Source: Eunapius fragilis (Eukaryota; Porifera; Demospongiae; Spongillida; Spongillidae). From it: a stretch of 64,000 nt of DNA. The stretch covers positions 2,563,653 to 2,627,652 of the forward strand of contig OY811973.1 in the NCBI GenBank assembly GCA_963681505.1. Direction: 5' to 3'. Positions 1 through 64,000 of this stretch are shown in pieces (the first letter of the stretch is position 1; every line of letters begins with the position of its first letter). The notes under the pieces were generated by a model. That model saw nothing but the letters and a program-made list of their open reading frames with translations, did not search any database and was not told the DNA's origin. The translations under genes were made by a program, and so were the position numbers.

Positions 1-488
1 ACGCAGTGTGTGTTCGCAGCTTCAACAAAGTTAATCATTAAATACCAGGGCATATAGAAGTGGTGACAGGCCCATTGTCCTACAAGATCCTAATGAGTGA
101 TGGTTCTCTCATCTGTTGGCATGTTGATCACATTAAGATTTGTACTCAGAAGACAAAAGTGTGTTACTTCAAAAAGTCACCTTGCCGAATTCACAAAATA
201 GATTACCTTCTCCTGATACCACTCCCTCACAGACTACTCAAGTCACATTTCAAAAGGAACCTGATGAAATGGAAAAGAAACCAGATGAAACTGTAGATGT
301 TGATCTGGGCAACCCTGAACATCAGGAACCAATAGCACAGGCACCAGTTGCTGTTCCCCCAAGTGGCCCAGATATTGTGGAACCACCATTGATTCCAACT
401 CCACAACTGAGAAGATCTACCCACACACGCCACCCTCCAGACCGTTATTAACTGAACCATATTAGTTTGGACTTTGAGAAGAGAGAAG
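1..488 (+). pseudogene. Ty3/Gypsy polyprotein, 3' end (integrase C-terminus), frameshifted
   Basis: This is the end of a retrotransposon pol gene. The first part reads as the integrase C-terminal module, with a TGPLSYK motif followed by WHVDHIK, as in Ty3/Gypsy integrases. The reading frame then changes near position 140-170. It continues as an acidic, proline-rich tail ending in RRSTHTRHPPDRY and a stop codon at 449-451, a typical Gypsy pol ending. An in-frame stop near position 39 and the frame change show that the copy is dead. The 5' part lies outside the window. A purine-rich tract (gagaagagagaag) follows the stop, as expected just before a 3' LTR. Confidence 0.8.
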
Positions 489-609
489 TGTAATGTATTG
501 TATTATGTGTGTTGTATGTATTTACTTATATTGCTGTGCATGCGTAGTAGGTAGTACGTGATTTATATTTTGGTGTGCTTTGAATTAAAGTCAGTTACAA
601 CCGGATACA
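489..609 (+). mobile_element. Putative short 3' LTR of the Gypsy element
   Basis: The sequence directly after the polypurine tract starts TGTAATG and the proposed end is GGATACA, so it has TG...CA borders and is about 121 bp long. The 5' LTR is outside the window, so the 3' border is a judgement based on the CA terminus and on the start of unrelated duplicated sequence shortly after it. Confidence 0.5.
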
Positions 610-635
610 TGTTGTGGGCGATACATGACACATAC

Positions 636-1066
636 ATGTACAAGTATAGTGTACATGCAATACATGTTGAAATTTGATAATAATTAAAAAGCAATGACAT
701 TTGAATTAATTTAAATTAATTATGCATGGTAGAAATTATAAGATTCTGTAGTTTAATTTTGACTTGCACAATTAAAAATAATCAGAAAGATTTTAAGTAC
801 AATTTAACGCTGCTTAAAATTCTATTGAATAAAAGGCAAGGTACGCATACGGGTCATTTCTCGACATGCATGACCTTAACCATGCGCACAAGTTGTAATA
901 GCACACATCTGCAGTTTGACCTTAGGGGCCGGCTTGCTAATAACACACTCATACTCATAGCACACTCTCACCTGAGCTCTCACCACTCAATATTCTCAGC
1001 AACCAGATTCCTGCAGTTCACCTTCACCTCCATGTTCCTCTGAACCACCGCCTCGAAATAGCCCTT
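636..1066 (-). pseudogene. Truncated copy of the 3' end of the OAS/MYND gene
   Basis: This stretch matches the 3' end and downstream flank of the large minus-strand gene (about 27600-28030), with scattered substitutions and small indels. On the minus strand it still encodes the last ~25 residues of that protein (GYFEAVVQRNMEVKVNC, then NLVAENIEW, stop at 980-982). Homology stops abruptly at the coding-side border, where unrelated sequence begins. It is a gene fragment without any catalytic domain. Whether it arose by DNA duplication or another route cannot be told. No poly-A tail or target duplication was seen. Confidence 0.85.
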
Positions 1067-1084
1067 ATCTGAGAACACAGTATG

Positions 1085-1300
1085 CAAGGTGCTACGAACA
1101 AGTGTTGATGTACATCTACATAATGACACAGTTTTTGTCACAAGACGAATACAGGAGAAAGTTGGCGAGCAGCAGTGCCCTCTACACATCTGCTTCTTTG
1201 AAACTAAGAAGGCTTATGATACTGTGAACATTTGGCCATTGCTTCTAAAGTGCGGCTTACCACTAATGTGACACTCATACACAAACTACATGAAGGCATA
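1085..1300 (+). pseudogene. LINE-type reverse transcriptase fragment
   Basis: The translation contains RRIQEKVGEQQCPLHICF followed by KKAYDTVN. This matches the palm region of non-LTR reverse transcriptases (RQLQEK...PLY..F.D..KAFDTVNR). The catalytic YADD region is absent, the frame ends at 1269-1271, and the following sequence reads as a decayed continuation. The fragment directly abuts the truncated OAS-gene copy, which is in the opposite orientation. Confidence 0.65.
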
Positions 1301-2064
1301 TGAAACCTGTTAGCCCCAATGGCCTTCCCACAGCTGGGGGGTAGCTGCAGTACCACAAGTTAAAATAATCAAGTTATTACCTTTCATAGCTGAAAATATC
1401 ATATGCATATAATGTCATCAAGAATCTATGCTTCAAATGTCCAGTCGAGCACCCGACTTCATGACAAAACGATCATCCCGTCTTGCTGTATTGCAATTCA
1501 TTGTACAATGTATCTTCACTCCTGCAAAGAATTTGTGCCTGTGCAACCACATTCTCACAACACATTCTCACAATGACACTCACAATCAGAGGTTCCATGT
1601 GTACGAGCTAATGTGCCTATGCCCTATTCATTGTACTGCATGCTCATGATGTCCAAAAACATTCTTGTGTTACTTATGTTTTGTTACCCAATTGCAATTG
1701 ACATTGCTTGGGTATTATGGTTATGGGATTTTGGTTTGTATTGCACTACATAGTGATATGAGCAATCACCACTATGCCAGTTCAATCATACCCTACCCTT
1801 CCATTCATGGTAAAAGTATGGTATATCAAGTGAATAAATGCATGGAGTATTTTGCTAAGTTTTAGTATGAGGCGGGGGCAAAAAAACTAAACTATATGGA
1901 CCCCATTGTATTGAAGAGGATTACAAATCTGCTTATAAATGCAATAGAATATTTGTTCAATTCAGTGCAGTAAATTGGTTATCTAATATGCATATCACTG
2001 GACTGCCTGGGTTGGGCTGTTTGCTACTCAGGTGGGAATTTGGCAAGGATTGCATATGGGTTCT
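1301..2064. other. No gene recognised
   Basis: AT-rich sequence with no coding signal that I trust. A stretch near 1760-1830 resembles one near 2235-2310 (both pass through a 'taccct..ccattyaggg/atggtaaa' core), which suggests a diverged dispersed repeat. Confidence 0.5.
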
Positions 2065-2160
2065 CATTAGCAGGTAGCACTCATGGTGAGGTGCATGTGA
2101 CGTTGACCTTTGCATTAGCAGGTAGCACTCATGGTGAGGTGTATGTTACGTCAACCTTTG
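2065..2160 (+). repeat. Two-copy 48-bp tandem repeat
   Basis: The unit starts cattagcaggtagcactcat and is repeated directly with about five substitutions in the second copy. Confidence 0.9.
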
Positions 2161-2700
2161 ACCTTGCATTTTCGTAAATGGTGTTGAAATTTGTACCTCG
2201 GTATGATTTGAACTATTAACCTTGCACTGTGATTACATTGGTGTAACCACTACGCCAATCTGACCATCCCCTACCCCCTCCCATTTAGGGAAAGAGCCAT
2301 GCTTTATGGGATATCACGTGCCATAAAAAGAGGTGCAAATTTGGAAGTAATCAAAAAGACACAAAAAATTTCAGATAGGAGGGACAGTATAAGTATGATG
2401 ATATAATAGAAACTAAACAACTAATAATGTTGCTGGCGATGTGCAAGTTTAGGGCACAAATGATTTGTGATGAGGTAACTGATGAGATAACTGATGTGGT
2501 GTACTTACCAGGCCATTCTTACACAGTGGCTTCACAAGGATAGTGACTTTTCTTTACTTGTAGTGCTTTCCTTCTAATTAGAAGAGAGGCTATTACCATT
2601 CACACGTGGTCCAATGTGCGCATGCACACATATTGTGATGTGATGTGTGTGATGCACTATATCACACCCACATCACAGTACATTAAACATCACTTAGCAG
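2161..2700. other. No gene recognised
   Basis: AT-rich intergenic sequence. A short alternating tract of gtgatgtg/cacatcac near 2630-2690 can fold on itself. Nothing else was identified. Confidence 0.4.
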
Positions 2701-2704
2701 TACC

Positions 2705-3050
2705 GCACTATTTGGGGGTGGGGCGGCGCGCCCCCCTTTGAACCGAGCAGGTATTATCTATGTTTGGGGGATGCCGGGGTTAGCGTGACACGCCCCCACT
2801 GCAGGGCGTTCAGCCCCGCCCCACAGCAGGGTGTGTATGGGCGGACCTGCGAGTACCCTGCTCCGGGTTCTCGAGGTCCGATACCCCCCTGGCAATTGGT
2901 CACGCCCCCGCGCTAAAGGGGGGCGGAATTATTGATGGCGGAATGGGGAGGGCGGTGGCAGTCGCGATTTCTTTCCGGCGTTGGTAGCGAGCCGTGTGCT
3001 TGGTACGCAATACCGTTGTGCGCATGCGCAGGTAACGTGCTTCTGCTAAC
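2705..3050 (+). promoter_or_regulatory. GC-rich island with NRF1-type palindrome
   Basis: The block is strikingly GC- and CpG-rich compared with its AT-rich surroundings. It contains TGCGCATGCGCAGG (about 3018-3031), a full match to the metazoan NRF1 consensus. The same bases create CAG|GTAACG, a plausible splice donor, downstream of an ATG at 2932-2937 in an open frame. A CpG-type promoter with a short first exon is therefore possible, but no downstream coding exon was found. The block could instead be the body of a GC-rich repeat. Confidence 0.4.
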
Positions 3051-3299
3051 TACGGTTAACTACTTTAACCTTCATATACCCACACATTACACATACACCA
3101 CACGTATCACACAACCACACTCGTTTTCGCCATGACTCTCTCCCAGTACTGCCTAAATATATACAGCACAGCTTATTTTTAACTCATAGACACCGTGTAT
3201 AAAATAGAATAGTTAAAAAACAAAAATAAAAGGTGAAATAGAACCATGAGCCCTTGTCACAAAGTCATGCAAAGATGATCACACACCATCACGATAAAT

Positions 3300-3394
3300 G
3301 TAACCACACCCACCTCCTAGAGTTAACCACACCCACCTCACTAGTGGTAACCTCACCCACCTCACTAGAGTTAACCACACCCACCTCACTAGGG
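3300..3394 (+). repeat. Minisatellite, ~22-24-bp unit, four copies
   Basis: Four direct copies of a unit like taaccacacccacctcacta separated by gagt/gtgg, with small length differences. Confidence 0.85.
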
Positions 3395-3539
3395 TCCCAA
3401 GCAAGGCCAAATACCCTTCTACCTGTGCCAATGAACCGGCCCATCTTATCCTGAATGGCTGCTGGTGTTCTGTAGGTGAGTGTGTCAGTACATGCACTCT
3501 GGAGAGTATGGAGAAAGGAGAGGGAATGGAGTGGGAGAG

Positions 3540-4600
3540 AAGGGATGATGAAGTAAGATAAACAGCTCTAGATTAAATCATTAACACAACATCTCTTGGC
3601 TATCTCACCCCTCTGATGAGGTGAGAATTATATTGTATGTAGTATGTGCACGTATGCTGTTAGTATGCACTGCCAATTCAAATGAAAAATGTGCAAAGTT
3701 ACATTCATCATGTGCACCTTACTAGATCAACTCCATAATCTTTGATCTGTGAAGGTCTTGCACTCTTTGATGATGACATATGTAAAAAAGTTTTTATCTC
3801 CAGCATTGCTTCTTTAAGGATGGTCGAATTCTGAAAATATAAACAACACTCGGTTTATTGTTGTTGAAAAATTATAGGTTAGATTCAAGATGAGGATGGT
3901 CAGCTAATACTTTAGTGGTTGAATATAGGTTTGGCAGCACAAAATCCTGTTACCAGTTTGAACTCAAAATAGCAGGCCACTTTATTGTGAAGAACAAAAG
4001 TTCGACTAACAGTAGGGGATAAAAGGGATGTTTCAGTACCTCTCTTCCCCCCCCCCCCCCCCCCCCCCCCCCATGTGCAACTGGAACCCTCTGCAGAGCT
4101 GAGGTTCTCCTGCAATCAGTGCCTGTTGATACAGGAATATTGTGGTCAGTAGAAAAGAAATGTTTTAAACGGGTGAGTGAAACGTGGATGCTGGCTTATA
4201 GTTTAACATGTCCCACGACATAAATCAGGATAGCATCTATATTAGGATGGTAACAGGAGTTCGACCAGGACCAGCAATATAATTATTACAACCTTGTTAA
4301 ATTAGATTAAATTACTATCTTATGTTATAATTTCATTGTCATTGAGTATGGTCACCATGATGTTGTTTGTTCAGCCATTGCACCAGTGTCTTTTAAAATG
4401 ACCAAACATTGCATAGATTATTGATAAGCTGTATAACCATGCAAACAGTTTCAGGATGACCGGGCGTGGATCTCACCTTTTCTTTGGTTTCTTTCAATCA
4501 GCAGGTAATCAACACAACACGTGACTTATCCTTGACTGCAAAACCAGTACGTGTTTTAATGTAAAAAAAAAAACAACGGTAACAGTACTAAAATATTACA
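3540..4600. other. Intergenic sequence with a poly(C) tract
   Basis: No gene was recognised. A run of 26 C occupies 4047-4072. The rest is AT-rich with scattered short reading frames of no recognisable family. Confidence 0.5.
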
Positions 4601-4604
4601 AGAG

Positions 4605-4876
4605 AATAAAAACATTCTCTACGAGAAAGTTGGTGGGATATAGGATTTGATTATGACATTGGTGGTGTAAAAAGCAAGGAAACAAGGTCTTATCAGAAGG
4701 GAAAATGTCATAGTCCTATATTTAGCACATTTCTAGGGCATGTGTTGTTTGTGTGCTAAATATAGGACTATGACATTTTCCCTTCTGATAAGACCTTGTT
4801 TCCTTGCTTTTTACACCACCAATGTCATAATCAAATCCTATATCCCACCAACTTTCTCGTAGAGAATGTTTTTATT
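4605..4876. mobile_element. Foldback element with 124-bp perfect arms
   Basis: The arms at 4605-4728 and 4753-4876 read as exact reverse complements around a 24-bp loop. No coding capacity is present. One arm plus the loop recurs, inverted in context, at about 43175-43320 next to the large satellite, so this is a dispersed family. The outer A/T-rich borders make the termini and target duplication uncertain. Confidence 0.85.
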
Positions 4877-4916
4877 TACTTGTTTTCTTTATTTTTTTTC
4901 ATACCCATTTAATTAT

Positions 4917-5067
4917 ACAAGACATTAGTCTCGTACCCAGACCGTCTATGACGTAAGCGATTATCGCTGTAAACAGTATAATCACTACGTCCATACGTAT
5001 GGACGTAGTGTTTACAGCGATAATCGCTTACGTCATAGACGGTCTGGGTACGAGACTAACAAGACAT
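4917..5067. mobile_element. Palindromic MITE with 9-bp target duplication
   Basis: A 133-bp, almost fully palindromic element (4926-5058) has ends TAGTCTCGTACCCAGACC and its complement. It is flanked by the direct repeat ACAAGACAT on both sides. A 9-bp duplication is characteristic of Mutator-like and some foldback elements. A second member with the same ends and a different stem sits at 20441-20554. The element is inserted between the foldback arm and the repeat that follows. The related locus at 43.15 kb lacks it. Confidence 0.85.
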
Positions 5068-5104
5068 AGGAGGCTGATAGTCGATTGTTTATCAAAGTAT
5101 TATA

Positions 5105-5475
5105 TTATATAAAAGCGAGTCCTCCAGCCGATTCTGAAGCTATTGGTGAAATTTTCATCGCTTAGAAATGTTCCTGTCCTGAGTTATGCGTGGGCAAGAA
5201 GGAGGAGAAGGAGAAGAAGACGACCCGCCCCTTGTTCCGAGACTGGGTACGAGGACGGGCAGTACACTCTTGTTCTCAACAACCACGCGGTTCAGCGACA
5301 TGAAACAAAAACGAAACTACTCATTTTTGACTTCTAGATCGATTGCTAAAACAAGCTACACGATCCGATCGTCGGGAGTGTTGTTACAGACGGGTCGCGT
5401 TTTTTTAATGACATTCATAGTCGGGGTCAAATCCTATATGGAAGTTTCTAACGAAACTTCCGATAATATCAATTG
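5105..5475 (+). repeat. Dispersed repeat, copy 1
   Basis: About 370 bp that recur in reverse orientation at 42768-43142 with high identity, and in a more diverged form at 42262-42580. It has a purine-rich stretch that reads as an arginine run and a CTGGGTACGAG core resembling the end of the 9-bp-TSD MITEs. The open frames (e.g. VKFSSLRNVPVLSYA) resemble no protein family I know and probably only reflect repeat conservation. Confidence 0.75.
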
Positions 5476-5479
5476 TTTA

Positions 5480-6280
5480 TTTGTAATAACGTACCGAGAA
5501 CAAAATGCAAATGTGCCAGATGGAAGATATTTACATTCAAACTGCCGATGGAAATAAAAGCTGTGGATGGTTACATCACCGTACCTCTAGATTTCTTTTG
5601 GTTGCATGAAAAGAAGTAAACATATATCGGAAAATAAACTTGTATAAACTTGCTGGCTCGCTGTATCGTTTTGCTATACTGCTGTTCGCGGGTCTTCCCT
5701 TGGATATTTCTTTACACAAAGCGGGTTCCATGCAGCCTTTGCTGCTTGGCTAGCCTTTCTCCGCATGATAGGAGTGATTTGGTTCTGAAAAGACCGTTTT
5801 AGCTTTCAACAACAAACACCTTATGTTAATGCCACTCATTGAAAATGGCTCCGTTGCCTTAGCGATAGCGTTCCTACGATGGGGAACGGCCATTCTTCTT
5901 ATACACACGATTCGGAACAATTTAGAAAGAGAAAGCTAATATTGGTGATTTTTTTACTATATATCAAAGACTGTATTGAAACCAAAAAATATATTGGCAA
6001 ACACTTATGTAACAACAGATTTTAATTCCTGTGCATATGAATCAAAATAAATTCAAGTGAACCAAATTCACATAAAGAAAATTTTTTAGGATCAAGATTT
6101 CCGCAATACATACATGTACGGAGAATTAAAATAATGACATGAATAACTTACTTTCAGAACAGGGGCGGCGGTAGAGGGGGGAGGGGGGGGGGGGGGGGGG
6201 GGGGGGGGGCAAGGGGGGCTTTAGACACTAACGCCACTGATGTTGCTGTTGAATTCTCCACTACTAACGACGACCGCACC
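5480..6280. other. No gene recognised; poly(G) tract
   Basis: AT-rich intergenic sequence. A GC-rich segment with a run of 27 G (6183-6209) precedes the next foldback element. Confidence 0.5.
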
Positions 6281-6283
6281 AGA

Positions 6284-6651
6284 TACCACAGGAAAAAATT
6301 TTAAACTCCTAGCCTTGGGCTTTTAGGGTGGTTTTTAACAAAAAGCCATCCTGGAATTGAGTGTCTAGCATGGGAATATCGCAAAAACCATCCTGGGATT
6401 TGGCCTCCAGGGTGGGAATGGCCTAAAAACCAGGCTGGGTTTGTCGAACAAAAACCATGTTGAAGCAATGAATAAATATGAGCTCAACATGTTTTTTGTT
6501 CGACAAACCAAGCATGGTTTTTAAGCTATACCCACCCTGGACGCCAAATCTCAGGATGGTTTTTACGATATTCGCTCAATTCCAGGATGCTTTTTGTTAA
6601 AAACCACCGTAAAAACCCAAGGCTGGGATTATAAAACTTTTTCCTGTGTAC
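6284..6651. mobile_element. Foldback/TIR element, possible 3-bp TSD
   Basis: Two imperfect inverted arms of about 160 bp (6287-6450 and 6480-6648) surround a short centre. The termini are CACAGGAAAAA and TTTTTCCTGTG, flanked by TAC on both sides. The arms carry repeated AAAACCATCCTGG-like motifs. No coding sequence is present. A 3-bp duplication would fit Harbinger- or CACTA-like mobilisation, but three bases are weak evidence. Confidence 0.7.
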
Positions 6652-6758
6652 TTCGGTAGTACTGTAGTTTTACTGATGCTTTGTAACGAAATTCATGTGA
6701 TCATGAAATAATTATCCGTTGTTCAGTTTAGCCCCCCCAAATATGACAAGCTTCCGCC

Positions 6759-6836
6759 GAAAATGGCTTACCTCTGAGTAGCTGACACAAAATGGCTTAC
6801 CTCTGAGTATAGCTGACACAAAATGGCTTACCTTTT
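6759..6836 (+). repeat. Short tandem repeat, ~33-bp unit
   Basis: About 2.5 direct copies of a unit containing aaaatggcttacctctgagta followed by gctgacac. Confidence 0.85.
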
Positions 6837-6954
6837 GTAAAGCATTCGTATTTTAAAGAACTGCAACGTTGTTTACAGTTGGATCTTGAAATAACTTGAA
6901 TTTTGGGACACGAACAGCGCACAATGACATCACGCATGCATGCACGCACGCAAT

Positions 6955-7047
<93 letters not shown>
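6955..7047 (+). repeat. (CA)n microsatellite
   Basis: Near-pure CA repeat broken by periodic 'ccacac' interruptions. Confidence 0.95.
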
Positions 7048-7049
<2 letters not shown>

Positions 7050-7570
7050 CGACTTACAAGGTGCGGTTGCAAAATTTGATATGGAGCCGCGGCCACATGG
7101 TTGGAGTGCATCAATAGGAATAAAATTGCTTGCCGGCAAAACTATATTGTCAAAGTGCTAGCTTACACTACAATATATACTTTTTGCAATATATGAGCCT
7201 TCTTCCTTGCGAGACCAGGTAAACAAAAAAATTATTTATGAATACTAAAATGCTGATTGAGAACTATCAGCAATTTCTGTTTGAGGGCTAATAGCATTTC
7301 TGTTCAACAGCTTCCATTTAGGGGTGAAAAAAATGTGATGACGCTTTGTTTTTTTTGTGTGATCAGATGTTTATTTTGATACATGCATAATAATTGTGAC
7401 TAGTACATAGCACAAAAGAAAAAACAATGTAAGCATATAGTTGCCAGTGCACATCTTTAAACTGCATGATAATTCTAAGATACCAAATATGTCAATCATT
7501 TAAACAAAAACATCATATGAAAGTTGTGATTTATTCATACAATACTGATTCACTACACAACTTTCTATGG
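7050..7570. other. No gene recognised
   Basis: AT-rich sequence, probably the outer part of the hAT element that follows. No terminal inverted repeat could be assigned. Confidence 0.4.
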
Positions 7571-7571
7571 C

Positions 7572-8250
7572 GCATTTGTGTAAATTTGGTCAACATATAG
7601 TGGAAAATCAAATCCATGAATACCTAACACTCCTAAATTTCCTAGCCTTGCATTAGTCATGGTGGAACGAAGCCATGAATGTATCAGTCGTAGGCAGGAT
7701 AATGACCTCACAGCTTCTGCACTGCCAATAGGATGTACCACCAAGATACAAAGTGGCTCCCATACATTGGGAATGAAGATTGGATCAGCATCCTGGCAAA
7801 GTAGTTCCGTAATACTTCTTTTTCCAAAAATACCATTACAATGAACTTTCCATCTGGCGAGCTCACTCTATAAGTTGCCTTCTTCAGGTAACAGATGTTT
7901 CCACTTTGAACTCAAAATGTTACATGTTGCTTGCACATCTTGTTCTCTGATAACCTCAGATATGAGTGCACAAAGTTCAAAATGTGCCCTTTTGTCTTCA
8001 GCAAATCTACTTTCCATTTCACTTATAATAGAATCCAAAAAGGGAATAGTGATCGTAACACGCCAATAATCACATGCAGAAGCAACTTCTGGATTTGGTC
8101 TCGTCTGCCGTCCTCTTATTACTCTTATTTCTGTGCTCAAAAGCAGTGCTTTGCCATATATTCTATTGTGCTCAATGTGTACATTTTCTCTGAGTGTTTT
8201 GTAATGCTTACTCCGAATCTCAGTTCCAATTGTTTCCATTCGTATAAATG
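7572..8250 (-). pseudogene. hAT transposase, C-terminal half
   Basis: On the minus strand the segment nearer 8250 reads LLSTEIRVIRGRQTRPNP then DYWRVTITIPFLDSIISEME. This matches the catalytic-core C-terminal part of hAT transposases of the P52rIPK-like group. The frame ends at 7868-7870. In another frame, about 7575-7835 continues with HPIGSAEAVRSLSCLR and SWLRSTMTNARLG, a clear hAT dimerisation domain (SAEAERSFS..R.K..LRSTM). A frameshift therefore separates the two pieces. The N-terminal part of the same element appears to lie at 9250-9955, beyond a Gypsy fragment that interrupts it. Confidence 0.8.
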
Positions 8251-9055
8251 CTTTGCATATAACACTAGCGTTCAGGCCTCTACAGGACATACACCTTTCT
8301 ACCTTATGTTTGGGAGACAAGCCAAATTGCCGGTGGACCTCATATATGGCCTGGAGAATACACCAGAAGTCGAGCTCCCAGAGTACATAGCGAATTTGAA
8401 AAGAACATTTCAAAAGGCATATGAAATTGCTCGGGAGCATATTGGAGAAAAACAACAGTTCCAGAAGGAGCTGTATAACCAGAAAGTCCATGGATTACCA
8501 TTTTGCGTAGGAGACCTTGTCTGGTTAAATGTTCCAGCAGTCACAAAAGGAAGATCAAAGGAATTGCATCTGCCATGGGATGGCCCATATAGGGTCATTA
8601 AGAGGCTTTCAGATGTTAACTATCGCATTCAGGCTACCATGGGTCGTCGGAGACGTCTGGTCGTACACTTCAACCGACTGAAGAAATGTTCATCCGTTGT
8701 GGAGGCACATGACAGTAGAACTGAAAATGAAGATTTATCGACTGATAAGAGACCACAGGAAGCAACTAAATTGCCTGTTCCAGCAGACAGGGGACTTACG
8801 TTTGTGGATGATGATGAAGGGGATGAAATGGTGGCACCTCAAGGGGAGAGACTTCCTGATGCCCAACCCCCCAGACAGGAGGCAGTAGACCTTCCTCAGG
8901 CCGACAACATACGACCTCAAGAAATACAAGAGGAGTTATTACTTCCTGATGCCCAACCCCCCAGACAGGAGGCAGTAGTCCCTCCTCAGGCAGCCTTCAA
9001 CAATACTAAACAACGCTATCCTTCGAGAAATAGACGCCCCCCAGATTATTTCTAA
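8245..9055 (+). pseudogene. Ty3/Gypsy integrase C-terminal part, 5'-truncated
   Basis: The open frame from about 8245 encodes AYNTSVQASTGHTPFYLMFG, LPVDLIYG, GDLVWLN, WDGPYRVIKRLSDVNYRI and VVHFNRLK, the usual end of a Ty3/Gypsy integrase. It is followed by an acidic and proline-rich tail ending in RYPSRNRRPPDYF and a stop. The tail holds two copies of LPDAQPPRQEAV. The coding part is intact to its end, but the core integrase, RNase H, RT and gag parts are missing. The upstream frame up to ~8240 is antisense hAT sequence, so the ATG of the long frame is not a real start. Confidence 0.85.
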
Positions 9056-9085
9056 TACTGGGACGTATTCTTTCACAAAGGGGGC

Positions 9086-9244
9086 TGTGCAGAGCTGGAC
9101 ATAATCAGCACCTACTGTGCTAATCAGTCATGTGCTGCCAGGCAATTAGTCAGAACGATCTAGAACATTCTATGCTGTACGTATATATAGAGAGTGTAAT
9201 CTTGTTGGAGCGTCTCTTGGTATGAATTCATGAACTACATTACA
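9086..9244 (+). mobile_element. Putative 3' LTR of the Gypsy fragment
   Basis: After the pol stop comes a purine-rich tract (acaaagggggc), then TGTGCAGAG..., ending CTACATTACA, with TG...CA borders and 159 bp. A TATA-like gtatatatagag lies about 60 bp before the end. No 5' LTR is present for comparison. Confidence 0.6.
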
Positions 9245-9249
9245 TTCAT

Positions 9250-9955
9250 ATGCGCGATCAACTGCACGTAAGTGAAAATCTTTTTTGGAACGTTTTTCAA
9301 GTATAATTCTTTGGACTTATTATAATTTGTAAATGGTGAACATACAAAAGCACCAACCTCCCTGAAATTCTTGAGATGTACCATATCGAAGCCAATTATA
9401 ATCTTGCAGCCAACGTCTCTGAAATTGAATCCTTTTCCTTTTCCTTCTTTCAGCAACACTAAACCATATAGTATTTAAGACAGCATCTGCAAGTCCCTTT
9501 TGCTCAGATATCAGTAACTCATACTTCTCGTTGTCATTTAGTTTTCTTGACTGTCTGATAGCACCTTGTAGAGCATCCTGAGTAGGAACTTGTAGAGCAT
9601 CCTGAGAAGGACCTTGTAGAGCATCCTGAGAAGGAACTTGTAGAGCATCCTGAGAAGGACCTTGTAGAGCATCCTGAGAAGGGTCTTCTTCCATTGGCAA
9701 GCACTCCAGAGTTTTAGGAAGTTCAGAGGGGGTTGTACACTCGTCACTTGCATGCTGATTTATATATAGACCTTCGTGTAATAAATCTGTATCATCGACT
9801 ACCAGGGACTCCGAAGCAACGCCGCCAGTTTCCAGCGGTACTAGACCAGACACTGATGGTTCAGAGTGATCATGATCCTCTGGAGAATCATGTATAACAT
9901 TTTCACTTTCCAAGTCAACCTTGAAAAAGTCCAAAATGGACTTGCTCTTCGACAT
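9250..9955 (-). pseudogene. hAT transposase, N-terminal half, with internal repeats
   Basis: From ATG at 9955 the frame starts MSKSKSILDFFK, a common start of hAT/ZMYM-like transposases. It continues through a low-complexity acidic region and five copies of an 8-residue unit, PSQDALQ plus G or V. It then reads FQRRWLQDYNWLRY, resembling the region before the TTF/BED zinc finger. The matching continuation (REVGAFVCSPFTNYNKS) is in another frame, so a frameshift is present. With 7572-8250 this makes one hAT copy split by the Gypsy fragment. Confidence 0.6.
9564..9682. repeat. 24-bp tandem repeat, five copies
   Basis: Units alternate between accttgtagagcatcctgag+aagg and aacttgtagagc-. They encode the 8-residue repeats in the hAT N-terminal fragment. 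Confidence 0.95.
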
Positions 9956-9972
9956 CAGTATTACCCTTGTTG

Positions 9973-10100
9973 GATACGATGAGAAACAGCAGGCCAAATC
10001 AACTCCAAAACGCTGATACGATGCAAGCCAAATCAACTCCAAAAAACGCTGATACGATGAGAAACGGCAGGCCAAATCAACTCGAAAAAACGCACACGTT
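9973..10100. repeat. Three-copy ~45-bp tandem repeat
   Basis: The unit runs gatacgatgagaaacagcag followed by gccaaatcaactccaaaa(aa)cgct. Copies differ by small indels. It lies just upstream of the hAT start and may be subterminal sequence of that element. Confidence 0.85.
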
Positions 10101-10146
10101 TATTTGATACGATAAGGCATAGGGGGTCGCCGTGGATATTGATCCG

Positions 10147-10180
10147 CATCATAGATACTCTCAAAGTATCTATGATGCGC
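10147..10180. other. 14-bp perfect hairpin
   Basis: gcatcatagatact pairs exactly with agtatctatgatgc around a 5-base loop. Function unknown. Confidence 0.8.
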
Positions 10181-10199
10181 ATCGACGTCCATGCAGGGA

Positions 10200-13100
10200 T
10201 CAGATCATGGATGTGCAATTTACAAATGTATCAATTAATTTACATGCATAGATGGTCATATTCATTCATCACCACCGTTCATTCATATAGATAGTCTTAT
10301 TCATATTCATTCATAGATGGTCATAACGTTTTGGGCGAGATAATGATTCACTGGGTTTTCGACGATAAATCCCCCGTAGTACATGCAAGTTATAGTTTTG
10401 TGTAGCGTTTTGAGCGTGATGAAGTAAAAAAGCGTTAGCGTCTGTGGGAGCTAACAGCGCTCCCCCCAGACCCCCTTGCTGAGGATTGCTGGCCCCTACA
10501 CTCTAGCCACCACCGGAATAATAAATATTTTTTTAATGATTAACCACGCCTACACGTAGGGGTTAAAGTAGGCGTTCCATCTCTGGAAAACCACACGGCT
10601 GTTCCGTACGTGACAATAGGTTTTGAAATTAGATCGTAAGGATTGAATTACGGTATGTCTAAAAAAAATGGCCGCCATAGAGCTCATTAACTGACACTTA
10701 ACTTCGGAGATTGCCTGCACTTGGTCTTTGGTACCAATGCGAAACCTAATAAGGAATTTATGTTTAGTAAACATCTGAAATATTAAAGGACTATTTGCGC
10801 AATCGAATACTATTACGACTACGATGTACTTGTGGCCACGCATACAGGCTCTTCTCAACACAACTAAAAATGCCTTGAGTTCGATTTCATACTGTAAAAA
10901 ATTGCTCTTATTAAATGAGCTGTAAAATGCTCAGAAGAAAGAGAAAGGATCAATGAATCATTTGATGAATTCGGCTTCGTGCTACGCGCCTGCAACTAGG
11001 TGTACGAGCTCTTACAAAACCGTGAATAATTTACACACCGCGAGCAATCTACAGCCACAATGGAACCTAAGCACAAGTGTCAATAAGAGAATTGGATAAT
11101 TTGAGCTGGTTATGTGGTTGCAGGCCATCAAAACAAGCAGCAATTCATAAAGAGCTACTGTCAACCTTTTATATTGACACACAAAAAGACAGTCCTGAGA
11201 TCCAACAGCCATGCAAGTTATTCACGTTCAAGTGCTGATGAAGCATGTAACAGTTGCGTCACGAAGCCAAACACGTTTACAAATGTTTGTTAGAACCACA
11301 TAATTGGTGCAACCATGTCATCAGTACCTGTAAGGTAGTGTGCAATTTAAAAAAAAATTCTTTCACAATTCAGTCCTTCATTATTTGCAGATTACATCTG
11401 TGTAAATGACAATTTTTTATGTGATGCTATAGCCTTAATATATTGTACAGTATCAACTGGCCTGGCCTAGCTGGGTACTGCCACATGCTTCAGGTTTGCA
11501 CCATTCAGCCACGTAAAAGGAGACACTACGTACTCTACTGTGAAGGAGGAGCTAATGTGTCTAGGACAACCAATCCAATTCCCCTGCAACAGGTTTCTAT
11601 GTGCCACATGGCTACCATTTGACTGCTGCATTGTGTCATTCTACAACACCACACTGAACAGCAAGAATCTTCAAGAATAATTAGATACTCTTGCATGATG
11701 GGGTGGTGTGTTGCAGGTCATGTGACAGAAGCCTCAAAGCTATCTAATATGTTGTACTGATGTAACCAGCCAAGAGAGGCAACTTGTCAACAAGGTAGTG
11801 CAAAGGGTGTTTGATGCTTCCAAGGAGAGCTTCATTCATATAAATTCTGCTGAAATTCTCCAAATGCCATTCACTGTATGACAGTACAGTACACAACACA
11901 AGTACCATACAAAAACGTGGTGTGCATGCCTGTTTATTTAAGTGGTTGTTTAGGTACTAAACTTGGTTTAATGTTTTGGTGAATGAGTAATGCTCTACAC
12001 CCCCCCTAGCCTAAAGCCTGGGAACATCCCAGCACTTCCATTAAACCCCGATCTTAAAGTCTGGGGACTGAAAAGCTTCGCCTCTATTTAGTCAACCCAA
12101 TCTAATACATTCTGATCCCAAACATATTGACACCTGATAAGGTTCCAGGTCAAACATGTAGAAAAGGATGGTGGCAGGCTGTTTACAGCTAATTGCTAGC
12201 TGCATTGCATACTCCTCCAGACTCCACCTGTGCAGTGGCTGTACTTTGTACATGTATTGCTGTGTTCTTGCTTATACATCAATGGCAGGTGGCACCCTTC
12301 GGGCTTCTACCCCTGACCTAGCCACCTTACCTTGACCAGTGTCATGGGGTGAGCTGACTAAAGTGGACCAGCATCACCTCTTGGTTCCAGTCAGGCTCAG
12401 GGCAAGGGGTCAGCGCCCCTATGCACCCGACTGGATGGTTGTTGTCTGCCCCCTTTTGGGCAAACAATCAACTCTAACACAATTGGAATTAAACCAAAAA
12501 GCGAGCATTCAGACAGCATTAATGTAATTCTTGTGAGCTATTCCTAATAAGTCAGGCCATCAAGTGAGGACCATGTACATGTTGGAATGGGAATCTACAT
12601 ACCACTGTGATCTAATGGGGGAGCAAGGTGCTGAACCATACATGCTAAATTTAATTCGTCAAAACGCACCTACACTGGAATCAGAAATACTATTGCTTGG
12701 CTTAAAAACATTATGCAAGACCATTACATTTCATCCCACATGTCAGCTGCAGTATCACTGCCTAATAAAAGAAGAAAGAATACATAACTCTCTATTATCA
12801 TCATCTTATCCACAGGAGGCGCGTCATTAGAGAACCCAAAACGGCGCTATACTTCAACCGACTATAATGGACAGACGAAGCCGCGTAGCAACGTAAAAGC
12901 TACTTGAAACGCAAGATCAAACCCTTTACTTTGTTCAAGGTGTTTACTGTCGAAAAATATAAGAGCAATTTTTAGAAAACATAAGCACCGTTGACCGCAC
13001 CCGTTAAGACCTCGTGAGCGTTTGACAGTGTGGCACGTGTTCGCCAAGGTATCATTGCTAGAAATTAGCACTGTCGGGTGGAGAAGTCCTTACTGCATAT

Positions 13101-13985
13101 GTAGGTTGCGCTTTAAGTGAAAACTCCGACGATATCTTCATGTACACACTACACAGGCCTCTTTAACCTATAGTCGTTGCTACGGAAGTAATGAGCCCTG
13201 TTGCTAGGTACTTAAAATTCATAGTGGGCGAGGACCTATTGTCCAAATTTCAATGTAATGTAACAGCCGTGACCATGTGTTTTTTTTTTGGCAACAGGAC
13301 GTGACTTGTCTAAAACAGGAAGATTGCTTCCAGCACGATTTTTTCGCGAAATGAGGGGCGTGCCCCAACCAGAGTGTACGTGACACTAGCAGAACGCAAG
13401 GCCCCCCACTTTTCGTATCGGACCTGAAGCGTACAGCAACCGCCCCCTCCCCGCTTTTCGTATCAGGTCAAACCTGAATACCTTGCCGCGGCCATTTTTG
13501 GTACACCCACTTTTGGTTCAAACGACTTATAAGGATTGCACAGCACCTACACGGTGTACGGATATCTGCAATGACACATTTCACAGTGAGCATGATGTAT
13601 TAAATAAAGATTCATACTGTAAACAAACGTCTGTTACGTTATGTAGGTATAGGAATCCCAATGATACATAACGTAGTCATAGCAGAGATGTTATGAAATA
13701 GCTTCATCAACACTGATGCGTTATGAAATTTTTTGGCTGTGTACTAGCGGAAACGAAAATATAACTGAAATACCAGGGCACTTTGTGAGCATTTAGAACA
13801 ATTAGAGGGCGTTACGTACATTTGAGTCTGAGTACGAGGCCCATTTTGGTTTTCGATGCCCGCCGTAAACATTCGTTACGTGAACTCTCCATTGGTCTCA
13901 TAAAATACGTGATACGTAGTCATACGCAATCAGACACCTGAATTGCTGTGTATATTACGCATCCTAACGCAATTCGTTTTAAATC
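10200..13985. other. Long stretch without a recognised gene
   Basis: No reading frame here resembles a known family. Near 10220-10320 a simple repeat of ttcattcatagatggtcata is present. GC-richer patches near 10430-10500, 12290-12450 and 13340-13480 carry short complementary stretches and may be degenerate repeats. A frame at 10550-10861 (minus) and one at 12564-12830 (plus) are long for AT-rich sequence but have no motif I can name. Confidence 0.5.
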
Positions 13986-13989
13986 CACG

Positions 13990-15090
13990 TGTCAAAGTGT
14001 ATGAAAGGTGTCAAATGTCAAAAGAATACCACAGGTCAGTTGCTGGAGACCTTTTGTAAAGAGAGATATTATGGCAAAGGAACTAGCAAAACGGTCACCA
14101 ACGAGAAAGCGAAAACAATTCGCAAGCGATCAAATTAAGGAGAACAAGGTGGTAGCTCAAAACGGTCATGTGGGGTATAAGAAGACACTTGTTGAGGTAA
14201 AGCATCACTATGGCTTTTGAATATTGTATATCAACATGTCATTCAATTGCTGGCTCAGAGATCCTATGCACAAGGAGGCTGTCCAATATTTTTGCAACAC
14301 GTGCGCCATCTGTCAGCTGAAGCCAACTGGCTTCCTGACTCCTTGTCAAGTAAGACCTGATAAAACTTACTGAAAGGTTGCTTGATTTATCTAATGTGCA
14401 TGAATGATATGAGGCATGTGCCAGATGACTCCTACGATTACACTACACACTACATGGATCATTGGTCTAAGTTTCACGTCATGTGGCCTCTGATGAGAAA
14501 ATCTGCAGTGGAGGTTGCTGTTGGGCTTGCAACAAAGGTGTTTCCTTATTTGGGGCTTCCTTAGATACTGCAGTCTGATAATGGCAGTTAATTTGTAGGT
14601 ATAAAATATTAAAGATATATACACCTACAGATAAAACAGATTAGGATACGAGAGTCCGGACCATTATTACTTGTAAATGAAATCACTAGCTGACATTATG
14701 ATCAGGTCAAGTTGTGATAATAAATTTGGCATCCCCCGACATTCTAAAATCTCAAGGATTGGTGGAAAAGGGTAACCACTGTGTTGAGATGCAGATCCAA
14801 GCAATGAAACAGGAATGTAGTGGCACAGGAAATGCTCCATGGACTGATTGGTTGTCACGCATTCAATGTATGTTGATTGCAAGACAAATGCAATTTTAAC
14901 CATTAATTGATTTACACATGCTTAACACACAATTATTTAAGTGTGCCGCGTCTTGAAGGAGTCCATATGAAGTGGTTTATGGTCAACCTCCCAGAACAAC
15001 GCCATTTGCAGAACTTCCTAAAGGAAAGGGACCATGCCTCATAGAGGAAGAAGTGGTTGATTTGATGTATGGTAAGCACAATGTGTAATT
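13990..15090 (+). pseudogene. KRBA2/GIN-type integrase, broken, possibly intron-containing
   Basis: Pieces in order are: a basic segment (KELAKRSPTRKRKQ); a zinc-binding end CNTCAICQLK; an integrase core MRHVPDDSYDY..HYMDHWSKFHVMWPLMRKSAVEV ending GLP; then ILQSDNG; then SPDILKSQGLVEKGN; and finally SPYEVVYGQPPRTTPFAE. This order matches the retroviral-type integrase of KRBA2/GIN-like genes and related mobile elements. In-frame TAG (before ILQSDNG) and TAA (directly after NGS, where the family has E-F-V) interrupt the core. The stretches joining the pieces (14581-14715, 14870-14945) begin GT and end AG, so they may be introns of a once-spliced gene. Decay by insertion is the alternative. Confidence 0.7.
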
Positions 15091-15099
15091 GATCTTACA

Positions 15100-15665
15100 A
15101 GTCTGCATTTATGTGATTATTTTTTATATAGAGTTTTGCTTTTATTGTTTCATTATTATAACAGTCATACTCCTTTGTCAGGGTTTCCATTTCAATCTCC
15201 AGCTCATATACTCCATCAGTGTCTCCTGATTGGCAAGTATCTCACAGTCCTTCAATCACCTCTCATGTTAAGTCATCAAGATTTATTCCTTCACTTCAAC
15301 TGCTGCGTGCAGCTGTTAGTTACATTATTGTGTGACTGAAAATGCGCTATGTGTGTCAAGGGTGAACTCAATCGCCCGGGATACACATACATGCACAATT
15401 CATATGGTGTGTTACTTGTGTTCACTGTAAACTTCATAACATTTATCAAGAATAGGAGTTCACAAATTGCGCAACATATCTTTCGTTTCGCAATTTATAA
15501 ACGGACCGTGCATGCGGGTAGTACGATTCACGGTTTGCGCAATTAATAAATTGTTTCGCTAATTGCGAATTCACGCAGCGCAATTTATAAATGGTGCAAA
15601 TTCCCCGATCAATAACATAATAATAATGGCATAAATGTAACATATCCGGTTGAAGATTTTGATAC
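15100..15665 (+). promoter_or_regulatory. Upstream region of the EGF-repeat gene
   Basis: AT-rich with two copies of a gcgcaatttataaa-like motif (near 15490 and 15578) and several inverted 'ttgcgcaa' words in the 200 bp before the start codon. These are candidate promoter elements by position only. No TATA box or initiator can be assigned with confidence. Confidence 0.3.
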
Positions 15666-15670
15666 CAACG

Positions 15671-25934
<10,264 letters not shown>

Positions 25935-26658
25935 CATTGATCAAAGCAGTGTGTGATTAGTGCCTGGGTGTATTTTTTCATATCCACTCAGTTTGATTGC
26001 ATCTTAACCTTACAGCATCAATTTTCAGTCCTTTGAAGTGAAATGGTCATGCATGCACATCAGTGTGAAGGTGAAATGCAAAAGAGTTTTTGGAAAGACC
26101 TTAGGAAATTTCCTTTCTGTGTTGCATGTAACAAGAACAATGCGTCAATCCTCTCATTGGGACCCCAGGAATGTTTGAGTTAGGGAGGAAGTTATGCGAA
26201 CTATCATTGTACTTAACAGTTAACAACGCTTTGGAAAGTTGATGTGGTGTCTCAAGTGTAGACCCTGCTCCTCAATGAGATGCAAAGCTCAAAATTAGCA
26301 CACTGATCTAACCACATTCAAGGATCACATCGTCAAGATATCCATAGAGAATTCAATCTATAGTGGTCACCAGCTTTGGGGAGGACAGGCAACATTTGGC
26401 CCAGATAGCCTCCTTGCTTTACTCAAGACACGATACCCAAAGGGTGCAAGATCATCATAGTATATTTTACATTTATTTACTTGTCATCATAGTATCTTCT
26501 CCACATCATAACATTGGGATTTGAGAGTTCTCTGTACTGAGCTATAATATGACCCGCAATGGTCAATGCATCCTGTTTAATAAATTAGATAACAGGCAAG
26601 TGTTCACAGCAGGTTCAACTCCACAGTGCATGTCACTGCATGACACTGGGCTGAACAT

Positions 26659-26918
26659 TATATGGGACAGTGTCCAGCTAAATCACCCTTATGGTACTTC
26701 TTCAAAATTTCCCGAACAAGCAAAAGAAAAGTAACTCTCGCATTGAAATGTATGGCTAATTAGAAATTCAGTGCCTAATTAGTTTGCGATGGATAGTCCG
26801 ATTTAGGATGTGTAAGGACCATTTGACAGAAACTCATGGGTGTTCAAGGAAAATCAAAAAATTTGAAAACTTGAAAAACTAGCCAGAAGGGTGATTCTGC
26901 TGGACACTGTCCCATATA
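26659..26918. mobile_element. TIR MITE flanked by TA
   Basis: Ends TATGGGACAGTGTCCAGC and the inverted GCTGGACACTGTCCCATA give TIRs extending to about 30 bp with two differences, flanked by TA. A TA duplication fits Tc1/mariner-type mobilisation. A diverged relative lies near 57200-57410, sharing gcaaaagaaaagtaac and gctaattagaaattca. Confidence 0.75.
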
Positions 26919-26924
26919 GTGATT

Positions 26925-27600
26925 GAACATTATATAGTGATTGCCATGCATATTTCTGCAGTGCCTCAGTACATTCATGTGCATCCTCTGTTAATGCCTC
27001 TGAAATACAGGCCCTTAATTGTGCTCACTGCACAGAGAAAGGGGTAAAGGAGACAGCATGGTGAGCATTGAGAAATAGTGGACTAGAGAGATGGAGGGTG
27101 AAGAGAGGCAAAGGAAGAGCAGAGAGGATGTTACACACAATTTTTCAATGGTCAAGTTATGAGAAAGGACAGCAGTACCTCCAGTGATAAGATAACCACA
27201 GGCATTTACACAAACATACACATGTGCACACACAAACATAACTTCAACACCAAATTAACACCTATCCTTGCAAATATCAATGTGTGTGTGCTTCTAGTTG
27301 AGACACTCACATGCACCAAACATACACATACAAGGTACATACACGCATTCAGAGGCTAACTGTGTGTGTGTGTGCGCGCGCGCGTGTGTGCGTATGAAGT
27401 GCACATGGCAACACCAGACAATTTAGTGTACTAACCTAGTCAATTCCAAAGTAATACACTCCATACAATACATGATAACTAAAACAATTATTACACAGAG
27501 CACTACTATCGGATGTCGTTTCAACCAGAGGAGCTTTGCAATGGAGGTCATTACCTACAGCATGTGAGAAAGGTAAAGAAAGAGAGGAAGAGTTCACTGG
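26925..27600. other. Intergenic, short GT microsatellite
   Basis: No gene recognised. tgtgtgtgtgcgcgcgcgcg at about 27361-27390 is a mixed GT/GC repeat capable of Z-DNA. Confidence 0.5.
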
Positions 27601-27713
27601 TACATACAAGTATAGTGTACAAGCAATACATGTTGAAATTTGATAGTAATTAAAGCAATGACATTTGAATTAATTTGAATTAATTATGCATGGTAGAAAT
27701 TATACGATCTATA

Positions 27714-27719
27714 GTTTAA
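27714..27719 (-). terminator. Possible poly(A) signal of the OAS-like gene
   Basis: ATTAAA on the minus strand, about 230 bp past the stop codon and within the 3' flank that is also conserved in the truncated copy at 636-1066. Position and motif only. Confidence 0.3.
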
Positions 27720-27946
27720 TTTTGACTTGCATGATTAAAAATAATCAGAACGATTTTTAGTACAATATTTAACACTGCTTAAAATTCAATTTGAATAAAA
27801 GGCAAGATATACGTACGGGTCATTTCTCAACATGCTTGACCTTAACAATGCGTACAAGTTGTAAATAGCACACATCTGCAGTTTGAGCTTAGAGGCCGGC
27901 TTGCTAATAACACACTCATGCTCATAGCACACTATCATCTGAGCTC

Positions 27947-30900
27947 TCACCACTCAATATTCTCAGCAACCAGATTCCCGCAATTCACCTTCACCTCCAT
28001 GTTCCTCTGAACCACTGCATTGAAATAGCCCTTCTTGCCACCCCACCGACCTGCATCCCCAAACTGCATGATTGTATCACATATCAGTGTGTAAGCATCT
28101 TTAAACTCCCCTGTGGTGTTCATTGCAGCCTGAATCCACCCACTCACACTCCGATTCTCGTTATAAAACTGGAGGAAGGTATTTTTCTTGATGAGAGCAT
28201 CCTCACTCCCTTGTATCTTGATGACCATTAGCACTGCATCACTCGACAACTGAAACATTCCTACTGGCCTGACCACCATCCTGCCATCAGGATCCATATA
28301 TGTATTAATGCGCGTGCCTTCCATGGATGTGCACTTGGGATCCTGAGTGGTGGCTTTCACGGTGACAACAGAGGAAGACAGCGATACCACCGCCGTAGTC
28401 TTCTGGCTACATAGTTCCTTGGGTGCACTCTTGCACACAGTTTTGTGGACAGGCCAATGCTCTTTCTGACATTCTTTCGAACAGTAAGCAGCACATCTGC
28501 ATTTGGCACACTTTTTGAAAGGCTCTTTGTTTGCGATGGCGTTGCATTTGGCACACACCATGCCTGCATTCTCTCGCTCTGCTTGCATGCACTGAAGGTG
28601 TTCGGTATCAAAGGTGATCTCCTTTCCATCAAGAGTCTCATAGAACGGCACTGTAACACATGACTCATGATGCCGATTCGCATCTGCTTTGAGGCATTGC
28701 GTGGAGCAGTACACCACTTTGTTGCATTTGACACAGCGCACCATCCTCTTGCGAGGCCCACCTTTAGCACCACACTTGGCACACTTCAGTCGCCCAAACA
28801 GGTGAGGAGCCATCTGTTTGTATGTTATAATATCACATTGCCTCTTACCTGCATGTGTTCTTTGATATTGTTCAGTCGACTTGATGAATTCTTCAGCCTT
28901 TTCAGGTGTCATCCTATTGTTGATTAACTTGTTATCGTCTGCCACTTTTGCCCTGCCCCGCATCACAATGCCAGTTTCTTGCAGGGAGTAATTGCCGTGG
29001 ATTCGGTTTCCTACAATGGTCAACTTCTCCACACCCATGCCCACCATGATGCCACATTGATTGTTCTTCTTTATGTGGCAGCCAGAGATGACACCACACG
29101 TTCCCATGCAAAATTGGACTCCACCCCAGCCGTTCTGAAAGAGTTCGCAGCCTTCTACCTTGACCTTGACATCTTTGAAACCAGGGGCAGGATCAGCCTC
29201 AACAGTGACCCCAAAAAGCTTATTCCCAGTGACCTTGTTATGGTGAAAGAGGATGCCTCGTGCCGACAGCAGGGCTCCTGAACCTTGATTGTCCTGGATG
29301 ATGTTACTTGGTCCAACAACTGTCTCTGCACTTGCATGTTGCCATACAACCACGCCAGAATTCTCGTTGCAAGAAAAGTGTGAGCTTCTCACATGAGCTG
29401 TGGCACCCATTCGCACCTCGAGCCCATTTTTGGAGTGAGTGGCAGTGCACTGTTGCAGCTGCACCTGGGTGCGGGAGCCCATACAAATAATTGCATTTCC
29501 AACACTTGATCTTGCGTTGCACAACAACATTGTGACCTCGATCTCAATAGAGTGTGCACTATTCCCTACACAGATTGCCGCACCTATCGCACTAATAGCA
29601 GTGCAGTTTTCAATCACCACGGCTGTACCTGCTCGTACATAGATGGCGTGACCACACAGTTCTTTTACACCATCGTGACCCTTGGGACTCAAAAGATCCA
29701 CCGTTAAACCTGACAGGGTCACATGATTGGCCTCCACTTGGATCCCAGCATACGACTTGATAACAACCTTCTCTTTACCGCTCTCTGCTCTTATAGTGAG
29801 GTGCTCTTGCTCAATGCAAAGGCCTATCGTCTCCTTGTATGTGCCTCCTTTCATTGCAATCACTGTGCCGGTGGCAATGCAACCACTCCTGAGGGCTTCC
29901 CCCAATGAAAGGAATTCACCAGACCCTTCACAGTCCACCACAATATGCCGCATACCCTTCTGCTTCTGCCCCTGCTCTTCATTCACATCATCCTCCCTGC
30001 CTACACTGTCATCACTGTCTTTACTTTGGGTCAGATTCTTTAGAATGTTAGCAGCAAATTCAGACTTCGATTTGTCACCACTCCAAAACGATGTGACCAT
30101 TCTCTGAGACTCGTAATCCCTCATGGTATGCAGGACTACAGTCGACACATTCTTCAGTTTCGTCGCAACATCAACAGTAATCAGGAGTGGATTTCCACCC
30201 AGTTTTGTTCGCAGAGTGTCAAAAAATAGAATCTCAGGATCATCCTTTTGCATAGCTCCAGTCACTTTCCCTAACTGCTCCATTTGGGTTGCGATCATCA
30301 GCAGACACTGCTTAGCCCCATTGCTGCCGGGTTCGTTGTAGATCTGAGTGCGCACGATATCTGCCTCAATAGCCATCTCCAATCTGTGGTGAGCCTCTTG
30401 AAAATTCAATGAAAGCATAGCCACATTGACCAGCACGTACATTGCATCACAGCGCTTTTTGTCCTCTGGCACCCCTTGCTTGATGTACTGCCACAGGTGC
30501 TTCTCTGCAGCCTTCATGATGAGCAAACTTTGCTCTGAGTTACCTTCAACTGTTGACTTTGAGTGAATCATTGCATACCCAAGTGCATACAGATTTATAC
30601 GGAAGGTGGGGTCTGCTGCAATCCCCCGTTTGTGCCACAACACAGCGGCATCGTAATCACCTGTCCACATCAAGCTACTCCCGATATGATAACAAACATC
30701 AGCTCGATTCCACAAGTCATTTCGTTTCAACAGAGGCTTCAGAGCTTCCCTAGCCTTGTCCCATGCTCTATCCAACACATGCATCTGCACGTGGACAATG
30801 CTGGCTGCCACTTGCAGACTGAGGCCACAGTGAGGTAAGACCTGCATCTCTGAAGAATCTTCTCTCAACACTCGTTTAGCAGCAGCGAGGGCGAGGGCAT

Positions 30901-33900
30901 GTAACTTAGGTTGCAGTAAAATTTCAGCTGTTGCCAGGATGGAAGCTGTCATGCGGTCCAGGCCAATAACATCCTTACCCACAGAAAGCGCATCATATGA
31001 CAACACATACTGCAGACTAGCCCTCGTGTACATATCTCGCTGCTCTTTCGAAGGCATCTTGTCGGTCAGTTGCCTCAACACCAACCATGCAAGGTACTGT
31101 CCATCCTTAAATTCTGATTTCCAGACTACACTGGTGATTTGTGGAGTGTAGAGCTCGTCTTCACTGGGCTCAGGAAACAGTTTCGCCATCCTCGGAATGT
31201 CTTCTTCTTCTGAGGAGTCGCTATCAGCCTCATCACGCGAACGCATGTAAGTCGAGAATGGGATGTCCATCTCCTCGCATGCGTTCATGTCCTTGGAGAC
31301 GAAATCGGGTGCTTTTGCTGGTCGGACAAACGCTCTCTTCCCTTCCTTCCCAAATCTCGACACTCGTTCGGAGTCCACAACAGCATCCTTCAACCTCAAA
31401 AGCAACTCAGCTTCTGTCAATGATGATTGCTTTGCCCCACATTCTTCGGCAAACAGCTGTGTGATGCACTCATGCCACATGCACTGCAGTTTTATGTTCG
31501 AGTTGTCAACCAGTGATGCATCTGACAGGGCACCCAGTGCTTCCTCCAGATTGCCAGCTCTTATTAACTGTTCTGCCCTGAGAACTAAGCACGAAAACCT
31601 ATACTTGGGAGAGATAGCAGACACACTTTGCTCAGCAGTTGGTGTAATATGGATGACTCTCTGCACGAGGTTGTGATCTCTTATGGCAATGAGGGTCTGC
31701 TCAGCCATCTGGCTCAGGGGACGCCAATCCTGGATCTGAAGCAGCCCAGCCAAGTTGTTTGTGGGATCGAAGGGATCCATCACGATCGGCCCATCATGGT
31801 TCTCAAACACGATGCTATATTCAGGGTAGTTTTCAACCCAGTACAGCTTCAGGTTGCCACTGATTACTTGCAGCAGCAACTCAAGTGAAGTGACAAAGGC
31901 ATTGCAGACATTGTCTTCAGTGAACTGTGAGGCATTGACTTTCTGAACTGCTGCTAATGTAACGAGCTCCAGTAAATAGGAACGCGGCCGGCAGTGACGA
32001 GGCCAGTGCTCTGCACTAGCTCTCCACTTCTTCAATAGTCGCACAACAGCACCAAACAGTGCAGGCTGTGTACGGAAGTAGGCACACTCTTTAACAGATA
32101 ATGAGGGCCTACGAAAGAAGCGTGGACGTGGTGTAAGGTAGCACTGCGAAAGGGGCTCAATGTTAGGGCTGGCTAGCACCACATCGATCTCCACATCTTT
32201 GTATTTGAAGGATACAGCCAGTGGCTTGGGCTTTATATCCACCTTGAGGTCTTCGAGTAGTGTGGCTACATGACGTTGAAGGGACAGGTACATATCGCTC
32301 TCAAAGCATTTTGCAGTTATCGCCACCATGTCGAGGTCAGCACAGCCACTTACAGCAGTTCCTTTCCCGTACGAACCACATACTTCCACTGAGGCAATCA
32401 CTCTGCTGCGAGTCAGAACGTCTGTTATTTCCTGCACGATGCCCTGCAGCTGCAGCAGTTCAGCCGATGTTAGGGCCAAGCTCTCTGCTCTCTGAAGAAA
32501 TGAATGATTCTGTGGAGTTGAACTGAAGTCACCCATGCCACTTCCATTGGGCGGTGTCAGATTCATTTCCATCATAAATTTCTCCACTCCCTCAAAAGCG
32601 AACTTCAGTGTGTCAAACGTGTTATCTACTTCAGCACTCACTGCACCCTCACACTTGGTTCCTCCACCACTTGGTTCCATCAACTCCTCCACCACTGTTC
32701 TTAGGGACTTCCACCAGGCTGGAGTTGCGTTTGTCTCAAGTAAGCACCGCAAGGGGTGTGTACAGATATGCAGTGGATGCTTCTCTGATGAGATGGTGGC
32801 CTGCTTGCTCCAATGTGCTTGATTCTCTGGGTTCTTACGGAGTACATTCTCCCAGCCAGAACCATACCACTCACTCAAGGTAGCACATGCAGGGCCATAG
32901 CCTTGATCAGCAGCCTGCTGCAAGTACTTCCTTGCTTCAAGATCGTCTTGTGTGCAGCCATGCCCGTGATGGTAACAGCGATACAGCTCGAATAACGAAG
33001 GCCCATGCTGCCTCGCTTTTTTCCACCACCCGACTGCTTGTTTGTGATCTCCACGATCAGCCAAGACATGTGCGACATTAAACATGCCAAAATGATTTTC
33101 AAGGCTAGCAGACTCATGGTAGCAGGTCCATGCTACCGAGCTAGCATCAGCCGTGTCTCTAAATGCACTATCCATGACCAAACCCCAGAAAAGGAGCCCT
33201 TTGGAATTCTTCATGTCTTTTGCTTGCTGCAGATGTGATAAGGCACTTAGTGCATTCTCAGGTGTAAACCAGCACAGTTGATACCAGCCATAGAGGGCAA
33301 GGCAATCAGGAATCGACTTCTCCACACCTTTCTCCATCCATGTTATATCGCCATGCTGGGCAAGATAGCAGATAGCAAGGATATCGGGAGGATCAAGGCT
33401 TGCTCGAGCCTCTATGAAATTTCTCCGCTTGCTTGCCTCGTTGGGTTGTTGTTGTGTGGGTGGCAATGTGGCATGTGCTGCAGCAGAATACCTACCATCG
33501 GATGGTGCAGCACATCCAAGAATCAAGGCAGCACGAGCCACGAGATCACTCTTCTCCAGGCATCCTTCTGATGATAGGCCTGCACCATGAATGATCTCCT
33601 TCAGAGCACTAACACTTAGAACCAAGAGCTCCGGATCATCTGAATGTGCATACTGCAGCTGCGTAGCGTCCACCCCTGAGATATGGTGCATCGCTATCTT
33701 GGATTGTTGGAGTCTATGCACGAGGGCACTTGGCTCACTGCAGGTGACTACAATATGAAACCTGTGCTTGCCTAGCTTCCTGATGCACTCGGAGAGCTTC
33801 TGACGAACAAGGAAGAACAATGCACCAAAAATGTCATTGCTGGGTACCTGACACTTCTTCCCTGCTGCAATTATCTCATCACTCGGCCAGCACTGTAGTG

Positions 33901-35233
33901 GATCAAGCTGACTTTCTGGCCTCCAGCGATTATCTACATCGAACAGGAATGGGTTCTGCACATTGTGGTGTGCATTGAATGCTCCTAGAGGGAGCAGCAT
34001 GCCCAGCTTCGCAAAGTTGTCCCACGAGACTCTCTGGTGAGGGGACAGTGTGGTGAGCATCTCAACAGCATATCGTTTGCCTTGAGGGCTGAACAAGTGC
34101 ATTTTACGATCTTCCATGCACTTTCCTATGTGTCGTAATGATTGCAGCAATTTATTCTCAAACATTACAAACCAATGGTTCGGCTCTAGGTTGACTGTGA
34201 GCGTGACATGTGGCAGTTTTGGTAAAGGTGCACAGTATGGACCTTTCATTACCTCTCCCTCTGAGTCCTGCACTAGTTTTCCGAGTATTTCAGCTATGCT
34301 TGCCAATTGTTTGTGAGTCATCGCGACTGAATACCACAATTGTATCAGCATGTCGCAACTCAACTCTCCGAGGGTGCCCATGGCTAGCAGTGACAGCAGG
34401 TTGCAGAAAGTTACGTTAGGTGATGCATGGTTTAGATGCAGGGTGATCTCGCCCTCGTATCCATCTGGAACACTCAGGATCGTATGCACAAAGTCACTCA
34501 GGTCCCCACTCTCGGCCAGGCATGCACTACAAGGTGTTCGTAGGCTCGCGGCACTGGTGGGAAACCGGATCGCCTTTGAATGAAATCTTCGATCCACAAT
34601 CTGGGGCTCCACAATGGCATCCTCTGCAGTCGTATCGTACTTACTGCCCCTCAGCCAGTCCATCTCAGCATACCTCGACTTGCAGTCAATCTTATGTGCT
34701 GGCCAATGCTCCTTCTGACATCTCTTGGAGCAATATTTCACCAGGCCACACCCTTCAGAACAGTCCATTGTCCCTCGCTTCTCACACCTAGCGACACCGT
34801 TCCTGGTTAGCGACCCCATCTTTGGAGTGCAATTGGCACACATGATTTCGTCCAGTGGTTGCATCCGGAGCCCTGAGCTTGGCTGCATCTTGTCTAACTG
34901 TGACTGAAAGTGCTCATCCACGATGTGTGTGCATCCATGCTTTTTCGCTAAAATGGATAGTACCACAAAATCCTGGTTACGGGTAGCTTCCCACTTCTCA
35001 TTACACTCTCCTTCAGAACTGAATATGAAATCGCCTATCTTCTCGTTGGAAATGCTGACAAGATACTCGCGAAACACTTTCTCCTTCTCTGTTTGAGAAG
35101 CTGTTGTATTCAGAGCCTTCTTCAGCTGCTTCATTTTCTGCTCCCTGAGGGATAGGTAGCTGGCGACTTTGCTTTCGTAGGTACTTCGTACACAGTCATC
35201 GTCATCTTCGTCGTCGTAAGCACTTGTAGCCAT
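27947..35233 (-). CDS. Giant OAS-like nucleotidyltransferase with MYND, Sel1/TPR and beta-helix domains
   Basis: A single open frame of 2,428 codons. Domains, with approximate residues: MYND zinc finger 132-184 (CANC...YCSKRCQKEHWPAHKIDC); a DUF4470-like region ~225-555, typical of MYND proteins; Sel1-like repeats ~655-795; an OAS-like nucleotidyltransferase ~925-1185; an acidic linker ~1330-1362; TPR-like helices ~1430-1640; right-handed parallel beta-helix (pectin-lyase-like) ~1760-2105; and two MYND fingers, 2151-2192 and 2227-2267. The OAS-like part has CGSYGKGTAVSGCADLDMV with metal-binding D966 and D968, a third aspartate D1017 in VEIDVVLA, and the OAS C-terminal signature MDPFDPTNNLAG. 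All three catalytic aspartates are present, so activity making 2'-5' oligoadenylates or a related nucleotide is plausible. dsRNA dependence cannot be judged. MYND fingers and repeats suggest a scaffolded cytosolic complex. The ATG follows no better upstream start. A 5' UTR intron is possible. Confidence 0.85.
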   Translation of the reverse strand: MATSAYDDEDDDDCVRSTYESKVASYLSLREQKMKQLKKALNTTASQTEKEKVFREYLVSISNEKIGDFIFSSEGECNEKWEATRNQDFVVLSILAKKHGCTHIVDEHFQSQLDKMQPSSGLRMQPLDEIMCANCTPKMGSLTRNGVARCEKRGTMDCSEGCGLVKYCSKRCQKEHWPAHKIDCKSRYAEMDWLRGSKYDTTAEDAIVEPQIVDRRFHSKAIRFPTSAASLRTPCSACLAESGDLSDFVHTILSVPDGYEGEITLHLNHASPNVTFCNLLSLLAMGTLGELSCDMLIQLWYSVAMTHKQLASIAEILGKLVQDSEGEVMKGPYCAPLPKLPHVTLTVNLEPNHWFVMFENKLLQSLRHIGKCMEDRKMHLFSPQGKRYAVEMLTTLSPHQRVSWDNFAKLGMLLPLGAFNAHHNVQNPFLFDVDNRWRPESQLDPLQCWPSDEIIAAGKKCQVPSNDIFGALFFLVRQKLSECIRKLGKHRFHIVVTCSEPSALVHRLQQSKIAMHHISGVDATQLQYAHSDDPELLVLSVSALKEIIHGAGLSSEGCLEKSDLVARAALILGCAAPSDGRYSAAAHATLPPTQQQPNEASKRRNFIEARASLDPPDILAICYLAQHGDITWMEKGVEKSIPDCLALYGWYQLCWFTPENALSALSHLQQAKDMKNSKGLLFWGLVMDSAFRDTADASSVAWTCYHESASLENHFGMFNVAHVLADRGDHKQAVGWWKKARQHGPSLFELYRCYHHGHGCTQDDLEARKYLQQAADQGYGPACATLSEWYGSGWENVLRKNPENQAHWSKQATISSEKHPLHICTHPLRCLLETNATPAWWKSLRTVVEELMEPSGGGTKCEGAVSAEVDNTFDTLKFAFEGVEKFMMEMNLTPPNGSGMGDFSSTPQNHSFLQRAESLALTSAELLQLQGIVQEITDVLTRSRVIASVEVCGSYGKGTAVSGCADLDMVAITAKCFESDMYLSLQRHVATLLEDLKVDIKPKPLAVSFKYKDVEIDVVLASPNIEPLSQCYLTPRPRFFRRPSLSVKECAYFRTQPALFGAVVRLLKKWRASAEHWPRHCRPRSYLLELVTLAAVQKVNASQFTEDNVCNAFVTSLELLLQVISGNLKLYWVENYPEYSIVFENHDGPIVMDPFDPTNNLAGLLQIQDWRPLSQMAEQTLIAIRDHNLVQRVIHITPTAEQSVSAISPKYRFSCLVLRAEQLIRAGNLEEALGALSDASLVDNSNIKLQCMWHECITQLFAEECGAKQSSLTEAELLLRLKDAVVDSERVSRFGKEGKRAFVRPAKAPDFVSKDMNACEEMDIPFSTYMRSRDEADSDSSEEEDIPRMAKLFPEPSEDELYTPQITSVVWKSEFKDGQYLAWLVLRQLTDKMPSKEQRDMYTRASLQYVLSYDALSVGKDVIGLDRMTASILATAEILLQPKLHALALAAAKRVLREDSSEMQVLPHCGLSLQVAASIVHVQMHVLDRAWDKAREALKPLLKRNDLWNRADVCYHIGSSLMWTGDYDAAVLWHKRGIAADPTFRINLYALGYAMIHSKSTVEGNSEQSLLIMKAAEKHLWQYIKQGVPEDKKRCDAMYVLVNVAMLSLNFQEAHHRLEMAIEADIVRTQIYNEPGSNGAKQCLLMIATQMEQLGKVTGAMQKDDPEILFFDTLRTKLGGNPLLITVDVATKLKNVSTVVLHTMRDYESQRMVTSFWSGDKSKSEFAANILKNLTQSKDSDDSVGREDDVNEEQGQKQKGMRHIVVDCEGSGEFLSLGEALRSGCIATGTVIAMKGGTYKETIGLCIEQEHLTIRAESGKEKVVIKSYAGIQVEANHVTLSGLTVDLLSPKGHDGVKELCGHAIYVRAGTAVVIENCTAISAIGAAICVGNSAHSIEIEVTMLLCNARSSVGNAIICMGSRTQVQLQQCTATHSKNGLEVRMGATAHVRSSHFSCNENSGVVVWQHASAETVVGPSNIIQDNQGSGALLSARGILFHHNKVTGNKLFGVTVEADPAPGFKDVKVKVEGCELFQNGWGGVQFCMGTCGVISGCHIKKNNQCGIMVGMGVEKLTIVGNRIHGNYSLQETGIVMRGRAKVADDNKLINNRMTPEKAEEFIKSTEQYQRTHAGKRQCDIITYKQMAPHLFGRLKCAKCGAKGGPRKRMVRCVKCNKVVYCSTQCLKADANRHHESCVTVPFYETLDGKEITFDTEHLQCMQAERENAGMVCAKCNAIANKEPFKKCAKCRCAAYCSKECQKEHWPVHKTVCKSAPKELCSQKTTAVVSLSSSVVTVKATTQDPKCTSMEGTRINTYMDPDGRMVVRPVGMFQLSSDAVLMVIKIQGSEDALIKKNTFLQFYNENRSVSGWIQAAMNTTGEFKDAYTLICDTIMQFGDAGRWGGKKGYFNAVVQRNMEVKVNCGNLVAENIEW

Positions 35234-38178
35234 ATGGCGATGTCGTGAACTGCTAATTGAAAGAGTTTGACTTGGTAACTACCCACGGCTGTTACAACTC
35301 CATTGAAACGTGGACATTAGGCCCACACCCACTATGAATGTTAATTACCTAGCAACAAGACTAATTAACTCCCTAGCAACAAATGTAGTCCAGAAAGCAG
35401 GGTTTTTAAAGAATACCTTTCATATTATCTAGCATTTGATGGCACAGTTATGTACAGCGAAACATTTGAAACACAATGGTATCAATTTCATAGCCTGTCT
35501 ATGTATTCTAATAATAGCCCAACGGTTCAAAAAATAACGGTGCGGCGTGGGTACCCACGAGTTGCACGGGTTTGTGACAAATCCCGCCTTATTTGTTCTC
35601 ACTAAAATGTTGTCATGGGAGGTGAAGAGGTTGTTTCAGTTGTTTTTGTTGTGGTTAGGCTCCCACGCACGCTCGTGAGTAAGTATTTTGACCGCTGAAT
35701 ATGTCAAACTGCGCCGCCATTTGGATTTAATATCCATGTTTCAATTAATCTTTTTCATTGGCCTTGTCACGGGCCGCGGTACTGCAGTTGATCCATATGG
35801 AGTGGGGCATTGAGGTAGTCCTCATTCAGTATGCTTTTCAGTTTTAGTTTAAATTTTGCATGACTGAATTGATTCAGCTCCCTGCTCTCCCATTAAAGCC
35901 ACAGCATGCTTGGTGTGTTGAAATCCATGCACTTCACCATGTGATCCTCCAGAAGATGCATTTTTACAGTTCTTTTCATACCCCCAAATGTGCTCTCCTA
36001 CCGCAGCTTGCTTCGCTGAACCACCTGTAAGGAAGTTAAGTGAACGTTATATATGCACATATTCCTTTAATTTGCAGCTGCATGGATGTGGCTAACCTGT
36101 TACCTATATACCAAGGGATTCCAAGCATGGGACTCGGAATGTTAATAGTGATCTCTGCAGCATGGAGTACCTTTTCTTTGCTCACTCAGTTCATTCTAAA
36201 CAAGATATCAGCATCCTCCGCACCAGCACTCAGCATGGATCGTGTCATCTAAAGCTTATGAACACAGCGCTTGTGTGTGTGAACACTGAGCTCAGAGAGT
36301 GGTGCTCGTGGTGTGGATACGCGAACCATCTTCAAAGGTTGTATATGACATATCAGGGTTCAAATTTAATATTACATTCACACTTACTGTACCTCCTGTT
36401 GGAATCTGCATGCAGTTCTTCTTATTAGCATTTAGTATCTGGTGCATGCAGGACTTCACTAACAAGTTGCATTTCCTGTCAGTAGTGCCACAACAATGTG
36501 AGGCGTAGCTGATTGCTTTCATGCTGCTCTTGCACATGCCACCATAACATCACACACATGATGTTGAATCAAGCTAGAAGCGGAATACAGTGACATCCTT
36601 GCACTCCAAGGGTGCAGTGGAGTAACAGCAGGGACAGCGTGTGGTAGATGGCTGTATAGGTGGATCCATTCCACCACTAGTCAAGTGGCACATGCATACT
36701 AGCCTGTCACATGGTGAACACACCCAGACAGATAGAGCATTCCAACTCATTAAAGAGTGTGTCCGGGTGGCTTTAGGTGTTGGCTGTATGGGGCGGGTGG
36801 GGGGGGGGGGGGGGGGGGGGCAATCGTTATTATTGGTGACAATGGCTCCACAATTTCAGCATGAGGACTGTTTCCAGAATACATGTACGGCCTGTATTTG
36901 GGCCATCTATCTTATAGGCAGGCATACAACCTTGGAGTGCATGTGGTAAAAAGATGTATGACAATTGCTAGATCTATCCATACCTTGCACCCATCTGAAC
37001 CAATCATACGGCTTCAGTAAGCACTTGTATGGGCGCTTCTCCTCTTGTGCTGCAATCTTCCTCCTTAACACCAATTGGCACTTGCTGCAGAACATTGGTG
37101 AGTGGATCTCAGGGCACGTCAAAGTGGAAGCAATTCCTCAGTGAAGCTTGTGCACTTGTATGCACGCGTGTGGCTTTCTAGCTTAGCAGACAATACCGCC
37201 TGCGTCTTCACCCATTGTTTAGCTTGCACCCACAGACCCGGCATAGGTCTTCCAATTTACAGCCACTACACGCGGTATTCATTAGAAACAGTTTGTGGTT
37301 TGTTTCGTTGTACGGCCTATATAGGGCGCGTGGGAGCCTGTACAGCCCTGTAGTATTCATAACATGACTAATCACTCTTTGAAATTCACTTCTTACCTTT
37401 TAACGTGGAGTTTATAAGGCGGGATTTGGAGAAAAGTAGCAACCAAATCGTCGAATTTTAGACAGGTAAATAAGTATCGCGATGCGCAACTGTTAGTGTA
37501 TATTAAGCCGATGTGCTTTTCTTTGCGCATACGCAGTATGGGACTAGTAAGTGGTTGCTTTATAGCTAGCATCAATAGGATTTTGCACTACTGTAACGGG
37601 TTTTGCATAAACTGCCTCCTTTAGATGTTAGTTTTGCCATATTTGTCAATACCGTAATTCGGTTTATTCAATCTAATTACAAAACCTATTGTCACGGACG
37701 AAACAGCCGTGTACCAAGCGACTTTAATCCTTGATAAAGGAGTTTGTAAGTACTACTGTCACCGTGTCACGGCGGGGCTACATCACAACAAAGGTTATTC
37801 CAAAAAAAGACATCGCCAAATTTAACGACCAATCAATGCAAGGATGCATAAACATTAGTCTCCTGTCCAGACTAAAAATGCAGAGGGTGGGCGTTTCGAA
37901 GGGCGATTTTCGAACCGTTTTTCTGTCGTGCGAAGTTCACATTTGCCACCGTGCGCCACCATTCTTTGCCTGAATTAGGATGATAGAGCCCATTATATCA
38001 GTTCAGAAGTTATCACAACTAGAACCATAGATAGGGTAGATTAAGGTAATTCCGCCAGGGGGAGTGTTTGCCACCCTTTACTTCAAACGCGGCGGTAGGG
38101 CTTATTTAACGTTTGCACATTACAGCATAAAGTGGAAAAAGTAGTACAAGGAGTGTGTGTTTACGGCCCACAATTGAA
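35234..38178. other. Upstream region of the OAS-like gene; no other gene recognised
   Basis: The first ~500 bp presumably hold the promoter of the minus-strand gene. No TATA box is evident. A GCCGCCATTTGG word (about 35712), close to a YY1 site, lies some 480 bp upstream. Beyond this the sequence has no recognisable coding family. A run of 22 G occupies 36799-36820. A ~75-bp piece at 37955-38035 recurs at 41500-41577. Confidence 0.4.
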
Positions 38179-38460
38179 GTTCTATTCAATGATGCCGCGG
38201 CCAGCACTGGCCGTCCGGGACCGTATTGATTTGACGGCTCAGATGGCCCAGCCGTGACCGGGACCGTCACTAAACAGGAGTACGTGAGCTAACCGTATGA
38301 AATTCGCTGGCCGTCAAAATTTTGGACTGTTGACCGTGGCCGTCAGGAACTTTCACGGACGGCCAGTTTTACTCACGTGATACCACTGATGGTATAAATT
38401 AATTACTCAGTGCATGTATTTTTGGTTCTGGTGTCATTAACTTGATTAAGCAGCCCCCCG

Positions 38461-38498
<38 letters not shown>

Positions 38499-38999
38499 AG
38501 TCGTCCGACGTGACAGTATCTTTAGCTTTCTCAGTTCGCTATTTTACTCATGAGTCATGACTGAACCTTTATTTTTTCTGAGTTCTCATGTTATCTAGCC
38601 GGCTGCATGGTCTGCACTCAACAGAGCGTTGGACCAAAGTTGTCACGTGCATTACCATAAATACATGTATGTCTCCTAACTGGCTTCTATAATATTATAT
38701 AGACTGAATGCAAGAGATCACTTTTTTTGGTAGCTTTTGATTGCCTCGAGACTGTTGCCACAGCATGACTAAGCCTGTAAAGCGAATGACGTATTATAAA
38801 TGCCTCAGTAAAGGCTGTAAAGCCGTGACCGTCCGTGACCGCATTGAAGATAGACGGCTGCCGGCCAGGCTGCGTACGTGACCGTATTGCTAAGTGGCGG
38901 TCAGCCTTTGACCGCGATCGTGATCGTCGGGACAAAATCCGGCCAGCCGTCAACGTGACCGTATCGTATATTGCTGGCCGCGGCATCACTGGTTCTATT
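38179..38999. mobile_element. Non-autonomous hAT element, 805 bp, perfect 8-bp TSD
   Basis: The element at 38187-38991 starts CAATGATGCCGCGGCCAGCA and ends TGCTGGCCGCGGCATCACTG. The two ends are inverted with one difference. GTTCTATT flanks both sides exactly. An 8-bp duplication and CA..TG termini indicate hAT. It encodes no transposase. Many GACCGT/ACGGTC and GGCCGTC words fill the subterminal parts, and a run of 38 C (38461-38498) lies inside. Confidence 0.9.
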
Positions 39000-39225
39000 T
39001 ACTATTTCGGTTCTTGCAAAATAATTACGTGAACATAGCTACCTCATTTATCGGCGAAAATGGTGCAGTAAATACCGCGCAATCACTAGCGGGTTCGATT
39101 GGTGCAAGTCAGTGTCTGCTACGTACGTAATACAGATCCACTTACAATCTAGCCATTAGAGAAGAGCAGTGATAGGTGTACAATGTACTTCGTTTCATTT
39201 TTGATGAACCTTACTGGGTCGAGAT

Positions 39226-40025
39226 TTGGGGGGGGTGGCGAACACTCCAATCATAATTTCGGTCCATAAGTAGTAGTCGCCAGGGGTGGCGAATACTCAT
39301 ATCTCGTCAAAAAACGTTACAATGCTTACCATTAGGCTTCTAAACGTTTCCTTTTCATTATGTGCAAGCTGTTATAGGGTTTATACAGAGATAATATATA
39401 GATTATCTCTGGTTTATATGTCTGGAAGGAGTGTTCGCCATGGGGGGGCGGAGCCATCCTTTTATCACACCTAATAGGCTAATGGTATATATGTTCTGAC
39501 AGTTAATGCTTCAAATGGTTCCTTTTTGTTTCTGGCCTTCTGGTTAAACTCTGTTCACATGCTTGAGCCAGTTTGAGCCCTTAGATCTGTTGGCTTTCAA
39601 CTAACTACAAGGCACGGATGTACAAATGGAAGCCATTCTATCCAAAATACCAGCTTTGCAAAGAAACAATTCTCAGGGCGTTTAAAGGGCTACAGTGAAC
39701 AAGCTTACTTGTTTTAGCAACATCCTATGAAAAAGCCACCTTTGTTACACTTCGCAACAACGAAATACAGGGGGGTGACGAACACTCAAAATAGATGTGG
39801 CGAGGGGTGGCGACTATACCTGAAATACGCTTAATTGGATAAAACCATTGTTTTATTTTGTTTAGAAAACGTTTTTGGAGGAAGGAAGCGATTATAGTAT
39901 AGAATATGGACTGAAGATCTCTTGGAACCAAGTATGTTTGAAATACTACCGCCCATTTTTTTTTTAGATGTAAGAATACCGATATCGGTACTCGCGGTGG
40001 CGAACACTATTTAATTGACCCTATA
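39226..40025. other. Region with repeated GTGGCGAACACT words
   Basis: The word g(g)tggcgaacact or close variants occurs near 39234, 39286, 39774, 39807 and 40007, and inverted (agtgttcgccatgg) near 39431. No gene was recognised. The arrangement resembles transposase-binding subterminal repeats, but no terminal inverted repeat or target duplication was found. Confidence 0.5.
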
Positions 40026-40029
40026 CCAT

Positions 40030-40770
40030 ATAGCTAACGTGCATTGTTATGAGCAAAAGAACTTGCTGGATACCTCATATAAGGGAGCCATGGCTGCATG
40101 GGGAGGAGATCACATTGTTGAATTGTGCATGAGAGGAAATCTCAATAACCAATGAAATGGACCCATGCATAATCACAGGGCGGATTGAAGGAAGCCACAG
40201 ACATTAGATAGCATTCAAAGAGGATATTGCATGTCTCATGGTAGTCAATCACAAAAATTTGGGGGGCTAATTAATTTCATGATTTTGATAAAACGATGCA
40301 TCGCGGATTGATCACACTTTCTCGTTCTAAATTTATGGGCCGCTTGCAATACCGGAATGTGTTCAATTTGTGACTATAACATCAACGTGTATCCTTTTAT
40401 AAATAATATGCTGGACCAAAATTTTGAGGCCCCCCCCCACCTTACTATGGCCTTGCTCAGTGTCTTAGAACACAACTGTGTGCACTTGCAAATGTATACA
40501 ATTAGAGTGATTGAGTAGCACACAGAAGTGAGTGCTGTAAGAGGATTGAGAGGATTTTACCACTACAAGTTTAACCTTCCGCATTGTGGGTGTGTCCTGG
40601 GTGGGGTCCCCAGTGAGGCTAAGCATTTGGGGGTGTGGTGTGAAGGCACCTCCCCTAGAACATCCCCAGCCTAGATTTTTGCACCACCATGGTCATGGGT
40701 AACAGAGTGAAAGAAAGAAAATCACAGCTGTCAACTATGACACGTGCCTGCTGCATGAATGTGCTGTCAT
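40030..40770 (+). repeat. Diverged duplication, copy A
   Basis: Matches 41570-42090 over most of its length (for example aatgaaatggaccc, gattgagtagcacac, tgggtgtgtcctgggtgggg). Copy A has an extra ~250-bp segment (about 40220-40465). No gene recognised. Confidence 0.85.
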
Positions 40771-40991
40771 ATCCTTGGTAAGCACATGTACATGTGGGCA
40801 TTTCCCCATCCATCCAACTCATTGGTTTATACCTTAAACTGTGTACGTCTGTGCAACATAAAAACTAAGTAGACATATTCATTCTGTCAGACACAATGCG
40901 GTACACTTTAGTACCCTCCTGTCCCTCCCTGAATATCCACTACCTCTCCCTCCCTGTCACTCCCTTACTTCCTTTCTTAATCCCCATTCCT

Positions 40992-41002
40992 CCCTCCTCC
41001 TC

Positions 41003-41037
<35 letters not shown>

Positions 41038-41042
41038 CCCCC
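40992..41042 (+). repeat. (CTC)n and poly(C) tract
   Basis: Pure cct/ctc triplets followed by a C run. Confidence 0.95.
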
Positions 41043-41449
41043 TCTTCAATGACACCTTCCTCATCCAAACTTTACACACATTGGATTTTCCACGCTTGCA
41101 GAAATGGCAATCCCAGCACAGTATGATCAGCTCACCAGCTGCATGGTCACCAACATGCAGCTGGTACGTCTCTGCCACTAAAGATGCAACCAAAGTGTTA
41201 ACGACGTGTCAGAGACAAGTGTTGTGGCAATTGGAAACAATTCATTTAAGTGGTGCTGCACTGATCATCATCAGCAAAGTGCTGTGGCAGCTGAAATGCC
41301 AACATTCTGAATCATCCAGAGTGGCTCTGTGTCAATTTTGTCTACCGTCACTCATTCCCAAACATCTAGAAGCGTTTGTCAGTCCAATGAAATAACCAGT
41401 GACCTTTGAGGTGCTTACACATCAAGGTTCTATCAGGCAGGAAATGTTC

Positions 41450-42100
41450 CCCTCCCTCTGGGTCCAAATGCTTCAGAAAAATATACTCATATATTTGCAC
41501 CACCATTCTTTGCTGAATTAGGAAGATAGAGCCCTTTATATCAGTTCAGAAGTTATCAAGACTAGAACCATAGATATACCATTGCTAACGTGGGAGCTCT
41601 GATTGATGCATACCTTATGAACAATGGAACGGAGCCATGGCTGGGGAGGAGTCACATTGTTGAATTGTGAGTGCATGGGAAATCTCATAAACGACCAATG
41701 AAATGGACCCCATGCATACTCACAGGGTGGATTGAAGGAAGCCACAGACATTGTGAACAGTATAGGGACAGATAGAGGATATTGCATGTCTTAGAACACA
41801 ACTGTGTGCACTTGCAAATGTATGCTATTAGAGTGATTGAGTAGCACACAAAAGTGAGTGCTCTAAGAGGATTGAGATGAATTTACCACTACACAAGTTT
41901 AACTTTCTGCATTGTGGGTGTGTCCTGGGTGGGGTCCCCAGTGAGGCTAAGCATTTGGGGGTGTGGTGTGAAGGCACCTCCCCTAGAATACCCCCAGCCT
42001 AGACTGTAGCATCCCCATGGTCATCAGTAACGGAATGAAAGAAAGAAAATCACGGCTGTCAACTATGACACATGCCTTCCCTCTGGGTCCAAATGCTTCA
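41450..42100 (+). repeat. Diverged duplication, copy B, with short flanking direct repeat
   Basis: Homologous to 40030-40770. The phrase ccctctgggtccaaatgctt is found at both the start and end of this block. A second short repeat shared with 37955-38035 (tgaattagg.agatagagccc) lies at 41500-41577. Confidence 0.8.
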
Positions 42101-42261
42101 GAAGAATGCGTTGGACCAAAAATCATTAGTCAGACTGGACCTATTCTTTCATCCTGGACTTAATTTAAAGGAGGATATGACATCCCATATGAACACGCAA
42201 GGGTGCACCAATTCCCTCTCTCCTTGTGCACACTCAACGAATCACCACCATCATCACCATC

Positions 42262-42580
42262 ATCGAGAGTTACGGGATTTGACCCCGATTATGAAGTCAT
42301 TAAAAAACGCGACCCGCTTCTAACAAGACTCCCGACGAGCGGATGGCTTACCTTGTTATCGTCGTCGTACAAGAAGGCAACAACAAGCAGTTTCGTGTTG
42401 GTTTGATGTCACAAAACCGCGTCGTTGTAGAGAAAAAAACAATTTTCGAAACTCGTACCCAGTCCCACGTTCTTCTTCTTCTTGTTTTTGTTCTTCACCA
42501 CGCATAACTCGGGATAGGAACACTTTTAAGAAATGAAAATCATGCCAATGGCTTCAGAATTCGTTGGCATTCTCGTTTCT
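42262..42580 (-). repeat. Dispersed repeat, diverged copy 3
   Basis: Aligns in the same direction with 42768-43142 (gggatttgaccccgattatgaa versus the second copy's ggatttgaccacgactatgaa). It is clearly older, with many substitutions. Confidence 0.75.
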
Positions 42581-42767
42581 GTGGTCAAAACGTCTCGAGG
42601 CTACATGACATTTATCGGTGGTTGTGTTAGCAAATCACGTATAGTTAAGCTTACTGCACTGACACGACTCGGATAGGTCCTACTTCGCTCTTTATACGAA
42701 GTACTAACAGTATACATCAAATGTGTACGGTCTGGGCACTACACGTAGTGGTAATTAACAGTGGCGG

Positions 42768-43142
42768 TTATCGGAAGTTTCGTTAGAAACTTCCATATAG
42801 GATTTGACCACGACTATGAATGTCATTAAAAAAACGCGACCCGTCTGTAACAACACTCCCGACGATCGGATCGTGTAGCTTGTTTTAGCAATCGATCTAG
42901 AAGTCAAAAATGAGTAGTTTCGTTTTTGTTTCATGTCGCTGAACCGCGTGGTTGTTGAGAACAAGAGTGTACTGCCCGTCCTCGTACCCAGTCTCGGAAC
43001 AAGGGGCGGGTCGTCTTCTCCTTATTCTTCTTCTTCTTCTTCTCCTTCTTGGCAACGCATAACTCAGGACAGGAACATTTCTAAGCGATGAAAATTTCAC
43101 CAATAGCTTCAGAATCGGCTGGAGGACTCGCTTTTATATAAT
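42768..43142 (-). repeat. Dispersed repeat, copy 2
   Basis: The reverse complement of 5105-5475 at high identity. With the adjacent foldback arm it reproduces, in inverted order, the layout at 4605-5475, minus the palindromic MITE. Confidence 0.9.
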
Positions 43143-43174
43143 AAATGAAAAAAAAAAATTAAGAAAACAAGTAA

Positions 43175-43327
43175 ATAAAAACATTCTCTACGAGAAAGTT
43201 GGTGGGATATAGGATTTGATTATGACATTGGTGGTGTAAAAAGCAAGGAAACAAGGTCTTATCAGAAGGGAAAATGTCATAGTCCTATATTTAGCACACA
43301 AACAACACATGCCCTAGAAATGTTCTA
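43175..43327. mobile_element. Half foldback element next to the satellite
   Basis: One complete arm (as 4605-4728) and the loop in the reverse orientation, then only about eight bases of the second arm (tctaaata, with one difference). The 44-bp satellite begins there. The rest of the second arm is missing from the far end of the satellite. Confidence 0.85.
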
Positions 43328-46300
43328 AATAGCTCCCCACTTGTACCCTGCTCCATAGGGTACCCCTAACACACTACTCCCCACTTATACCCTGCTCCAT
43401 AGGGTACCCCTAACACACCACTCCCCACATGTACCCTGCTCCATAGGGTACCCCTAACACACTACTCCCCACATGTACCCTGCTCAATAGGGTACCCCTA
43501 ACACACCACTCCCCACATGTACCCTGCTCCATAGGGTACCCCTAACACACTACTCCCTACATGTACCCTGCTCCATAGGGGACCCCTAACACACTACTCC
43601 CCACATGTACCCTGCTCCATAGGGTACCCCTAACACATTACTCCCCACATGTACCCTGCTCCATAGGGTACCCCTAACACACTTCTTGGGACCCACATGT
43701 ACCCTGCTCCATAGGGTACCCCTAACACACTACTCCCCACATGTACCCTGCTCCATAGGGTACCCCTAACACACTACTCCCCACATGTACCCTGCTCCAT
43801 AGGGTACCCCTAACACACTACTTGGGACCCACATGTACCCTGCTCCATAGGGTACCCCTAACACACTACTCCCCACATGTACCCTGCTCCATAGGTCCCC
43901 CCTAACACACTACTCCCCACGTGTAACCTGCTCCATAGGGTACCCCTAACACACTACTCCCCACTTGTACCCTGCTCCATAGGGTACCCCTAACACACTA
44001 CTCCCCACTTGTACCCTGCTCCATAGGGTACCCCTAACACACCACTCCCCACATGTACCCTGCTCCATAGGGTACCCCTAACACACTACTCCCCACATGT
44101 ACCCTGCTCAATAGGGTACCCCTAACACACCACTCCCCACATGTACCCTGCTCCATAGGGTACCCCTAACACACTACTCCCTACATGTGCCCTGCTCCAT
44201 AGGGGACCCATAACACACTACTCCCCACATGTACCCTGCTCCATAGGGTACCCCTAACACATTACTCCCCACATGTACCCTGCTCCATAGGGTACCCCTA
44301 ACACACTTCTTGGGACCCACATGTACCCTGCTCCATAGGGTACCCCTAACACACTACTCCCCACATGTACCCTGCTCCATAGGGTACCCCTAACACACTA
44401 CTCCCCACATGTACCCTGCTCCATAGGGTACCCCTAACACACTACTCCCCACTTGTACCCTGCTCCATAGGGTACCCCTAACACACTACTTGGGACCCAC
44501 ATGTACCCTGCTCCATAGGGTACCCCTAACACACTACTCCCCACATGTACCCTGCTCCATAGGGTACCCCTAACACACTACTTGGGACCCACATGTACCC
44601 TGCTCCATAGGGTACCCCTAACACACTACTCCCCACATGTACCCTGCTCCATAGGTCCCCCTAACACACTACTCCCCACGTGTAACCTGCTCCATAGGGT
44701 ACCCCTAACACACTACTTGGGACCCACATGTACCCTGCTCCATAGGGTACCCCTAACACACTACTCCCCACTTGTACCCTGCTCCATAGGGTACCCCTAA
44801 CACACTACTCCCCACTTGTACCCTGCTCCATAGGGTACCCCTAACACACCACTCCCCACATGTACCCTGCTCCATAGGGTACCCCTAACACACTACTCCC
44901 CACATGTACCCTGCTCAATAGGGTACCCCTAACACACCACTCCCCACATGTACCCTGCTCCATAGGGTACCCCTAACACACTACTCCCTACATGTACCCT
45001 GCTCCATAGGGGACCCCTAACACACGACTCCCCACATGTACCCTGCTCCATAGGGTACCCCTAACACATTACTCCCCACATGTACCCTGCTCCATAGGGT
45101 ACCCCTAACACACTTCTTGGGACCCACATGTACCCTGCTCCATAGGGTACCCCTAACACACTACTCCCCACATGTACCCTGCTCCATAGGGTACCCCTAA
45201 CACACTACTCCCCACATGTACCCTGCTCCATAGGGTACCCCTAACACACTACTTGGGACCCACATGTACCCTGCTCCATAGGGTACCCCTAACACACTAC
45301 TCCCCACATGTACCCTGCTCCATAGGTCCCCCCTAACACACTACTCCCCACGTGTAACCTGCTCCATAGGGTACCCCTAACACACTACTCCCCACTTGTA
45401 CCCTGCTCCATAGGGTACCCCTAACACACTACTCCCCACTTGTACCCTGCTCCATAGGGTACCCCTAACACACCACTCCCCACATGTACCCTGCTCCATA
45501 GGGTACCCCTAACACACTACTCCCCACATGTACCCTGCTCAATAGGGTACCCCTAACACACCACTCCCCACATGTACCCTGCTCCATAGGGTACCCCTAA
45601 CACACTACTCCCTACATGTACCCTGCTCCATAGGGGACCCCTAACACACTACTCCCCACATGTACCCTGCTCCATAGGGTACCCCTAACACATTACTCCC
45701 CACATGTACCCTGCTCCATAGGGTACCCCTAACACACTTCTTGGGACCCACATGTACCCTGCTCCATAGGGTACCCCTAACACACTACTCCCCACATGTA
45801 CCCTGCTCCATAGGGTACCCCTAACACACTACTCCCCACTTGTACCCTGCTCCATAGGGTACCCCTAACACACTACTTGGGACCCACATGTACCCTGCTC
45901 CATAGGGTACCCCTAACACACTACTCCCCACATGTACCCTGCTCCATAGGTCCCCCCTAACACACTACTCCCCACGTGTAACCTGCTCCATAGGGTACCC
46001 CTAACACACTACTTGGGACCCACATGTACCCTGCTCCATAGGGCACCCCTAACACACTACTCCCCACATGTACCCTGCTCCATAGGGTACCCCTAACACA
46101 CTACTCGGGACCCACTTGTACCCTGCTCCATAGGGTACCCCTAACACACCACTCCCCACATGTACCCTGCTCCATAGGGTACCCCTAACACACTACTCCC
46201 CACATGTACCCTGCTCCATAGGGTACCCCTAACACACTACTCCCCACATGTACCCTGCTCCATAGGTCCCCCTAAGACACTACTCCCCACATGTACCCTG

Positions 46301-49300
46301 CTCCATAGGTCCCCCTAAGACACTACTCCCCACATGTACCCTGCTCCATAGGGTACCCATAACACACTACTCCCCACATGTACCCTGCTCCATAGGGTAC
46401 CCCTAACACACTACTCCCCACATGTACCCTGCTCCATAGGGTACCCCTAACACACTACTCCCCACATGTACCCTGCTCCATAGGGTACCCCTAACACACT
46501 ACTCCCCACATGTACCCTGCTCCATAGGGTACCCCTAACACACCACTCCCCACATGTACCCTGCTCCATAGGGTACCCCTAACAGAATACTCCCCACATG
46601 TACCCTGCTCCATAGGGTACCCCTAACACACCACTCCCCACATATACCCTGCTCCATAGGGTACCCCTAACACACTACTCCCCACATGTACCCTGCTCCA
46701 TAGGGTACCCCTAACACACTACTCCCCACATGTACCCTGCTCCATAGGTCCCCCCTAACACACTACTCCCCACGTGTAACCTGCTCCATAGGGTACCCCT
46801 AACACACTACTTGGGACCCACATGTACCCTGCTCCATAGGGTACCCCTAACACACTACTCCCCACTTGTACCCTGCTCCATAGGGTACCCCTAACACACC
46901 ACTCCCCACATGTACCCTGCTCCATAGGGTACCCCTAACACACTACTCCCCACATGTACCCTGCTCCATAGGGTACCCCTAACACACTACTCCCCACATG
47001 TACCCTGCTCAATAGGTCCCCCTAACACACTACTCCCCACATGTAACCTGCTCCATAGGGTACCCCTAACACACTACTTCGGACCCACATGTACCCTGTC
47101 CATAGGGTACCCCTAACACACTACTCCCCACATGTACCTTGCTCCATAGGTCCCCCTAAGACACTACGCCCCACATGTGCCCTGCTCCATAGGTCCCCCT
47201 AAGACACTACTCCCCACATGTACCCTGCTCCATAGGGTACCCATAACACACTACTCCCCACATGCACACTGCTCCATAGGGTACCCCTAACACACCACTC
47301 CCCACATGTACCCTGCTCCATAGGGTACCCCTAACACACTACTCCCCACATGAACCCTGCTCCATAGGGTACCCCTAACACACTACTCCCCACATGTACC
47401 CTGCTCCATAGGGTACCCCTAACACACTACTTGGGACCCACATGTACCCTGCTCCATAGGGTACCCCTAACACACTACTCCCCACTTGTACCCTGCTCCA
47501 TAGGGTACCCCTAACACACCACTCCCCACATGTACCCTGCTCCATAGGGTACCCCTAACACACTACTCCCCACATGTACCCTGCTCCATAGGGTACCCCT
47601 AACACACTACTCCCCACATGTACCCTGCTCCATAGGGTACCCCTAACACACTACTTGGGACCCACATGTACCCTGCTCCATAGGGTACCCCTAACACACT
47701 ACTCCCCACATGTACCCTGCTCCATAGGTCCCCCTAAGACACTACTCCCCACATGTACCCTGCTCCATAGGTCCCCCTAAGACACTACTCCCCACATGTA
47801 CCCTGCTCCATAGGGTACCCATAACACACTACTCCCCACATGTACCCTGCTCCATAGGGTACCCCTAACACACTACTCCCCACATGTACCCTGCTCCATA
47901 GGGTACCCCTAACACACTACTCCCCACATGTACCCTGCTCCATAGGGTACCCCTAACACACTACTCCCCACATGTACCCTGCTCCATAGGGTACCCCTAA
48001 CACACCACTCCCCACATGTACCCTGCTCCATAGGGTACCCCTAACAGAATACTCCCCACATGTACCCTGCTCCATAGGGTACCCCTAACACACCACTCCC
48101 CACATATACCCTGCTCCATAGGGTACCCCTAAAACACTACTCCCCACATGTACCCTGCTCCATAGGGTACCCCTAACACACTACTCCCCACATGTACCCT
48201 GCTCCATAGGGTACCCCTAACACACTACTCCCCACATGTACCCTGCTCCATAGGGTACCCCTAACACACTACTCCCCACATGTACCCTGCTCCATAGGGT
48301 ACCCCTAACACACTACTCCCCACATGTACCCTGCTCCATAAGTCCCCCTAACACACTACTCCCCGCATGTAACCTGCTCCATAGGGTACCCCTAACACAC
48401 TACTTGGGACCCACATGTACCCTGCTCCATAGGGTACCCCTAACACACTACTCCCCACATGTACCCTGCTCCATAGGGTACCCCTAACACACTACTCCCC
48501 ACATGTACCCTGCTCCATAGGGTACCCCTAACACACTACTCCCCACATGTACCCTGCTCCATAGGGTGCCCCTAACACACTACTTGGGACCCACATGTAC
48601 CCTGCTCCATAGGGTACCCCTAACACACTACTCCCCACATGTACCCTGCTCCATAGGTCCCCCCTAACACACTACTCCCCACGTGTAACCTGCTCCATAG
48701 GGTACCCCTAACACACTACTCCCCACTTGTACCCTGCTCCATAGGGTACCCCTAACACACTACTCCCCACTTGTACCCTGCTCCATAGGGTACCCCTAAC
48801 ACACCACTCCCCACATGTACCCTGCTCCATAGGGTACCCCTAACACACTACTCCCCACATGTACCCTGCTCAATAGGGTACCCCTAACACACCACTCCCC
48901 ACATGTACCCTGCTCCATAGGGTACCCCTAACACACTACTCCCTACATGTACCCTGCTCCAAAGGGGACCCCTAACACACTACTCCCCACATGTACCCTG
49001 CTCCATAGGGTACCCCTAACACATTACTCCCCACATGTACCCTGCTCCATAGGGTACCCCTAACACACTTCTTGGGACCCAAATGTACCCTGCTCCATAG
49101 GGTACCCCTAACACACTACTCCCCACATGTACCCTGCTCCATAGGGTACCCCTAACACACTACTCCCCACATGTACCCTGCTCCATAGGGTACCCCTAAC
49201 ACACTACTCCCCACTTGTACCCTGCTCCATAGGGTACCCCTAACACACTACTTGGGACCCACATGTACCCTGCTCCATAGGGTACCCCTAACACACTACT

Positions 49301-50305
49301 CCCCACATGTACCCTGCTCCATAGGGTACCCCTAACACACTACTTGGGACCCACATGTACCCTGCTCCATAGGGTACCCCTAACACACTACTCCCCACAT
49401 GTACCCTGCTCCATAGGTCCCCCTAACACACTACTCCCCACGTGTAACCTGCTCCATAGGGTACCCCTAACACACTACTTGGGACCCACATGTACCCTGC
49501 TCCATAGGGTACCCCTAACACACTACTCCCCACTTGTACCCTGCTCCATAGGGTACCCCTAACACACTACTCCCCACTTGTACCCTGCTCCATAGGGTAC
49601 CCCTAACACACCACTCCCCACATGTACCCTGCTCCATAGGGTACCCCTAACACACTACTCCCCACATGTACCCTGCTCAATAGGGTACCCCTAACACACC
49701 ACTCCCCACATGTACCCTGCTCCATAGGGTACCCCTAACACACTACTCCCTACATGTACCCTGCTCCATAGGGGACCCCTAACACACTACTCCCCACATG
49801 TACCCTGCTCCATAGGGTACCCCTAACACATTACTCCCCACATGTACCCTGCTCCATAGGGTACCCCTAACACACTTCTTGGGACCCACATGTACCCTGC
49901 TCCATAGGGTACCCCTAACACACTACTCCCCACATGTACCCTGCTCCATAGGGTACCCCTAACACACTACTCCCCACATGTACCCTGCTCCATAGGGTAC
50001 CCCTAACACACTACTTGGGACCCACATGTACCCTGCTCCATAGGGTACCCCTAACACACTACTCCCCACATGTACCCTGCTCCATAGGTCCCCCCTAACA
50101 CACTACTCCCCACGTGTAACCTGCTCCATAGGGTACCCCTAACACACTACTCCCCACTTGTACCCTGCTCCATAGGGTACCCCTAACACACTACTCCCCA
50201 CTTGTACCCTGCTCCATAGGGTACCCCTAACACACCACTCCCCACATGTACCCTGCTCCATAGGGTACCCCTAACACACTACTCCCCACATGTACCCTGC
50301 TCAAT
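43328..50305 (+). repeat. 44-bp satellite array, ~155 monomers, with higher-order structure
   Basis: The monomer runs ctccccacatgtaccctgct followed by ccatagggtacccctaacacacta. A 47-bp variant has cttgggaccc in place of ctcccc. Variants (cttgtaccc, ctcaatagg, ccctacatg, cacattactcc, cttcttggga) recur in the same order at spacings of about 625 and 805 bp. A block of at least 1.6 kb near the start is repeated near the end at an offset of 4,762 bp. The open frames inside are repeat artefacts. Confidence 0.97.
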
Positions 50306-50436
50306 GTGTGTGTGGATGTGTGGTGTGTGATGCAATCCACATGTTTTGTTAGCAAGCATTGTGTTCTGTTCTCTACACATGAAGCCACAAATCTGTAACC
50401 AAATTTCCTGTAGTGGTTGAGTGGGTAACCATTCTT

Positions 50437-51058
50437 TCTAGTGTCCAATAGCACTAGTTGATTGGTCCCTTCTAGTGTCCAATAGCACTAGTTGATTGGT
50501 CCCTTCTAGTGTCCAATAGCACTAGTTGATTGGTCCCTTCTAGTGTCCAATAGCACTAGTTGATTGGTCCCTTCTAGTGTCCAATAGCACTAGTTGATTG
50601 GTCCCTTCTAGTGTCCAATAGCACTAGTTGATTGGTCCCTTCTAGTGTCCAATAGCACTAGTTGATTGGTCCCTTCTAGTGTCCAATAGCACTAGTTGAT
50701 TGGTCCCTTCTAGTGTCCAATAGCACTAGTTGATTGGTCCCTTCTAGTGTCCAATAGCACTAGTTGATTGGTCCCTTCTAGTGTCCAATAGCACTAGTTG
50801 ATTGGTCCCTTCTAGTGTCCAATAGCACTAGTTGATTGGTCCCTTCTAGTGTCCAATAGCACTAGTTGATTGGTTCCTTCTAGTGTTCAATAGCACTAGT
50901 TGATTGATCCCATCTAGTGTCCAATAGCACTAGTTGATTGGTTCCTTCTAATGTCCAATAGCATTAGTTGATTGGTCCCTTCTAGTGTCCAATAGCACTA
51001 GTTGATTGGTCCCTTCTAGTGTTCACTAGCACTAGTTGATTGGTCCCTTCTAGTGTCC
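50437..51058 (+). repeat. 34-bp minisatellite, ~18 copies
   Basis: The unit is tctagtgtccaatagcacta followed by gttgattggtccct. The first copies are nearly identical and the last five are more diverged. Each unit contains the inverted pair ctagtg...cactag. Confidence 0.97.
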
Positions 51059-51059
51059 A

Positions 51060-51425
51060 GTGGCTGTGTTTATCCCATCTGTTGGGGTGGGTTGGTAAAT
51101 ATGGTTATGGTTAAGTACTACAGGGTCAAAATAATACATGTACTGTCATTGTGGGTGCCTTTAGGTGGCTTTAATGACATCATGGTCAGGGTGGGGGAAA
51201 ACCTAGTGGCCTATAACCATAATGGATACTACTTCGCTAAAACAAAAGCAGTTCACTTATTTTTACTCTCGTGTCTCGTGTATCTTTAGGTGCTTAGAAA
51301 TAACGGAGATGAGTTCTAGCCTTGCTACATGTTTGTGAATGCACATATAGTGATTATATTAGTCAGCAAGTGGGTGTGTGAATATATACTGTTAGACATT
51401 CCTGAAGCCACCACAGTTTTCAGGT
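51060..51425. other. No gene recognised
   Basis: A frame (51053-51289) without known motif. Nothing else assigned. Confidence 0.3.
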
Positions 51426-51560
51426 ATTGCTCCACCTCCACCCCTCCACCATTCCACCCTTCACACAGTGCTCCTCCCTCCACCCCTTACATGGTGCTCC
51501 TCCCTCCACCCCTCACACGGTGCTCCTCCCTCCACCCCTCACATGTTGCACCCTTCCACC
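51426..51560 (+). repeat. Tandem repeat, ~26-bp unit
   Basis: Four copies of a unit like cacccctcacacggtgctcc followed by tccctc. Confidence 0.85.
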
Positions 51561-51779
51561 CTCCTGCACTCTCAAATACTGTTGCTAGGGACACCTGCTA
51601 GGAAGCAGGTGGTAGGGATGTGTACACACACCTTAGGCAAACAGCAGCTGCTCATTTGCTGTGCTATGGCTTCATGTTTGCACCTGGCAAGAAAACATGA
51701 CCTCAAGTGGTTGTGGTTGTGGTTGTGGGTGGCGTCTGGTCAGCTGTTTTTTTTTTTTTTGCCTTACCAGGCAGGAGTA

Positions 51780-52022
51780 AATAATGATGTCAGTGTGTGT
51801 GAGAGAGTGTGTGTGGGGAGTGTGTGTGGGAGTGTGGTGTTGGATGTGTGGGGAGTGTGGTGTTGGATGTGTGGGGAGTGTGGTGTTGGATGTGTGGGGA
51901 GTGTGGTGTTGGATGCGTGGGAGGAGTGTGGTGTTGGATGTGTGGGGAGTGGTGTTAGATGCGTGGGAGGAGTGTGGTGTTGGATGTGTGGGGAGTGTGG
52001 TGTTGGATGTGTGGGAAGAGTG
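51780..52022 (+). repeat. GT-rich minisatellite, ~22-bp unit
   Basis: Direct copies of ggagtgtggtgttggatgtg plus tg, with variants. The homologous array in unit B is at 54180-54460 and has more copies. Confidence 0.9.
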
Positions 52023-52562
52023 GTGTTAACCTCTTGCTCAGAAGAGAGGCCATGGTTCCACATGGGGAGGAAGGCCATTATCTTTGCCTGTTAGCTTCTT
52101 GACCTGAAGGACCACAATCTTGTTCATCTAACCACAGTTTCAATATGTACATGTACAATATAAACTAGCTAGGGGCATCATTACCATGCTAGCACTGAGA
52201 CATGTGATCAGATAAAGAGGTCCCCCCCACCCCCCCCCCCCCCCACCCCCTTCCCCTCTCTGAAAGCACACCTGTGCTGAATTAATACTGTCCACTTGGA
52301 AGACAAAAGGGATGGGGATGAGGATGTTGCATACATGTGGAGCACTGTGTGTTCTTTTGATGGGACACCAGTGGCTCTGTGTGCCATTGTTACGGCTATT
52401 GTTTGTATTTAGGCCAAGTGTGTGTGTGTGTGTTCATCCTGCTCTGGTAGCTGTTGGACAGTAAGCAGTGTGTGTGTATGTGTGTGTGTGTGTGTATGTG
52501 TGTATGTGTGTGTGTGGTTGTACATGTGTGAATGAATGGAAGTGGCTGTCATAGGTGTGTGT

Positions 52563-52640
52563 ACAGTCTACCCTCGATAGTGTCCGCTTCGATACAGTCC
52601 ATCCGCGATAATGTCCGCTATTTTTCTCTTGCAAACCAAC
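52563..52640 (+). mobile_element. Possible pogo/Tigger-type terminus
   Basis: TACAGTCTACCCTCGATAGT followed by GTCCGCTTCGATA resembles the common pogo/Tigger TIR (CAGTAGACCCTCGATTATCCG). Only one end was found, and it is copied at 55045. Confidence 0.35.
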
Positions 52641-52904
52641 CCTTCGTAAGCTAAGCTTTGCATCGCTACTATCCGTTTGTCCTACAGTCTGCTATTTTGG
52701 GGGTTCCCAAGGGTGAATTGGAATTAACTATATGGCTTACAATTGTGGGTACGTGCATATCTGTGTACACATAATCACATCACACCACACAGCTTTCACT
52801 TCCATACATGGTGTATATTCATGTCATGCAATACTGTACCATGTGAGGGGGAGGGGGGGGGGGGGGGGGGGGGGGCTTTGACATCTTTAAGCCTGCTACA
52901 AGTA

Positions 52905-53641
52905 TAAAGGCGTTTCTTCACTAGCAAAGGCAAACCTGATCGATCCGCATTGTGGTCAATGAATTTAAAGGCGTTTCTTCACTAGCAACCGCAAACCGGA
53001 TCGATCCGGATCGGGGGTGCGTCTTCACTAGCTAATTAGCATTCATCGACCAAACCGGATTGATCCAGTTGGGGCGTAACCCATGACAAAATGGCAGCTG
53101 TGCAACTGGTATATGCTTGCTTAGCCTTAGCGGCCTACTTCCAGCTACGAAAAAGAAACCTCCAAAATCGCACAAAAAGGGCAAAAAAAACGTCGGGGCA
53201 AAGCGCTAGGAGATGTATTCAAGTATTGAAAACATCTCCTAGCTTATTGAATATATCTCCTAGCATTCAAGTATATATTCGTTGTGAGCAGTACATATCC
53301 GCTGATAAATCAACTTATTTCGTACAACGCCGTTCAGCTGTCGCTGAACGTCAGCTGCCCCCCAGATTAATTCCCACCAACGTTCTAGTTTCCTCGTTAC
53401 TCCATAGTTGCACAGCGGCCATTTTGTCATGGGTTACGCCCCAACTGGATCGATCCGGTTTGGTCGATGAATGCTAATTAGCTAGTGAAGACGCACCCCC
53501 GATCCGGATCGATCCGGTTTGCGGTTGCTAGTGAAGAAACGCCTTAATCAGTGTATATGGATCAATGTACTCACTGATTAAATTCATTGACCACAATGCG
53601 GATCGATCCGGTTTGCCTTTGCTAGTGAAGAAACGCCTTTA
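52905..53641. mobile_element. Two nested Harbinger-like foldback MITEs
   Basis: The outer element (52908-53638) has TIR AGGCGTTTCTTCACTAGCAA, flanked by TAA/TTA. The inner element (52969-53544) has the same terminal 20-mer, TIRs of about 140 bp with one or two differences, and perfect flanking TAA. Unit B of the surrounding duplication has the empty site (caagtattagtttgg), showing a clean insertion. A TWA target and an AGGCG-like end suggest PIF/Harbinger. Confidence 0.85.
53091..53477 (+). CDS. Small ORF inside the inner Harbinger-like MITE
   Basis: 128 codons starting MAAVQLVYACLALAAYFQLR, followed by a basic stretch (KRNLQNRTKRAKK). The beginning lies in the TIR and the last ~30 codons run into the opposite TIR. 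A hydrophobic-then-arginine start is common in Harbinger transposases, so this may be a leftover of the transposase N-terminus. No DDE domain is present. It may equally be non-functional. Confidence 0.35.
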   Translation: MAAVQLVYACLALAAYFQLRKRNLQNRTKRAKKTSGQSARRCIQVLKTSPSLLNISPSIQVYIRCEQYISADKSTYFVQRRSAVAERQLPPRLIPTNVLVSSLLHSCTAAILSWVTPQLDRSGLVDEC

Positions 53642-53954
53642 GTTTGGCAATAATCAATCCTTCCCATCCAGCTGCCTTTCACGAAGTAGTATGTCCCACG
53701 TGATGTTTGGGAGGTGGCCAGTCAAATTAGGCAGTGCTATGTAAATTTGTTGTACCCATGGACTGGAATGCCCTTCCCCTCTCTGTCCTGCCCTCCCCTC
53801 TCTGCCTTCCCCTCTCTGCCTTCCCCTCTCTGCCTACCCCTCTCTGCCCTCCCCTCTCTGCCTTCCCCTCTCTGCCCTCCCCTCTCTGCCCTCCCCTCTC
53901 TGCCTTCCCCTCTCTCCTCCCTCCACCCCTCACATGTTGCACCCTTCCACCCTC

Positions 53955-54943
53955 CTGCACTCTCAAATACTGTTGCTAGGGACACCTGCTAGGAAGCAGG
54001 TGGTAGGGATGTGTACACACACCTTAGGCAAACAGCAGCTGCTCATTTGCTGTGCTATGGCTTCATGTTTGCACCTGGCAAGAAAACATGACCTCAAGTG
54101 GTTGTGGTTGTGGTTGTGGGTGGCGTCTGGTCAGCTGTTTTTTTTTTTTTGCCTTACCAGGCAGGAGTAAATAATGATGTCAGTGTGTGTGAGAGAGTGT
54201 GTGTGGGGAGTGTGTGTGGGAGTGTGGTTTGGATGTGTGGGGAGTGTGGTGTTGGATGTGTGGGGAGTGTGGTGTTGGATGTGTGGGGAGTGTGGTGTTG
54301 GATGTGTGGGGAGTGTGGTGTTGGATGTGTGGGGAGTGTGGTGTTGGATGCGTGGGAGGAGTGTGGTGTTGGATGTGTGGGGAGTGGTGTTAGATGCGTG
54401 GGAGGAGTGTGGTGTTGGATGTGTGGGGAGTGTGGTGTTGGATGTGTGGGAAGAGTGGTGTTAACCTCTTGCTCAGAAGAGAGGCCATGGTTCCACATGG
54501 GGAGGAAGGCCATTATCTTTGCCTGTTAGCTTCTTGACCTGAAGGACCACAATCTTGTTCATCTAACCACAGTTTCAATATGTACATGTACAATATAAAC
54601 TAGCTAGGGGCATCATTACCATGCTAGCACTGAGACATGTGATCAGATAAAGAGGTCCCCCCCCACCCCCCCCCCCCCCCCCCCACCCCCTTCCCCTCTC
54701 TGAAAGCACACCTGTGCTGAATTAATACTGTCCACTAGGAAGACAAAAGGGATGGGGATGAGGATGTTGCATACATGTGGAGCACTGTGTGTTCTTTTGA
54801 TGGGACACCAGTGGCTCTGTGTGCCATTGTTACGGCTATTGTTTGTATTTAGGCCAAGTGTGTGTGTGTGTGTGTTCATCCTGCTCTGGTAGCTGTTGGA
54901 CAGTAAGCAGTGTGTGTGTATGTGTGTGTATGTGTGTGTGTGT

Positions 54944-54982
<39 letters not shown>

Positions 54983-55700
54983 TATGTGTGTGTGTGGTTG
55001 TACATGTGTGAATGAATGGAAGTGGCTGTCATAGGTGTGTGTACAGTCTACCCTCGATAGTGTCCGCTTCGATACAGTCCATCCGCGATAATGTCCGCTA
55101 TTTTTCTCTTGCTAACCAACCCTTCGTAAGCTAAGCTTCGCAGCGCTACTATCCGTTTGTCCTACAGTCTGCTATTTTGGGGGTTCCCAAGGGTGAATTG
55201 GAATTAACTATATGGCTTACAATTGTGGGTACGTGCATATCTGTGTACACATAATCACATCACACCACACAGCTTTCACTTCCATACATGGTGTATATTC
55301 ATGTCATGCAATACTGTACCGTGTGAGGGGGGGGGGGGGGGGGGGGGGGGGGGGCTTTGACATCTTTAAGCCTGCTACAAGTATTAGTTTGGCAATAATC
55401 AATCCTTCCCATCCAGCTGCCTTTCACGAAGTAGTATGTCACACATGATGTTTGGGAGGTGGCCAGTCAAATTAGGCAGTGCTATGTAAATTTGTTGTAC
55501 CCATGGACTGGAATGCCCTTCCTCTCTCTGCCCTGCCCTCCCCTCTCTGCCTACCCCTCTCTGCCCTCCCCTCTCTGCCTTCCCCTCTCTGCCCTCCCCT
55601 CTCTGCCCTCCCCTCTCTGCCCTCCCCTCTCAGCCTCCCCTCTCTGCCTTCCCCTCTCTGCCTCCCCTCTCTGCCTTCCCCTCTCTGCCTTCCCCTCTCT
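53955..55700 (+). repeat. Segmental duplication, unit B
   Basis: Second copy of 51560-53915 without the Harbinger-like insertion. It continues into a much longer cccctctctgcc array. Confidence 0.95.
54910..54995 (+). repeat. (GT)n/(ATGT)n microsatellite
   Basis: Alternating tgtgtg and tatg units. A shorter version is in unit A at about 52470-52515. Confidence 0.9.
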
Positions 55701-56602
55701 GCCTTCCCCTCTCTGCCCTCCCCTCTCTGCCTTCCCATCTCTGCCCTCCCCCTCTCTGCCCTCCCCTCTCTGCCTCCCCCTCTCTGCCCTCCCCTCTCTG
55801 CCTCCCCCTCTCTGCCCTCCCCTCTGTGCCTTCCCCTCTCTGCCTTCCCCTCTCTGCCTTCCCCTCTCTGCCCTCCCCTCTCTGCCTCCCCCTCTCTGCC
55901 CTCCCCTCTCTGCCCTCCCCTCTCTGCCCTCCCCTCTCTGCCTTCCCCTCTCTGCCCTCCCCTCTCTGCCCTCCCCTCTCTGCCCTCCCCTCTCTGCCTC
56001 CCCTCTCTGCCTTCCCCTCTCTGCCTCCCCTCTCTGCCCTCCCCTCTCTGCCTTCCCCTCTCTGCCCTACCCTCTCTGCCTTCCCATCTCTGCCCTCCCC
56101 CTCTCTGCCTCTCCCTCTCTGCCTCCCCCTCTCTGCCCTCCCCTCTCTGCCTTCCCCTCTCTGCCCTCCCCTCTCTGCCCTCCCCTCTCTGCCTCCCCTC
56201 TCTGCCTTCCCATCTCTGCCCTCCCCCTCTCTGCCTTCCCCTCTCTGCCTCCCCCTCTCTGCCCTCCCCTCTCTGCCTCCCCCTCTGTGCCTTCCCCTCT
56301 CTGCCCTCCCCTCTCTGCCTTCCCCTCTCTGCCCTCCCCTCTCTGCCCTCCCCTCTCTGCCTACCCCTCTCTGCCCTCCCCTGTCTGCCTTCCCCTCTCT
56401 GCCCTCCCCCTCTCTGCCCTCCCCTCTCTGCCCTCCCCTCTCTGCCCTTCCCCTCTCTGCCCTCCCCTCTCTGCCTCCCCTCTCTGCCCTCCCCTCTCTG
56501 CCTTCCCCTCTCTGCCTTCCCCTCTCTGCCCTCCCCCTCTCTGCCCTCCCCCTCTCTGCCCTCCCCTCTCTGCCCTCCCCTCTCTGCCTTCCCCTCTGTG
56601 TT
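55518..56602 (+). repeat. Pyrimidine minisatellite, 13-14-bp unit, ~80 copies
   Basis: Units ctctgcccctcc/ctctgccttccc in irregular order. The same unit occurs in ~12 copies at 53775-53915. Several frames on both strands are open for over 300 codons only because the unit lacks stop codons. The plus strand is almost purely C/T. Confidence 0.97.
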
Positions 56603-56639
56603 GTACCCAAACATGATGACTGTATAGGACAGGTCACTT

Positions 56640-58385
56640 AAAATACATTTAAACCAAAAGTTATGGCTGGAAGGATCCTTACTGAGATCATCCATCTTGC
56701 CTAGGTCATCACAAAGTCATCCATCTTACCTGGTTCTGTTGGCACTACTGTTTACCATTCCACTGCCAGTGTTAGGGAGGGTTGTGCTGTTGGTATGTAA
56801 ATATGCTTACTTTTGAATTTCTGAACCCTGTTTTCGTACGCTTGCATTAGCATTGTGTTCATTCCAAGAGTGCACACTTGTTGAGCACACCATTGTGGAA
56901 GCATACCATTGGGGATGAACTACACCTGGCATTCTGTGCATGAGGGGGACTGGCTGTGTCTCGTTGATTGGGGCATTCATAACATTTTATTTATTGTCGA
57001 GTGTACTTGCAATGCATGTGTGTATGGCATTAAGTTTGTCGTGCTTCAGTGTTGGTGTATGGGAACATTCTACATGATTTTGGTCTGTACAGATCCAATT
57101 CACATCACTGCATCTCTGAGCACTTTTGGCTATCACTTTCTATTTTCCATACATCTTAAAATATGTATAAGGGAAGAGTCCAGCAATGTTGCCCTTTTGT
57201 TACATTTTTGTCGGAACAAGCAAAAGAAAAGTAACGCTTGGCATTGATATGTACGGCTAATTAGAAATTCATTGCCTTCATCACTTTATAGTGGGCAGTC
57301 CAATTTTGGATGAGTAATGACCATTTGATAGAGGCTCTTTGCAGTCAGAAAATTTGAATACATGAAAGCTTGAAAAAAAAAACTACCCAGATATATGGGA
57401 CAGTTTCTGACAAAAAAAACCTCTTTGCTATATAGAATTTAAAAGTGCTCTCTGAATAACTTCCAAATGATTAACGTTACTGCCTACCTATTTTCAGCAC
57501 ATCCTACCACCACACCACTTCTCTATGGCACATTTCATCAGGTTTGGTTTATAAATAGGGCAATATCCCTTAGGGGTTCAAAACTTCTGCAGGAGAGTTC
57601 AAAATCAGTACATGCATAGTAGAGTGGGTCACTATTGATTTGACCTGTTCGTTAATTCTACCATGTACTCTACCCGTTGCTAAGATGTTGCTAAGATGCA
57701 GCTGTGCAAAGTGCGTGCACATTTTCCAGCTCGATTCATGCCAATGATTTAGGCACCCGCCTCCCACACATTTTATGGTACGCAGTTTGCCAAAATATCA
57801 TCTCCCTGGGGAACACACCGTAGGCACGTGCAGTAGGTTGAGGTTCAGAGCACTGCTTTCTTTAGGTAGTGATCAAGTCACTTCAAAATGAAGTGGCTTG
57901 GAGGCCCCATGCGTACTGATTTGTCCTGCCCCGTCAAGTGCATGTACAAAAGTACTTGCACGTTTCCCAGTCGTTTTTTTTGTGTGCCAATGCTTTAGGT
58001 CAGTTCAGTTTCTGGTAGGCTGGTGTCTAAACCATTGGCATGAAATGACCTGGAAATGCACACAATTACTTTACACCACTGTATCTTGTAAAAGTAATTT
58101 TAGAAAATTGAACAGGACAAACCAGAACTCCTTTGCGCATGCACAGATTTGAACACCCCTACAGATAAGTAATTAAGCTTTGAAGGTTCCCCGTAGAGGT
58201 GATAACCCTTTGTGTGTACCCTACTGAGAATAACAAGCTGTAGGGAAATATAGGAAGGTGGTTGCCTAAGCATTTGGAAGATGCAGCAATGTGAATTGGT
58301 ATATAAATCCACAAATTTCCATATGCACGCATGTATTTGTTTTCACATATAATGGTATTTGAAACTTTCCTTCCCTCTTCCCCAG
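56640..58385. other. Intergenic; diverged MITE relative
   Basis: 57200-57410 is a diverged relative of the TA-flanked MITE at 26661-26916. Short inverted stretches near 57720-57760 and 58030-58050 share ccaatgattta/taaaccattgg. No coding exon was recognised. Confidence 0.4.
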
Positions 58386-58576
58386 TCCTAAAGCCTACTC
58401 CTTCTGCCCAGTCTGCCTCCTGTGGGCCTGGTTGCATTGGAGCTATCATTGGAGCTATACTTGGAACCATCCTATTGGCCGGAATTATTGCTGCGGTGGT
58501 GGTTGTCGTGTACTTTGCTACCCAGGGCGCTAGCTCAGCCACAAAGGGCGTGGCCCCTACAGGAACCAATGGGTAG
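58386..58576 (+). CDS. Orphan 3' exon: transmembrane segment of a receptor-like protein
   Basis: Preceded by a pyrimidine tract and cccccttcttccccag-like acceptor (ttccctcttccccag). The phase-1 exon reads VLKPTPSAQSASCGPGC followed by a strongly hydrophobic helix (about AIIGAILGTILLAGIIAAVVVV), then a short tail ATQGASSATKGVAPTGTNG and a stop. Phase and layout match the last exon of the EGF-repeat gene, but the sequence is unrelated. No upstream exon was found in the window, so the gene's ectodomain is unknown. Alternative: a detached exon duplicate. Confidence 0.5.
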
Positions 58577-58654
58577 GGCACGACGGCTTGCCGTTAAAAG
58601 AGATAGTTGTGGGGAGGGGGGGGTGTGGTGGGTTAAACTTCTGCACACCACTGA

Positions 58655-58802
58655 CATCAGCACACATCCTCATGCACATGGTCACACACTTACACGCGCA
58701 TTACACAAGTGGACATAGCTGTGCACACATGCACATGGCACACCTGTACACACATTCACAAACATAAAGCACAAGCATGAACATGTGTATGCTCACACAC
58801 AC

Positions 58803-58838
<36 letters not shown>

Positions 58839-58840
58839 CA
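58655..58840 (+). repeat. CA-rich microsatellite
   Basis: Imperfect cacaca-rich sequence ending in a pure (CA)n tract at about 58794-58835. Confidence 0.9.
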
Positions 58841-58934
58841 TGCACACGTATGCTTCCTCTAGTGTTGGCATAATGGCCAAAGTTTGCATGGCTTTTTTAA
58901 TGAATGTGCATTGCATCTGTTGTCAGCATGGGTG

Positions 58935-59275
58935 TGTAGAAGATGTGGGGATGTGTGGAGTGTGGATGTGTGTGGGGTGTGGAAGGTGTGGGGCTTGGGG
59001 TTGTGGAGTGGGGATTGTATGGGATGTGTGGGAGGTATGGGATGTGTGGAAGGTATGGGATGTGTGGAAAGTATGGGGATGTGTGGAAGGTATGTAGAAG
59101 GTATGGAGTGTGGGTGTGTGTAGAAGGTGTGGAGCTTGGGGTTGTGGAGTGTGGGAATTGTACGGGATGTGTGGAAGGTATGGGGATGTGTGGAAGGTAT
59201 GGAGTGTGGGGAGGATTGTGGATTGTGGAAGGTGAGATGTGTGGAGGGTGGGATGTGTGACAGGTGTGAGGTTGT
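58935..59275 (+). repeat. G/T-rich minisatellite, ~15-18-bp unit
   Basis: Irregular copies of gatgtgtggaaggtatgg and related units. Purine-rich with G-runs. Confidence 0.9.
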
Positions 59276-59279
59276 GTGA

Positions 59280-60073
59280 TGAACAAGTGAGTGAATTAGC
59301 ATATCGTTACGAGCAGCGGTAGGCATTCTCTGAGTGGCAAGGCCCACCACCTGTTGCCTGTGAGAATGCCCCCCCGTAGCTGCCTGCTTAACTAAGTAAT
59401 GTAACCACATAATTTTGCGACCAGTAATGAACTGTCTGCCACATACCGTACATCGTGCAGGCTTGCATGTACACAGGTGCACACAAACACATGTACACTC
59501 ACATGCGCACACAAAACATAAAAGAAGGAGTGTGATATCCTGTGTGCGAGGCATACACTAGCTCCAGTAAGTTCTACGAGATGCTGTGCCACCACCGAAC
59601 CTTCAACCAGGAGTGCCTGGACAAGGCATTTTTCCCTGTTGTGCCCCAAAATGGCAGACCGGTGACAAACTAAGAGAGGAGCACATGAGAGTCCTTACCA
59701 AGGCTAGTATGGAGATGCTAGTATGCCAACTTAGGCCCCACCTGAGGGAGAACGAAAATGATATCGGAGAGAGGCTCTTGAAGGTTGATGCACAGGAAAA
59801 TTAGTACACCAAAAACAAGGACATCCACTTGCAGGAAGACTAGGGGAGAGGTAGAGGTGTAGCACAATGAACTGAAAGAAAAAAGGAAAAAGCAATTGGC
59901 AACTACCACCAACAAACACAGAAAGGAGAGGTGTATCTGGGGGCTTGTCTGAGACCCAAAACCATGCACAGGATGGAATGGCAGTATTTGTAGGAACCCT
60001 CTAGATATGCCTACAACACCGCCAAAGATTCCAGGGGTGCAGAAGGGATGTCAATGATAAGTTGGCTTCTCCA

Positions 60074-60119
<46 letters not shown>

Positions 60120-60675
60120 ACACACACACACACACATGCGCCCACACCCCCTGAAAAATTACACTTAGCACAAAGGTGTTGAACAAGTTGGCCACCTACC
60201 AGCCCATGGTGCGAGCACATCACATGCAAAAGCTGCACAGTGTGCTGTACAGTTGTACTGCTAAGACGTGTTGGCGATACAAAGTTGGCGGAACTTTCTG
60301 CCAACAAGTTGTTAGTGCATATTTTGGTGCCAGACTGTGCGTACAGGATGTTGCTGCGTATAGCTGAGTAAAATAATATATATTTTTTACCATTACCCCA
60401 GGCTATACGGCACACGCTGTCCACCCCAAGGTTCTGTCGGTATTGCCACTGAGGAGCTAAACCAATTATAAATCAAATGGCGTAGGGAGTTTTGCCAATT
60501 GCAGATTGGTTTGGCTCTGCCAAAATTATACTAGCCTCTGCCGTTATGTCTCAGCGCTGTAGGGTATACAGTTGTGACACACTGGATTGCTTGGATTTTT
60601 CCCCACCCCATCATCGTCCACCTTGGCAGGCACAGCTACTGGCTGTGCACTGTCTAGCCACATCCATAACTGGTT

Positions 60676-60706
<31 letters not shown>

Positions 60707-61399
60707 CATTGTACCAGCCACAAATCATTGGATGTTTGGTACCTGATAAATATTTAAGCTGTATGGATTATTCAGTTTCTTTACAAGCCAATGCCTCAAC
60801 AAGAGGTTACATATGTAATTATTTTTTTTTAGTGCCTTGGATGTTATTTCCTTTGTGTGTTTTAAAAGACTGACTTGTTCAATTGTGTGCAGATGAAGGA
60901 AGCCTTATGTGTATTTCCTCTGTAACGTAACCAGAGGTTAAAAACAGAAATCTTATTATTCAAGTGCCCATGGCTAAGGTCTTATCAAAGCCCACTCTAC
61001 AATGTAGGGTGCCATGTCTGGTTAGTGTTTATCGGGTCATTAATTGACTAATAAACAAAGTAATAATGTCATTTATTGAAGTAACCTTTTTTTGTGCTCA
61101 TCGTGTATTATTCCTGTCATCAATGTGAATCAGCTATGATTGAAGGTACTCCTAGCTGAGCTTTGTATTCAGACTTTGTGGCATGCCTTCTGTCTGTGTG
61201 TATATGCATGTACTCCAAGCTATCACATTTATTGCTTCATATATATATATATATATAATTATTAAGTTGTGCAAACTGTTATGTTTGTGTAGTGAGTCGG
61301 TGCTTATGTTAGCGCTGGTGACAATTAGGTCTGTAACATTGGAATTGTGCAACGAACCCTAAGTGCTTATAAACCATGATGAATTAGACTAAGTGAAGA

Positions 61400-61430
<31 letters not shown>

Positions 61431-62600
61431 ATCCTTTCATTTAGGACGTCCAAAGATAATCCACTCTACTTGGACCCTAAGATAGTGGAGGACTCTGTTG
61501 CGCTGTGAACAGCAACGTTTTTGGTCTATTGCAGAGACTAATATGGTGTGTGACGTCATTCCCCCCCCCCCCCCCAACTCACCCTACCTCTTCACCCACT
61601 TGCCGTCCCACCCCAGTAATAAATAATCAGTAATGATATGGACAATATGCATACATGTTTGTACGTCAGGCTATCATGCTCTATTTTATGCTCTTCGCTT
61701 ATTAACAAAAAAAAATTCATAAAACCCAATGACACTGAGTTAAGGGTGTGTCCTATTTCATCATTGGGCCACACACATTATTGTGGTTGTGTGGGGGGTG
61801 GAAGGTGGTGAGTGAGAGTACACTTACCAGTCATAGACCCGTATATCCACTTACCCATGCCAAGAAATGCATAAACCAAAAAAAAAAAAAAAAAAAAAAG
61901 ACACACACCACAATTATATATACCTATCTGGGGGGGTTGTCAGCCAAGTCAATGGTGCGCCCCCCCCCCCCCCCCCCCCCAAATTTGGGCACATTATGAA
62001 TATAAATACAGAGTGCATAGGTATGAATTGGAACTATCCCCGGTTCTACCATATCTTGAGCATTGACAACTGTGCACTAGCCTTGCATCACATTGGTCAC
62101 CTATTGGTGACCTCTTTTATGATCAGATAAGAGCACATCTAGTGACTGACTACTTTGATAAGAGCACATTGAAGTTAACACCAACCAACAACCCACCTCC
62201 TCCCCATGCTCACATCAATCTATCTCCCCTCAAATCAAGCAGTCATTTCCACATCAATCTGTCACCCCCTTATATTGTGTTGTGGGTGCAGCTGTAGAGG
62301 AAATGGGGAGGAAGAAGGGGTGTGGTAGTGATGTAATGTATTGAGATGTATCAACTCGAAGGAGGAGCAAAGCAGTATGTAGATGTCTACACTGTATACA
62401 TTTAGTGGCTGAGAGAAATTGCAGCAGATTATCTTCAGCACCTCAAGCCCCCCACCTGCCCTAGCAATCACTTCTCTATAAATGGACACGTTTTTGCACT
62501 GGGGGTGAACATGACAGAAGTTGGATTGGGGAGGGAGGGGGGGTGAGGAGAGTGATTGAAGCCCCACTTTAGATATGTATTTTCTTGAAGGTTTATCAGA
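59280..62600. other. Long stretch without a recognised gene; several simple repeats
   Basis: Contents: (CA)n at 60075-60136, 28 G at 60676-60703, (TA)n near 61238-61256, (GT)n at 61399-61428, poly-C at 61561-61575, poly-A near 61879-61899, 21 C at 61960-61980. A frame at 59670-59800 (HMRVLTKASMEMLVCQLRPH) with charged helices could be a decayed coding piece, but matches no family I know. Confidence 0.5.
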
Positions 62601-64000
62601 AGTGTTGTTTAATTTTACTTTACATGTCACAAAATGCCCTCTAGTTCTTAGTTCAACGTTTCTCCTTCATCACTAATGTCGTCTTATGTACTACATGTAC
62701 ATTTAATCTCTATTGGTCAGATAGATGTATGGTACATCTGGCAGTGTACAAAAGTGAGCAGTAAGACTACCGTATTAGTTACATAAGGTTTGATGAACAA
62801 ATTAAACATCAATTCCCTGAGCCATAAACTGCTGTTACAATTCACCAATGTGTGGGACAATACACCTAGTATAACAGCATTTGCTTTGTGCTCTCAACCT
62901 CCTATTTTCCATGCAAGGGAAAATGTTTCTTGGGTAGGGCCCTAGACCACGATGGGGAGAGGGCTTGCAATGCTCCCCTGTACCCCCTAGATGCACGGAT
63001 GAGGGATACATAATCCCCCCTCGCAGCGTTAAAACATTAAAGTTTATCCCCCCCCCCACCCTTCCACTTGTAAACTCCTTCCTTCGAATTCACCGCTGAC
63101 TACATCTTTGTGCTCACTACTCTTTGCGTGCATTTAGGTCTCGTAGGACACGCACATATATGTTTTCATGTTACCACTTTATGCTATAATAACATTCTAT
63201 CTTACACAACTTCAGATCCATCTATGTTGCTAGCTGATACGTTTTCAACCATTGGTACTGCAGTTGGTGTATCTGTCACTTTCATGGTGGCCGTGTCTCT
63301 TGGAGTGTTGATGGTTTCTGTCCTCTGCTACATTTCGAGAAGGACATCATACAGGCCCTCACATGATGATCCTGCCAATGTGTATGAAGAGGTGGACAAT
63401 AAGAAGAAGAGTAAGGACGTCATAGTGTTGGATACAAACACTGCATATGGAATAGGATCAGCACCGTATAGGATTTTTAACAACATTGATTTTAAATGAC
63501 ATTGATCAAAGCAGTGTGTGATCAGTGCCTGTGTGTATTTTTTCAAATCCACTCAGTTTGATTGCATCTTAACCTTACAGCATCATTTTTCAGTCTTTTG
63601 AAGTGAAATGGTCATGCATGCACATCAGTGTGAAGGTGAAATGCAAAAGAGTTTTTGGAAAGACCTTAGGAAATTTCCTTTCTGTGTTGCATGTAACAAG
63701 AACAATGCGTCAATTCTCTCATTGGGACCCAAGAAATGTCCGAGTTAGGGAGGAAGTTATGCGAACTGTCATTGTACTTAACAGTTAACAACGCTTTGGA
63801 AAGTTGATGTGATGTCTCAAGTGTAGACCCTGCTCCTCAATGAGATGCAAAGCTCAAAATTAGCACACTGATCTAACCACATTCAAGGATCACATCGTCA
63901 AGATATCCATAGAGAATTCAATCTATAGTGGTCACCAGCTTTGGGGAGGACAGGCAACATTTGGCCCAGATAGTCTCCTTGCTTTACTCAAGACATGATA
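62600..64000 (+). repeat. Segmental duplication of the receptor's last-exon region, copy 2
   Basis: Matches 24990-26480 from ttttactttacatgtcacaa to the window edge. Small indels occur (for example 18 bp fewer between the exon and the upstream 'gttaccactttatgct'). Confidence 0.93.
63216..63499 (+). CDS. Duplicate transmembrane/cytoplasmic exon of the EGF-repeat receptor
   Basis: Same acceptor (cttacacaacttcag) and phase 1 as the exon at 25651-25934. The product keeps the signal-anchor helix and the tail with NVYEEV, TAYGIG and PYRIF. Differences are few: P for T at position 2, A for D in LLxDT, I for V in STxG, S for F in the helix, and DNKKK for GNIKK in the tail. The open frame is intact, so purifying selection or a recent origin is likely. 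No EGF exons lie upstream within the window apart from the unrelated exon at 58386. It may serve a neighbouring paralogue or be an alternative last exon. Confidence 0.65.

Follow-up and report, generated by a model that had tools for sequence, protein, structure and literature searches.

A giant MYND/TPR/beta-helix protein with an OAS-type nucleotidyltransferase in Eunapius fragilis belongs to a family that is likely an expanded set of sensor enzymes

The stretch of Eunapius fragilis DNA analysed in this work (64,000 nucleotides, referred to as the window) holds a giant open frame encoding an OAS-type enzyme, one of a family of genes which, judging from their sequences, is likely to be an expanded set of OAS-type sensor enzymes, with a likely connection to immunity or symbiosis. 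OAS, the type of enzyme that underlies an antiviral alarm in animals, is generally presented as a small protein that was turned into a dsRNA sensor in vertebrates, and known OAS proteins contain between one and three OAS units, to which ubiquitin-like domains may be added. In freshwater sponges, an OAS from Lubomirskia baicalensis is said to have been cloned.

Architecture of the giant protein and its enzyme domain

Positions 27947-35233 of the minus strand form a single ATG-to-stop frame of 2428 amino acids (stop included in the coordinates), around six times longer than the next-longest frame listed in the window (407 amino acids). Sequence similarity among the 17 intact copies found in the genome falls off roughly 75 nt 5' of the ATG and, at the other end, 175-250 nt past the stop codon, and an ATTAAA/AATAAA-type signal lies 226 nt 3' of the stop of the window copy and within 800 nt in 12 of the 17. 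These borders and the polyA-type signal fit a gene with a single coding exon. The frame also appears to behave as one gene, as assumed in the earlier reading made from the sequence alone (hereafter the sequence-only reading), and not as several: it is open in 17 of 24 genome copies, and the protein P0003, labelled Ephydatia muelleri, and P0005, which carries an Em gene label, have comparable lengths (2434 and 2409 amino acids). A mobile-element reading was dropped, as a Pfam scan showed no transposon domain in the giant frame.

The features identified are given below, from the N- to the C-terminus of the protein. Conservation refers to 43 aligned rows, made up of the 17 intact genome copies and 26 database proteins longer than 2100 amino acids (the window's own excluded), ten of which are twins of the intact copies, leaving 33 distinct proteins.

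27947..35233, minus strand: giant-protein open frame (frame scan; comparable lengths in E. muelleri proteins)
34682..34840, minus strand: MYND finger 1, residues 132-184 (Pfam; C/H ligands mostly invariant)
34322..34537, minus strand: DUF4470, residues 233-304 (Pfam E=5e-7; among the most constrained stretches)
33533..33619, minus strand: ARMET_C/SAP-like motif, residues 539-567 (20.3 bits, under the cut-off of 23.5)
32789..33313, minus strand: Sel1/TPR helical repeats, residues 641-815 (Pfam Sel1 on the piece alone)
31634..32533, minus strand: OAS-superfamily nucleotidyltransferase, residues 901-1200 (Pfam, profiles, tree)
32357..32377, minus strand: GSYGKGT loop, residues 953-959 (six tested positions invariant in 43 rows, 33 distinct)
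32330..32338, minus strand: catalytic D966 and D968 (invariant in 43 rows, 33 distinct)
32183..32185, minus strand: catalytic D1017 (invariant in the aligned rows; aligns with D148 of human OAS1)
31691..32083, minus strand: OAS1_C match, residues 1051-1181 (Pfam E=1.3e-11)
31754..31777, minus strand: DPFDPTNN motif, residues 1153-1160 (DPxDPT comparison)
30014..30913, minus strand: TPR superhelix, residues 1441-1740 (AlphaFold model, about residues 1440-1740)
28949..29983, minus strand: right-handed beta-helix, residues 1751-2095 (Pfam Beta_helix E=1.2e-17, two stretches)
28658..28735, minus strand: MYND finger 2, residues 2167-2192 (Pfam; gapped in 7 of 43 aligned rows)
28433..28555, minus strand: MYND finger 3, residues 2227-2267 (Pfam, best zf-MYND stretch)
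27950..28231, minus strand: C-terminal constrained region of no Pfam kind, residues 2335-2428 (dN/dS)

The whole protein was scanned with Pfam and judged against curated cut-offs, and single pieces were rescanned separately. Together with AlphaFold models, these scans bore out the combination of MYND fingers, Sel1/TPR repeats, beta-helix and OAS-type domain in one frame. A helical stretch precedes the first of the three zf-MYND stretches above the cut-off (E=3e-22); the C/H ligands of this finger are mostly invariant, with C135 replaced by S in 6 of 43 rows. DUF4470, which the sequence-only reading did not name, scored 30.2 bits in the whole protein (cut-off 25) and 34.3 bits as a piece alone. 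The ARMET_C/SAP-like motif was also listed in four of eight other family proteins (P0033, P0031, P0003 and P0017), the last four of the eight having been scanned at a stricter E value. Sel1 was under its cut-off of 30.7 bits in the whole protein (25.1 bits) and over it when the piece was scanned alone (36.7 bits), while no TPR family reached the Pfam cut-offs in the whole protein or in pieces. The TPR superhelix, separated from the nucleotidyltransferase by a less conserved linker, was assigned from the AlphaFold models; these are of poor quality (mean pLDDT 38 and 47), so that domain contacts cannot be read from them. The beta-helix had been described as pectin-lyase-like; the fold stands and the label does not, since this is a generic right-handed beta-helix in which Pectinesterase scored 16 bits against a cut-off of 27 and the related NosD barely passed its own (24.3 versus 23.6 bits). 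Residues 2275-2428 gave zero Pfam families at E<=5.

With a cut-off of 19.9 bits, the OAS1_C domain (PF10421) reached 44.8 bits over the whole protein and 48.9 bits when the domain was scanned alone, and it was present in all 18 family copies scanned, out of the 24 in the genome. A profile built from 18 mammalian OAS1 sequences gave 51-60 bits on the same 18 copies and no more than 3.4 bits on shuffled controls (180 made, of which 90 were listed), and profile-profile comparison with OAS gave a probability of 98.75 (E=1.4e-16, columns 65-297). As far as sequence comparison goes, the match is not a chance one, and the OAS assignment holds by Pfam, by the mammalian profile, by profile-profile comparison and by the tree described below.

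The three aspartates, the GSxGKGT-type loop and the DPxDPTNN signature that had been read from the sequence are all present. D966 and D968 align with D75 and D77 of human OAS1; the variable third position of the loop was left out of the invariance test. The loop-plus-Asp motif was found in 33 of 34 long database proteins of the family (P0034 lacks it), as was DPxDP, which is missing in P0031. R1065 and K1068 align with R210 and K213 of OAS1, which we take to have a role in ATP binding. The enzyme is probably active and would make an oligoadenylate-type product.

Residues of human OAS1 in contact with dsRNA include K42, K60, R195, K199 and K204, positions occupied in the window copy by T, V, C, R and L; four of these five residues are not basic. 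At the position of K199, four of six aligned copies have R and two have L or H. Vertebrate-type dsRNA sensing is thus disfavoured, and from its residues the window protein reads as an OAS-type enzyme that is not of the vertebrate dsRNA-activated type. Mab-21 (PF03281) was not among the seven Pfam families obtained at E<=5 with the domain alone, a search in which HMMER filters may drop weak matches.

The sequence-only reading had also held that no OAS was described in such a scaffold, which is incorrect. A single sentence in Hall et al. (2021; PMC7882143) describes an Oas1-like gene of E. muelleri that is expressed, that has OAS1 and nucleotidyltransferase parts, TPR, three MYND, a probable pectinesterase and two beta-helix regions, and whose expression was reduced in sponges infected 24 h earlier with green algae. 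With this report the architecture no longer counts as undescribed, and evidence of transcription is gained. It was the only account of the architecture in the literature searched, and in the available text it concerns one down-regulated gene, with copy number, arrays, DUF4470, catalytic conservation and phylogeny not in it. What is added here, relative to that text, are the arrays, the selection map, DUF4470 and the phylogenetic placement.

The gene family and its selection pattern

Searching the genome (219 Mb in 24 contigs) for OAS1_C at E<=0.001 gave 24 places: 17 on contig C12, five on C3 (including the window copy) and one each on C11 and C5. Sixteen of the copies on C12 are co-oriented within 445 kb (7.026-7.471 Mb). 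Seventeen of the 24 are uninterrupted over about 2190-2455 codons and seven are interrupted; among the intact copies, 13 share the last residue and stop codon and four end elsewhere. Two further broken copies were found, one on C3 near 2.69 Mb, matching the window copy at 99.5% identity along 4.8 kb, and one on C22 with some 5 kb inserted. On sequence grounds, a set of 24 copies with 16 in the same orientation and seven interrupted has the pattern expected when a family expands while some of its members decay. The multigene family could not be seen from the window, on which the sequence-only reading rested.

In a protein tree, the four intact C3 copies cluster together, and copy L025 adjoins a six-protein cluster whose members reach no more than 88% identity to any genome copy retrieved; such clusters look like the birth and death of genes across species. 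Databases contain 34 long proteins with 78-100% identity across the OAS part, 14 of them corresponding to copies from this genome (99.9% identity or higher), and eight short proteins with 78-98%. The best 120 of 1181 matched proteins were family members and mammalian-type OAS, the latter with 21-31% identity over part of the domain; the remaining 1061 may include invertebrate OAS. This protein search relies on shared five-letter words, and split genes are possibly missing from it as whole proteins. No conventional OAS gene was recognised in a loose exon-wise search of the genome, whose 28 rows correspond to the 24 copies, a 25th broken copy (23 bits, over the cut-off) and three rows under the cut-off, one of which, on C13, has stops.

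Some modules of the family also occur outside it. Beta-helix matches in the genome number at least 137, many within the family; L037, which is not a member, encodes a beta-helix protein that probably carries a signal peptide and has an unrelated plan, and L038 looks alike. DUF4470 gave 33 genome matches, family copies included, and the outsiders L032 and L033 carry DUF4470 alone at E<=0.1.

Over the whole frame, dN/dS among the 17 intact copies was 0.43, with dN above dS in none of the 136 pairs; between the window copy and its nearest intact sister it was 0.33. By module, the nucleotidyltransferase had the lowest pairwise value (0.26), narrowly below DUF4470 (residues 186-305) and Sel1 (0.27 each), the remaining modules ranging from 0.33 to 0.60. 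Counting changes on the tree gave 0.28 for the nucleotidyltransferase (p=8.6e-14 versus the rest) and 0.30 for both DUF4470 and Sel1, while TPR residues 1601-1740, with 0.66 (p=3e-5), were among the fastest-changing parts; these p-values count changes as independent. Equally loose on the tree were residues 1-130 (0.63), residues 816-900 (0.63) and the linker at 2096-2160 (0.82); the looser constraint of the TPR half is not unique to that part, and it can be plain relaxation. The C-terminal region (2335-2428) had values of 0.22-0.33 in sliding windows and 0.32 on the tree. Positive selection was not detected at codon level: 13 of 683 tested sites had p<0.1, below the number given by chance, and none survived correction. 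Along the frame dS ranges from 0.11 to 0.45, which suggests gene conversion among family copies.

Proposed function and alternative explanations

An enzyme that is kept, a flanking repeat part that changes faster and many copies that arise and break lead us to read the family as a set of receptors. The OAS polymerase is flanked by Sel1/TPR towards the N-terminus and by TPR, beta-helix and MYND towards the C-terminus, and these repeats would switch it on, the more variable TPR/beta-helix side reading some ligand or binding partner that is not simply dsRNA. Once activated, the OAS domain would make a 2'-5'-linked oligonucleotide (oligoadenylate-type) as an alarm signal, the MYND fingers would dock partner proteins, and the nucleotide output would serve defence or symbiont control. 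That these proteins are intracellular sensors working in this way, with the TPR/beta-helix reading the cue, OAS making a 2'-5'-linked oligonucleotide and MYND bringing in partners, is a proposal from sequence to which we give an even chance. The catalytic set being invariant in 33 distinct long proteins supports it, as do the low dN/dS of the nucleotidyltransferase next to that of TPR residues 1601-1740, the grouping with mammalian OAS in the tree described below, the array of intact and broken copies, the expression of the E. muelleri counterpart and its change on algal infection, and the production of 2-5A and 3-5A without dsRNA that is reported for sponge OAS (PMC6307210). Several observations speak against a sensor: the constraint on DUF4470 and Sel1 (0.27) comes close to that on the enzyme; the E. 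muelleri counterpart decreases rather than increases in expression upon algal infection (PMC7882143, one sentence on this gene); positive selection was not found, the looseness of TPR is not unique, and tandem duplication is common in freshwater sponges.

The main competing explanation, unlikely in our view yet deserving serious weight, is that the enzyme is constitutively active, as marine sponge OAS is reported to be, and the scaffold only positions it, the product being a housekeeping or regulatory nucleotide and not an alarm. The non-basic residues of the window copy at four of the five dsRNA-contact positions would agree with this, as would previous data on sponges: in the available text, Hu et al. 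(2018; PMC6307210) describe OAS in four sponges lacking interferon, interferon receptor, STAT1/2 and RNase L, and cite sponge OAS as enzymes that make 2-5A and 3-5A without dsRNA. However, sixteen co-oriented copies with broken members and a fast TPR half would be unusual for housekeeping enzymes. This argument is in turn weakened by the report of Kenny et al. (2020; PMC7385117), in the text available, that sponges duplicate many types of genes and that tandem duplication is widespread in E. muelleri and common in freshwater sponges, so that the array alone is no proof of an immune role.

It is improbable that the OAS part is dead or purely structural and that these proteins are simply MYND/TPR/beta-helix scaffolds. 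The OAS fold can lose catalysis, as in vertebrate OASL, and two of the three OASL rows in our set (P0059 and P0123) lack the DxD acidic motif. Such a role would not predict the invariance of the three aspartates and of the tested loop positions in 33 distinct proteins, nor the lowest dN/dS of all modules in the nucleotidyltransferase, and is disfavoured by both.

Still more doubtful is a separate acquisition of the nucleotidyltransferase from bacterial CBASS clade C, instead of descent from animal OAS, although bacterial oligonucleotide-cyclase profiles match the domain almost as well as OAS1_C does (E=5.9e-10 when the whole protein is scanned, with matches in all 18 copies examined). A tblastn search with copy L010 gave weak matches (E 0.06-0.6) to 12 plasmid records, all of them holding a CBASS cyclase or nucleotidyltransferase gene at the matched place; at 1e-5 no relative was found in plasmids, nor did scans of viral collections, prokaryote collections and phages find any. 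A tree was built with 26 rows: 11 bacterial enzymes (four from the 12 plasmid records and seven from the 40 listed of 96 matched), six of the 24 sponge copies and nine mammalian OAS/OASL sequences chosen among 112 proteins (P0043-P0154, of which P0052 is a family fragment). Sponge and OAS sequences were on one side of a branch with support of 100/98, and of 100/99 when four long or outlying rows were removed (22 rows). Grouping sponge with clade C was rejected (p-AU 0.0067), as was OAS with clade C (p-AU 0.0075), both in the 26-row tree, and in the 22-row tree sponge with either clade-C subgroup was rejected too (p-AU 0.0004 and 0.0007). All 15 sponge and OAS rows have DPxDPT, as do 33 of 34 long family proteins, versus none of the 11 bacterial rows. 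The evidence that the sponge family groups with OAS, represented by mammalian rows, and not with bacterial clade C is good but not final, because the sponge stem is very long (2.23 changes per column) and both runs warned of long branches meeting. The placement agrees with the available text of PMC10732462, in which the OAS superfamily is placed within bacterial clade C as a whole.

Finally, an artefactual frame, be it a chimaera formed from adjacent genes or a pseudogene in decay, is hardly credible and already contradicted, for despite seven interrupted copies out of 24 and two more that are broken, 17 are open over about 2190-2455 codons, the whole-frame and sister dN/dS values indicated above stand against decay, and a transcribed counterpart is reported for E. 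muelleri (PMC7882143, in one sentence).

Regarding downstream partners of the proposed sensors, the KEN-nuclease domain was found at a single locus in the genome, in three pieces on C7, which is most simply, and likely, IRE1. RNase L is for this reason unlikely as the effector, and the KEN search yielded no dedicated 2-5A effector. Genome searches for STING, SAVED and Mab-21 gave no match, a result of little weight given that the control genomes gave none either. A broader and more tentative picture, which we consider rather unlikely as a whole, is that freshwater sponges have evolved a large diversifying repertoire of intracellular receptors in which a ligand-reading TPR/beta-helix and an OAS polymerase share one chain, each receptor writing its own nucleotide second messenger, and that this repertoire tells algal symbionts from pathogens without dsRNA, interferon or RNase L, acting on some further effector. 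RNAi mediated by dsRNA has reportedly been used in E. muelleri (PMC3146823). According to the available text of PMC7882143, this species can be cultured and algal infection can be timed in it.

Comparison with known systems

The closest known relative is the E. muelleri Oas1-like gene, which shares the domain set of the window protein as compared by its description (PMC7882143, in the text available); P0003 (E. muelleri, 88%) and P0005 (Em gene label) are 88-89% identical to the window protein over residues 900-1200. With animal OAS (OAS1/2/3, OASL and marine sponge OAS) the window protein shares OAS1_C, GSxGKGT, the three aspartates and DPxDPT, while its OAS unit is single, divergent (25-28% identity to two mammalian OAS1 rows) and set inside a 2428-amino acid scaffold. 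It differs from the dsRNA-activated OAS of vertebrates in the basic dsRNA interface, four of the five contact positions being non-basic in the window copy, and from cGAS-like receptors (cGLR) in that its domain gave no Mab-21 match in Pfam at E<=5. Bacterial clade-C CD-NTases (CBASS, CdnC type) have the same nucleotidyltransferase fold and motifs, with long domain matches; in four records their gene is followed by a small ORF and then by an ATPase gene, and their rows lie outside sponge plus OAS in the tree.

As a working analogy, the family could be compared to NLRs and other multi-copy intracellular receptors, which combine a constrained output domain, variable repeats and tandem arrays with broken copies. 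Unlike NLRs, the window protein has no NACHT/NB-ARC among the 18 Pfam families obtained at E<=1 with the whole protein, and its output would be a nucleotide. The family offers a direct route to the role of OAS in early animals, with an intact enzyme as the most constrained part of two dozen receptor-like giants, most of them encoded in arrays. If a product and an effector were found, this would represent a nucleotide second-messenger system in a non-bilaterian animal, outside both 2-5A/RNase L and cGAS/STING.

Repeats and probable retroelement pieces

The following repeats and retroelement-like sequence were observed in the window:
7931-9055 (+): open frame encoding an integrase p58 C-terminal domain
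16960-17560: tandem array of three 202-bp units, 95% identity
43333-50302: 7-kb satellite, 44-bp unit, about 156 copies
55533-56597: CT-rich tandem repeat, 14-bp unit, 76 copies

The integrase frame probably derives from part of an LTR retroelement; a Tf2-1-like SH3 match in the same frame was below the cut-off. A retroelement probably also accounts for the insert of roughly 5 kb, whose 1498-aa frame runs antisense to the gene, that splits the 26th copy of the giant-protein family (L039, contig C22:1879600-1889000 of the same genome) after about residue 700.

Translated by eye in one of its frames, the 202-bp unit gives an EGF-like module (CQCQNGGTCNGSVCVCPPGYTGTLCET), so these units are probably a duplicated EGF exon. 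The satellite shows very strong strand asymmetry, with a GC skew of about -0.55, and the 14-bp repeat is the likely explanation for a set of five long frames that overlap one another across the two strands.

Beta-helix and DUF4470 proteins outside the family

Large beta-helix frames, mostly uninterrupted and many of them 1,000-1,900 aa long, are clustered elsewhere in this genome on contigs C5 (about 10.7-11.4 Mb), C1 (0.03-0.27 Mb) and C6 (7.0 Mb), and constitute an expanded family of their own, separate from that of the giant protein. The only one read (L037) has a likely signal peptide at its start and a likely membrane segment at its end.

Two proteins with DUF4470 (L032 and L033), each about 1,000 aa long, retain an LGCGD motif, which resembles methyltransferase motif I. 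The corresponding position in the giant protein reads ESGD, and its DUF4470 region may represent a dead methyltransferase-like fold.
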